Below are positions 1 through 40,101 of a DNA stretch of 40,101 nucleotides, in pieces. The DNA is from a virus. Location: positions 1-40,101 of IMG/VR virus record IMGVR_UViG_3300031247_000009; one strand, given 5' to 3'. The position numbers and the translations under genes are program-made. The notes under the pieces were generated by a model. It had not been told where the DNA came from. It saw only the letters and a list, made by a program, of their open reading frames with translations, and made no database searches. How positions within the stretch are numbered: the stretch's first letter is position 1; every line of letters starts with the position of its first letter.

Positions 1-118
1 GCATCTTTGCCAACACTGATGGCAAACAGCCACGTAAAGTTTTCGTAGCTGATAGCATTATTGCCATGCTAAGTGCCATAAATCCCATTTCACCATTTCG
101 GCCTGATTCTCGCATAAG
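1..118. repeat. Right half of a ~204-bp structured repeat (copy B)
   Basis: These 118 bases match 2002-2119 with only two visible substitutions (near 98 and 103). The match ends just before the leader of the first gene, where copy A also ends before its next gene. The segment holds the third and fourth conserved hairpins in part or whole and the tagcat/atgcta hairpin. Bases 1-43 also equal the last 43 bases of the window, so the left half of this copy is at 39972-40058 if the ends are joined. Confidence 0.93.
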
Positions 119-165
119 CCCTTAGTCAGGAGGACATGATGGGCACATTTCACAAAGGAGATTCC

Positions 166-531
166 ATGGCAACCAAGTCCGCACCCGCCAACTTCGAATC
201 CAACTTTGATGCGTTCGCGGATCGCAGGATTGAAGCATTCAAAGTGCGTCTTAATGCTTTCGTTGAGCGTTTCGCCAACAATCCTGCTGATGCGCTGGAG
301 TGGTCAGAGGATGTGTTTGCTGCTGCGGCCTACATGGAATCATTCAAGCGTATCAAGGAGCAAATCAAGCGCGGCCTCGCATTCGAGGACATAAGAGCTG
401 GTTGGCTTGGTGAGCTGAAGCGCCAGGCATCCAGCAGCTCCAGCTCCACGTCACGGTCGGCCAACCATATCCGGCAATGCCGTCTTGTAGCGATTGCCGA
501 AATGGTTGAAGAGCTTGACAATTTCGAGTAA
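166..531 (+). CDS. Hypothetical protein, first gene after the repeat
   Basis: A 121-residue soluble protein that I do not recognise. The middle is acidic and helical (EWSEDVFAAAAYMESF), and a Ser-rich linker (SSSSSSTS) precedes a short basic/acidic C-terminus. I chose the ATG at 166 because AAGGAG lies 5 bases upstream. An equally good AGGAGG lies 5 bases before an in-frame ATG at 139, which would add nine residues, so the start is uncertain. It opens a short + strand cluster that runs to the internal copy of the repeat, and the leader upstream is entirely repeat sequence. Its function is unknown. Confidence 0.7.
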   Translation: MATKSAPANFESNFDAFADRRIEAFKVRLNAFVERFANNPADALEWSEDVFAAAAYMESFKRIKEQIKRGLAFEDIRAGWLGELKRQASSSSSSTSRSANHIRQCRLVAIAEMVEELDNFE

Positions 532-535
532 TGGT

Positions 536-760
536 ATGAAAAATCACACAATCAAGCCACGGCGCCATGGAGCCAAGCCGGCAGATCGTTGGACTGCTGA
601 AGGTGAATTCAACAAGGCGCTGTTGTTCGACGGCCGGGCCGTTTTGGTGCTTCACGAAGGCGTGCAGTTGAACGCTGTCAACATGCCAAGATTGCTGGAA
701 GCTTTGAACACAGCAAAGATCACCTTGGAGAAAGTCAGCAATGGAATCCAAGATTGTTGA
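536..760 (+). CDS. Small hypothetical protein
   Basis: A 74-residue protein beginning MKNHTIKPRRHG, with a basic N-terminus and an ordinary mixed alpha/beta composition afterwards. The ATG at 536 lies four bases after the previous stop. The end overlaps the start of the DUF2786 gene by 20 bases, which supports translational coupling. No domain is recognised. Reading frame and spacing make it a likely real gene, but nothing points to a function. Confidence 0.6.
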   Translation: MKNHTIKPRRHGAKPADRWTAEGEFNKALLFDGRAVLVLHEGVQLNAVNMPRLLEALNTAKITLEKVSNGIQDC

Positions 761-1502
761 CCGCATCAAGAAACTGTTGGCGCTTTCGAAGTCTAACAAT
801 GTCAACGAGGCTGCCAATGCCGCAAGTGCGGCCGCTCGTCTCATGGAAGAGCACGAGTTGTCCATGGCAGACGTCGAAAGCGTGGATGGCAAGCAAGGAC
901 TCGGTGAGATCCTTCAAGGTGAGGACACCCAATTCAGCTACAAGCAAGCATCAGCCTGGCGTGGTCGGCTTGCCGTCGGAGTTGGGGACGGGTTTGGTTG
1001 TTACTCTTGGTGGCAGCAAGAGCTTGACATGGCGTCCGGGCAACGCGTTGTGCGCTTGATTGTGCTCGGTCGCAGAGCCAACGTTGACACTTTCCGCTAC
1101 ATGTTTGCGTATTTGGAGCGCGAGGTTCAGCGCTTGGCAATGGAGGGTTGGGCCGTCGAGATACCGCGGCCGCTGGCAGCCGCCGCCACGCGCTGGCGCA
1201 ACAGCTTCATGCTCGGGGCCGGCCGCGTGATCTCTGACCGCTTGCGGGAGCAACGCACCGATTTCATCGCCCACGGCTTGGAGGGCGCTGGGAATTCGAC
1301 AGCCTTGATCCGCGTCCAGCAAGGCCAAACGGAGGTGGACAATTTGTTCACGAACGTGTCCAAGAAACTCGGCTTGCGATCATCTGCATCATCGCACCCC
1401 AAATGGCACGCAGATGCCTACGAAAAGGGCAAGGAGGCCGGAAGCCAGGTCAATTTGGGAGGCAACCAGGCGCTCGGAACAGCAGCAAAACAGCTCAGGT
1501 GA
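741..1502 (+). CDS. DUF2786 domain protein
   Basis: A 253-residue protein whose N-terminus (DRIKKLLALSKSNNVNEAAN, then AARLMEEHELS) is the diagnostic DUF2786 helix pair, common in phage and prophage proteins. The rest resembles the partner region that usually follows this domain: an aromatic-rich stretch (CYSWWQQEL) and a conserved RRANVDTFRYMFAYLEREV-type helix. The family has no established biochemical role and is often encoded near phage replication or early genes. The start overlaps the preceding gene by 20 bases. The C-terminus is Gly/Ala/Gln-rich and probably disordered. Family assignment is firm; function is unknown. Confidence 0.85.
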   Translation: MESKIVDRIKKLLALSKSNNVNEAANAASAAARLMEEHELSMADVESVDGKQGLGEILQGEDTQFSYKQASAWRGRLAVGVGDGFGCYSWWQQELDMASGQRVVRLIVLGRRANVDTFRYMFAYLEREVQRLAMEGWAVEIPRPLAAAATRWRNSFMLGAGRVISDRLREQRTDFIAHGLEGAGNSTALIRVQQGQTEVDNLFTNVSKKLGLRSSASSHPKWHADAYEKGKEAGSQVNLGGNQALGTAAKQLR

Positions 1503-1522
1503 TGATCGCATAGATCACGTTG

Positions 1523-1921
1523 ATGGATGCTCCGAAAAAGGTGAAGCTCAGTGAAGAGCGCGAGTCGTTGTGCAAGTTGTTGAAAATACACACAACTGGT
1601 GGCGTGATGCGTTGTTACGTCCACACATCAGGGTTTCCTGATAATCCAAAACGGTTGGCTGAAGTGTTCTTGCGGTGCGACTCGGTTGGGTCAACGCTGC
1701 GTGGGACACTTGACGCGCTCGGGATAACCATGAGCGTTTCACTTCAACACGGGGTGCCGCTTTACGAGCTTGCAAGGCACTTGCTCAACATGAAGTTTGA
1801 GCCGAGTGGCATGACCGGCAATCCGGATCACCCCATTGCCAAGTCGATCCTCGACTACTTGTCACGTTACCTGATCAGCAGGTATCCAGATGGGGCAGAC
1901 GCTCCGCCGCAATCGCCTTGA
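1523..1921 (+). CDS. Stand-alone TSCPD domain protein (class II RNR C-terminal type)
   Basis: 132 residues. The C-terminal half (GSTLRGTLDALGITMSVSL, QHGVPLYELARHL, MKFEPSGMTGNPDHPIAKSI) closely follows the conserved C-terminal segment of adenosylcobalamin-dependent ribonucleotide reductase NrdJ, the TSCPD domain. In NrdJ this segment follows the catalytic barrel; here no barrel is encoded nearby, so the protein may act as an RNR accessory or regulator. The ATG at 1523 follows an in-frame TTG at 1520. The last codons and stop fall inside the start of the structured repeat, so the gene's 3' end is part of the repeated sequence. Confidence 0.75.
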   Translation: MDAPKKVKLSEERESLCKLLKIHTTGGVMRCYVHTSGFPDNPKRLAEVFLRCDSVGSTLRGTLDALGITMSVSLQHGVPLYELARHLLNMKFEPSGMTGNPDHPIAKSILDYLSRYLISRYPDGADAPPQSP

Positions 1922-1922
1922 C

Positions 1923-1966
1923 CGCCGTTTTTCGTCGCTTTGACGAGATGGCGACGTTTTACGGCG
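1923..1966 (+). terminator. Stem-loop with T4/T4 internal loop, possible terminator
   Basis: cgccgt (1923-1928) pairs with acggcg (1961-1966) and cgtcgc (1933-1938) with gcgacg (1951-1956). Between the two stems lie opposed tttt runs, and the apical loop is 12 bases. The second copy keeps every stem base and differs only in the loop, which fits selection on structure. It lies directly after a stop codon. There is no clean 3' U-tract, so a simple intrinsic terminator is not certain. Confidence 0.5.
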
Positions 1967-1969
1967 CTT

Positions 1970-2072
1970 TGCCAATTCCTTTGGCATTTCATGCGCGAAG
2001 CGCATCTTTGCCAACACTGATGGCAAACAGCCACGTAAAGTTTTCGTAGCTGATAGCATTATTGCCATGCTA
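1970..2072 (+). other. Cluster of four further stem-loops within the repeat
   Basis: Four perfect short stems follow in series. They are tgcca/tggca (1970-1986), atgcgc-gaa-gcgcat (1991-2005), tttgcca/tggcaaa (2007-2027) and tagcat/atgcta (2054-2072). The arms of the first and third share the core tgcca/tggca and could pair in alternative ways. The series could be a structured RNA leader, a set of protein binding sites, or a recombination/packaging signal; the sequence alone does not decide. Confidence 0.6.
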
Positions 2073-2128
2073 AGTGCCATAAATCCCACTTCATCATTTC
2101 GGCCTGATTCTCGCATAAGAGTCTCTAC

Positions 2129-2317
2129 ATGGCAACGCAAACGGAACAACTTCAGGCTGTTGAAAGCGCATTGACGTCTCTCGGGCAAGCTCGCACCGAG
2201 TTGTTCGCGGCACAGACCCGCGGGCAGTTCGAGGAGGCTTTCAGGGAAGCGCGCACCCACGCACTCGCGTTGGCGGTTGAATTGGAAACGCTTCGGGAAC
2301 GCTTGTTGCACGGGTGA
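2129..2317 (+). CDS. Small helical hypothetical protein
   Basis: A 62-residue, almost wholly helical protein (MATQTEQLQAVESALTSLGQ, later ELETLRERLLHG) with a heptad-like spacing of Leu/Ala that suggests a coiled coil. It is the first gene after repeat copy A. The bases just upstream lack a strong Shine-Dalgarno sequence. Its stop overlaps a possible GTG start of the next gene. Function unknown. Confidence 0.6.
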   Translation: MATQTEQLQAVESALTSLGQARTELFAAQTRGQFEEAFREARTHALALAVELETLRERLLHG

Positions 2318-2325
2318 GCAATAAC

Positions 2326-2745
2326 ATGGCAACGACATCGCAATCCAAGAAATCAGTCAAGGTTTACACCATGCTCTACTCCGACTTGTCGCAAGGGTGC
2401 AAAGAGCTTGGTTTCATCCCGCGCAAGCACCCCTTGGACTCGGATCGCGAGGATGCGGATTACATCCGTTTTCTCAAGGGCAAGGGCATCACGGCGCGCA
2501 TGAACTACCGCGAAAGCAAGGTCATTGTCGAAGAACCGGCATCCACCAAAGTTGAACTCAGCATCCAGGCGCTTCGTTTGGCATTGGACGAGGCCATGGG
2601 CGCCATTGAGAATATTGACACGGCGCTCATCCAGGATGCGCCGATCAAGGAGCTTCATCGCATCGCCGACGTTGGCGATGTGCAATCAGGCATCCAGGCT
2701 GCCCGCAGGGCCATGGGCCGATTGATCGACCGTTTGATCGATTAG
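2326..2745 (+). CDS. Hypothetical protein
   Basis: A 139-residue protein that I do not recognise. The N-terminal half is mixed alpha/beta with a basic patch (KVYTMLYSDLSQGCKELGFI). The C-terminal half is helical and ends RRAMGRLIDRLID. I use the ATG at 2326; an in-frame GTG at 2314 overlaps the previous stop and is possible. A strong hairpin follows the stop, so this is probably the last gene of its transcription unit. Confidence 0.6.
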   Translation: MATTSQSKKSVKVYTMLYSDLSQGCKELGFIPRKHPLDSDREDADYIRFLKGKGITARMNYRESKVIVEEPASTKVELSIQALRLALDEAMGAIENIDTALIQDAPIKELHRIADVGDVQSGIQAARRAMGRLIDRLID

Positions 2746-2754
2746 GAGCAAGGT

Positions 2755-2780
2755 CTTGGGTTTCCAACTGGTAACCCAAG
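2755..2780 (+). terminator. Perfect 8-bp hairpin after the first gene block
   Basis: cttgggtt (2755-2762) pairs perfectly with aacccaag (2773-2780) around a 10-base loop. It lies ten bases after a stop codon and upstream of a promoter-like sequence. No long T-run follows, so termination may be weak or factor-assisted. Confidence 0.5.
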
Positions 2781-2831
2781 GTAGGTTGATATAGGTGGAT
2801 ATACGTAAATACGCGCCGCAATAAAAGTTAC

Positions 2832-2860
2832 TTGCCGGGAACGTTTCACACCCCGATAAT
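2832..2860 (+). promoter_or_regulatory. Sigma70-like promoter
   Basis: TTGCCG (2832-2837) and GATAAT (2855-2860) are separated by exactly 17 bases, a close match to the consensus -35/-10 pair. It lies in an AT-richer gap between the hairpin at 2755-2780 and the gene at 2897, with transcription predicted to begin near 2867. It would drive the long + strand run of genes and implies use of host RNA polymerase for early expression. Confidence 0.6.
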
Positions 2861-2896
2861 ACGAAACCCCAACACACAACTGAACTGGAGAGTGCC

Positions 2897-3655
2897 ATGG
2901 ATAGCGCGGTAAACCCCAAGCCCGCTGGTCAAGTTGCTCTGAATCAACAGGAATTTGCCTTTGAAAGGGTGGCCGTTGTTGACTACCTGATCTTCATCGG
3001 GTCGAATTTCTACCCAACGCCGCAAGACTTCATCGATGAGGCAGCGCGACTCGGGATCAGCCGTCGCATGCCATCGCACCAAGTTCCGGTTGGCCTGGTG
3101 ACGGGCAAGTCGCGGGTGTTTTTGGCGCACAGCGGAACGAAGGGCGGCGACTCGGCATCACCGGTTTTTGGCTACTTTGTACCGTCACGCATCGAATACA
3201 TCGTGCCACCAGGGACTGCTGAATTCCAGGCTGATTTGCTGGCAGAATTGGAGTTGCGTCCTGATACCAAGGCCGTCGGATCCGTGGCAGGCGAGGGGCA
3301 ACGCGGTTGCGGCTATCGCAAGGCGGGTGGCACCTATATCGTAGTGGACAAGGCCGAGTCTCCATTGGTGCTTACCCCAAAGGGCGCAGGCTACGTTGGG
3401 CGCCATTTTCGCGGCATGAAAGCGCTCACAGCCGAGGAGTCACAAGCATTCACGGCTGGCAACCCGATCGGTGGTTTGTTTGAGACGTTCTGCGACGGGT
3501 GCAAGACTTCGATGAAATGCGCTCGGGACGGTTACGAGCGCCAGCTGCGTGAGCACCGCCGCTTCGCCAAGACTGGTGAGGTGAAATGGCGCAACCTTTG
3601 TTCGAAATGCAAATCAGACACCCGCAAGGCGGCTGCAAAACCGCAAGGAGAATAG
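2897..3655 (+). CDS. Hypothetical protein with C-terminal zinc-ribbon-like cysteines
   Basis: 252 residues. The N-terminal ~100 residues include DYLIFIGSNFYPTPQDFIDE followed by EAARLGISRRMP, which looks like a compact helical domain of a type seen in phage proteins of unknown role. The C-terminus carries CDGCKTSMKC and CSKCK, consistent with a four-Cys zinc site, and a Lys-rich tail. The leader (ctggagagtgcc) contains GGAGAG at good spacing and closely resembles the leader of the ssDNA-binding protein gene at 15646. It is the first gene after the predicted promoter. Nucleic-acid binding is plausible but unproven. Confidence 0.7.
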   Translation: MDSAVNPKPAGQVALNQQEFAFERVAVVDYLIFIGSNFYPTPQDFIDEAARLGISRRMPSHQVPVGLVTGKSRVFLAHSGTKGGDSASPVFGYFVPSRIEYIVPPGTAEFQADLLAELELRPDTKAVGSVAGEGQRGCGYRKAGGTYIVVDKAESPLVLTPKGAGYVGRHFRGMKALTAEESQAFTAGNPIGGLFETFCDGCKTSMKCARDGYERQLREHRRFAKTGEVKWRNLCSKCKSDTRKAAAKPQGE

Positions 3656-3664
3656 CAGGCAATC

Positions 3665-4423
3665 ATGGCAAATTACATCCCACAGGGTTGGCAATCATCG
3701 CCGCAAGGCAAGCTTTTGTACTCACAAAAAGTGGCAGAAATTGAGGTTGTGGTCCAGCGTCACGTGCGCAAGTTCAGACTGCAATCGATGCCGCCGGATG
3801 ACTTAGCACAGGAGGCCCGGCTGGCTGCTGCTTACGCGGTGGATACTTACAACAGCGGCCGCGGTAGTCTCATGGGATACGTGCACCACTTGGTGTACAA
3901 CGCGTTGGCGATGGTTGCGGCCGAATGTTTGGCCCAGCGTCGCACCCCGCACATCGAAGTCATTGAGAAAGTTGCTCAATACGATTGCGGCAAGATTACG
4001 CACATTAATGAACGGTGGGTGAAACGACCGTGCATGCATGTGGAAATGGACAACCGTGTGGAGGAGTCCACCAGTTGGGAGAACGAGAATCCAGAAATTG
4101 CCATGCTGGAGGCTGAGGACGGAACACACAGAGGCTCACAGCTGTCTGAGATCGCGATGCGTCGTGCCATGAATAAGGCCACGCTTTCCCCGGATGGCAA
4201 AGTTGTTGCGCAGCTGATGCTTTCCAAGCCGCCGCAACTGGCTGTGCTTGCGCGCAATCTCACAGGCCAATGGGGAAGGATTACCCACACAGCCATAGCT
4301 CGACACCAAGAATGGACAAATAAGCGGGCCAACGCGGCATTGCTTGAGCTGAAGCAATTCACCAAAACGCAAAACGCAAATAAATCCGCTGAAGACACCC
4401 ATGGTATACAGCAACCCGAATGA
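3665..4423 (+). CDS. Divergent sigma-factor-like protein
   Basis: 252 residues. Residues ~45-80 (MPPDDLAQEARLAAAYAVDT, then GRGSLMGYVHHLVYNAL) follow the pattern of sigma70 region 2: the D-D-L-x-Q-E core-binding helix followed by the -10 recognition segment. The C-terminal region (LAVLARNLTGQWGRITHTAI with following ALLELK) could hold a helix-turn-helix in the place of region 4. If so, the phage would redirect host RNA polymerase to its own middle or late promoters. The start lies nine bases after the previous stop. The match is by pattern and the protein is clearly divergent; a DNA-binding protein of another kind cannot be excluded. Confidence 0.55.
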   Translation: MANYIPQGWQSSPQGKLLYSQKVAEIEVVVQRHVRKFRLQSMPPDDLAQEARLAAAYAVDTYNSGRGSLMGYVHHLVYNALAMVAAECLAQRRTPHIEVIEKVAQYDCGKITHINERWVKRPCMHVEMDNRVEESTSWENENPEIAMLEAEDGTHRGSQLSEIAMRRAMNKATLSPDGKVVAQLMLSKPPQLAVLARNLTGQWGRITHTAIARHQEWTNKRANAALLELKQFTKTQNANKSAEDTHGIQQPE

Positions 4424-5441
4424 GATGGATGCGGCGTTTGTCCGCAATGTGATAGCGCAACACAGCTTGGATCCTTCTCCAAAACACGGGTTTCATGCCA
4501 GCCCGTTGTATTGGCAGCAGTCCATCGAATGGCGCAGATGCATTGAGGAGTACGATTGGGGAAGTGTTGTGTTTTTGTCGGATTTGAAGCGTGGCCAGCA
4601 CTTCACAGTCGTGATCTTGGGGCAATTCGACGCAACGACTGGCAAGCTAAAGCAAAGCACGTCATCCGTGGGGCATCTATCCAAGATCGTTCCTTGGTAC
4701 CTGGATTTGGTTGCCGGGTTGTCTGAGGCGCAACAGCCTAGCAACGTTGATATTCCGCCTTGCCTCGGGTTCAACGAGCCTGATCATGTTTGCATCGGCG
4801 GGGTGAATCCGACTACGAAATTGACGGAGCCTGCTTGCGCTTGGCTTTCACGCTGCTCGGCTTTGCGAATGGTCGCAGAGGCAACCAATCGCAACCAACA
4901 AGACATGTTGAAGAGCAAGTCACCCGAGCAAATCGTTCAACTCACAGAGCGCTTATTGGCGCAAAAGACGGCCAAGCAAACGCCAAAGACGAAGGCCAAA
5001 GCAGTGCCGGTGACACTGAAAGTCGAGCACACATCAGGCCGCTTCCCGGATGCCGTGAAACAAGTCGCAACAATCATGGTCGAGGTGGCCAAGCTCTGCG
5101 ACGTTGGGGTTGCGCATGATGCAAACTCAGCATCGCCCGGTGAGTTGTACATGATTGATCGCACCACCAAGTCCGATTACGTGACTGTGTATCAATCCAT
5201 CGCCGCGGGCGCCAAGCGTCGCCCGCTTGCATCCTGGCGCATCAGGACTCGGGATCCGGGATTTCGTGTGCAATTGCCGATGCTGAAGGAAGATCCTTTG
5301 CTGCAAAGCATTGTCAAGGCAGACATCGTCGTTTGGAACGACGGGGCATTCAAGTGTTGCGTCAACGATGTCATTCCGGGGCAACTTCGCATGGACAACA
5401 TTCGCGCCATCATGTGTCATTTGGCAAAGGCGCCACGATGA
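4401..5441 (+). CDS. Hypothetical protein, 346 residues
   Basis: A soluble protein in two apparent parts. Residues 1-~165 contain several Cys and aromatic residues (HGFHASPLYWQQSIEWRRC). A Lys/Thr-rich linker (LLAQKTAKQTPKTKAKAV) leads to a C-terminal ~140-residue domain (TSGRFPDAVKQVATIMVEVA). The gene overlaps the sigma-like gene by 23 bases, with an alternative ATG at 4425 just after that stop. Its own stop overlaps the flavoprotein start (ATGA). I recognise no family. Confidence 0.65.
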   Translation: MVYSNPNEMDAAFVRNVIAQHSLDPSPKHGFHASPLYWQQSIEWRRCIEEYDWGSVVFLSDLKRGQHFTVVILGQFDATTGKLKQSTSSVGHLSKIVPWYLDLVAGLSEAQQPSNVDIPPCLGFNEPDHVCIGGVNPTTKLTEPACAWLSRCSALRMVAEATNRNQQDMLKSKSPEQIVQLTERLLAQKTAKQTPKTKAKAVPVTLKVEHTSGRFPDAVKQVATIMVEVAKLCDVGVAHDANSASPGELYMIDRTTKSDYVTVYQSIAAGAKRRPLASWRIRTRDPGFRVQLPMLKEDPLLQSIVKADIVVWNDGAFKCCVNDVIPGQLRMDNIRAIMCHLAKAPR

Positions 5442-6439
5442 GAGTTGTAATTTTGGGTGGCGGGATCTCGGGCTTGATTGCGGCCCATGTCTTGAAAAAC
5501 AAGGGCGGAGTCGATGTCACGCTGATTGAGGCCGGCGACAAATTGGGCGGAACGTTCGCGGCTGGTGGTCTGAAGTACCTGCGGGCGACCAAGGACGCGT
5601 CAGACATGTTGGACGCTTTGGGGATCCATTACAGTTTCCATCTGCCGCGTGGGGCCATTTACATTGACGGAGTTGCAAAGAGCCATCCGGAGTGTCTCAT
5701 GGGGATGAGCACCTTGGATCGGTTGCAGATTCAGACGGCACACTGGAAGAAAACGAGGAAATCACTGGAAGGGTTTCGTGCCGACTGCATGAATGATCCT
5801 GGGTCGAAGCACAATTGGTCGGCTCGGTGTGATAATGCGGTCGTGGTTGCTGCTCTGGCAAAACAAGCCGAGGAGTCTTGCAAGGTTCACACCTTCGCTC
5901 GGGTGCGACGGGTTGATGCCAAAAGCGTCACGGTCCATGATCGAAATGTGCCTTATGATTTCTTGATCAACACGCTGCCGCTGCCCGTTCTCAGGAAGAT
6001 TGTGCCTTTCACCGTCCAATCGGGCATCCCGGACACGTCTTGCAACAAGCTCAGCATTGTGGACGTTAGCGGCATCCAAACCGACATGTGGTGGGATTAC
6101 CTGTACACGCCGCTGGCTTCGACCGTGTCACGGATCACCAAGACGAGTCCGACCACGGCCCAACTTGAGATCCCTTGGGGCAAGCCCGATGCGCCCAAGC
6201 CACTCGACACCGATGATTTGATGCCGCTGCTTTCGCATCGTTCCGATCGCGACATGTTTGTACAGGAGACATTGTCAGAGCCAAGGGTGTTGAATGGGCA
6301 CCTCAAACCGTTGCCCGGCCCATTGGTGTTGCCGAAGAACTGGCTCATGCTTGGACGCTTCGCCGAATGGGATCCGCGCTCCACTGCCGAAAAGTCATTG
6401 ACAAAGATGATTCAGTGGGCACATGATCAACGCTTCTGA
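5438..6439 (+). CDS. FAD/NAD(P)-binding oxidoreductase (amine oxidase / UDP-galactopyranose mutase-like fold)
   Basis: 333 residues. The N-terminus MRVVILGGGISGLIAAHVL is a textbook Rossmann dinucleotide-binding motif, followed by the acidic ribose-binding end of strand 2 (VTLIEAGDKLGG). The C-terminal LMLGRFAEWDPRSTAEKSL resembles the second FAD-contact motif of protoporphyrinogen oxidase, amine oxidase and UDP-galactopyranose mutase-type enzymes. It starts by ATGA overlap with the upstream gene and precedes nucleotide-metabolism genes. The substrate is unknown. In this setting it could oxidise or reduce a modified nucleotide or its precursor, but a sugar substrate is also possible. Confidence 0.75.
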   Translation: MRVVILGGGISGLIAAHVLKNKGGVDVTLIEAGDKLGGTFAAGGLKYLRATKDASDMLDALGIHYSFHLPRGAIYIDGVAKSHPECLMGMSTLDRLQIQTAHWKKTRKSLEGFRADCMNDPGSKHNWSARCDNAVVVAALAKQAEESCKVHTFARVRRVDAKSVTVHDRNVPYDFLINTLPLPVLRKIVPFTVQSGIPDTSCNKLSIVDVSGIQTDMWWDYLYTPLASTVSRITKTSPTTAQLEIPWGKPDAPKPLDTDDLMPLLSHRSDRDMFVQETLSEPRVLNGHLKPLPGPLVLPKNWLMLGRFAEWDPRSTAEKSLTKMIQWAHDQRF

Positions 6440-6548
6440 CAAGTTCTATGATGAGCACCGTCGAGCGCTAAGTGACGCGTTGAAAGGCAATAGAAATGGA
6501 GTCGTAAGACGTGGGAGACTTGGAAAAAATATGGCGGCGGCAAATTGA
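6423..6548 (+). CDS. Possible very small protein in the gap before the pyrophosphohydrolase gene
   Basis: A 41-codon frame (MINASDKFYDEHRRALSDAL at its start) overlaps the end of the flavoprotein gene by 17 bases and the start of the next gene by 38 bases. It fills a gap that is otherwise empty. It has no recognised family and only a weak ribosome binding site, so it may be spurious. Confidence 0.25.
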   Translation: MINASDKFYDEHRRALSDALKGNRNGVVRRGRLGKNMAAAN

Positions 6549-7440
6549 GCAGCAATCTCTCTGGCATTCATGGGAAGGATTGTCAGACGATGATAAGAGC
6601 GCGCTGACCAAGGAACTGATCCTTGGGATGTATGAGGAGCTTGGCGAGCTTCAAAAGCGCTTGGACATCGACAAGTATCACATCATCATGAAGGCTGTCA
6701 AGCGTCACCCTGCCGCCGTTGCGGAAGACGGCATTGACGTGATGAAATACCTCGTTGCGCTGATGGCATTGCACGGGGTGACACCCGAGATGATGTTGGT
6801 TGAGTTCAATCGCAAGACCATGGTGGTTGACGCCAAATGGAAGGCGCAATGTGACAGCTTGCGCGATGTTGACGTGTTGCTCTGCGACTTGGACGATTGC
6901 GTGGCTGATTGGGCGCATGGCTTTCCGGCTTGGACTGCTGCTCGCGGCATCGACATCAACGGCGCGCCCGAAGGCTCCTTGGAACAAGAAAAGGCCAAAG
7001 AGCGCTTCTATGCTGAGGGTGGATTCCTGACGCTTGGGACCATTTCTGGTGCCGTCAACACGCTTTCGAGATGGCGCGGCCGAACTCATGAATATTGCGC
7101 CCATGCTGTTAGGGATCGGCGCCTCATCATGGTGACGTCAAGACCGTACCGCCGGCACACCCGCGTGTACGCAGACACCATGGAATGGTGTGACAAGGTA
7201 GGATTGGGTCAAGATCATATCATTTTCACCAACGACAAGGCCGATGCCGTCCGTCAGATGCAACCTGCTCGAATCATCGCGATGATCGAGGATCGGCACA
7301 AATATGCATCCGAATTGGCAGCCATCGGTGTGAAGGTGTTGAAACTGCCGGGGTGGGATGACATAGAGAACTTCAAACATGCCAACGTACTTGGGTGTCG
7401 CAATTGGGACGACATCAAAGCAGCGTTGGCAAATATATGA
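6511..7440 (+). CDS. Fusion: all-alpha NTP pyrophosphohydrolase (dUTPase/MazG-like) + HAD 5'-nucleotidase
   Basis: 309 residues in two domains. Residues ~30-105 carry the metal-binding pattern of dimeric dUTPase/MazG proteins: E42-E43-x-x-E46 and a second helix with E72-D73-x-x-D76. Residues ~118-305 form a HAD phosphatase: D126-L-D128 (motif I), the VTSRP segment (motif II), a Lys in FTNDKADAV (motif III) and IEDRHKYAS (motif IV), close to 5'(3')-deoxyribonucleotidases. Together the domains could cleave a dNTP to dNMP and then to the nucleoside, depleting one nucleotide from the pool. The start is GTG with GGAG nine bases upstream. It lies just before thyX. The substrate (dUTP, dCTP or other) is not readable from sequence. 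Confidence 0.75.
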   Translation: MGDLEKIWRRQIEQQSLWHSWEGLSDDDKSALTKELILGMYEELGELQKRLDIDKYHIIMKAVKRHPAAVAEDGIDVMKYLVALMALHGVTPEMMLVEFNRKTMVVDAKWKAQCDSLRDVDVLLCDLDDCVADWAHGFPAWTAARGIDINGAPEGSLEQEKAKERFYAEGGFLTLGTISGAVNTLSRWRGRTHEYCAHAVRDRRLIMVTSRPYRRHTRVYADTMEWCDKVGLGQDHIIFTNDKADAVRQMQPARIIAMIEDRHKYASELAAIGVKVLKLPGWDDIENFKHANVLGCRNWDDIKAALANI

Positions 7441-7458
7441 ACTGAAAGGTCCAATGCC

Positions 7459-8445
7459 ATGAAACCGAAAGTCACGCTTGTTTCGTCTACGCCCGATCCG
7501 TTGGCAACCGTCTGGCTGCTCTGGGAAGCCAGCAAAGTTGACGGCCCGGTGCCGTTGTCCATCAAGGAAGTCCGCGACACCGTGCCGCATTCCAAGCTGG
7601 AAGAGCTGTTTTGGCAAGTCATCCGGCAGCAAATCCCCGTGGGAGAAGACATTGAGTTCACCTTCATGCTGGAGGGCGTCAGTGTCTCGTTCCGGGAGCA
7701 AATGGTACGACATCGAATTGGCGCCCGCGCTGGCGACAACTATGGCGTGGATACCATTCCGGACATTGCCACGTCAACCTGGTGGTCGCAATCGATGCGC
7801 ATCCAGGACATGAGCACGTTTGCGGATCGCGGGATGTATCGCGTGCCCGAGACGCTGAAGGGGAAAACATGCAAGCGTCCGGATGGTGATTCATTCCTTG
7901 CTGTGAATCGATTCGTGTCAACCATGCACCTTATCCAAGATGCCTACAAGGATTTGGTGGCAGCCGGGGTGCCCATGGAAGATGCGCGTGACCTCATCCC
8001 GCTCGGCGCCCAACACCGCATCAGCTGGAAGTTGACGCTTCAAGCCTTGCTCCACATCTTGGGGAAGCGCGGTTGCTACATCCTTCAGATGGGGCTTTGG
8101 GGCCCGATCATTACCGGCATCGTGAACGAGCTTGCCGAAAAGGTGCACCCGATGTTTCGCAAAATCGTTCACCCGCCTTGCGTGGGGAATGATGGAAAAT
8201 TCAGCAGTTGCCTTTACCGACTGGAGAATTCCAGGCGCGTGGACGGATCCGACGCACACAGCCCTTGCCCCTTGTATCTGTGCTCCGATGAAGAAGGTTC
8301 GAAGCATGTGCCTGGTGCGACTCCTGATGATCGGCTTGTTGCGCTTCGCAAGACTCGCAACATCATCCCTCGTCAGGATGAGATGTTGGAAAGAGCTGAA
8401 GAGTATCGTGCGTTGTGGGGCTGTGATCCGTATCTGTGGAAGTGA
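7459..8445 (+). CDS. thyX: ThyX-like flavin-dependent thymidylate synthase with altered signature motif
   Basis: 328 residues, longer than the usual ~220-250. ThyX-type features are QMVRHR (residues ~82-86), an SQSMRI segment (~110-115) standing where the family has SxRY, and the late helix EDARDLIPLGAQHRISWKL followed by LLHILGKRGC. In the canonical motif RHRxxSxxxxSxRY the two parts are adjacent; here ~23 residues lie between RHR and SQSMR and the first Ser is absent. The family methylates dUMP using methylene-THF, NADPH and FAD. The changed motif may mark a different product, such as 5-hydroxymethyl-dUMP, or an ordinary but divergent enzyme. It sits between the pyrophosphohydrolase fusion and the aminotransferase. 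Confidence 0.8.
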   Translation: MKPKVTLVSSTPDPLATVWLLWEASKVDGPVPLSIKEVRDTVPHSKLEELFWQVIRQQIPVGEDIEFTFMLEGVSVSFREQMVRHRIGARAGDNYGVDTIPDIATSTWWSQSMRIQDMSTFADRGMYRVPETLKGKTCKRPDGDSFLAVNRFVSTMHLIQDAYKDLVAAGVPMEDARDLIPLGAQHRISWKLTLQALLHILGKRGCYILQMGLWGPIITGIVNELAEKVHPMFRKIVHPPCVGNDGKFSSCLYRLENSRRVDGSDAHSPCPLYLCSDEEGSKHVPGATPDDRLVALRKTRNIIPRQDEMLERAEEYRALWGCDPYLWK

Positions 8446-8493
8446 TGCTTCGGACGTACGATTCATCAGAGATGGCTAGACGTGGCAGGCTGA

Positions 8494-8646
8494 CCGCTGC
8501 TGGCGGGAGTCTGTCCCATCCACCATCCGAACGAGAACACAGAGAGACGACAGGCGGATGCAAAACATGATCAGCGCGCCATCACTGCTGGCTGGGGTGT
8601 TGTTCGCATTTGGGAACATGATTTGAAGGAAGCGCAAAGAGGGTAA
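8494..8646 (+). pseudogene. C-terminal remnant resembling a Vsr/DUF559-type endonuclease
   Basis: The gap between thyX and the aminotransferase gene contains a frame ending ITAGWGVVRIWEHDLKEA, a very good match to the C-terminus of Vsr-like very-short-patch and DUF559 nucleases (GW-V-R-WEH-L). Upstream, CPIHHPNENTERRQADAKHD also loosely fits the basic helix of that family. There is no start codon except possible CTGs, and an in-frame stop lies at 8491-8493. The catalytic N-terminal part is missing. It looks like a decayed, once-mobile or repair nuclease gene. Confidence 0.5.
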
Positions 8647-8648
8647 CA

Positions 8649-9845
8649 ATGACGGCCAACCATCTAATGGATACAGTTGAGTTCAGAAATTTCAACATCG
8701 TTGGGGCTGATGGGCCGTACTTGGTACGCGCAGACGGCCGTAAGCTGCTCGACTTGTTCACGGATACAGGCACAGCATCTTTGGGAACGTCTTGGGCAAG
8801 CATCAACGAAGCCATGTCATGTCTGGCCGATTTCCATTTTGGTGCCCATGCTCCAAACTTGTACACCAACCCATTGCGCAATTATGTCAGCGAGCGGGTC
8901 TGCAAGCTCATGGGCGCGAGTCGTGTGTTTTGGTGCAATAGCGGAACCGAGGCCGTGGAAGCTGCCATCAAGATGGCGCGCTTGTACCATTACAAGCAGG
9001 CAAAGTTGTCAAACCCGCCAAGGAACAACATTTTGTCCGTGTCGGGCGGCTTTCACGGCCGGACGTACGGTGCCATTGCTGCGGGTGATGGGCCATCTTA
9101 TCACTATGAAGGCATGGGCCCCTATCCAGGCGGCTTCATCCACGCGCCCATCGAGCGCATGTGTGACATGATCATCAGCCTTGGACCATCGTTGGCCGCG
9201 GTGATCATGGCACCTGTGATGGGTAACAATGATGTCGTGCCGTACGAAACCGAAGTGTTGCAGAGCATCCAAGCCATGGCCCACAGCGTTGGCAGCTTGC
9301 TCATCTTCGATGAGGTTCAGACGGGCTCGGGACGCACTGGCGCACCGACTTACGCACAACGCGTTGGGCTTGAGCCCGACATCACCTGTCTGGCCAAGGG
9401 CATCGGCATGGGCTTCCCTGTGGGGCTGGCCTTGGCGCGTGGCAACGCGGGCAACGCGTTCACGCCCGGCACCCATTTCAGCACATTCGGAGGCAACCCA
9501 ATGTCCAATGCGTTCGTGAACGTGATGTGCTCTTGGTTGGAGAATCAAAGCAACTTGGACAGCGTGATCTCGGTCGGATCCTTCACCAAGTTTGCATTGG
9601 AAACTCGCGACTCATTCCCAGACATGGGGCAAGTGCGAGCAGTCGGCATGATGATTGCTTGTGATGTGCCTGTTGACCGTCGCATGTTGGAGCGCGAGGC
9701 ATTGGCCGAGGGCCTGCTGCTCCCAACGTTCAGAGATGGGCCGGGCACCATCAAAATCACGCCGCCGTTGAATATCGGCATGCCAACCATGGCCATGGCC
9801 ATGGAATCATTGTCGCGCGCCTACAAACGTTGCTTGGAGTTTTAG
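8649..9845 (+). CDS. PLP-dependent class III aminotransferase
   Basis: 398 residues, the normal full length for the acetylornithine/ornithine/4-aminobutyrate aminotransferase family. Motifs in order are NSGTEAVEAAIKMAR (phosphate-binding), SGGFHGRTYGA, LLIFDEVQTGSGRTG (the Asp that contacts the PLP ring nitrogen), LAKGIGMGFPVG (Schiff-base Lys at about residue 250) and STFGGNPMSNA. All catalytic elements are intact. AGAGGG precedes the ATG at good spacing. Such enzymes are unusual in phages. Here it lies in a nucleotide cluster next to a P-loop kinase, which raises the possibility that it supplies or installs an amino group on a modified base precursor. The amino donor and acceptor are unknown. 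Confidence 0.88.
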   Translation: MTANHLMDTVEFRNFNIVGADGPYLVRADGRKLLDLFTDTGTASLGTSWASINEAMSCLADFHFGAHAPNLYTNPLRNYVSERVCKLMGASRVFWCNSGTEAVEAAIKMARLYHYKQAKLSNPPRNNILSVSGGFHGRTYGAIAAGDGPSYHYEGMGPYPGGFIHAPIERMCDMIISLGPSLAAVIMAPVMGNNDVVPYETEVLQSIQAMAHSVGSLLIFDEVQTGSGRTGAPTYAQRVGLEPDITCLAKGIGMGFPVGLALARGNAGNAFTPGTHFSTFGGNPMSNAFVNVMCSWLENQSNLDSVISVGSFTKFALETRDSFPDMGQVRAVGMMIACDVPVDRRMLEREALAEGLLLPTFRDGPGTIKITPPLNIGMPTMAMAMESLSRAYKRCLEF

Positions 9846-9849
9846 CCCA

Positions 9850-10452
9850 ATGGCAGTGGTGATTTTCGAAGGCGCATCAGGCGTTGGCAAGGGAACAGTC
9901 GCCAAGAGTTTGGCGAATTTCATCCATGCGCCCGTGTACCGCCCATTCAGGCGCGCACCCGACAGCCACCAGCCCGGCGACGCATACCCCGAGTTGAAAG
10001 ACATCCCCATGCGGGTCAATACCTGGCGCGAGGATCTTGTTGTTGCCGATTTGCTGGGGGCAACTCATTGCACCGACGTCATCCTTGACAGGTCGCTGAT
10101 CTCAGGGTTGGCTTACGATGATGATATGTGGGACGGGATGCCGCCAAGCTCCTACGGCAACGAGCCATGGTTGAGCACGACAAGGCTGAGCAAGAATGGC
10201 TTGGCTGCTCTGCGACTTTGGGTGAAGCTGTTGTCCGGGAACCATACCATTTTGGTGTTGATGCGACAACCATACGAGGTGCGCAGGGCACGCGGTGGAC
10301 GCGTCGGTGATTGGGAGGCTAAAGCCATTGATCATGTCGTTTGCCACATCCCCACGGGCAACATCCGGGTGATTATTGCGAATGGGCAAAGCCCTGAAGA
10401 GATAATCGAACGGGTGATGATTCATGGCGAAACACGTGCAGCCAGTTTCTGA
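9850..10452 (+). CDS. P-loop (deoxy)nucleoside monophosphate kinase-like protein
   Basis: 200 residues. The Walker A motif GASGVGKGT is at residues 8-16. A DRS-type motif (VILDRSLISGLAYD) follows near residue 80, as in thymidylate kinase, and an Arg-rich LID-like segment (RQPYEVRRARGGR) lies near residue 140. This pattern fits the thymidylate/dNMP kinase family, which phosphorylates dNMP to dNDP. It follows the aminotransferase by four bases and overlaps the next gene by 29 bases. In a phage with an unusual base it could act on a modified dNMP, or be a 5-hydroxymethyluracil DNA kinase-type enzyme. The substrate cannot be read from sequence. Confidence 0.75.
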   Translation: MAVVIFEGASGVGKGTVAKSLANFIHAPVYRPFRRAPDSHQPGDAYPELKDIPMRVNTWREDLVVADLLGATHCTDVILDRSLISGLAYDDDMWDGMPPSSYGNEPWLSTTRLSKNGLAALRLWVKLLSGNHTILVLMRQPYEVRRARGGRVGDWEAKAIDHVVCHIPTGNIRVIIANGQSPEEIIERVMIHGETRAASF

Positions 10453-10885
10453 TTCGGATGACAGCGGCATCTCGACGTTCGGCGGTGTCGGGCTTGATTT
10501 CGAATTCGGCCACAATGAAAAAACCAAGCCAAAGCGTGATCACAAGCTCCATTGGAGAAGGCGGAAACATCGTGTTTACTTGCAGGCTTGTGAGCGCCGC
10601 GATCGATTGCGTGCTGAGCTTGGGAATGAATGTGGCGAGTGCGGTGCCAGGATTGGTGACATGGACAGCAAGGGCGCACCTGTGCTGCTCTGTTTCGATC
10701 ATGGCGATAACGTTCGTGATTGGGAGCCGCGCAAGATGAACATGATGCACCGCATGCGCATGTACGAACGTGACCACAAGCGTGGTCTGATCAAGTTGAG
10801 CTGCAACGAATGCAACGGCTTTGATGGGGCTTGGCACGGTAAGGCGCGAGCCCGGCGCCATCGAAGGGCAATGTCAAGACGATGA
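10424..10885 (+). CDS. HNH/endonuclease VII-like zinc protein
   Basis: 153 residues with a basic N-terminal half (RDHKLHWRRRKHRVYLQACE). The C-terminal half has CGECG, then CFDHGDN, then CNECN. Two Cys pairs around an Asp-His pair are the layout of zinc-bound beta-beta-alpha metal nucleases of the HNH and recombination endonuclease VII type. The end is strongly basic (KARARRHRRAMSRR). It overlaps both neighbours, with ATGA coupling to dnaE. A structure-specific or nicking nuclease acting with replication is plausible; the catalytic His assignment is tentative. Confidence 0.6.
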   Translation: MAKHVQPVSDSDDSGISTFGGVGLDFEFGHNEKTKPKRDHKLHWRRRKHRVYLQACERRDRLRAELGNECGECGARIGDMDSKGAPVLLCFDHGDNVRDWEPRKMNMMHRMRMYERDHKRGLIKLSCNECNGFDGAWHGKARARRHRRAMSRR

Positions 10886-13800
10886 GCGATGTCAAATCTG
10901 ATGACTTTTGTCATTTCCATACGCATAGCGAATATTCCACGCTAGACGGCTGTGGAAAGATGCATGATTTCATGACGGCTGCCAAAGCCATGGGGCAACC
11001 AGCCATTGCTTTCACGGAGCACGGGACTGTTCGACAGCTCACAAGGTTGCACAAGGAAATCGAAGAAAACCCGGATGATGTTGTGCGACCCATCTACGGG
11101 GTTGAGCTGTATTTGTGTAAGGATATGGCGCGCCGCGGCATGACGCCGGAAGAGAAGGCCCGTGTCACAGACAACCTTCCCAAGTCGCTTCACAAGGAGG
11201 CCATCAAGAAATTCGAGCATGACGAGGGCATCACCGGCCGTTATCACTTGACCGTCTTGGCCAAAGATTCTGTGGGTTTGAAGAACCTGATGCGCGTCAC
11301 AACGCTGGGATGGGTCAAGGGGTTTTATCGGCGGCCACGCGTGGATCTCGATTGCTTGCTCGCAAATCACGAGGGATTGGTGGTGTTGTCGGGTTGCCAG
11401 ATCGGCTCAATTGGCAGTGATTACCTTGATGGCAAGCCTGGCGGTGCCATCGACAAGGTTACGCGTTTGCGTGAAACATTTGGCGATGATTTTTATGGCG
11501 AGGTGATGCCTCACAACATGCCAGACCAAGTCAGAGTCAACAAGGCGACGATTGCGTTGTCCAAGCGCTTCGGCATGTCACTGATCGCAACTCAGGATGC
11601 ACACTACATCGCAGAGGATGATTGGAAATACCAAGAGGCAATGCTGTGCCTCCACAGCCACACGACCTTGAGCGATCCGAACCGTTGGACGTTCACCACG
11701 CACGACTTTTGGCTCAAGCCAAGAGCAGCAATGGCCGAAAGCTTCCGGCAGTTCCACCCCTATATGACCGACGCGCAGGTCCAAGGCGCGCTCGACACCA
11801 CCATGGAGTTGGAATCCAAGCTCCAAGCCAAGTTGGAAGTCGATAGGTTCAAGGCGCTGGTTCCCAAGGTGTCCATCCCGCCTGAATTCTCGGATGATGA
11901 GAACAAGTACATTCGCTCGCTTTGCCTTCGTGGGTGGAAAGAGCGCGACATTGACAGGTTGATTGTGGCTGAGGCTGCTCGCCGCAGGATCTCCATTGGT
12001 GATTGTCGCAAGATCTACATGGACCGGCTGCGTTATGAGCTTGAACGCATGGAGGCGCAGAAGGTAACGCGTTACATGTTGGTGGTGTGGGACGTTTACA
12101 AATGGGCCCGCGCGGCCAAAATCGAGTGCGGCCCAGCTCGTGGGTCCGCTGGTGGTAGTTTGGTCTCATTCTTGCTCGGCATCACGGACTTGGATCCAAT
12201 CATGTTTGGCTTGTTGTTTGAACGTTTTCTCAGCCCTGACCGCATTGATCTTCCTGACGTTGACATGGATTTCGAGGATGCCCGCCGGGATGAGGTGATC
12301 ACGTTTCTGCACAAGCGCTATGGTGAAGACAACGCATCGCAGATAGGCACCAACAACAAGTTGACGGGCAAGGGGTGTTTGCGTGATATTGCTCGAATCA
12401 TGGACATCCCACTGCGTGAGATCCAACCTGTGGTGGATGCCGTTGTTGAGCGAAGCAGCGGTGATGAACGCGCCAGCATGACCATCGAGGACTCGTTCAA
12501 GGAATTCCCAGTGTGCCAGCGTTTCAACGAGCGTTATCCAGAGGTTTTGGAGTACGCCAAGAAGTTGGAGGGCCAGGTCAAAGCACTCGGGGTTCACGCC
12601 GCGGGCGTTGTGGTGAGCCCAGTGCCGCTCATCGATGTCGTGCCGCTGGAGATTCGCAGCCAGAAAGGGGATGGCACTCCCAAAGTGGTGACTGCGGTCG
12701 ACATGTATGGCGTGTCCGACCTTGGCCTGGTGAAGATGGACATACTAGGCATTCGCAACCTGTCAGCGATGCGTTTTTGCCGTGAGGCTGTGGCAGAGAG
12801 ACATGGGGTTGAAATTGATTGGCTTAAACTGCCACTCGATGACAAGCCAACTTTGGCCAACTTCACCAACCACCACTACATCGGCATCTTCCAATTCGAC
12901 ACGGTGTCAGCAGACAAGATTTGTGATGGTGTTGAGTTCACCAGTTTTGATGACGTGTCTGCCATGGTCGCCTTGGATCGCCCTGGGACTGCTCGCTCAG
13001 GTCTTGCCACAGAATACCTGAAGCGCAAGAAGGATCCCAAGAAGATTGTGTCAATCCACCCGCTCGTGGATGAAATATGCAAGGACACGTTGGGGGTCAT
13101 CGTCTACCAAGAGCACGTGATGAAGATTTTCACGGACGTCGCAGGTTTCAGCCCGGCAACGTCTGATAGCTTGCGCCGCAAGATTGCCAAAAAGTACGGT
13201 GATGACGCAATAGCCAAGGAGCGCGAGAACTTCGTCAAGGGTGCCATCGAACATGGGCTGACGCCCGAGTTGGCATCCAAGCTGATCGAACAAATCAAGT
13301 TCTTCGGCTCATACGGATTCAACAAGGCCCACAGCGTCGCATACGGCTTGATTGCCTATCGCGAGATGTACTTGAAGACCCATTATCCAATGGAGTTCAT
13401 GTGGGCTCTGTTGAAAGTCGAGCCCGATACCGACAAGGTCATCCGGATGGTGCGCGCCTGCAAGCGTATGGGCATCGATGTTCTCATGCCTGACATCAAT
13501 TCCAAGGATCCATGCAACTGGACCATCGAAGGCGGGGCCATCGTCGGAGCAGTATCCAACATCAAGGGCGTTGGCGAGGCCGCAGTGCGAGCCATCGCAG
13601 CAGCCGGCCCATACAAGGACTTCGTTGATTTTGCAGAGCGCGTCGATCGCCGCCGTTGCCATAAGGGCGTGGTCAACGCCCTCATCCAGGGTGGCGCATT
13701 CGATCGCATGGTCCCCAACACCAAATGGCTCTATGAGAACCTGGAAAAGTTGTGGGTCCATGTCGGCAAAGCCAACAAAGGTTGGCAAGACAAGTTGCGT

Positions 13801-14655
13801 GCCATCATTCGAGCATCTGCGGCTGCTCCGAAGTGGCCTGCTGACGTAGCGGAAGACATTGCCAAGCGCATCAACCCGATGGCATGCGGCGAGGATCCGC
13901 TGGCCCCGTATGTGCCCATGATCGAAGGCATGCGCACCGTTTGGATGAAGATGGACGATGAGGCGATTTGGGACAACCCGGACGCTTGGATGTGGGGCAG
14001 GATCATCGAGGTGCGTCAAAATCAGGTTGGCGATTTCCATTCTGGTGAGGAACCAAGCGATGAAGACAAAGCCAAGATGGGGTGGGGCAAGCGTTATGCC
14101 AACATAAATGTTGAAGACATGTCCGGGCGTAACCAGCGTGTGAAGATTGATGTGAGTGATTATGAAATCTACAGGCCGTTGCTGGAGCGCGGCGCTGGCA
14201 CCGTTGTTGCTGGACACGTCGTGATCAACAAGCAGTACCACTCCATGCGTGCCAGCTTTCTTGTGGACCTTGACGAGTTGAAGGCCAAGATTGGTGCCGA
14301 GGATCAAGGCGCAACCAGCCCAGGTTTTGATCCGCTTGAGTTATGCTTGTGGGACGGATGGCGTCCGGGCGGGAAGCATGTGTTGCCCATTTGCGAAGAC
14401 AGGATATGGAAGATGTCAGCGCTTGTGGTTCGGGTGATGCAAAAAACTGACAAGAAGGGCAATGAAATGGGGTTTTTGGGGTTGATCGGATCAGACGGGC
14501 TGCACCGCGAATGTTTGTGTTTTGCCAGCAGCTGGGAGTCCTTTCAACAAATACTACATCGTGGTGTCATTGCCAAGTTCAAGTTGACCAAGGAAAAACG
14601 CACATATTTCCTGGACAACAAGATCGAAGCGGCTGTGACCGTGATCGAACCGTAG
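10882..14655 (+). CDS. dnaE: DNA polymerase III alpha subunit (DnaE type)
   Basis: 1257 residues, slightly longer than bacterial DnaE. The N-terminal PHP domain starts FHTHSEYSTLDG and keeps TEHG, GVELYL, HLTVLA, LSGCQIG and DAHY, so most metal ligands of an active PHP exonuclease are present (TEH in place of the usual TDH). The polymerase core has RGSAGGSLVSFLLGITDLDP and PDVDMDFE, with D461 and D463 as the likely metal-binding Asp pair and D620 (KMDILG) as the third. Fingers, a helix-hairpin-helix region and a C-terminal OB-like part follow. No separate epsilon, clamp or loader gene is visible here, so proofreading may come from the PHP domain and the clamp from the host. Start by ATGA overlap. 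Confidence 0.95.
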   Translation: MSDVKSDDFCHFHTHSEYSTLDGCGKMHDFMTAAKAMGQPAIAFTEHGTVRQLTRLHKEIEENPDDVVRPIYGVELYLCKDMARRGMTPEEKARVTDNLPKSLHKEAIKKFEHDEGITGRYHLTVLAKDSVGLKNLMRVTTLGWVKGFYRRPRVDLDCLLANHEGLVVLSGCQIGSIGSDYLDGKPGGAIDKVTRLRETFGDDFYGEVMPHNMPDQVRVNKATIALSKRFGMSLIATQDAHYIAEDDWKYQEAMLCLHSHTTLSDPNRWTFTTHDFWLKPRAAMAESFRQFHPYMTDAQVQGALDTTMELESKLQAKLEVDRFKALVPKVSIPPEFSDDENKYIRSLCLRGWKERDIDRLIVAEAARRRISIGDCRKIYMDRLRYELERMEAQKVTRYMLVVWDVYKWARAAKIECGPARGSAGGSLVSFLLGITDLDPIMFGLLFERFLSPDRIDLPDVDMDFEDARRDEVITFLHKRYGEDNASQIGTNNKLTGKGCLRDIARIMDIPLREIQPVVDAVVERSSGDERASMTIEDSFKEFPVCQRFNERYPEVLEYAKKLEGQVKALGVHAAGVVVSPVPLIDVVPLEIRSQKGDGTPKVVTAVDMYGVSDLGLVKMDILGIRNLSAMRFCREAVAERHGVEIDWLKLPLDDKPTLANFTNHHYIGIFQFDTVSADKICDGVEFTSFDDVSAMVALDRPGTARSGLATEYLKRKKDPKKIVSIHPLVDEICKDTLGVIVYQEHVMKIFTDVAGFSPATSDSLRRKIAKKYGDDAIAKERENFVKGAIEHGLTPELASKLIEQIKFFGSYGFNKAHSVAYGLIAYREMYLKTHYPMEFMWALLKVEPDTDKVIRMVRACKRMGIDVLMPDINSKDPCNWTIEGGAIVGAVSNIKGVGEAAVRAIAAAGPYKDFVDFAERVDRRRCHKGVVNALIQGGAFDRMVPNTKWLYENLEKLWVHVGKANKGWQDKLRAIIRASAAAPKWPADVAEDIAKRINPMACGEDPLAPYVPMIEGMRTVWMKMDDEAIWDNPDAWMWGRIIEVRQNQVGDFHSGEEPSDEDKAKMGWGKRYANINVEDMSGRNQRVKIDVSDYEIYRPLLERGAGTVVAGHVVINKQYHSMRASFLVDLDELKAKIGAEDQGATSPGFDPLELCLWDGWRPGGKHVLPICEDRIWKMSALVVRVMQKTDKKGNEMGFLGLIGSDGLHRECLCFASSWESFQQILHRGVIAKFKLTKEKRTYFLDNKIEAAVTVIEP

Positions 14656-14682
14656 CAACCAATCAAAGCAGGAGATTCCAAC

Positions 14683-15129
14683 ATGGCAGGTATTCACAAA
14701 GCAGCACGAGCGGCCGGCATCAACGACATGCAGGCAAAGTCAATGTTCGCAGCCATCTTGTCGAGCGTAGCAGATGGCGAACCCGTGATGGTCAAGGACT
14801 TCGGCACCTTCAGGCTGAAGCATGCGGCTGCTCGTTCCATCACCAGCCCGCAGATTCCAGGCGGCAAGATGGACATCCCAGCACGCGTGATGCTGAAGTT
14901 CCAACCGGCACCCTACGTGAAACGCTTCCTCAATGGCGGCGTGGCTGAGGGCGAAGTCACGGAGGGCGAAGAAAACGAAGAAGAGGAAGCCGTTGTTGAG
15001 ACGGAAGCCGCGGCCGAAGTCACCAAGCCTGAGAAGGTCACCAAGCCGACATCGCCAGCCAAGGCAACTGCGCCTGCCAAGAATGCGGTCAAGCTTGCTG
15101 CCGCAAAGAAGGCGCCAACCAAGGAGTAA
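14683..15129 (+). CDS. HU/IHF-family DNA-binding protein with charged tail
   Basis: 148 residues. Residues 1-~85 follow the HU/IHF fold: a helical N-terminus, the VMVKDFGTFRLKHAAAR strand pair, the arm, and IPARVMLKFQPAPYVKRFLN. Beyond the usual ~90 residues is an acidic stretch (EGEVTEGEENEEEEAVVETE) and then a Lys/Ala/Pro-rich tail (KATAPAKNAVKLAAAKKAP) like a histone H1 tail. The family bends and packages DNA and assists replication initiation and recombination. AGGAG precedes the ATG. The gene follows dnaE by 27 bases. The two-part tail is unusual and may mediate protein contacts and condensation. Confidence 0.85.
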   Translation: MAGIHKAARAAGINDMQAKSMFAAILSSVADGEPVMVKDFGTFRLKHAAARSITSPQIPGGKMDIPARVMLKFQPAPYVKRFLNGGVAEGEVTEGEENEEEEAVVETEAAAEVTKPEKVTKPTSPAKATAPAKNAVKLAAAKKAPTKE

Positions 15130-15135
15130 GAGCAC

Positions 15136-15639
15136 ATGCCGCAAATCGTAACATTCTGTGTCAATGGTGAAAATTTCACATTTGATTTCTCTGAACTGGA
15201 CATCATTGACACAGACGATTTGCGCTCCAAATCAGCGTCCAACATCGCCTATTGGTCGACCGTTGTCGCCAATGCCGAGGAAGAGATGGACATCATGGAG
15301 GCTGAAAAGTCCAATTGGAACGGCAGGGCTGTCTCCATCATATTGAAGTCGCCCGATTCCGGATCTGCCGAATGGAAGATCAAGGCCGCCATCGCTGCTC
15401 AGGCCGATTGCCTGTCTTGGGACAAAAAGCTTGCGAAGCAACGCAACACCGTCGCCAAAGCCAAGGCCGTGCTGCTCGGATTTCAAAAGCAACATGATAT
15501 GTTGAAGGCGATGACGAATTCAGCAGGAATCGACGGAGCGCGGGCTGCAGATCTCGGCAGGACCGATGACAATCGGATGGAAAAGTTCAGGCACGCGCGC
15601 CAACAACGCCGCAATCAATCAACTGAAACTGGAGAGTAA
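15136..15639 (+). CDS. Hypothetical protein between HU and SSB genes; possible recombination mediator
   Basis: 167 residues. A short beta N-terminus (QIVTFCVNGENFTFDFSE) precedes a long, charged helical region (NIAYWSTVVANAEEEMDIME, WDKKLAKQRNTVAKAKAVL) and a basic Gln/Arg-rich end. Position and helical character are reminiscent of the T4 recombination mediator UvsY, which loads UvsX onto gp32-coated DNA, but I see no decisive motif. It follows the HU gene by six bases and precedes the SSB gene by six. It is best treated as unknown with a likely role in recombination. Confidence 0.5.
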   Translation: MPQIVTFCVNGENFTFDFSELDIIDTDDLRSKSASNIAYWSTVVANAEEEMDIMEAEKSNWNGRAVSIILKSPDSGSAEWKIKAAIAAQADCLSWDKKLAKQRNTVAKAKAVLLGFQKQHDMLKAMTNSAGIDGARAADLGRTDDNRMEKFRHARQQRRNQSTETGE

Positions 15640-15645
15640 AGCACC

Positions 15646-17121
15646 ATGGGTATCAATCTGGACAGAATGGCGCAAGATCGCGCCAAGGCACAGAAAAGTG
15701 CAGACGAGTTCAAGGCGCCAGTCGGCGACACAGCGGTGTACATCGCACCGCCGGCACGTGATGATGATGATCTTCCTTACCTGGAAGTGATGTGCCACTG
15801 GGGTCTCGGCAAGAGCGGACAGATGGCCATCTGCCAGGATCCGTTGAACCAGCCGCTCATGTATAACAAGTATCTCGTGGCTTTGGCAAAGGAACGCGGT
15901 TTGGCCATCGAAAAGGTCAAGATCGGAAAGGATTCCAAGGACGCAGTTGCTGGCGGTTGCGCTGTCTGCAGAAAACTCGATGAGGGCGCGCTGTCGGATC
16001 GCCAGAAGGCAAAGCGTCAGTGGCTCTGGATCGTCGTGCCGTTGCTCACGCGTGCGGATGCTCGCAAGCCATTCTCGCCATGGCCTGATGTTAACGCCAT
16101 CATGCCCTATTTCAGCAGTTTCACGGTTTGGACCGGATTTGTCGATCAATTCGCGGCCGGCGGAGACATCACCAACCCGGATGGCGCTAGCCTGGTGCGC
16201 ATCATGCGTGAGGGCAAGGGCCAGACTGATACCAAGTACAACATCCAGCCGCACATGGAAAGCTTCAAGACGCCGATTGCCTTGTCGCAATCTTTGCGGG
16301 ATGCGCTTGCATCCGACATGGCGCCTGGTGAGAAGTGCGATCCTTACAAGGTGATCGCGACCAAATTGCGTACGCCTGAAGATGTCGAAAAGATGATGGC
16401 CGGGACGCCTGAAGGTGACGACTATGAGCAGGATCCTGGTCAAAGCGTGGCATCTGAGCCTGCTGCTGGGACTCATGCTGCTCCTGGGGCGAAGGCTGCG
16501 ACCGCGGCTAAGCCAGCTGCCAAAGCACCGCCGACCAACTCCAAACCCGCGGCCGCACCTGCGAAGCCTGCCCCTGCATCCAAGCCTGCGCCTGCCAAGG
16601 TTGCTCTCAAGTCCTTGCCCAAGGCAGAGCTGGAAAAACCCGCATGTTTCGGGTTGGACCCGGACGCTGGCGAGAAAATCTGCCAGGACTGCCCGGTGAA
16701 CAAGGAATGCTTCGACAAGTGCGGCGTGGATCTTCCCGGTGCCGGGGCTGCCGCTGCGGAGGCATCCGAGGTGAGTGTCAGCGATGAAACGGTGGCCGAT
16801 GAAGTCGCTCACCTCAGCGCGTCTGAATGCACTGCCGGTCAGGTTTACCTGGTCACCGTTGGCGCCGATGACGTCGAAGCCACCTACAAGGGCCCGGCCA
16901 AGGGCAAGCACTTGTTCGTGCAGAACAACACCAACACCCTGCTGAAGCTGGAAGCGGCCGATGCGGTGAAGCAGATGGTCACGGCTGAAGAGGCCGCGGT
17001 AGAACCGGACGGCGCTGCTGCCGATGCAACCAGCGCCGAAGCGGATGATGAGCTGAGGAAACTGGAGGCCGAACTGCTGAAGACCAGTCCCAAGCCTGCT
17101 CCTGCGAAGAAAACGAAGTAG
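15646..17121 (+). CDS. gp32-like single-stranded DNA-binding protein with extra cysteine motif
   Basis: 491 residues. The N-terminal ~220 residues match the phage gp32-like core: basic N-terminus, DDLPYLEVMCHWGLGKSGQM, and cysteines at about 50, 63, 105 and 108 that fit the zinc site. A long Ala/Pro/Lys-rich linker (~280-325) follows. Next is a second cysteine cluster, C334-FG, C346-QDC349-PV, C355 and C359, similar to the CFG-CxxC-C zinc motif of other phage proteins and, loosely, to the WhiB iron-sulfur motif. The end is acidic, as expected for an SSB tail that recruits replication partners. The leader resembles that at 2878-2896. It sits directly before the recombinase gene. Confidence 0.75.
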   Translation: MGINLDRMAQDRAKAQKSADEFKAPVGDTAVYIAPPARDDDDLPYLEVMCHWGLGKSGQMAICQDPLNQPLMYNKYLVALAKERGLAIEKVKIGKDSKDAVAGGCAVCRKLDEGALSDRQKAKRQWLWIVVPLLTRADARKPFSPWPDVNAIMPYFSSFTVWTGFVDQFAAGGDITNPDGASLVRIMREGKGQTDTKYNIQPHMESFKTPIALSQSLRDALASDMAPGEKCDPYKVIATKLRTPEDVEKMMAGTPEGDDYEQDPGQSVASEPAAGTHAAPGAKAATAAKPAAKAPPTNSKPAAAPAKPAPASKPAPAKVALKSLPKAELEKPACFGLDPDAGEKICQDCPVNKECFDKCGVDLPGAGAAAAEASEVSVSDETVADEVAHLSASECTAGQVYLVTVGADDVEATYKGPAKGKHLFVQNNTNTLLKLEAADAVKQMVTAEEAAVEPDGAAADATSAEADDELRKLEAELLKTSPKPAPAKKTK

Positions 17122-17124
17122 CAC

Positions 17125-18318
17125 ATGGCAACGGCAGCCACAATAGCGGCGGGCAAAACCGCCGCAACGCCGAAGTCGCCAATACCGCAAAAGAGTGTGG
17201 CGGTTCCGAAAGTGGCGAAGCCAGTGGTTGCCGTTGCCAAATCTCACAATCCAATCAGCAAAGCGCCGCCGGTCCCGAAAGTCAAAGCCGTTGTTGCTTT
17301 CAACTTGACGGATCATCTTGCTGATGAGTTGTCAAAATTGTCTCCGACCGATGTCAGCACATCGCCCAAGCTACGGGTGAAATTGCCTGGGGTGATTCCG
17401 TCGCGTGTTCCAACGTTGGATGCTGCTCTTGGTCGTGGCGGTTGGCCGATGGCAAGGTTGGTCATCGTCACGGGCCCGGAAGGCGGAGGCAAGACCACAA
17501 TCGCCCTCCACGCATGCCTTTCAGTCCAAGAAATGGGAGGCAAGATCGTTTATCTGGATCAGGAGCACAAGCTTGATCTCGATTACGCCAAATCGATTGG
17601 TGTGAATCTCGATGACATGTTGCTCTCTCAGCCTTTTGGCTTGGAGAATTGCTTTCCGTTGATGGAGAGCGCCGTGAAGATCATGACCGCGAAAGCGCCG
17701 GACAAGCCGCTGCTTATCGTCTTGGACAGCATGAATGCTGCTCGTACCATTGCTGAATTTGAAGAAGAAGATCCAACCAAACTGTTTGTTGGCCCTCAAG
17801 CCCGCGTTATGTCATCAAAGTTGCCTAAGTTGGTGCGCGCTATCGCTGGCACGAAGGTGACGATCATGTTCATCAGCCAACCCCGGACGTCAATGGGCGG
17901 CACAGCGAGTTGGACTGAATTGGTTGCTTGTGGGAAGGCGCCAAAGATGTACGCCGCGGTCATCGTATCGTTGGAGCGTGACGGCTTCCTGAAGCGCGGT
18001 GACACAGACATCGGCTCTAAAGTGAAGGCCAAGGTCATCAAGAACCAGGTTGCGCCGCCTTTCAAGGTTGGCAAGTTTTCGATGGTTTGGGGACAAGGGA
18101 TCGACTTGGTTGACGCCCAACTCCAACGCGGCTGCGACTTGGGGATGATGTCTTACTCGAAGGGCATCTATGAGTGCCCGTATCCCTTCGATGCTCCAAC
18201 AGGAGAACCATTGAAATGGCAAGGGACAAAGGGGATTCAGAGGATCATGAAGGATCATCCTGAATTCATGGCACGTTTGATCGAAATCGATCGCGAGACG
18301 TACAAACTACCACCATAA
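17125..18318 (+). CDS. RecA/UvsX-type recombinase
   Basis: 397 residues. An Ala/Pro/Lys-rich N-terminal extension (~55 residues) precedes a RecA core. Walker A is GPEGGGKTT (~residues 117-125), followed by KIVYLDQEHKLDLDYAKSIG as in the RecA catalytic Glu region, Walker B LLIVLDSMNAA, and IMFISQPRTSMGG in the place of the RecA Q-loop. The fold catalyses ATP-dependent strand invasion, which in T4-like phages primes late replication. Its neighbours are the SSB and SbcCD genes, as expected for such a pathway. It begins four bases after the SSB stop. The disordered N-terminus is longer than in bacterial RecA. Confidence 0.88.
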   Translation: MATAATIAAGKTAATPKSPIPQKSVAVPKVAKPVVAVAKSHNPISKAPPVPKVKAVVAFNLTDHLADELSKLSPTDVSTSPKLRVKLPGVIPSRVPTLDAALGRGGWPMARLVIVTGPEGGGKTTIALHACLSVQEMGGKIVYLDQEHKLDLDYAKSIGVNLDDMLLSQPFGLENCFPLMESAVKIMTAKAPDKPLLIVLDSMNAARTIAEFEEEDPTKLFVGPQARVMSSKLPKLVRAIAGTKVTIMFISQPRTSMGGTASWTELVACGKAPKMYAAVIVSLERDGFLKRGDTDIGSKVKAKVIKNQVAPPFKVGKFSMVWGQGIDLVDAQLQRGCDLGMMSYSKGIYECPYPFDAPTGEPLKWQGTKGIQRIMKDHPEFMARLIEIDRETYKLPP

Positions 18319-18322
18319 AACC

Positions 18323-18526
18323 ATGAGCGGCCGCGTCCAAATCCCATGCAACGAGTGCGCAGCGCTGATCAGCCACTGGCACCAGTGCCACGTTTGCGCG
18401 CTTGACATAGGATACTGCAAGGACCACGGCAACTTGGATAGGGCGCGTGAAGAGATGCGATCCCACATCCTCGACCAGCACACAGGAACTGGACTGAACA
18501 ATGTACCGAGCGATCCTCATATCTGA
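18323..18526 (+). CDS. Small zinc-finger-like protein
   Basis: A 67-residue protein with CNEC near residue 9, CHVC near residue 22, a later Cys and several His (ISHWHQCHVCALDIGYCKDH). This suggests one or two bound zinc ions. It starts five bases after the recombinase stop and overlaps the nuclease gene by 26 bases. The short length leaves some doubt, but Cys-pair conservation supports coding. Probable nucleic-acid or protein adaptor; function unknown. Confidence 0.5.
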   Translation: MSGRVQIPCNECAALISHWHQCHVCALDIGYCKDHGNLDRAREEMRSHILDQHTGTGLNNVPSDPHI

Positions 18527-19628
18527 CATCCATTGCAGCAACGCGCTGCCGCATTCCAAGCGCAACCCGGATACCATGTACACTGATCGGCTTTTGGACA
18601 CCATCAGTGTCTTGGATCAGGCGCGTGAGTACGCCAACAAGCAAGAGATTCCAGACATTTGGATACTTGGGGATCTCCTCGACAAGCGGCTTGCCGACGC
18701 CATCACATTGAAAGCGGTATCGTCGGCGCTCCGCCGCATGTTCGCATCGCAAGGGACGTTCCGCCGGGTGTTGCTCGTTCCCGGCAATCACGAAGCCGCG
18801 GACGGCGCAGGCAAGCACTTCATTTTGGATGCCTTCACCGACATCGGTTGCTGGGTTGCTGGGGTGTCTGCTCCGCTCGGTGAACCATTCACGACAGGCG
18901 CCTCAACCGGTGATCCAGTGTTCTTGCCGCTGCCCTATCAACCCGAGAAACGTGCCACGGAAATCATCGAAAGTTGGTTGCCAGCATGGAAGGGCAAGGG
19001 CATCCCGCTGATCCACCAGTCCATCACCGGTGGTAAGATGGGAAATTGGGTTTGCCCGGACGGCGTGTCATCCGAACTGCTGGCCCAATTCAGGTTCACA
19101 CTTTCAGGTCATTTTCACACGCGCCAAACGCTCGGTCCCAAGAACAACATCATGTACATTGGCGCACCGCTACAACACAACTTCGGTGATGAGGGTGAGG
19201 TTCGCGGATGGACGCTCTTGGGATGCGACTACAAGAACGTCAAGGCCGCGCTATGCCCCGCCAAGGCGCCGAAGTTCCACACAATAACGCTGGATTCACA
19301 GCAACGGCCGGATTACGCCGACTATTGGTCAACGGGAAGCGCTGGTGACTACGTCACCGTCAGATCTGCCAATCTGGAAGACGCCAAAAAATTGTGTGAA
19401 TCGTTGATCGATGACGGAAAAGCCGCCATGGCTAAGCCAGTCCTGATTCCGAAGGAACAACAGGCCAAGAACAGACTGGTTGACGACTCGGGTGTTGCCC
19501 CGTCCGCCATGACATGGAATGTGGCGCTTGATGGCTACACCAAGATGGTGACGACGGAGCTTGACCGTGCTGCTCTGCTTCAGAAGGGGTTGGACTTCAT
19601 CGCCGCGGCGGAAGGCGGTGTGAAATGA
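18501..19628 (+). CDS. SbcD/Mre11/gp47-like nuclease subunit
   Basis: 375 residues of the calcineurin-like metallophosphoesterase fold. Its motifs are SDIH (residues 8-11), GDLLD (~57), PGNHE (~94), an H in PLIHQSITGG and GHFHT (~203), which supply the two-metal site. Mre11-type subunits form a complex with Rad50-type ATPases and process DNA ends and hairpins; T4 gp47 does this for recombination-dependent replication. The partner ATPase is encoded 248 bases downstream. The C-terminal ~120 residues are probably the capping and partner-binding region. Confidence 0.9.
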   Translation: MYRAILISDIHCSNALPHSKRNPDTMYTDRLLDTISVLDQAREYANKQEIPDIWILGDLLDKRLADAITLKAVSSALRRMFASQGTFRRVLLVPGNHEAADGAGKHFILDAFTDIGCWVAGVSAPLGEPFTTGASTGDPVFLPLPYQPEKRATEIIESWLPAWKGKGIPLIHQSITGGKMGNWVCPDGVSSELLAQFRFTLSGHFHTRQTLGPKNNIMYIGAPLQHNFGDEGEVRGWTLLGCDYKNVKAALCPAKAPKFHTITLDSQQRPDYADYWSTGSAGDYVTVRSANLEDAKKLCESLIDDGKAAMAKPVLIPKEQQAKNRLVDDSGVAPSAMTWNVALDGYTKMVTTELDRAALLQKGLDFIAAAEGGVK

Positions 19629-19879
19629 ATGTTCGTCATTTCAGGCGAGCAGCGTTTGCTTTGGCTGATTTTGCAGAGCGCCCAATGGTGAACATCAGGT
19701 TTCATTGTCAGGCTCACGGTCTGTCTTATTCGCTGACAGAGGAACTGTGTGATATGATTTTGGATGAAGTGGTTTTCGTGTTGGGTGAGCGTTTGCCCAC
19801 AACGCCGGAATCGCGATCAAGCGCATGCTGGAATTTGGCATCCCAGTTTCTTGGCGAGAAAGCGGTGGTGCGAAGATGA
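19625..19879 (+). CDS. Small hypothetical protein between the SbcD and SbcC genes
   Basis: 84 residues, coupled by ATGA overlap to both the SbcD-like gene before it and the SbcC-like gene after it. The N-terminus is basic (MNVRHFRRAAFALADFAERP). The middle has His and Cys (NIRFHCQAHG) and the rest is helical. No family is recognised. Tight coupling inside the sbcD-sbcC pair suggests it could be a small partner of that nuclease. Confidence 0.6.
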   Translation: MNVRHFRRAAFALADFAERPMVNIRFHCQAHGLSYSLTEELCDMILDEVVFVLGERLPTTPESRSSACWNLASQFLGEKAVVRR

Positions 19880-21681
19880 TCAAGTTCAACAGCATAGGCA
19901 TCAAGGACTTTGGGCCGCTCGGCATGATCAACTTGGTGTTTGAGAACGGCCTGTGGTTGATCAAGGGTGACAACCGCGATACGGACGCAGCCGACTCCAA
20001 CGGATCCGGGAAAAGCCACTTGTTCGATGCCATCCAGTGGGGCCTGTTTGGTGAGACCAATGATGGCGCTCGTGGTGATGAGCTCATTCGTATCGGCCAA
20101 CCCGAGATGGACGTGCTGATCGAATGGAGTGATGATGGCCATGCCTACAAGTTAGAGCGGCAAAAACGTCGAGGCAAGGCTGTTGGGCTTCAGCTGGCAT
20201 GCGATGAACAAGCAATCTCTATGGCCACTCCGGAGTTGACTCAAGCTGAAGTCGAGCGCATCCTTGCCATGGACGTGAAGACCTGGCGCAATACGGTGGT
20301 CTATGGCCAAGGCGATCTCGCACGCTTCGCGGATCCAAAGACCACAGATGGCGAGCGCAAATCCATCCTGAAGCGCATCCTGCGCTTGGACGTGCTGGAT
20401 GCTGCTCTGAAGCTCGCACGCAAGGAAGTCGAAACCGCGGACAAGGCCATCGCAGCAACACAAGCCAACATCGGCAAGGGCGAAGCGTTCATTGCTGGCC
20501 TTGGGACCACAGATGGGCTGGATGCGGAACTTGCCCGCATCGATGCAGACTTGGCGACTCAGAGAGTCGAGGTTGCCAAAGCACCCAAGATCAAGCATGT
20601 GCTCGACTTGCTGAACCAGCGCATCAAAGATTTCGAGGCGCTTAATGTGCAGATGGCCAAGGCGCGTGCCGACATCCGCACGCTGGAACAACACGTTTCC
20701 TCGTGCGACCGCAACGGCGCCGTGGCCGCATCAGCGGCTAAAAGCTTGGACAAGCAAATCCAACAGCTGGAGCGCGGGATCTGCCCGACTTGCGGTGCCA
20801 AGACAAGCAACACGCCGGAGGCCAAAAAGCGCGTCACAGCGATGAAGCAAGAGCTTGCTGGCTATGCTGAAAAGGTAAACACCCTGTTGGAATCGCGTGA
20901 GCAGTACGTCCAAACCATCACCGAGGCACAGGCCGGCATCGAGACACTGGAAGCGCAACTGGAGCAAGACCGGGCTTGGCGCGAGAAACGCGGCCAACTG
21001 CAATCCGAGCTTCAACGCGCGGAATCCGCTGGTGATGAGATGGATCGCTTGAAAGCCGATAGGAACGGCGTTGTTGCTCGCAAGGCTGAGCATGCCATCA
21101 AGTTGGGCGCATATCGCGACAGGCTGGGTGTCTTGCGACAGGATTTGTCCGAGCAAGAGCGAGCAGCAGAGCTGTCACGCTATTGGGTGAAGGGATTCGG
21201 CAACGCTGGCTTGCCCTCGTTGATGATGGACGCCATCGTGCCGCAGATCTCGACCAGTGCCAACAAGTACCTGGAGACGTTGGCTGACGGTGATATCAAG
21301 GTCACCTTCGACACTCAGTCCAAGCTGAAGTCGGGTGAATCCAGGGACAAATTGGCCATGGAACTTTGCATCGAAGGTGTTCAAGGTTCCCGGCCGAGTG
21401 GCGGCCAGAAGCGCAAAATCAGCATCGCGGTTGATCTCGCGTTGATGGACTTGGTGGCGTCGCGTGAGCATTCGGCCATCGACTTCTTGGGGATGGATGA
21501 AGTCCTGGATGGGCTTGACGCCGCGGGGAAGTCTCGGGTTATGGACTTGTTGCGCAAGCTGCGCGAGACAAAATCATCAATATATGTGGTTTCACACGAT
21601 TCAGGGTTGGCGGAATTATTTGAGAGCCAGATCACAATTGTCAAAGAGGGTGGTGTTGCGCGCGTGGAGGTTGATGGTTGA
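19876..21681 (+). CDS. SbcC/Rad50/gp46-like ATPase
   Basis: 601 residues, close to T4 gp46 and shorter than bacterial SbcC. The SMC-type ATPase has Walker A SNGSGKSHL (~residues 40-48), a long coiled coil interrupted by a zinc hook ICPTCG (~300), the ABC signature RPSGGQKRK (~506) and Walker B IDFLGMDEVLDGLD (~536), then a D-loop and a late SHD switch. It forms the ATP-driven half of the Mre11-Rad50 end-processing complex. The ATG at 19876 overlaps the previous stop (ATGA) and starts the conserved beta strand MIKFNSIGIKDFGP. Confidence 0.92.
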   Translation: MIKFNSIGIKDFGPLGMINLVFENGLWLIKGDNRDTDAADSNGSGKSHLFDAIQWGLFGETNDGARGDELIRIGQPEMDVLIEWSDDGHAYKLERQKRRGKAVGLQLACDEQAISMATPELTQAEVERILAMDVKTWRNTVVYGQGDLARFADPKTTDGERKSILKRILRLDVLDAALKLARKEVETADKAIAATQANIGKGEAFIAGLGTTDGLDAELARIDADLATQRVEVAKAPKIKHVLDLLNQRIKDFEALNVQMAKARADIRTLEQHVSSCDRNGAVAASAAKSLDKQIQQLERGICPTCGAKTSNTPEAKKRVTAMKQELAGYAEKVNTLLESREQYVQTITEAQAGIETLEAQLEQDRAWREKRGQLQSELQRAESAGDEMDRLKADRNGVVARKAEHAIKLGAYRDRLGVLRQDLSEQERAAELSRYWVKGFGNAGLPSLMMDAIVPQISTSANKYLETLADGDIKVTFDTQSKLKSGESRDKLAMELCIEGVQGSRPSGGQKRKISIAVDLALMDLVASREHSAIDFLGMDEVLDGLDAAGKSRVMDLLRKLRETKSSIYVVSHDSGLAELFESQITIVKEGGVARVEVDG

Positions 21682-22187
21682 CGGACGCAGAGCGCTTTTG
21701 GTCTAAGGTCAACAAGAACGGCCCAATTCATCCGGTCTTAGGCACATGCTGTTGGCTTTGTGCTGCTGGGGCAGATCCGCATTATGGTGTATTTTCGTAT
21801 CACGGGGTGAATGTTGGCGCGCACCGCTTCGCATTCTTTCTGAAACACGGCCGGTGGCCCAAACCTTGTTGCTGTCACAAGTGTGATGCTCAATTGTGTG
21901 TGAATGATGATCATTTGTTCGAAGGGACGTATGCAGACAACACACAGGATGCCATGTCCAAAGGGCGGTGGGCGCCAAATTGGAACAAAGGAAAGAAGAT
22001 GGCAGAGTCTTGGAGGCTGAAGGTGATCGCATCAAAAACCGGAGTTCCGCGGCCAAGATGTGCTGTCGAGGCATCAGCCGCTAAACGCAGAGGCATAAAA
22101 CACCCAATCGGATGCTCACATTGCTCTGCCATTAAGGGCAACAAATACAGAAGCATGGCGGCCTTGAAGACGGAGAAACGACAATGA
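21678..22187 (+). CDS. HNH endonuclease, probably free-standing homing type
   Basis: 169 residues. Family hallmarks are RFWSKVNKNG at the N-terminus, a CCWL segment, GAHRFAFFLKHGRWP, CHKCDAQLCVNDDHLFEGTY and DNTQDAMSKGR, the pattern of phage HNH_3-type nucleases. A Lys-rich C-terminus with GVPRP and GIKHP resembles NUMOD-like DNA-contact modules. The start is TTG with GGAGG seven bases upstream, overlapping the SbcC stop. It interrupts the recombination operon, as homing endonucleases often do. It is intact, and no intron or intein is seen nearby. Confidence 0.85.
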   Translation: MTDAERFWSKVNKNGPIHPVLGTCCWLCAAGADPHYGVFSYHGVNVGAHRFAFFLKHGRWPKPCCCHKCDAQLCVNDDHLFEGTYADNTQDAMSKGRWAPNWNKGKKMAESWRLKVIASKTGVPRPRCAVEASAAKRRGIKHPIGCSHCSAIKGNKYRSMAALKTEKRQ

Positions 22188-22684
22188 AACTGACATGCGC
22201 ATGGACAGGGAAGTATCTGAAGATTGTTCAAGATGCCAGGTTTGATGCACCTGTTTGGGCCAAGACCATCGACCTGATTCGCAATGTGTTGCGCCAAGTA
22301 GGGCTGGAGCCGCTGGATGAGGACTTGGAGAACGGCGAGGCGCACTATGTTAGATGTGAGGAGTTGACACAAGCAGTCGCCATGGTCAATTTGCTGATTC
22401 AGAAACGTCGCTCGATCAGCGATGACATGGAAATTTGCGGCACGACAGCCATGAGCATTGAGTTGTTGGACGACCACACCAACGACTTCCAGCGCGCGGA
22501 TCCTTGGCGCAGGCTCATCGACTCCGGCTTGCTGCCGATCATCAATCAGATGATGGTTGATACCGGGTGGCAGCTGGTCGAGGCCGGCAAAGAAGAGTCA
22601 GGAGACACGATCGTTCAGCCTGTTGTGTGCAACGAAAACGTTTGGAGCCACTACCAGGCTATCATGAAGGAATTCGACGATTGA
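22184..22684 (+). CDS. Hypothetical protein, 166 residues
   Basis: An acidic, mostly helical protein (EPLDEDLENGEAHYVRCEEL) with no recognised motif, coupled by overlap to the HNH gene upstream and to a TTG start downstream. It has no signal peptide or membrane segment. It lies inside the recombination cluster but gives no functional clue of its own. Confidence 0.65.
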   Translation: MKLTCAWTGKYLKIVQDARFDAPVWAKTIDLIRNVLRQVGLEPLDEDLENGEAHYVRCEELTQAVAMVNLLIQKRRSISDDMEICGTTAMSIELLDDHTNDFQRADPWRRLIDSGLLPIINQMMVDTGWQLVEAGKEESGDTIVQPVVCNENVWSHYQAIMKEFDD

Positions 22685-23067
22685 GTATCACCACGCACAG
22701 AATTTGGCAAGATGTTGTACCGTTCATCAGGGTCAACATGCGATACAACAATGGCAAGTACGGACCTGTGTGCGATGCAGTTTATGTTAATGGTGCTCCT
22801 GATTGGTTGGTGGCAAAGTTAATTGCAGTTAGGATGCCTTGCGTTAGATGCCGCAGCGTTATCAGCCCATTCCGCGCTCGCACCAAAGACTCGGATGACA
22901 ATCGTGAGCACCCCCATTACATCTACTTGTCATCGACTTGCCAGATGGCCGAGCCTGGCAGAGAAGGTTGTTGTAGAAGCAAGGCATCAAGTCAAGAAAA
23001 GCAAGCAATATTGGCCAAATTGGCTGCCGACAACCCAACTGCCATCAATACATCGAGGGCGCGATGA
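22681..23067 (+). CDS. Cysteine-containing hypothetical protein
   Basis: 128 residues from a TTG whose first bases overlap the previous stop, with AAGGA about nine bases upstream. The frame stays open upstream, but that part lies inside the preceding gene. CVRCRS in the middle and CQ plus CC further on (STCQMAEPGREGCCRSKAS) suggest a zinc-binding fold. The end overlaps the resolvase gene by four bases. The start codon is uncertain and the function unknown. Confidence 0.55.
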   Translation: MSITTHRIWQDVVPFIRVNMRYNNGKYGPVCDAVYVNGAPDWLVAKLIAVRMPCVRCRSVISPFRARTKDSDDNREHPHYIYLSSTCQMAEPGREGCCRSKASSQEKQAILAKLAADNPTAINTSRAR

Positions 23068-23744
23068 ATCACCCGATTCGTATTCACGGTTGGGATCTTG
23101 CATTGAACCATTCCGGACTGGTTGAAATGGACGGTGAAGGCCGGGTGACATGGTTCAAGTACGTCACAAGCAAACCCACGCAAGCCAAAGCAGCATGGGG
23201 CGGCGTCCATCTCAGCATCAAACCCAAGAACAAGACCGATCGTCACCAACACATGATTGATCGCTTGCTCTGGTGGTCGCACTACCTGTTAAATGTGATC
23301 GCGGAACGCAATCCCACGCATATATGCATAGAAGACTACGCATTATCGGGCAAAGGCATGGTCCACCACATTGGTGAGTTGGGCGGGGTGGCGCGGATCG
23401 CGTCGGTGATGAGTGGCGCTAAACTTCGGCTCCACGACCCGGTGACTTTGAAGATGTATGTGGCGCACAACGGAGCAGCGAAGCCAGAAGAGATGGAAGA
23501 GTCAGTGTACAAACGGTGGCCAAAGACCAAGATCTGGTCCCAACTTCCGACCGAGGCACGTTTGGATTTGGTTGTTGGGTACGCGTTGTGTCGCGTGCTG
23601 CTGGACGAAATCAACCTGCGTTCAGGCAAGCTGCGTTTGGATACCCTTGACCCCAAAGAAATACAGGCATTCATGCGCGTCACAAAATCCAACCCGGTCA
23701 ACTTGCTCGGAAGGGAATTCATCAACTATGAAGCCCAACAATGA
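23064..23744 (+). CDS. RuvC-like Holliday junction resolvase
   Basis: 226 residues of the RNase H/RuvC fold. The acidic residues expected of the active site are visible in HGWDLALNHSG (first Asp), HICIEDYALSGKG (Glu-Asp) and ARLDLVVGYALCR (late Asp), with GELGGVARIAS between. Such enzymes cut four-way junctions and branched DNA before packaging or during repair. Its place among RecA, SbcCD and exonuclease genes fits. It overlaps the next gene by 17 bases. A general RNase H-fold nuclease is the alternative. Confidence 0.8.
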   Translation: MNHPIRIHGWDLALNHSGLVEMDGEGRVTWFKYVTSKPTQAKAAWGGVHLSIKPKNKTDRHQHMIDRLLWWSHYLLNVIAERNPTHICIEDYALSGKGMVHHIGELGGVARIASVMSGAKLRLHDPVTLKMYVAHNGAAKPEEMEESVYKRWPKTKIWSQLPTEARLDLVVGYALCRVLLDEINLRSGKLRLDTLDPKEIQAFMRVTKSNPVNLLGREFINYEAQQ

Positions 23745-24219
23745 ACGCGTCGCCATATTCGTTGACGCTGCGTCCATGTGGATTGATGCGCGTCGCTACG
23801 GCGAAGCACACGAGATGCAAGGGTCACGCATCAACTACAACCACCTGCGCAAGCTGCTGATCGGCAACCGCCGTTGTGCCATGTCCATGGTGTACTTGCG
23901 CCAAGTCAACGACCTGGCCAAGTTTGAGACGGCCTTGCTCCACATGGGCTACACAACCCGCAGCCTGCCCGGCGATGCTCACACAGCCATCAAGGAGGAC
24001 ATGGAGCGCACCGCAGACAGCTATGACGTGGCTTGCTTGGTGTCACGTGAGGGTGACTACACAGACCTATTGTCCAGATTGGTGGCCATGGGAAAGCGCA
24101 TTGAAGTTCACAACTTTGATCAAAATGATGCGTCCATATTGATTCCCAAAGAGCCCGGCGTCAACATAGTCAACCTCAAAGATGACGTGTTGATGACGCA
24201 CAACAGATCTTGGCAATGA
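23728..24219 (+). CDS. NYN/PIN-domain nuclease (LabA-like)
   Basis: 163 residues. NERVAIFVDAASMWIDAR carries the first Asp of the PIN-like site. YDVACLVSREGDYTDLLSRL supplies the later acidic pair typical of NYN domains, followed by GKRIEVHNF. The family is built on a PIN fold and usually acts on RNA. The gene overlaps the resolvase gene and the small gene that follows. A role in processing host or phage RNA is possible; the target is unknown. Confidence 0.8.
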   Translation: MKPNNERVAIFVDAASMWIDARRYGEAHEMQGSRINYNHLRKLLIGNRRCAMSMVYLRQVNDLAKFETALLHMGYTTRSLPGDAHTAIKEDMERTADSYDVACLVSREGDYTDLLSRLVAMGKRIEVHNFDQNDASILIPKEPGVNIVNLKDDVLMTHNRSWQ

Positions 24220-24401
24220 TGAAAATCAGAAAAAGCACATGGATTCGCCCGCTGCGCTTGGAAGTGAAAAACCTTGCTTGGCGTAGGATGGTCTGCCTTT
24301 TCTTCCCGCATTCCGGGGTTGCTCACAAAACACTGAAAAACGTGAAGATCTGCTCAAGGTGCTATTCCATTTTTGATGGGGCATCTAGGGATGGAGGCTG
24401 A
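24216..24401 (+). CDS. Small basic hypothetical protein
   Basis: 61 residues, Lys/Arg-rich, with a single CSRC pair near the C-terminus (VKICSRCYSIF). It starts inside the stop of the NYN gene and ends inside the start region of the exonuclease gene, so it fits the coupled gene order. No family is recognised. Confidence 0.45.
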   Translation: MMKIRKSTWIRPLRLEVKNLAWRRMVCLFFPHSGVAHKTLKNVKICSRCYSIFDGASRDGG

Positions 24402-25377
24402 GCGCTTCGATTTGTTGATCGTTGACGCTCGCCACCTGCTGTGGCGCTCCACAAGCGTTCTGGCTGCCCCGTCCGCGAAGGTTCGCAACAACGGCAAGCC
24501 CTTCGAACCGTTGTCTGCTACGATGCCTGATGGATCAAAGGTGATGACGGGCGGGGTGTACGGTTTTCTCTGCATCCTTCACGCCACATGGAAACAGTTT
24601 GGCGGCGTGCCTTTCATCGCGTGGGATGGTCGTCAAGGACCAACCGAACGTTTCAAGATCTTCGACAACTACAAGCACCATGCTGAGCGCCTTGCTGCTC
24701 CCCAAGACGGTGGGGACGCATCCCAGCGCCGTGAGATGATGAAAATGATCTTCGATGGCCAACGGGTGCTGCAAGAGTTATTCGTCCACCTGGGGATCCG
24801 ACAAGCCGAGGCACCTGGCTGGGAGGCTGATGACGTCGTTGCCACACTGACGCAGTATTACAGAAATGGCAACAGCATTGGGATATTGAGCGGCGACCGC
24901 GATCTGATGCGCTTGGTCGGCTGCAATGTCAAGTTGATCCGGCCGCTGAAGGAGGGCAAATTTGACGTTGTTGACGATGCTGGCGTCATGGCTGCTTACG
25001 GGGTTGCGCCGGACCACGTGTGCGACTTCAAGGCCTTGGCCGGCGATACAGGCGACAACATCCCAGGTGCCATGGGCATCGGTCCTAAGACAGCGGCGAA
25101 GCTGCTGGCGCAACACGGCCGATGGCAAGATGTTTTGGATTGGGCGATTGCGAACGAGCCGACAAAGGCCTGGCACCACGCGCTGATCGACTGCTACAAC
25201 GACGTCGTGATGTCAGCCAAGCTGGCAGCGTTGAATTGCCATGCGCCACTTCAGTTCATCCCGGCGAAGGCAGACAGCCAAGCAGCATTCTTGCAGATGG
25301 CCAAGTATCAGTTCAAATCACTGTTGGCCGATGGGCGATTCAGGGAGTTGTTGAACATGGGGTGCCAAAATGCTTGA
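24391..25377 (+). CDS. 5'-3' exonuclease / flap endonuclease (FEN-like)
   Basis: 328 residues from ATG 24391, with in-frame alternatives upstream at 24373 and 24376. The family pattern is clear: LLIVDARHLLWRS (first Asp), WEADDVVATLT (acidic pair), ILSGDRDLMRLV (Asp pair), then the helix-three-turn-helix GDTGDNIPGAMGIGPKTAAK. This matches the 5' nuclease domain of PolI and T4 RNase H-type enzymes, which remove RNA primers and flaps. With DnaE encoded here and no PolI, it probably matures Okazaki fragments. It overlaps the next gene by eight bases. Confidence 0.92.
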   Translation: MEAERFDLLIVDARHLLWRSTSVLAAPSAKVRNNGKPFEPLSATMPDGSKVMTGGVYGFLCILHATWKQFGGVPFIAWDGRQGPTERFKIFDNYKHHAERLAAPQDGGDASQRREMMKMIFDGQRVLQELFVHLGIRQAEAPGWEADDVVATLTQYYRNGNSIGILSGDRDLMRLVGCNVKLIRPLKEGKFDVVDDAGVMAAYGVAPDHVCDFKALAGDTGDNIPGAMGIGPKTAAKLLAQHGRWQDVLDWAIANEPTKAWHHALIDCYNDVVMSAKLAALNCHAPLQFIPAKADSQAAFLQMAKYQFKSLLADGRFRELLNMGCQNA

Positions 25378-25612
25378 AAATCCTGTAATCATCAGGATCA
25401 AATCGACATTTTGCCCACATATTTGCTTGGATTGCTACTGGGAACATCGTTACAAGAGTCTGCTGGTGCAACACAAGTTGTTGCGCATGAAGTTCTTTCC
25501 CAAGTCAAACAACCATAAGGTGGTGCGCCAGCTCATGCGTGCTGAACGTCAAGATGCGGGCGATGAGTACGATGGGTTGCCGCCTGATGTTTTTGACGTC
25601 ATGGATCGGTGA
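25370..25612 (+). CDS. Small hypothetical protein with N-terminal cysteines
   Basis: 80 residues. CPHICLDCYWEH near the N-terminus holds three Cys and a His that could bind one zinc. The C-terminal half is charged and helical. It overlaps the exonuclease gene by eight bases and abuts the glycosylase gene. No family is recognised. Confidence 0.55.
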   Translation: MLENPVIIRIKSTFCPHICLDCYWEHRYKSLLVQHKLLRMKFFPKSNNHKVVRQLMRAERQDAGDEYDGLPPDVFDVMDR

Positions 25613-26211
25613 TGATTGAACGTATCGAATCACTTTGGGCTGATTGCCAACGTTGCCCGCTCCACGCACTTCGCCAACGTGTTGTGATCGGCACCGGGCC
25701 CGTGCCTTGTGACCTGATGCTCATCGGCGAAGCACCTGGTGCTGAAGAAGACGAGCGCGGGATCCCGTTCATCGGGAAGGCTGGCCGCCTCATGCGCGAG
25801 CTTGGCACTGAGGCAGGCTTGGACATGTCCATGGACGCCTACATCACGAACGTCTGCGGCTGCCGCCCGCCGCAGAACCGGCAGCCGCATGACAGCGAGA
25901 TGGTTGCATGCTCGCCGCGGCTCGATGCGCTGCTACAAGCCGTACAACCCAAAGCGGTGTTGCTGCTCGGCTCGACAGCCTTTCGGGCTTTGACGGGCGG
26001 CAATGCTCCCATCACTCGAATGCGCGGGACCGAGATGGAAACTGGTTGGACGTGGAAGGGTAAAAGATCAATCATTCCAGCCATTCCCACCTATCATCCG
26101 GCATACCTTTTACGCGTCGCTGACCCAAAGCGCAAAGAAGAGTTCATCAAGGACATGAAACTAGCATCTGAACTCGCGCATGGATCAAGAGCAAACACCC
26201 ACTCCGACTGA
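25612..26211 (+). CDS. Family 4 uracil-DNA glycosylase
   Basis: 199 residues. CQRC at the N-terminus and two later Cys (NVCGCRPP and MVACSPR) fit the four ligands of the family's [4Fe-4S] cluster. GEAPGAEEDERGIPFIGKAG is the uracil-pocket and water-activating motif, and TYHPAYLLR is the late DNA-intercalation motif. The enzyme removes uracil from DNA. With the dUTPase-like domain and ThyX it implies that this element excludes uracil, or polices a related base. Start is ATG 25612, overlapping the previous stop; a GTG at 25609 is possible. Confidence 0.9.
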   Translation: MIERIESLWADCQRCPLHALRQRVVIGTGPVPCDLMLIGEAPGAEEDERGIPFIGKAGRLMRELGTEAGLDMSMDAYITNVCGCRPPQNRQPHDSEMVACSPRLDALLQAVQPKAVLLLGSTAFRALTGGNAPITRMRGTEMETGWTWKGKRSIIPAIPTYHPAYLLRVADPKRKEEFIKDMKLASELAHGSRANTHSD

Positions 26212-26413
26212 GAACGCTGCCGTCACATTGGCTGTCATTGGGAATCATGTTGACGGTTGGAAGATCTCGTTCAGCGTCGCGGACGCCATCACGATTCTGA
26301 GCAATCGCAAGTATCCCGAGCGCGCCGACGCCATCCAGGCGGCTGAACATCTCGCCAAGGCCATCCGCGACACCCTGTGCGTCAACCCAGACATTGCTAA
26401 GGTGGCCAACTGA
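26180..26413 (+). CDS. Small hypothetical protein
   Basis: 77 residues. A Thr/Pro/Glu-rich start (MDQEQTPTPTENAAVTLAV) precedes a likely alpha/beta domain (ADAITILSNRKYPERADAIQ). It overlaps the glycosylase gene by 32 bases and the next gene by one base. Function unknown. Confidence 0.55.
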   Translation: MDQEQTPTPTENAAVTLAVIGNHVDGWKISFSVADAITILSNRKYPERADAIQAAEHLAKAIRDTLCVNPDIAKVAN

Positions 26414-27060
26414 TGAGCGACGTGCTGGAAGACGATGAGGATATCATCCCGGATCCGCCGGCCGGTGGTTATCCTGACAAGATCATGCTGGAGGAATTCA
26501 GACTCCAGCGAAAGATTGGCAGCGTGACATGGTTCCGCTGTGCCACATGCCCCGTCTGCAAAAACGTGATGCCCAAGGGCTTTGAAATCTGCAGCGCTTC
26601 TTGCCACAAGGCACAAGCAACAGCGGCGGCGAAAACGGCGTCACAAAATAGCGTTACAATCGGAGGAACGTCACATGGCAATTCGTTGGACAATCAACCT
26701 GGAAGATTTGAAACACGGCACCCACGTGGTGGAAACCAAGGAGGGCGCGCGCCGCGAAGGCAAAATCACGGAAGTGACGTTCACCACCCAGCTGTTGTAT
26801 GGTCAAGAGGTGAGGACACCGGCGACTCTGATCATCAACAACGATCAGTCGGACTTCATCCAGTGGGAGTTGATCAAGAGCATCAGCCGGAAGCACGGGG
26901 CGGCGGAGTAAGCGATGGCAAAGCAACTGTCATCCAACCAGATCCGACGCCGCAAGCGCAAGGCAAAGCAAGCCGAACTGATCAAGCTGGGGCGCGAAGC
27001 AAAAGCCTTGGTGGAGTCAGCAAAAGCAAAGGCGGAAAGCGCGGCCGCGGCCGCGGATGA
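26413..27060 (+). CDS. Zinc-ribbon protein whose frame runs through two downstream genes
   Basis: The first ~75 residues look real: an acidic start (MSDVLEDDEDIIPDPP), then CATCPVC and CSASC, a four-Cys zinc ribbon. After about 26640 the frame stays open for another ~135 codons, through the whole of the gene at 26675-26911 and into the gene at 26915. There the translation is Gly/Arg/Gln-rich and looks like an out-of-frame shadow. A one-base shift would reach a TAG at 26649-26651. So either the natural stop was lost or a frameshift lies near 26640. The N-terminal part is a likely gene; the 3' end is doubtful. Confidence 0.5.
   Translation: MSDVLEDDEDIIPDPPAGGYPDKIMLEEFRLQRKIGSVTWFRCATCPVCKNVMPKGFEICSASCHKAQATAAAKTASQNSVTIGGTSHGNSLDNQPGRFETRHPRGGNQGGRAPRRQNHGSDVHHPAVVWSRGEDTGDSDHQQRSVGLHPVGVDQEHQPEARGGGVSDGKATVIQPDPTPQAQGKASRTDQAGARSKSLGGVSKSKGGKRGRGRG
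26675..26911 (+). CDS. Small hypothetical protein
   Basis: 78 residues from an ATG preceded by GGAGG, so translation is well supported. Its beta-rich make-up (GKITEVTFTTQLLYGQEV) suggests a small barrel. It overlaps the extended frame of the zinc-ribbon gene completely and precedes the coiled-coil gene by three bases. No family is recognised. Confidence 0.65.
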   Translation: MAIRWTINLEDLKHGTHVVETKEGARREGKITEVTFTTQLLYGQEVRTPATLIINNDQSDFIQWELIKSISRKHGAAE

Positions 27061-27712
27061 CGCTCAAGCTGACAAGGCAGAGCTGCTGGAACGCCTGAAC
27101 GGCGCACGTGAAGTCTGCAAAGGCCTTGAAGACAAGGTGGGAGATCTGATAGCGTCCAACCACGGCCTTGACGGCTTGTTGACCAAGCGCAACGCGACCA
27201 TCGATGATTTGCGTCAAACGTTGGAGCAATCCACAATTCACGCCAGGCAGCTTGAAGGTGCCATGGCCGAGTTGCGCACGCAACTGGAGCGGGCCAACAC
27301 AGACACAGACCGCAAGGCCAAGATCAAGGCGACGCAGATGGTGCGCGAGATGCATCCGGAATGGCGCAAGCGCATGTTGGACAAGAACAACGAGATCGCG
27401 CGCTTGCGGATTGTGGCCCAGATGGAACGTTCAATGCGCAATCCTGAGAAAGAGGAAAGCGTGCTGAAGGCCATCAAGCAGCGTGACCAGATCATCGTCG
27501 GCATTTACTCCGGCTTGGTTTGGTGCGAGCAACGCCAGGAATTCCAGAGCGGTGAAGGCAAGGTTGCTTGGGATGCTAAACTTGGCACGCTGATGACGAA
27601 GTTGCGTGCCATGATCGAAGTGAAAGAGACACCCGAAGTTGCTCAAGCTCCCATGGAGAGAGCAGCAGAACAGGCACCGCCAGTTGCCACTCAAAGTGAA
27701 ACCGCAGGATAG
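26915..27712 (+). CDS. Coiled-coil protein
   Basis: 265 residues. A strongly basic N-terminus (SNQIRRRKRKAKQAELIKLG) leads into long Ala/Glu/Lys-rich heptads covering roughly residues 25-145. A second helical part around residues 150-240 has an aromatic core (IYSGLVWCEQRQEF), and the tail is Pro/Glu/Ala-rich. The basic start suggests nucleic-acid contact and the coil suggests a rod-like dimer. It is not recognisable as a known structural protein. It overlaps the next gene by 17 bases. Confidence 0.7.
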   Translation: MAKQLSSNQIRRRKRKAKQAELIKLGREAKALVESAKAKAESAAAAADDAQADKAELLERLNGAREVCKGLEDKVGDLIASNHGLDGLLTKRNATIDDLRQTLEQSTIHARQLEGAMAELRTQLERANTDTDRKAKIKATQMVREMHPEWRKRMLDKNNEIARLRIVAQMERSMRNPEKEESVLKAIKQRDQIIVGIYSGLVWCEQRQEFQSGEGKVAWDAKLGTLMTKLRAMIEVKETPEVAQAPMERAAEQAPPVATQSETAG

Positions 27713-27860
27713 GAAGGGCGATCCATACGGGGATGGCTATTCTGCCCGTGAAAAGGGCAAGCCGATCACATCCAATCCGCACAAGACGAACACATGGCAC
27801 CGGCGGCGATGGTCTGCCGGTTGGCGCCAGGCAGGATTGGACTCAGCAACAATCATGTAG
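27696..27860 (+). CDS. RMF/CrpP-like small protein
   Basis: 54 residues from a GTG. The spaced pattern GYSAREKGKP, SNPH and RRWSAGWRQAG matches the consensus of ribosome modulation factor and related CrpP-type proteins (AREGKP, NPY, R-W--GW--A). RMF binds ribosomes and puts them into hibernation; phage and plasmid relatives have mostly unknown roles. It overlaps the coiled-coil gene and lies before an AGGAGG-led gene. Family resemblance is good; ribosome binding here is inference. Confidence 0.6.
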   Translation: MKPQDRKGDPYGDGYSAREKGKPITSNPHKTNTWHRRRWSAGWRQAGLDSATIM

Positions 27861-27869
27861 GAGGTGTCC

Positions 27870-28262
27870 ATGAGTCGCATGCTGGCATGGTTGAAGGGGA
27901 AATTCAGGGAAGCTGATGAAACGCGCGAAGAGCTCACCAGCGGCGTGATGAAAGTTGCTGGCATGTTGTGTTTTCATTCTGATCCTTGCCCTCACCATCG
28001 TTCTGTGGCCGTTGAAATCAACAACATCTTGACGCGTGAGTTGCCGTTTCGTTCTGGAAGTTATGCTGCCCTGACGGAGCTGTGGAAGTTGATCGATGAT
28101 TACCGCCTTGATGGCGATAACGCGGGAACAGTCAGGAAGATCAACGACTTGGTGGTTGGTGTCGAGGCTGGAGCCTATCACAACGGCTTCGAGTCCGGCC
28201 GGAAGATGTCAGACAAGCCCAACAAGGCCGGACTGGATACACCGCTCAATACTGTGTCCTGA
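27870..28262 (+). CDS. Hypothetical protein
   Basis: 130 residues from an ATG with AGGAGGT just upstream. The N-terminal segment (MSRMLAWLKGKFREADETRE) is amphipathic. A Cys/His stretch (CFHSDPCPHH) follows, then helices. No family is recognised. It overlaps the exported-protein gene by one base. Confidence 0.65.
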   Translation: MSRMLAWLKGKFREADETREELTSGVMKVAGMLCFHSDPCPHHRSVAVEINNILTRELPFRSGSYAALTELWKLIDDYRLDGDNAGTVRKINDLVVGVEAGAYHNGFESGRKMSDKPNKAGLDTPLNTVS

Positions 28263-28741
28263 TGCGTTTCTTGTTGCTCATGTTGTTGGCCAGCGCAACG
28301 GCCGGACACCACCACCGCACAAAGCCAAAGCCGATCAAACAAGGCCACGTGCTTTGGCCCATCATCGCAGCAGCGAAGCATGCAGGCAAGCGCATCGAGA
28401 CTTGCTTGGCTGGGGTGTATGCGACGCCCGATGACGTCAACTCCAAGACCAAGACCGCTACGGGCGCAGATCCGACGCTCACACCAGGCATCGCTCATCG
28501 CACGCTGAAGCTCAACACTCCGGTTCAAGTGTGCGTTCACAGCAATGGTGTCTGCCTCGATGCGAGCGTGATTGATCGTGGCCCCTACGGCAAGTTGGCG
28601 GCTGATGGTACGTGGTTCAATGGAGCGAAGGAACTTGGCAGGCCGGGCAAATGGCGTGGCTGCGCAGACATCTCCGCACCGTTGGCTGTCTTGCTCGGCA
28701 TCAGCACGTTATCAGCTGTCACCCTGATCAGCGAAAGGTAA
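28262..28741 (+). CDS. Exported RlpA-like double-psi beta-barrel protein
   Basis: 159 residues. The first ~15 residues (MRFLLLMLLASATAG) look like a signal peptide. The C-terminal part has VCVHSNGVCLDASVIDRGPY and a later DISAPLAVLLGIS, the two conserved blocks of the RlpA/expansin-like double-psi beta-barrel, including the DRGP Asp. RlpA-type proteins act on or bind peptidoglycan. It is the only predicted exported protein with a wall-related fold in the window and may help lysis or envelope remodelling. Catalytic activity is not proven by sequence. Confidence 0.7.
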   Translation: MRFLLLMLLASATAGHHHRTKPKPIKQGHVLWPIIAAAKHAGKRIETCLAGVYATPDDVNSKTKTATGADPTLTPGIAHRTLKLNTPVQVCVHSNGVCLDASVIDRGPYGKLAADGTWFNGAKELGRPGKWRGCADISAPLAVLLGISTLSAVTLISER

Positions 28742-28743
28742 GC

Positions 28744-29670
28744 ATGAAGAACGAAACGATTGTCATCTATCACGGCGGCTGTCGTGACGGCTTTTGCGCG
28801 GCGTGGATCGTCAACAGGTTCATGAAGCGAAAGAAGCAAGAGTGCGATTTCTTTGCTGGTTACTATGGACAATCACCGCCAGATTGCTGGGATCTTGACG
28901 TCATCATGGTGGACTTTTCATATCCGCTGGCTGAGATGGAACGGATCATACGCCAATGCCGGACCTTGCTTGTCTTGGATCATCACAAGACAGCCATGGA
29001 AGCTTTGAGGCCTCTGCAGAGCGTCTTGGATCCAGCATTGAGTCGTGTGCGCATCATCTTCGACATGGACAAGAGCGGCGCCCAAATGGCCTGGGATGCT
29101 TTCGCATGCAACACAGTTTCCCCGTACTTGGTGCCGTACATCGAAGATCGCGATCTGTGGCGCCACCGGTTGCCCGAGTCCAAAACGATCAATGCCTACA
29201 TCGGATCGCTCCCATTCACATTCAAAGCTTGGGATGATGAATATGAGAGATACTTGGACGAGGAGCATAGGCTGCCGTTGCGTGAGGGTGCGGCCGTGCT
29301 GGCGAAGGTCGATCAGTACGTCGCTGTGGTGCGCAAGAACGCGTTGATCTGCCGTTTCATGGGGCATTCGGTCCCGGTTGTCAATGCGTCGCAAGTCGAC
29401 ATCTCTGAATTGCTGGAAGACTTGTTGGTGAACCCGCTTCCAGGTCATCAATGCCCATTTTCGGTTGGTTGGTGGCAGCGCCAAGATGGGATGTTGGTGT
29501 ACAGCATGCGCTCCGTCGGTGATTTTGACGTGTCTGATTTGGCTAAGAAGATGGGCGGAGGCGGGCACAAGAACGCAGCCGGATTTGAGTCACCCGTTCC
29601 GGTCCATGTTTGGGGTGCTGGGTTGGCGTGGGAAGATGAAAAGGTGTTGCAATGTCGTATCCACGATTAG
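28744..29670 (+). CDS. DHH-family phosphoesterase
   Basis: 308 residues. The DHH domain shows CRDGFCAAWI, the VDFS segment, LVLDHHKTAMEAL (the name-giving motif) and YIEDRDLWR. The DHHA1 domain ends GGGGHKNAAGFESP, where the G-rich loop binds the substrate. Relatives are NrnA-type oligoribonucleases, pAp phosphatases and c-di-AMP phosphodiesterases. A phage could use it to finish degradation of host nucleic acid or to remove a signalling nucleotide. Starts two bases after the RlpA-like stop. The exact substrate is not readable. Confidence 0.85.
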   Translation: MKNETIVIYHGGCRDGFCAAWIVNRFMKRKKQECDFFAGYYGQSPPDCWDLDVIMVDFSYPLAEMERIIRQCRTLLVLDHHKTAMEALRPLQSVLDPALSRVRIIFDMDKSGAQMAWDAFACNTVSPYLVPYIEDRDLWRHRLPESKTINAYIGSLPFTFKAWDDEYERYLDEEHRLPLREGAAVLAKVDQYVAVVRKNALICRFMGHSVPVVNASQVDISELLEDLLVNPLPGHQCPFSVGWWQRQDGMLVYSMRSVGDFDVSDLAKKMGGGGHKNAAGFESPVPVHVWGAGLAWEDEKVLQCRIHD

Positions 29671-29906
29671 ACGAACCCAAGTTGACCGTTTTCATCTGCG
29701 GGCGGAACCACGACGCTGTGCCGTTGTGCAAGACGCCAGGTTGCGGGATAATCGCCCGCAAGCGTTGTGACTTTCCTGTTTTGAGGGGCGGGAAGGCTGC
29801 AACATGCGGGCGTGAGATCTGCGCTCGTTGCGCCACCAACCAAGGTCCGGAATTCCCCAACTTGGACTTTTGCCCACCGCACGAGAAAAACAAGCCAAAA
29901 CGGTGA
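29652..29906 (+). CDS. Small cysteine-rich, probable zinc protein
   Basis: 84 residues with CKTPGC, a lone Cys, then CGREICARC and a late CPPH. This gives up to eight possible zinc ligands, consistent with two zinc knuckles. It overlaps the DHH gene by 19 bases. Probably a nucleic-acid or protein adaptor; function unknown. Confidence 0.6.
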   Translation: MSYPRLDEPKLTVFICGRNHDAVPLCKTPGCGIIARKRCDFPVLRGGKAATCGREICARCATNQGPEFPNLDFCPPHEKNKPKR

Positions 29907-29926
29907 ATCACAAAGAGGCCATTGCC

Positions 29927-30184
29927 ATGGGAATATCAGAATTTGTTGGTCATTGTGATGAATATGACAGGTTGAGCAGAGCCTACAAGGCCACATCTGA
30001 CTTGATGTCATGCAACGATCTTTGCAAAAAGATAAGCGCGGAATCAAAAGAGATCCGCGTTGCTGTTGAGATGACGATGGGCATGGTTCGTTCGCCGCAT
30101 TTGCAGGCAGCACACCCGGATTGCTCGGTGTTGCTGACGTACTTCAACGCTTGGCTCACCCTGCGTGGTGGGTGGTCTGCGTAA
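29927..30184 (+). CDS. Small helical hypothetical protein
   Basis: 85 residues from ATG 29927, with AGAGG nine bases upstream; an in-frame GTG at 29903 would extend it. Helical, with a mid-protein CNDLCKK. No family is recognised. Confidence 0.55.
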   Translation: MGISEFVGHCDEYDRLSRAYKATSDLMSCNDLCKKISAESKEIRVAVEMTMGMVRSPHLQAAHPDCSVLLTYFNAWLTLRGGWSA

Positions 30185-30200
30185 CTGGACAGGAGTTGTG

Positions 30201-30680
30201 ATGGAAACTTGGAAGATAGTTGGATATGTGTTGCGCATAACAGCGCTCATCGTTGCAGTGCTTTGGATCAGGCTGAGCTATGCGCGCGTCATTGCGGAGT
30301 GCGCCAACCATGTCAAGTCTGCACGGAAAGAAGCAGCAAAGCGCGCTGCAGCCCTTGCCGATTGGCTGCGCGCTGGTGGGAATGGCGGTTTGGATGTTTT
30401 GTTGTACCATCCCGGCATTGGCGTTTTGTTGAACGAACGGCCGTTCACGGGCTCCAGCGTGACGTTGTCGTTGGTCGGAAAATGCTGCCATCCAAAGGCG
30501 AAGCGGTTCTGCAACCAAACGTGCATGGTTTACTCGGCTGTGACGTTTCGCTTTTTCCCAATCAAAATCCACAACGATGATCACGAGTATTTTGCCATGG
30601 TCATTGATGAGGAATACGGCCTTGAGGCCATGGTCAGGGCCATCAACGGAGCTCAAGAAAACTCCGTTGGCGTTGTCTAG
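30201..30680 (+). CDS. Single-pass membrane protein
   Basis: 159 residues with GGAG upstream. One membrane helix lies at about residues 7-26 (GYVLRITALIVAVLWIRLSY), followed by a basic helix and a ~100-residue soluble domain with a Cys group (KCCHPKAKRFCNQTC). It is likely anchored in the inner membrane; the side on which the domain lies is unclear. Not a recognised holin or spanin. Function unknown. Confidence 0.65.
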   Translation: METWKIVGYVLRITALIVAVLWIRLSYARVIAECANHVKSARKEAAKRAAALADWLRAGGNGGLDVLLYHPGIGVLLNERPFTGSSVTLSLVGKCCHPKAKRFCNQTCMVYSAVTFRFFPIKIHNDDHEYFAMVIDEEYGLEAMVRAINGAQENSVGVV

Positions 30681-30684
30681 CCTC

Positions 30685-30897
30685 ATGGCGTCGGATTCGC
30701 AACTTCAATCCGAGTTGGAGCACGCCATCACCGACGGCGACATTCAAGTGAGCATGGCGAAGAACATCGACTCGGAAGGCACCACAGCCATGCTGATCAT
30801 GGTGAAGGATCGTGCGCTCCGTTTGGCGATTGAGTCCGCGGTCCAACGTTGTGGATTTTGCATTTTGGATTGGCCAATTGGAAAGATGGTTAAGTGA
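30685..30897 (+). CDS. Small hypothetical protein
   Basis: 70 residues from ATG 30685, four bases after the previous stop. Acidic first half (SQLQSELEHAITDGDIQVSM) and an alpha/beta second half. Its stop overlaps the next start. No family is recognised. Confidence 0.5.
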   Translation: MASDSQLQSELEHAITDGDIQVSMAKNIDSEGTTAMLIMVKDRALRLAIESAVQRCGFCILDWPIGKMVK

Positions 30898-31121
30898 TGG
30901 CTGGGCTGCCGAGGTTGTTAGACGGTTGGAGATGGTTCGCAAAGGAATCGCGTGATGAGTCCGGGAGAACGCGGTTGCGCCACGCGGCCGGGGTGTTGAC
31001 GACCGACATCGATTGCTTTGTGTACATCGACCATGGGAGCGTCACGATTTCAACAGGCATCGCGCCTTACGAGGTTGTGATCGCTGTCTTGCAGGCCAAT
31101 GGGTTGTTGGGGCAAAGATGA
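30897..31121 (+). CDS. Small hypothetical protein
   Basis: 74 residues from an ATG overlapping the previous stop. The C-terminal part (DCFVYIDHGSVTISTG, then PYEVVIAVLQANG) looks like a small alpha/beta unit. Its stop overlaps the following start. No family is recognised. Confidence 0.55.
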   Translation: MAGLPRLLDGWRWFAKESRDESGRTRLRHAAGVLTTDIDCFVYIDHGSVTISTGIAPYEVVIAVLQANGLLGQR

Positions 31122-31501
31122 AAATCACATGCGACCTTGGGATCGAACAAACTGTTTGCTGTGCGTTTGAGCGCTTGGCTGATGGGAGCATTCGCGTCAT
31201 CGCTGAAGCGTACGGTGACGACATCCAAGAATTTCTGAAACACTTGGAGGAATACAAGGCCAAGCACCAGTCGCCCGGTCAGGCTGTTGCCTTGACCACC
31301 ACCCTCGACTGTGACCATTGCGGCAGCTCGGCCATCGAGAGTAAAACCGGCATGTTTTGGGATGGTGATGGCGGCCATTGTGCGAATTGCGGCCACCCCG
31401 GACACGTCATGTGTGATGGAGAAGAAATACCATATTGGCACACGGATGATGGCGAGGATGATGTTTGTTGCGATCCCGATTGCGAGGAGTGCAACGTGTG
31501 A
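31118..31501 (+). CDS. Cysteine/histidine-rich probable zinc protein
   Basis: 127 residues. The N-terminal half is alpha/beta. The C-terminal half has CDHCGS, CANCGHPGHVMC and an acidic, Cys-rich tail (CCDPDCEECNV), giving ligands for two or more zinc ions. Coupled by overlap to both neighbours. The acidic tail is unusual for a DNA-binding zinc protein and may instead mimic or bind a protein partner. Confidence 0.6.
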   Translation: MKITCDLGIEQTVCCAFERLADGSIRVIAEAYGDDIQEFLKHLEEYKAKHQSPGQAVALTTTLDCDHCGSSAIESKTGMFWDGDGGHCANCGHPGHVMCDGEEIPYWHTDDGEDDVCCDPDCEECNV

Positions 31502-31749
31502 TGCCACCCGCAACCAACAATCGCATCATCAACCAGTTGCGTCGACTTTTCCCGGCCGGACGATGGGTGTGGAAATGGGAGGAATATCGCTGGTTCAATG
31601 AAGTCAATGGCGATGCCGTCACAGCCGTTTCTGTTCATTCGCCGATCTACGATGGCGATGAAGATAGATTCACCACAAGATACATGTTGAATTGGCCAAA
31701 TGGCAAATGGGTGGATGGCATCCTTGACGGTCGCACGCACCGTGGGTGA
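31501..31749 (+). CDS. Small Trp-rich hypothetical protein
   Basis: 82 residues with RWVWKWEEYRWFNEV early and NWPNGKWVDG late. The many Trp and a basic N-terminus suggest a compact beta protein. Starts on the last base of the previous stop. No family is recognised. Confidence 0.55.
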   Translation: MPPATNNRIINQLRRLFPAGRWVWKWEEYRWFNEVNGDAVTAVSVHSPIYDGDEDRFTTRYMLNWPNGKWVDGILDGRTHRG

Positions 31750-31752
31750 ATC

Positions 31753-31965
31753 ATGGATTCCTTCATCAAGTCAATCGCGCTGGAAGAACTCAGGGCTGCG
31801 GGCCCGGCTCGCGTCCGGCGGCGCTTGGAAGCGCTTGTCAACAATGATGTGTTGGGATTCACAGGAGCCCAACAGCTGTGGACAGAAGCTTTCGGCGGGA
31901 CGTTGATCGCGATCCCTGATAGGCCAAAGAAGAAGACGCATTGGTGGTTTGGATTCAAGAGGTGA
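31753..31965 (+). CDS. Small hypothetical protein
   Basis: 70 residues. A helical first half (SIALEELRAAGPARVRRRLE) is followed by a basic end (PKKKTHWWFGFKR). Starts three bases after the previous stop. No family is recognised. Confidence 0.5.
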   Translation: MDSFIKSIALEELRAAGPARVRRRLEALVNNDVLGFTGAQQLWTEAFGGTLIAIPDRPKKKTHWWFGFKR

Positions 31966-31971
31966 TGGATC

Positions 31972-32169
31972 ATGAAACGCAAGCCAAAACATGGCATCTG
32001 CAGCGTGTGTGGCGCAGCAGTCCCAACCACCCAAAGCCACTTAGCCGTTGACTTGGACTACAAGTGTATTGACGGGCATTACTACAAGCTTGGCAAGCTC
32101 GAAACCGTGAGATGCTCCCAGCACATGGATGAGAAGGATCCGCGGTCACCAGGATACGGGTGGAGTTGA
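31972..32169 (+). CDS. Small zinc-ribbon-like protein
   Basis: 65 residues with CSVCGAAVP near the start and a later Cys and His (RCSQH), fitting one zinc site. Last gene of the + strand run before the strand switch. No family is recognised. Confidence 0.55.
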   Translation: MKRKPKHGICSVCGAAVPTTQSHLAVDLDYKCIDGHYYKLGKLETVRCSQHMDEKDPRSPGYGWS

Positions 32170-32176
32170 ATCAAAG

Positions 32177-32590
32177 CTACGCAGGAACCCAGCGGCCGTT
32201 CTGAATGAACCCGTGATTACCGCAGGCACGGCAGAGAATCGAGGGCGCCAGGGTTAGCGGGTCACGGTTGATCACTTCCCATGAAGCGATTGAGCTGTTG
32301 AAATCCCGATCCCAAGCACCACCCCGGAATGGGACGAAGCCGCGGCACTTTTGCCCGCTTGGTTTGAGATGGGTCTCATGGATGGCGCAGCGCTCACCCT
32401 TGTACTCAGCATAGCGGATCCGGACGCCGTGCCCGATGTCTTCACCATCCTCATTCTCGTCAGCCATGTCCCGGATCGTAGCGCCAATCACAGATGGAAA
32501 AGCGCGGTAACCAAAAGCCACACCAGTTACCGCCGCACAGCAACACCACATCAAAATTGGCCATTCCCACCACAAACCAGCGGTAACCAT
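32177..32590 (-). CDS. Minus-strand phage protein, DUF6527-like C-terminus
   Basis: The only convincing minus-strand gene. From the ATG at 32590 it encodes 137 residues: a membrane-like N-terminal stretch (PILMWCCCAAVTGVAFGY) and then a soluble domain with RCAIHETHL, GFVPFRGGAWDRDF and the end PSILCRACGNHGFIQNGRW. The last block resembles the PSI-C-H-I-G pattern of DUF6527 proteins, a phage family of unknown function, and the paired Cys/His suggest zinc binding. An in-frame ATG at 32467 (MADENEDG) would drop the membrane part. The leader at 32590 contains a GGGG stretch. It converges on the + strand genes to its left and diverges from those to its right. Confidence 0.6.
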   Translation of the reverse strand: MVTAGLWWEWPILMWCCCAAVTGVAFGYRAFPSVIGATIRDMADENEDGEDIGHGVRIRYAEYKGERCAIHETHLKPSGQKCRGFVPFRGGAWDRDFNSSIASWEVINRDPLTLAPSILCRACGNHGFIQNGRWVPA

Positions 32591-32597
32591 TTCCAAC

Positions 32598-32635
32598 CCC
32601 ACGTGTGCCCGACTCCGAAACACCCTAGGCGAGCT
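32598..32635. repeat. Direct repeat related to 32915-32965
   Basis: cccacgtgtg, a C-rich spacer, ccga and ccctag occur in the same order here and at about 32918-32965, with small substitutions and indels. Read on the minus strand, both copies give ctaggg, cgga, cggg, cacacgtggg, ttgg, and the left copy ends right at the start of the minus-strand gene. It could be a duplicated operator or leader. Confidence 0.5.
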
Positions 32636-32782
32636 AGTAAGAACAAGCACAAAGCGGTGTGATGACGAGATGTAAAGTGAATCACCCACAGAAACCAGCC
32701 ATCAATAAGTGGTGTGTTGAATCCACCATCAATCTTGGCAGAAAAACACACCAACCCTGAACAGCCAGAAAGTGGGATCACA

Positions 32783-32800
32783 GCCCACGAATCAGTGGGC
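32783..32800. other. Perfect 6-bp hairpin
   Basis: gcccac and gtgggc flank the loop gaatca. It lies within the gene-poor region. Too short to call a terminator; could be a protein site. Confidence 0.35.
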
Positions 32801-32946
32801 CAATCCGCATCACCAACCAGCCCGGAAATGCCATGGTGAAGTGGCCTCCTTAGACCACAGCCACGAATCACATGGCCCTTGGACACCACAAACCCACACC
32901 CTGTTGGCCATGTGCTCCCAACCCACGTGTGTCCCGCATCCGACAG

Positions 32947-32982
32947 CCCTAGAGGAGACCCTAGAAACACCCCTAGTAGACT
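32947..32982. repeat. Three CCCTAG boxes at exact 12-bp spacing
   Basis: ccctag begins at 32947, 32959 and 32971, giving three 12-bp units. Further cctag-type boxes occur near 32623, 33088-33093, 33189-33193 and in the cctagg/cccctaggggg palindromes at ~34342-34371. Regular spacing near one helical turn suggests cooperative protein binding. Confidence 0.6.
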
Positions 32983-33027
32983 TCACCCCATGTTTGCCCG
33001 AGAAGCGCCCACCCCTATTAGGGACCA

Positions 33028-33226
33028 TGGCCAAACCCGCAAAGACACCCCATAAGGCGGAACCCAACCCGGTGAAAGCCCAATGCCTGCCTAGGTGAAT
33101 GTTGGTTGCTGTATAGGACTGAATGTGTGGCCAAACCCACAAGACACCCCATAAGGTGGAACCCAACCCGGTGAATGTTGGTTGCCTGCCTAGGTGAATG
33201 TTGGTTGTTTTGCCATATCCACAATG
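33028..33226. repeat. ~100-bp tandem direct repeat (iteron-like)
   Basis: Unit 1 (33028-33127) and unit 2 (33128-33226) share tggccaaaccc, gacaccccataagg, ggaacccaacccggtgaa and gcctgcctaggtgaatgttg in the same order with few changes. gaatgttggttg occurs a third time at 33173-33184, and a third tggtcaaaccc starts at 33231. The spacing and conservation resemble origin iterons or a binding array. Confidence 0.75.
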
Positions 33227-33387
33227 GATGTGGTCAAACCCGCAAGCATATACCCCCGGAAGTAGTGATGGCAACATGCCCGGTGTGTGTGGTGTGTTGG
33301 TGGAGAAAACGGCTGTGGTGATTGGTGGTGTTCGGCACACACAATGCCAGCAAATCCACATCGGCGCGCATCGCATGGGACGCCAGG

Positions 33388-33432
33388 CATTAAAATTAAC
33401 TACACTATTCAACGATTACCAGTAGTTACTAG
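33388..33432. other. AT-rich stretch beside the tandem repeats
   Basis: About 45 bases, roughly 70% A+T by eye, including attaaaattaa and the small inverted repeat agta-gt-tact. It stands out in a GC-rich surrounding and lies ~150 bp from the tandem repeats, where a DNA-unwinding element of an origin would be expected. Confidence 0.4.
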
Positions 33433-33460
33433 ACCACCACCTAGCATAGTGTTGAGATTG

Positions 33461-33607
33461 ATGGACTTTGGTATGCTGCCGCCGCCACCCACGATTGATG
33501 GGCCAACAGGCGCTCGGAAACACCGGCCATTTCCATCAAATCAAAAAGCGTGGATGGTTGAGATGGGCACAATGCCTGGCTATTATTGCCACGTGGATGG
33601 CTGGTGA
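33461..33607 (+). CDS. Possible small protein in the gene-poor region
   Basis: A 48-residue frame (MDFGMLPPPPTIDGPTGARK at its start, ending YYCHVDGW) with plausible amino-acid composition but only a weak ribosome binding site. It is the best coding candidate in the region, but may be chance. Confidence 0.25.
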   Translation: MDFGMLPPPPTIDGPTGARKHRPFPSNQKAWMVEMGTMPGYYCHVDGW

Positions 33608-33876
33608 TGGGGCGCTCGGGATCCCCCACTGGCTGGCAAACCTGCGTGTGGCCTGGTGGCAGTTGGGTCCCTTGGAACACCCAGCCACAGCACACATCCC
33701 ACCACCGTCAACCCACGGAATTTCATTTCATATGCGCAAACGCCACCAACTCCATGGCTTCACACCCACCACACCATCCACCAAATCTCATTTGAGCCAC
33801 CCATCCACAGGCCCATCCACAGGCACCACCATTCCTCCCCGGTGGACGTGATTGGGTGATGGAGTACGCGCTTTTT

Positions 33877-33896
33877 CATTTGACAAAGAGGGTTGC
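33877..33896 (+). promoter_or_regulatory. Repeated leader element with ribosome binding site (copy 1)
   Basis: catttgacaaagagggt followed by three bases and ATG. The same 17 bases at the same distance precede the gene at 34468. Looser versions (tttcatttcacaaa near 35526, catttgccaaat near 38851) precede the genes at 35569 and 38872. AAAGAGGG can act as a Shine-Dalgarno; the conserved upstream part suggests an added regulatory role. Confidence 0.55.
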
Positions 33897-34271
33897 ATGA
33901 GGATGAGGAAGACCAAACCAGCCAAGGGGTGCGAGAGTTGTTCGATGCCATGGGTGAACGGGAAGCAAGGCCCGAAGTTTGAGGCCTACCTGTTTCTTGG
34001 CAACATGAGTGTGCGTGTAGAGTCCAAATCAAGATTCAACGGGACCGGGGCCAGGAGCTGGCCGCGCAGTTGGGTCGCCAGGGTGGATTGCTCGCACGTT
34101 CCAAACCAAGCACCATTCGACAGGGTGCACTTCACAACGTTGCAAATTCCAGGCATCGCAGGCTTTGAGTTCATATCACGTTTGAAATGCATGGAGAATG
34201 TGGAGCGCGTTCTCAACCAAACATGCTTCATTGCCTCGCTCATCCTCGCTGGGCGGCCGTGTCGGCGTTGA
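33897..34271 (+). CDS. Hypothetical protein
   Basis: 124 residues from the ATG that follows the repeated leader. The N-terminus is basic with a Cys pair (KGCESCSMPW). Later parts are Ser/Arg/Trp-rich and less typical of a folded protein, so a frameshift or decay is possible. First + strand gene after the control region. No family is recognised. Confidence 0.45.
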   Translation: MRMRKTKPAKGCESCSMPWVNGKQGPKFEAYLFLGNMSVRVESKSRFNGTGARSWPRSWVARVDCSHVPNQAPFDRVHFTTLQIPGIAGFEFISRLKCMENVERVLNQTCFIASLILAGRPCRR

Positions 34272-34447
34272 AAAGTGGTTTGTGCTTCATTGGTAAGGTG
34301 TGTTGGCTCAATTCCACAACTATGATGTGGGAAGGCACCGGCCTAGGTCTCATGCATGCCCCTAGGGGGACATGGTGGCTTTGACGAAGGGTCAGATTGC
34401 GGTGATTCGGCTTCAGATGGCCAACCGCACTGGCTTCCGCGAATTCT

Positions 34448-34467
34448 CATTTGACAAAGAGGGTCAC
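34448..34467 (+). promoter_or_regulatory. Repeated leader element with ribosome binding site (copy 2)
   Basis: Identical to copy 1 over catttgacaaagagggt, with three variable bases before the ATG. Read as protein, the element would encode SFDKEG in frame with both genes, but the identical wobble positions and the unrelated proteins downstream favour a nucleic-acid function. Confidence 0.55.
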
Positions 34468-34851
34468 ATGGCTAAGGCAAAGCAATACAGGGTTGAGAGG
34501 TGTCCCGTGAAGGGCATGGTCGCGGTGTACGATGGAACTGGAAAGTTGATGCCGGCCGGACGCGTCGCGGCAGTGCTGAATCGGACGACAGCAAAGCCCA
34601 AGACGAAAGCGCCCATGCCGCTGATCCCCGTCGACATGAACAAGTGCCAGGCAGAGGTGCGCAGCTTCATGACGCTCGGGCCAGGTTTCGCCCGTTGCTG
34701 CAATGCCCCATCGTGGATAGCCACGGAAGTCAAGCCCGGCAAGGATGGGCAGATCGGGCAGATGTCATTGTGCGATGAATGCAAGGCTCAATTCATCAAG
34801 AATTTTGGCCGCGACTACGCGGTGTTCACCCGGATCAACGAGGGAAAGTGA
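34468..34851 (+). CDS. Cysteine-containing hypothetical protein
   Basis: 127 residues. A basic start (MAKAKQYRVERCPVKG), a central linker, then KCQAEV, CCNAP and LCDECKAQF, enough for a zinc site. The ATG at 34468 follows the repeated leader; the frame is open upstream to an ATG at 34372 behind AGGGGG, which is a possible longer form. No family is recognised. Confidence 0.6.
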   Translation: MAKAKQYRVERCPVKGMVAVYDGTGKLMPAGRVAAVLNRTTAKPKTKAPMPLIPVDMNKCQAEVRSFMTLGPGFARCCNAPSWIATEVKPGKDGQIGQMSLCDECKAQFIKNFGRDYAVFTRINEGK

Positions 34852-34853
34852 CC

Positions 34854-35033
34854 ATGTTCGCACCGGTGTTGAAGCTGATTTTCATTGCCCTTGTGGCCTT
34901 GGGATTGTTGGCCCTTGGGCACCATGACATCAAGGTCAGAGCGTTTCAATCAAGCCAACAGGCATCATCGCAAGAGCGCCAGGTCGCAGCATTGGAACGG
35001 ATCGCGGCCGCATTGGAGCGCAACAAACCATAG
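34854..35033 (+). CDS. Small membrane protein, paralogue of the next gene
   Basis: 59 residues. A single membrane helix (LIFIALVALGLLALG) is followed by a soluble amphipathic tail ending ALERIAAALERNKP. The next gene encodes the same architecture with ALKRIAAALEQ at its end. The DNA under that motif (cggatcgcggccgc) is identical in both, pointing to a duplication. Possible membrane-associated accessory protein; a holin role cannot be claimed. Confidence 0.6.
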   Translation: MFAPVLKLIFIALVALGLLALGHHDIKVRAFQSSQQASSQERQVAALERIAAALERNKP

Positions 35034-35051
35034 CCCAAGGGGAAGTGAACA

Positions 35052-35255
35052 ATGTTCAAGGAGTTTTTCAAAGGCATAGCTGTCCCGGCGATCAAGGTTT
35101 TTGCCATCATTGGGATCCTCGCTGCCATGGAGATATTGGGAAGCAAGCTGGCCGACGACATCAGGTCGCACCCGGTCAAGACGCAGGCCGTCCAACAAAC
35201 CGAGGCATTGAAGCGGATCGCGGCCGCGCTTGAGCAATGCCAAAAAGACCATTGA
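35052..35255 (+). CDS. Small membrane protein, paralogue of the preceding gene
   Basis: 67 residues with one membrane helix (VPAIKVFAIIGILAAMEIL) and the shared ALKRIAAALE tail. It starts 18 bases after its paralogue and its stop overlaps the next ATG. The conserved C-terminal helix is probably the functional part, for instance a contact surface or coiled coil. Confidence 0.6.
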   Translation: MFKEFFKGIAVPAIKVFAIIGILAAMEILGSKLADDIRSHPVKTQAVQQTEALKRIAAALEQCQKDH

Positions 35256-35509
35256 TGGCAACCAAGCCCAAATGCTCTTGCGGCCGGGTGCTTAACTACC
35301 TTCACCCAATCATCGGCCTGCAAGTGGTGAAGGGCGGCCCGAATGTGTGCCAAGCATGCTATGATGAAGTCAGAAGCACGGCCAACAAATTCAAGCGCAG
35401 GATTCAGCGCTTGGCCCGCGGCGGCATGACCAACAGCCAGATTGCTGAGCGTTACGAATGCTCAAGAGCGTTGGTCGAGTCGTGCACTTCAACAATGCGC
35501 AAGCGGTGA
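35255..35509 (+). CDS. Zinc-ribbon plus helix-turn-helix protein
   Basis: 84 residues. CSCGR near the start and CQACYDEV about 25 residues later form a likely four-Cys zinc ribbon. The C-terminal half (GGMTNSQIAERYECSRALVE) fits a helix-turn-helix. A small DNA-binding regulator is likely. Starts on the last base of the previous stop. Confidence 0.65.
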   Translation: MATKPKCSCGRVLNYLHPIIGLQVVKGGPNVCQACYDEVRSTANKFKRRIQRLARGGMTNSQIAERYECSRALVESCTSTMRKR

Positions 35510-35568
35510 GCTTGCCACGCTGAATTTCATTTCACAAATAGCGGCCCAACTGAATTTGGATATTGACG

Positions 35569-35865
35569 ATGCAAAGCTTGATTCCTGACAAGACGGTCGT
35601 TGGCACAGCAGTGTCCCTAGGCAAACAACTGGGTTTCGAGTTCAAGGGCCCTGGGTGGTATCTCTTCAAGAACGGCCGTGCCATCCTAGTTTTGCCGAAC
35701 GAGCGCAACCATCACAACCCCGGACACCCGATGCGTAAGGCATCGCTTTGGCCAACAATTGCTGAATTTGCAGCCCACGTCTACAACTCGAATCCGAGCG
35801 ACTTGTTCAACGCCATCGCCAATGCGCCGACACGCTTGGATGGGCGCAACAGTTGGGAAGGCTGA
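35569..35865 (+). CDS. Hypothetical protein
   Basis: 98 residues, mixed alpha/beta (GFEFKGPGWYLFKNGRAILV, then LWPTIAEFAAHVYNS). A 59-base gap with a looser copy of the repeated leader (tttcatttcacaaa) precedes it. No family is recognised. Confidence 0.6.
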   Translation: MQSLIPDKTVVGTAVSLGKQLGFEFKGPGWYLFKNGRAILVLPNERNHHNPGHPMRKASLWPTIAEFAAHVYNSNPSDLFNAIANAPTRLDGRNSWEG

Positions 35866-35868
35866 ATC

Positions 35869-36516
35869 ATGGGCAAGGAATCCAAACACCCCGGCGCCGA
35901 CTACAAGGTGTTCAGCGATGGAAAGGTGTGCCAAGTCTTGGGCAGGCTGAAGGGCACCAAGGCATGGAGAGTCCAGACTGAATTCGCACCCAAACACCGG
36001 TGGGTGGCGGGCTATTGGACAATGTATTACACCGAAACCGTCAGAAAGTGTGATCGCCGTGTGAAAACCCCAATCATCAGCCATGAGACGACGATTCATG
36101 ATTGGAAGCTGTGGACGACTGAAGTCAAGGAATTGATGCACCTATCGATCCACATGGCGCAGGCGCCTAGCCACATATGCTTCACGCCGCGGCTCTATCT
36201 GCCATGGAGCGACTACAAGTCAGATCACGGATCCTTGAGCGTCGTTTGGCCTGGTGGGTTCAAGATTTACGTTGATAGAGTGGATTGCGATGCGACTCGT
36301 TCCAACGCGCCACAGACCCCGTTGTCGAATCGAACCATACCATGGTGCGTGAAATGGCACGAAGGCACGAAGGCCATGCCCGGTCTGACTGATCGCAAAT
36401 TCATGACAAGGGAAATGGCCCAGTTTGCAGTTGAGGCTGTGTTCATCCCGCTCACCACCATCGTGAAAGGGATGGTGTCGGCATCACAACCGGAAATTGT
36501 TGGGTTGCGTATTTGA
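35869..36516 (+). CDS. Hypothetical protein, 215 residues
   Basis: Soluble, rich in aromatic and basic residues (KHRWVAGYWTMYYTETVRKC, later FTPRLYLPWSDYKSD). Starts three bases after the previous stop. No motif or family is recognised. Confidence 0.65.
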   Translation: MGKESKHPGADYKVFSDGKVCQVLGRLKGTKAWRVQTEFAPKHRWVAGYWTMYYTETVRKCDRRVKTPIISHETTIHDWKLWTTEVKELMHLSIHMAQAPSHICFTPRLYLPWSDYKSDHGSLSVVWPGGFKIYVDRVDCDATRSNAPQTPLSNRTIPWCVKWHEGTKAMPGLTDRKFMTREMAQFAVEAVFIPLTTIVKGMVSASQPEIVGLRI

Positions 36517-36551
36517 TCAACAAACACCGCACCACCGTCAAAGAAAGAACC

Positions 36552-36785
36552 ATGAAACACACAATCGTCAAATGCGTCCGAAGCACATACATCTACAACT
36601 CGGCAGGCCAAAGCATCGCTGCTTGGAGCAAGGCAGAAGGACAAGTGGCCATCAGTCTTGGTAATTCCAAGGGGCGTCACTCGTTCATCACCATGGCCGG
36701 TGAGACGTTCGATGCTTGGCGGGATCGGGTGAAGGCCGAGTTTGGATTTGTGGTTGGTGCCAAGCACAAGCCTGGCAAGGCATGA
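36552..36785 (+). CDS. Member 1 of a three-member small-protein family (ETFxxWRxR)
   Basis: 77 residues. A beta-rich first half (YIYNSAGQSIAAWSKAEGQV) is followed by the motif GETFDAWRDRVKAEFGF. The proteins at 36998 and 38872 end with the same ETF-x-x-W-R-x-R helix in the same position, although little else is identical. The start at 36552 has AAAGAAAG upstream. Function unknown. Confidence 0.65.
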   Translation: MKHTIVKCVRSTYIYNSAGQSIAAWSKAEGQVAISLGNSKGRHSFITMAGETFDAWRDRVKAEFGFVVGAKHKPGKA

Positions 36786-36994
36786 TTTATATGGAAAACA
36801 AGCCAAGCTTCAACTTGGTTTCAGAACGGCTTCGCAATCGGCTGGTGCGTGACTTGGTGTTGTATGGGAGTTTCGCGGTTGAGGTGGTTGAGATCGATGT
36901 TGGCGTGAGGCGCCGTCGGGTTGTCGATCCAACTTTGGTTGTTCGGGATCCCGACGGAACCTGCAGGGCATTGCAACCTTTGGTCGAATTGTGA
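36782..36994 (+). CDS. Small hypothetical protein
   Basis: 70 residues from an ATG that overlaps the previous stop (ATGA). Rich in Arg and Val (VGVRRRRVVDPTLVVRDPDG). Follows the first ETFxxWR paralogue and precedes the second by three bases. No family is recognised. Confidence 0.55.
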   Translation: MIYMENKPSFNLVSERLRNRLVRDLVLYGSFAVEVVEIDVGVRRRRVVDPTLVVRDPDGTCRALQPLVEL

Positions 36995-36997
36995 AGC

Positions 36998-37291
36998 ATG
37001 GCAAGGTCAAAGAAAATTGGTGGCTTCACGGTTGAGAAGAACACCAACGGCAAACTCTACATCCACGATTCCAATGGTGTTACGGTTGGCAGGTTGTGCC
37101 AGCTATCAGGTGAGATCTTCGCGCCATCATACGAGGCCAACAGCTTCATGGCGGTGGGCACGGTGCCAAGCGAGACGTTCAGGCAATGGCGCACCCGAGC
37201 CTATGATGCCTTCGCAATCCTGATACCTGATGACTTCAAGCCAGATTGGGACAAGCCGAAAAGGAGACATGATGGGAACGCAGATCAATAA
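36998..37291 (+). CDS. Member 2 of the ETFxxWRxR family
   Basis: 97 residues. The first half is beta-rich (FTVEKNTNGKLYIHDSNG) and the second contains VPSETFRQWRTRAYDAFAIL and a basic tail. Same layout as the proteins at 36552 and 38872. Overlaps the Nmad5-like gene by 20 bases. Confidence 0.65.
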   Translation: MARSKKIGGFTVEKNTNGKLYIHDSNGVTVGRLCQLSGEIFAPSYEANSFMAVGTVPSETFRQWRTRAYDAFAILIPDDFKPDWDKPKRRHDGNADQ

Positions 37292-37817
37292 GTTCAGCAG
37301 ATTCGAGTTGGTGGGCAAGATCGTCTCGGCCAAGTTTGCGAACGAGCGTGCGGCAATCGATAAAGTGTCAGACGGTCTAGCGCACCGCATCGTCAAGTCA
37401 AATCTCACCCCTGGTGGCAGCGCGGGCGAACATCTGCTCGCAAACATCCCGCCAAATTGGCTGCTTGAAGTTGACGGCATATACGTCAGGTTCACCAACG
37501 GTGATGGGATCAGGGTGCATTTCAAAGAGCCACATCGCATTCCGGCTTACATGGAAGAGATCACGATCGTGGATCCTCCGCTTCGCAAGGCAATCAAGGC
37601 ATTGTCCCGGAAGCAACGTGCGATGAATTTGAAGCAACGTGACTTCAAGAAAGTTGTGAAAGACACGTTGGAAGGTTTCCGGACCTATGAGAGCTTGTTG
37701 AAGGCTTGGCCCGAGATCACCAGTCTTGTGCCGACCATGGCGGCCTACCGCCACCCCGTGAAACGTCAAACGGTGCCCAAGATCGTGCCGCCCGAATTGC
37801 GGGCAATCAAGGTCTGA
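37272..37817 (+). CDS. Nmad5-like protein (nucleotide-modification-associated domain)
   Basis: 181 residues with AAGGAG five bases before the ATG. An N-terminal helix (FELVGKIVSAKFANERAAID), the mid segment HLLANIPPNWLLEVDGIYVR, and a late helix ending WPEITSLVPTM follow the outline of the phage Nmad5 family, which was named for its association with DNA-base-modification loci. The assignment is by remembered pattern and is tentative. It is coupled to a DUF1643 gene, which strengthens the idea of a shared role in nucleotide or base chemistry. Confidence 0.5.
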   Translation: MGTQINKFSRFELVGKIVSAKFANERAAIDKVSDGLAHRIVKSNLTPGGSAGEHLLANIPPNWLLEVDGIYVRFTNGDGIRVHFKEPHRIPAYMEEITIVDPPLRKAIKALSRKQRAMNLKQRDFKKVVKDTLEGFRTYESLLKAWPEITSLVPTMAAYRHPVKRQTVPKIVPPELRAIKV

Positions 37818-38365
37818 TGGCGCCTTGGTGGGAACAACTGCGGACACCTAATGGCGCGGTCATCTCGCCATGCGGGCGCTACCGCTTGCTGCTCTGGCGC
37901 TCGTTGTTTGATTACGGCCAACCATTGGGCTTTCATATGAGCAACCCGTCCAAGGCCGACGCAACCGTGTCAGATCCGACAATTCGCCGATGTTTTGGCT
38001 TTGCTGCTCGTGAGGGCGCCAGCGGCATCATCGTCACCAACTTGTCACCATGGAGGGCGACGGATCCGCGCGACTTGGAGCTGGCAGCGATTTCCGGTGA
38101 GGATGTCTTGCTCAGCGCAGCGAACGAGATTGCATACAGGTTGTCGTTGAGGTTGTCGGACAAGATGATCTTGGCATGGGGCGCGAACGTCCGACGGTGG
38201 ATGGGGTGCGCTGTTCAGAGCGTCCGGCGCGACACCAAGCCGGGCAAGCTGTGGTGCCTCGGAACGACAACAGCCGGAATGCCGCGTCACCCGCTGATGC
38301 TGCGCTCTGACGCAGAGTTGATTGCCGTGAGAGGTATTTCGAGTGATGGCCAGCGCATAGAATAA
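37817..38365 (+). CDS. DUF1643 protein
   Basis: 182 residues. RYRLLLWRSLFDYGQPLGFH, MSNPSKADATVSDPTIRRC, then GIIVTNLSPWRATDPRDL and a late WGANVRRW are the signature blocks of DUF1643. The conserved NPS-A-----DPT-R and N-----AT-P motifs suggest a nucleotide- or base-binding pocket similar to that of glycosylase-like folds, but no activity is established. Starts on the last base of the preceding stop. Confidence 0.85.
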   Translation: MAPWWEQLRTPNGAVISPCGRYRLLLWRSLFDYGQPLGFHMSNPSKADATVSDPTIRRCFGFAAREGASGIIVTNLSPWRATDPRDLELAAISGEDVLLSAANEIAYRLSLRLSDKMILAWGANVRRWMGCAVQSVRRDTKPGKLWCLGTTTAGMPRHPLMLRSDAELIAVRGISSDGQRIE

Positions 38366-38368
38366 GGC

Positions 38369-38482
38369 ATGCCACAAACCATCCTCGCCTCAACCCCGAT
38401 TCGGGATCTTGCTGCAGGCATCGTCGCCGCGGCCGCCGTGTTACTCCTGTGCGCGTTCATGTTGAATCACCGTCGAATTTGA
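38369..38482 (+). CDS. 37-residue single-pass membrane peptide
   Basis: ATG with AAGG four bases upstream, four bases after the DUF1643 stop. A short soluble start (MPQTILASTPIRD) leads to a hydrophobic helix (GIVAAAAVLLLCAFML) and ends NHRRI, so it would insert with a basic end on one side. A small phage membrane peptide; function unknown. Confidence 0.5.
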   Translation: MPQTILASTPIRDLAAGIVAAAAVLLLCAFMLNHRRI

Positions 38483-38494
38483 ATTGGAGAGCCC

Positions 38495-38851
38495 ATGCCG
38501 GAAGTGTCAGGATCCAAGCACATTGGTCTGCGTGTCGCTGAGAAGATCCTTGGCTTGGCAGCCACGGGTAAGACCATCCCGGAAATCGCGCAAGAGATGG
38601 GGCTGGACACCGGCCGGGTGTGGTGCGTTGTCCACGGCATCACGTGGCAAGCTGCGTCGGGCAAGCGCAGGCCAAAGGTGTATGGCGAAGTCACCCGAGC
38701 AAAAGCCAAAATGATCATGCGCTTGCGCAAGCTGAAGGCGACCATACAGCAGCTTTCTAACGCGTCAAACCTAAGCGAGACAACGGTGCGTTACATCTGC
38801 AAGGGCGGATGGAGCCCACTTTGGGACAAGCGCGCCGACAAGTCCAAATGA
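38495..38851 (+). CDS. Protein with two helix-turn-helix motifs
   Basis: 118 residues with GGAGAG upstream. The first helix-turn-helix is TIPEIAQEMGLDTGRVWCVV and the second is TIQQLSNASNLSETTVRYIC, joined by a basic linker. A tandem DNA-binding protein, likely a transcriptional regulator or a DNA-organising factor. No effector domain is visible. Confidence 0.75.
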   Translation: MPEVSGSKHIGLRVAEKILGLAATGKTIPEIAQEMGLDTGRVWCVVHGITWQAASGKRRPKVYGEVTRAKAKMIMRLRKLKATIQQLSNASNLSETTVRYICKGGWSPLWDKRADKSK

Positions 38852-38871
38852 CATTTGCCAAATAACCCATC

Positions 38872-39207
38872 ATGGGTGACAAATTCAAATTGGTAGACAA
38901 GCCGAAATCGGGCAAAGCCGACTCCCAAGTCATGGTCAATTCCGACTCCGGTGTGAAGTATGCATTCCACGTGACGGTTGATGGCGGCATTGGTGCCATG
39001 GGTTTGTACACTAGCAAGTTCAGGTTTGCTGAAGCCACATGGAAAAACGGTCAAGGGAACGTGCACAGCGACGTGCGCAATCCAGCAGTGTCCAATGAGA
39101 CATTCCTCCATTGGAGGATGCGCATCTATCGCCACACTGGTGTATTGATACCGCATCCAAACGAAGTCATCAACGCGCCATTCCCGATGCCTGCAAGCGT
39201 TACGTAA
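38872..39207 (+). CDS. Member 3 of the ETFxxWRxR family
   Basis: 111 residues. Beta-rich first part (VMVNSDSGVKYAFHVTVDGG) and NPAVSNETFLHWRMRIYRHT near the end, matching the proteins at 36552 and 36998 in layout. Preceded by a loose copy of the repeated leader (catttgccaaat). Its stop codon is the first part of a 28-bp leader repeat. Confidence 0.65.
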   Translation: MGDKFKLVDKPKSGKADSQVMVNSDSGVKYAFHVTVDGGIGAMGLYTSKFRFAEATWKNGQGNVHSDVRNPAVSNETFLHWRMRIYRHTGVLIPHPNEVINAPFPMPASVT

Positions 39208-39234
39208 TAGGCAACCAAAGGATTCGAAGCATGT
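39207..39234 (+). repeat. 28-bp translation-leader repeat, copy 1
   Basis: Begins ataggcaaccaaagg and ends cgaagcatgt. It is identical to 39702-39729. Both copies include the end of a stop codon and run into an ATG, so the element forms a complete intergenic leader. Confidence 0.85.
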
Positions 39235-39284
39235 CTATCCGGTTGACAACCCCAAGTGAATTGAGAGGGAAAGATGGGAACTAG
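39231..39284 (+). CDS. Possible 17-residue leader peptide
   Basis: The ATG supplied by leader copy 1 opens a short frame (MSIRLTTPSELRGKDGN) that ends just inside the next gene, in a different frame. It may be a translated leader that couples to the gene at 39274, or the stump of a gene broken by a frameshift. Confidence 0.3.
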   Translation: MSIRLTTPSELRGKDGN

Positions 39285-39705
39285 GAACAATCCTGGAAAA
39301 TTCGATTGCTATCATGAAGCGTGTCCAGACGAGCCTATGTTCGTCCTGTTAGGACGTGATCCTTTGGCAGGATCACTTGTGCGCTTGTGGGCTCGGTACC
39401 GAGCGCTGTCGGGTGAAATTTCGACCAAGGTGGAGGAGGCACAAACCTGCGCCGATGCTATGGATTCTTGGGCTCGGAAAAAGGGTAAAACACTAGGCCG
39501 AATTGGCTTTCAGCGATTGCTTTGTCAACCTGAACAGGCAGTTGATTTCATTGAATGGTTGGCCGATACACCATGCAGTAGGAACGGATCGGGAAGACCC
39601 TGTCGTGTGAACTCTCCAGATGATCCATCATGGTGTTGCCCTGCTTGTCGAGCATATTTACTGCGATACGGTACAAATCCTGCCAAATGGGCGTCAACCG
39701 GATAG
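39274..39705 (+). CDS. Cysteine-containing hypothetical protein
   Basis: 143 residues with GAGAGGGA upstream. Cys occur near the start (CYHEAC) and as a cluster at the end (CCPACRAYLL), giving a possible zinc site. The middle is helical (ISTKVEEAQTCADAMDSWAR). No family is recognised. Its stop lies inside leader copy 2. Confidence 0.6.
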   Translation: MGTRNNPGKFDCYHEACPDEPMFVLLGRDPLAGSLVRLWARYRALSGEISTKVEEAQTCADAMDSWARKKGKTLGRIGFQRLLCQPEQAVDFIEWLADTPCSRNGSGRPCRVNSPDDPSWCCPACRAYLLRYGTNPAKWASTG

Positions 39706-39729
39706 GCAACCAAAGGATTCGAAGCATGT
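39702..39729 (+). repeat. 28-bp translation-leader repeat, copy 2
   Basis: Identical to 39207-39234. Overlaps the stop of the gene at 39274 and supplies the ATG at 39726. Confidence 0.85.
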
Positions 39730-39977
39730 GCACCGACGACAGCCCGAGGCCCGAAGCAGTAAAGCAACAACCATTGGTCATCGACCGCGATTTGCTCTCA
39801 GGCCTCATCCGGGCATTTCAGAGTACGTGCGAGGACAGGTACAACCGTTGGGCTGTGCATGACTGCACGATTTGCTTCACATCGTACAAGGATTCAGTTT
39901 GCACCATGGGCGTCTGCCCCGATTGCTTCGACCGGATCCTCAAGTTGCGTGAGCAAATCGAAGCCACCAATCCTTGA
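39726..39977 (+). CDS. Small cysteine-rich protein ending in the structured repeat
   Basis: 83 residues. CTICFTSYKDSVCTMGVCPDC has five Cys in a RING- or zinc-ribbon-like spacing. The last codons and the stop (ccttga) are the first bases of the 204-bp repeat, exactly as for the TSCPD gene at 1523-1921. The two proteins themselves are unrelated. Confidence 0.6.
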   Translation: MCTDDSPRPEAVKQQPLVIDRDLLSGLIRAFQSTCEDRYNRWAVHDCTICFTSYKDSVCTMGVCPDCFDRILKLREQIEATNP

Positions 39978-40101
39978 CCGCCGTTTTTCGTCGCTTTGGA
40001 TGAGATGGCGACGTTTTACGGCGCTTTGCCAATTCCTTTGGCATTTCATGCGCGAAGCGCATCTTTGCCAACACTGATGGCAAACAGCCACGTAAAGTTT
40101 T
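39972..40101. repeat. Left half of the structured repeat (copy B), reaching the window end
   Basis: Matches 1916-2044 with a few substitutions and one extra base in the first hairpin loop. The last 43 bases (40059-40101) equal bases 1-43. Joined to the window start it makes a full ~205-bp copy. Confidence 0.93.
39979..40023 (+). terminator. Conserved T4/T4 internal-loop hairpin, copy B
   Basis: Same stems as 1923-1966 (cgccgt/acggcg and cgtcgc/gcgacg), with the loop changed from 12 to 13 bases. Follows a stop codon directly. Confidence 0.5.

Follow-up and report, generated by a model that had tools for sequence, protein, structure and literature searches.

A conserved five-gene set around an altered ThyX in uncultivated phages, possibly for a pyrimidine modified before replication

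The cassette and its setting

The stretch of DNA analysed here (the window, 40,101 nucleotides) corresponds to one record of an uncultivated bacterial virus and lies inside a 102.5-kb record at 99.99-100% identity, wrapped round that record's ends. The original prediction named five consecutive genes as a possible pathway for a hypermodified pyrimidine, and five open reading frames of the families it named are indeed present, consecutive and on the plus strand. These genes and the features around them are:

4401..5441, + strand: gene without assigned function, directly 5' of FAD and with no Pfam match; candidate sixth member
5438..6439, + strand: FAD, a small flavoprotein of amine-oxidase-like fold, 333 aa from the ATG at 5438 (Pfam Amino_oxidase/NAD_binding_8)
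6511..7440, + strand: MazG-like NTP pyrophosphohydrolase fused to a HAD 5'(3')-deoxyribonucleotidase, 309 aa (PHROG 2643)
7459..8445, + strand: variant ThyX, 328 aa (Pfam Thy1, 1e-17)
7708..7716, + strand: RHR codons of the ThyX signature, residues 84-86, invariant in 28 sequences
7717..7791, + strand: expanded active-site loop, RHR to Ser112, 25 residues vs 7
8649..9845, + strand: class-III PLP aminotransferase, 398 aa (Pfam Aminotran_3, 5e-67)
9850..10452, + strand: P-loop nucleotide kinase, dTMP-kinase-like, 200 aa
10882..14655, + strand: DNA polymerase III alpha, 1257 aa, 3' of the cassette
14683..15129, + strand: HU-type DNA-binding protein, context only (Pfam Bac_DNA_binding)
25609-26211: uracil-DNA glycosylase
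37230-37817: Nmad5 (Pfam match)
37706-38365: DUF1643 (Pfam match)

The ATG of FAD overlaps the stop of the preceding gene by 4 bases, and the dinucleotide-binding glycines are kept in 15/15 cassette members. Its top Foldseek matches are L-amino acid and L-lysine oxidases at TM-scores of 0.3-0.4, a ranking taken only as "amine-oxidase-like fold" given a weak model (pLDDT 61.7, 6 sequences). The fusion protein by itself has no Pfam match; a 6-sequence profile matches 5'(3')-deoxyribonucleotidase (2e-6) and MazG-like (1e-5) structures of the 2q73, 2i7d type, with a weak likeness to dCTP pyrophosphatase as well (0.035). Both halves retain key residues, D126 and D128 of the HAD domain in 15/15 and E43 and D76 of the MazG region in 14/15 and 15/15, respectively. 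The aminotransferase falls in the class-III fold family and is nearest to acetylornithine aminotransferase (2eh6, 2e-52), with Lys250 and Asp221, presumably its catalytic residues, in 15/15. Its score is below the curated threshold of each of the 25 NCBIfam families listed, including those for ArgD (264.9 vs 372 and 259.3 vs 410 bits), which the enzyme of locus L005 misses too. The kinase has a weak, below-cut-off match to Pfam Thymidylate_kin (0.004), its 6-sequence profile matches dTMP kinase (2pbr, 3e-7), and its P-loop G13/K14 and its D80-R81 are present in 15/15.

Several neighbours bear on the cassette. The BLAST cluster that contains the gene at 4401..5441, and also takes in the sigma-like gene adjoining it, is found in 13/15 cassette loci, immediately before FAD in 11. 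DNA polymerase III alpha lies downstream of the cassette in 14/15 loci, occasionally with one small gene between, and is a candidate user of a modified dNTP; the HU-type family is present in 9/28 loci. A dCMP deaminase, a source of dUMP, occurs in 8/16 records with the variant ThyX, and the other half show none. Uracil-DNA glycosylase, found in 11/16 of these records, was rejected as a signature and is context only, because SP-15 and 13/14 control genomes carry one too. The Nmad5-like and DUF1643 proteins noticed elsewhere in the window are genuine Pfam matches, but a part for Nmad5 in the pathway does not hold up, as it occurs in just 1/16 records, the window's own lineage. A Pfam scan of eight further open reading frames of record G001 picked up an MT-A70 methyltransferase and a DNA ligase, but nothing of the glycosyltransferase or radical-SAM kind.

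An altered active site in a conserved gene set

The changed ThyX motif is genuine: 25 residues, not 7, lie between RHR and the conserved Ser. The variant resembles standard ThyX (FDTS, TIGR02170; T. maritima TM0449) in fold, in RHR, and in the retained Ser and Arg equivalent to Ser88 and Arg90; the AlphaFold model of the window's enzyme (pLDDT 86, with residues 87-90 and 93-108 below 50) matches T. maritima ThyX at a Foldseek E of 2e-8 and TMt of 0.69, placing it in the ThyX fold. It differs in that RHRX7S is replaced by RHR-X25-31-S in 28/28 variant members (18-24 extra residues), in that the catalytic Tyr (Tyr91) has become Ile, Leu or Val in 28/28, and in that the place of His53 holds another residue in 26/28 by our reading of the alignment. 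Scoring against NCBIfam thyX (TIGR02170) covered, among the variants, the window's copy, which at 54.3 bits fails the cut-off of 87.9. Neither change is diagnostic singly. An inserted loop was dismissed as proof in itself, as SP-15 gp9 retains His and Tyr despite a longer insertion at the same place, and the Tyr is also missing from four cultured-phage ThyXs without the loop (PB1, Wifcevirus, PVA7 and LIS04); only the combination of loop and Tyr loss marks the variant branch. A C-terminal Cys triad, considered as a new metal site, was set aside, since PB1 and Wifcevirus have a similar Cys tail. One cassette record, G012, also encodes a standard ThyX (109.4 bits, above the TIGR02170 cut-off). 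This is the only second ThyX among 16 records, so that in the other records dTMP might in principle still be the product of the variant; ThyA is found in 0/16.

The search for this gene set in related genomes that the original prediction proposed was run, and all five genes occur in 15 of 28 distinct variant-ThyX loci. One further locus is cut by a contig end, and 12/28 have none of the other four genes, although the flanking sequence of L030, L035, L038 and L039 among these is short on one side or both. The 28 remain from 36 initial ThyX loci after leaving out L002 and L003 (= L004), L007, L010 and L011 (copies of L006, L009 and L005), and L022, L036 and L041 (near-copies by coordinates and scores). 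The 15 full loci and the cut one are separated from the rest of the ThyX tree by a branch with support 100/98. The reciprocal search through FAD recovers the full set in 21/25 loci run, near-copies included and L016-L018, identical to the window, left out. Six full-set lineages were found through FAD only and missed through ThyX; together with the 15 they make 21 lineages, as judged by contig and ThyX stretches and not by script. The set is kept at low identity and with its genes reordered: ThyX precedes the aminotransferase in 12/15 and follows it in 3/15, and the linkage stays. The loci counts and the altered ThyX thus give good support to a distinct, conserved set of nucleotide-level enzymes around a ThyX relative.

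FAD also occurs apart from the full set. L086 has it directly before DNA polymerase III, with the other four genes absent within 8 kb flanks; the sole ThyX of this lineage, to which L078 also seems to belong, lies elsewhere and has a short loop, and FAD may therefore act outside the pathway. In the 63-kb record of L064, FAD sits with the fusion at the edge of the contig, and the search of that record found no ThyX. The lack of a radical-SAM enzyme stands for the cassette and does not extend to its relatives, for in 7/12 distinct non-cassette loci a radical-SAM-family gene lies beside or within a few genes of ThyX (the domain was tested on one locus, L040). Radical SAM is accordingly absent from the cassette, not from this ThyX family.

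Beyond these viruses, tblastn against 50,697 cultured-phage records gave no match for FAD or the fusion (E 1e-5) or for the kinase (E 0.01). Among the best 40 of 64 matches, the aminotransferase shows 26-33% identity to ordinary-looking class-III enzymes; some of the matches listed sit in bacterial-assembly records. Scans of bacterial contigs, each on two short patterns that leave absence unproven, gave no ThyX or FAD relative. The literature searched, which did not include the main paper on the hypermodification pathway, holds no description of this gene set.

A possible pathway and its alternatives

The likeliest reading, to which we give about even odds, is that the cassette makes a deoxyuridine nucleotide modified at C5 and bearing an amino group, and does so before replication. 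In this scheme the fusion's MazG-like half would convert dUTP or dTTP to the monophosphate, and its nucleotidase half would remove the competing canonical dNMP. The variant ThyX, with the Ser and Arg of the dUMP site retained and a long, flexible loop in place of the short one, would add a one-carbon unit to C5 of dUMP through its flavin and stop short of methyl, most simply giving 5-hydroxymethyl-dUMP. FAD would then oxidise the side chain to an aldehyde and the aminotransferase aminate it, with 5-aminomethyl-dUMP as the simplest product, after which the kinase would phosphorylate the modified dNMP towards the triphosphate that the phage DNA polymerase III would use. Each reaction, the order of steps, the product and its presence in DNA are what we infer from gene content. 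The oxidation fits badly, because enzymes of the amine-oxidase fold usually act on amines, not alcohols. MnmEG, which uses flavin and folate, offers a likeness. It places an aminomethyl-type group on C5 of uracil, according to the available text of PMC9626948; it differs in acting on tRNA with different proteins, and is an analogy only. The text available for PMC11550810 lists 5-aminomethyluracil as a phage base, and describes dNTPs with basic groups as moderate to poor polymerase substrates.

The same enzymes might also work in another order, a reading we consider unlikely. Here the aminotransferase and flavoprotein would begin by turning an amino acid or diamine into an aldehyde, which the enlarged ThyX loop would admit and load on the flavin instead of methylene-folate; alkylation of dUMP would then yield a longer chain. 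This would suit the amine-oxidase-like fold of FAD (a weak model) and the nearest aminotransferases, which are of the acetylornithine kind and make semialdehydes, but it requires two amine-removing enzymes. ThyX can accept free formaldehyde by way of a carbinolamine on its flavin, presumably helped by Ser88 and Tyr91 (PMC8316439, in the part available), a precedent for the likeliest reading as well as for this one. The folate-stacking His (PMC11940539, likewise in part) is not at the equivalent place in 26/28 variants; use of larger aldehydes was not found in the literature searched, much of it available as partial text. A similar route may, by analogy, hold for the dihydroxypentyl side chain of SP-15, whose base is made before DNA synthesis (PMC5977210, available text), but SP-15 gp130 has diverged too far for its membership to be demonstrated.

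Two further readings are improbable to much the same degree. The nucleotide might not be destined for DNA, or its base might be cytosine, so that the product would be a small molecule, an RNA modification or a counter-defence metabolite: incorporation is itself conjectural, and the fusion's slight resemblance to dCTP pyrophosphatase points the same way. Against this stand the polymerase downstream in 14/15 loci and the action of ThyX relatives on dUMP. PADLOC, moreover, gave two marginal matches only, to Rossmann or P-loop ends, and a defence role was dismissed on the same result. The genes might instead serve ordinary metabolism, as a divergent dTMP-making ThyX, a dTMP kinase, a dUTPase-like enzyme and an unrelated auxiliary aminotransferase and oxidase, given that every gene has an ordinary relative, that 274 cultured-phage records have a ThyX match, and that 15/16 records have this ThyX alone and no ThyA. 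The retention of the full set in 21 reordered, low-identity lineages, the active site altered in 28/28, the co-resident standard ThyX of G012, and the scores of the window's aminotransferase and ThyX below curated cut-offs for ordinary functions all argue otherwise.

It is most improbable that the cassette is the known post-replicative thymidine-hypermodification pathway (M6, ViI, W-14, PaMx11 type). The broad classes are shared (a TS relative, a P-loop kinase, a PLP enzyme in M6 and a flavoprotein in PaMx11), polymerase and dCMP deaminase are not far off in either, and the kinase profile has a short match in M6 (41 positions, E 3e-4). However, the combination is unlike known systems, as the original prediction held: the two defining enzymes, 5-hmdU DNA kinase (PF18723) and amino acid:DNA transferase (PF18724), are each absent from 15/15 cassette records (10 of at least 80 kb, the remainder fragments), while the controls M6 and PaMx11 match both. 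The cassette's TS is ThyX-type, its kinase dTMP-kinase-like, and its PLP enzyme a class-III aminotransferase, whereas M6 gp052 is of the PALP family. Its flavoprotein is not recognisably related to PaMx11 gp47, which we take to be the side-chain flavoprotein of the known pathway: hhalign gives a probability of 3.5% over 42 columns, with no homology past the Rossmann start, and FAD has no match in M6, W-14, ViI or PaMx11 at E up to 1. The known pathway acts on DNA through 5-hmdU DNA kinase (PMC6449724, available text). A hypermodified pyrimidine in the virus DNA is a prediction from sequence.

SP-15 and wider implications

Among pathways that supply a modified nucleotide before replication (SP-15, SPO1 type), the nearest parallel is SP-15 with its dihydroxypentyl-uracil. 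In the available text of PMC5977210, this phage has a pair of ThyX-type genes, and one of them is proposed to begin the modification. Its gp9 has a loop inserted after R-x-R, its relative LIS04 gives the lowest E-value for the window's ThyX among the best 40 of 274 cultured-phage records, and the cassette kinase profile matches its annotated deoxynucleoside kinase (5e-6). There are also differences. gp9 keeps His and Tyr and is otherwise standard-looking; gp130 aligns poorly here, without the RHR region, and was rejected as a family member, leaving analogy only. FAD gives a single weak partial match in SP-15 (E 0.007), tblastn finds no FAD, fusion or kinase match there, and the main text of PMC5977210, as available, does not mention an aminotransferase.

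A broader proposal, which we offer tentatively as possible rather than probable, is that the long-loop ThyX branch, unrecognised so far, is a general C5-pyrimidine "installer" of phages, attaching non-methyl carbon units to dUMP, with the SP-15 base perhaps built on the same principle. Such bases would form at the nucleotide level. The cassette clade pairs ThyX with an oxidase, an aminotransferase and a kinase; the ThyX of the sister group is often near a radical-SAM/SPASM enzyme, a nucleoside deoxyribosyltransferase and a YfbR-type nucleotidase.

If the proposed pathway is true, amino-bearing hypermodified bases would be reached by a second route, one that runs before replication and is based on ThyX and not on 5-hmdU DNA kinase, in uncultivated phages whose longest records reach 80-116 kb. 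ThyX would have evolved from making T to making bases other than T, flavin and PLP enzymes with nucleotides as substrates would be added to those known, and the unexplained biosynthesis of the SP-15 base would gain a testable lead. More broadly, the gene set is a marker by which phages of unknown DNA chemistry can be sought in sequence data.

A conserved five-gene cassette

The five open reading frames on which the original prediction of a hypermodified-pyrimidine pathway was built were all confirmed on a single strand, separated by 71, 18, 203, and 4 bases, and every family named for them is backed by profile and structure-sequence searches.

Cassette genes, window 5438-10452 (+), in order
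Flavoprotein: amine-oxidase-like
Fusion protein: MazG-like pyrophosphohydrolase plus 5'(3')-deoxyribonucleotidase
ThyX (7459-8445, 328 aa): ThyX family, long-loop variant
Aminotransferase: class III
Kinase: dTMP-kinase-like P-loop kinase

Searching viral contigs with the variant ThyX, as a single sequence and then as an alignment, returned 36 loci. The five protein profiles were applied to 31 of them, and removing near-copies left 28. The gene set, which was to be sought in related genomes, is complete in 15 of these 28. Twelve have the variant ThyX without the other four genes (four with short flanks), and in L028, whose contig begins about 1.1 kb ahead of ThyX, only ThyX, kinase, and polymerase are visible. 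Gene order is as listed in 12 of the 15 complete loci; the aminotransferase lies ahead of ThyX in L021, L024, and L032, as does the kinase in L032. Between the window and five other lineages, identity over tblastn-aligned parts is 48-51% for ThyX and only 26-42% for the other four proteins. In a maximum-likelihood tree, whose outgroups are long-branched, a branch with 100/98 support separates the 15 cassette loci and L028 from the other sequences.

A reciprocal search from the flavoprotein gave 28 loci, 25 of which were run against the cassette profiles. The full set is present in 21, including six lineages missed by the ThyX search (L071, L072, L076, L080, L081, L084), bringing complete cassette lineages to 21 by our count. 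Contig ends cut the set in L064 and L079, and L078 and L086, apparently one lineage, have the flavoprotein without the other four genes. In L086 DNA polymerase III directly follows the flavoprotein, the other four genes were not found within the locus flanks, and the record's only ThyX lies elsewhere with a short RTR-x8-S loop. No ThyX was found anywhere in the record of L064. The flavoprotein can thus persist without the cassette.

Several loci carry additional genes. A gene resembling SAM-dependent methyltransferases by eye, with only a weak Pfam match to DUF938 in the member examined (L005:7180-7983), is found next to or within the cassette in 5 of the 15 loci (L005, L006, L008, L026, L042) and may decorate the product. 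An NAD-epimerase-like frame (by eye; L025:8765-10180) between ThyX and aminotransferase and a sulfotransferase-family gene directly after the kinase (L009:10491-11264) are possible lineage-specific tailoring. The cassette kinase of L076 lies between two aminotransferase genes (L076:9925-12750). The DNA polymerase III alpha frames of L006 (10863-15734, 1623 aa) and L024 (9939-15911, 1990 aa) probably contain inteins; in L006 the extra stretch falls inside the conserved FFGSYGFN region, beginning with C and ending in HN-S.

The window, a single virus record of 40,101 bases, is contained in the 102,534-base record G001: 1-33749 matches G001 33749-1 at 100% identity and 33600-40101 matches G001 102534-96034 at 99.99%, the 150-base overlap of the matches being consistent with a genome of about 102.4 kb that is circular or circularly permuted. 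A dispersed repeat (about 90-230 bp, 84-100% identical) occurs at window 1-118, 1916-2148, and 39972-40101 and in G001 near 31.7, 33.7, 84.1, 90.1, and 96.0 kb; both window ends fall inside copies, which probably mark an assembly break. A 67-nt direct repeat (33042-33207; 90% identical, spacing 99) lies in a 2-kb region over which the GC skew becomes negative. The Nmad5 and DUF1643 frames (37230-38365) overlap as called, Nmad5 being confined among 16 records to the window's lineage, and an MT-A70-type methyltransferase lies at G001 80978-81529 in the same phage genome.

A remodelled ThyX

The variant ThyX is probably not an ordinary one. In all 28 sequences the RHR motif and the dUMP-site serine are separated by 25-31 residues, against the usual 7; equivalents of Thermotoga maritima Ser88 and Arg90 are kept, and the Tyr91 position is Ile, Leu, or Val. 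The His53 position, by our reading of the sequences, is non-His in 26, with His in L028 and L035 by ungapped count from the conserved Glu. This numbering is our mapping from PMC8316439, PMC11940539, and the alignment; those papers give Ser88 and Tyr91 a possible part in moving methylene off the flavin carbinolamine, and have His53 stacking against folate. The Tyr is also missing from the insertion-free ThyXs of PB1, Wifcevirus, Vibrio phage PVA7, and Listeria phage LIS04, and gp9 of Bacillus phage SP-15 (L048:5512-6348) carries a longer insertion at this position, after R-x-R, with His and Tyr retained. The long-loop branch is marked only by a combination of features, not by any single one. 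An AlphaFold model built with the 28 sequences has a ThyX fold (pLDDT 86), the inserted loop falling below 50. The window ThyX scores 54.3 bits, under the NCBI cut-off of 87.9. One cassette record, G012, has a second ThyX with RHRX7S, Tyr, and His that passes at 109.4 bits. Of 16 records, several of them fragments, the remaining 15 have the variant as the sole ThyX found, and ThyA was found in none of the 16.

Predicted chemistry

The nucleotide-level enzymes (pyrophosphohydrolase, nucleotidase, NMP-type kinase), together with the phage DNA polymerase III found downstream of the cassette in 14 of 15 loci, point to a precursor made before replication, a likeness to SP-15, whose dihydroxypentyl-uracil is reported in PMC5977210 to be made pre-replicatively. 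By the known thymidine route, as outlined in PMC6449724, 5-hmdU is incorporated and then modified in DNA by a 5-hmdU DNA kinase and transferases. The Pfam models of this kinase and of amino acid:DNA transferase hit both positive controls, M6 and PaMx11, and found nothing in 15 cassette records (10 of at least 80 kb); nor has the flavoprotein recognisable kinship to that of PaMx11. The kinase profile matches an SP-15 deoxynucleoside kinase (5e-6), a LIS04 kinase (3e-4), and M6 (41 positions, 3e-4), as expected of a general P-loop family.

Given that key residues are retained in the fusion, aminotransferase, and kinase, and dinucleotide-binding glycines in the flavoprotein, all the enzymes are predicted to be potentially active. 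If each has one job, an economical reading to which we give roughly even chances, the cassette would make an amino-bearing C5-modified dUMP: the fusion would clear and supply monophosphates, ThyX would place a one-carbon unit on dUMP C5 without full reduction, the flavoprotein would oxidise it, the aminotransferase would aminate the oxidised unit, and the kinase would phosphorylate the product, most simply 5-aminomethyl-dU. That base is among the phage bases listed in PMC11550810, where dNTPs bearing basic groups are moderate to poor yet usable polymerase substrates. Alternatively, the oxidase and aminotransferase might first make an aldehyde that ThyX attaches; the amine-oxidase fold suits this order better, and we rate it the less likely of the two.

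Novelty and the wider long-loop branch

Base modification in phages is already known, as are modified dNTPs made before replication. No published description of the five-gene set was found among the best matches of a literature search, and the flavoprotein, fusion, and kinase gave no tblastn hit across 50,697 phage records; as far as tested, the enzyme set is new, and so is the use it makes of a remodelled ThyX.

A radical-SAM enzyme, originally noted as lacking, is indeed absent from the cassette, but a radical-SAM-cluster gene lies near the long-loop ThyX in 7 of the 12 non-cassette loci (L027, L030, L034, L035, L039, L040, L044; Radical_SAM and SPASM domains tested on L040:3069-4088, which has no match among cultured phages). 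Genes of nucleoside deoxyribosyltransferase and YfbR-type nucleotidase clusters (one member of each tested) each occur in 7 of the 12, and a second, short-loop ThyX in four; one or another often accompanies the radical-SAM gene. This neighbourhood looks like a different modification cassette. Similarly, SP-15 encodes a nucleoside deoxyribosyltransferase three genes ahead of ThyX gp130, as well as a 5'-nucleotidase carrying the annotation PF12917, now YfbR-like. Its other ThyX, gp9, which the authors of the SP-15 study regard as the ordinary one, has the long insertion described above; the question of which of the two begins the modification seems to merit another look. More broadly, the neighbours in this sister group and in SP-15 hint that more than one modification is served by long-loop ThyXs.
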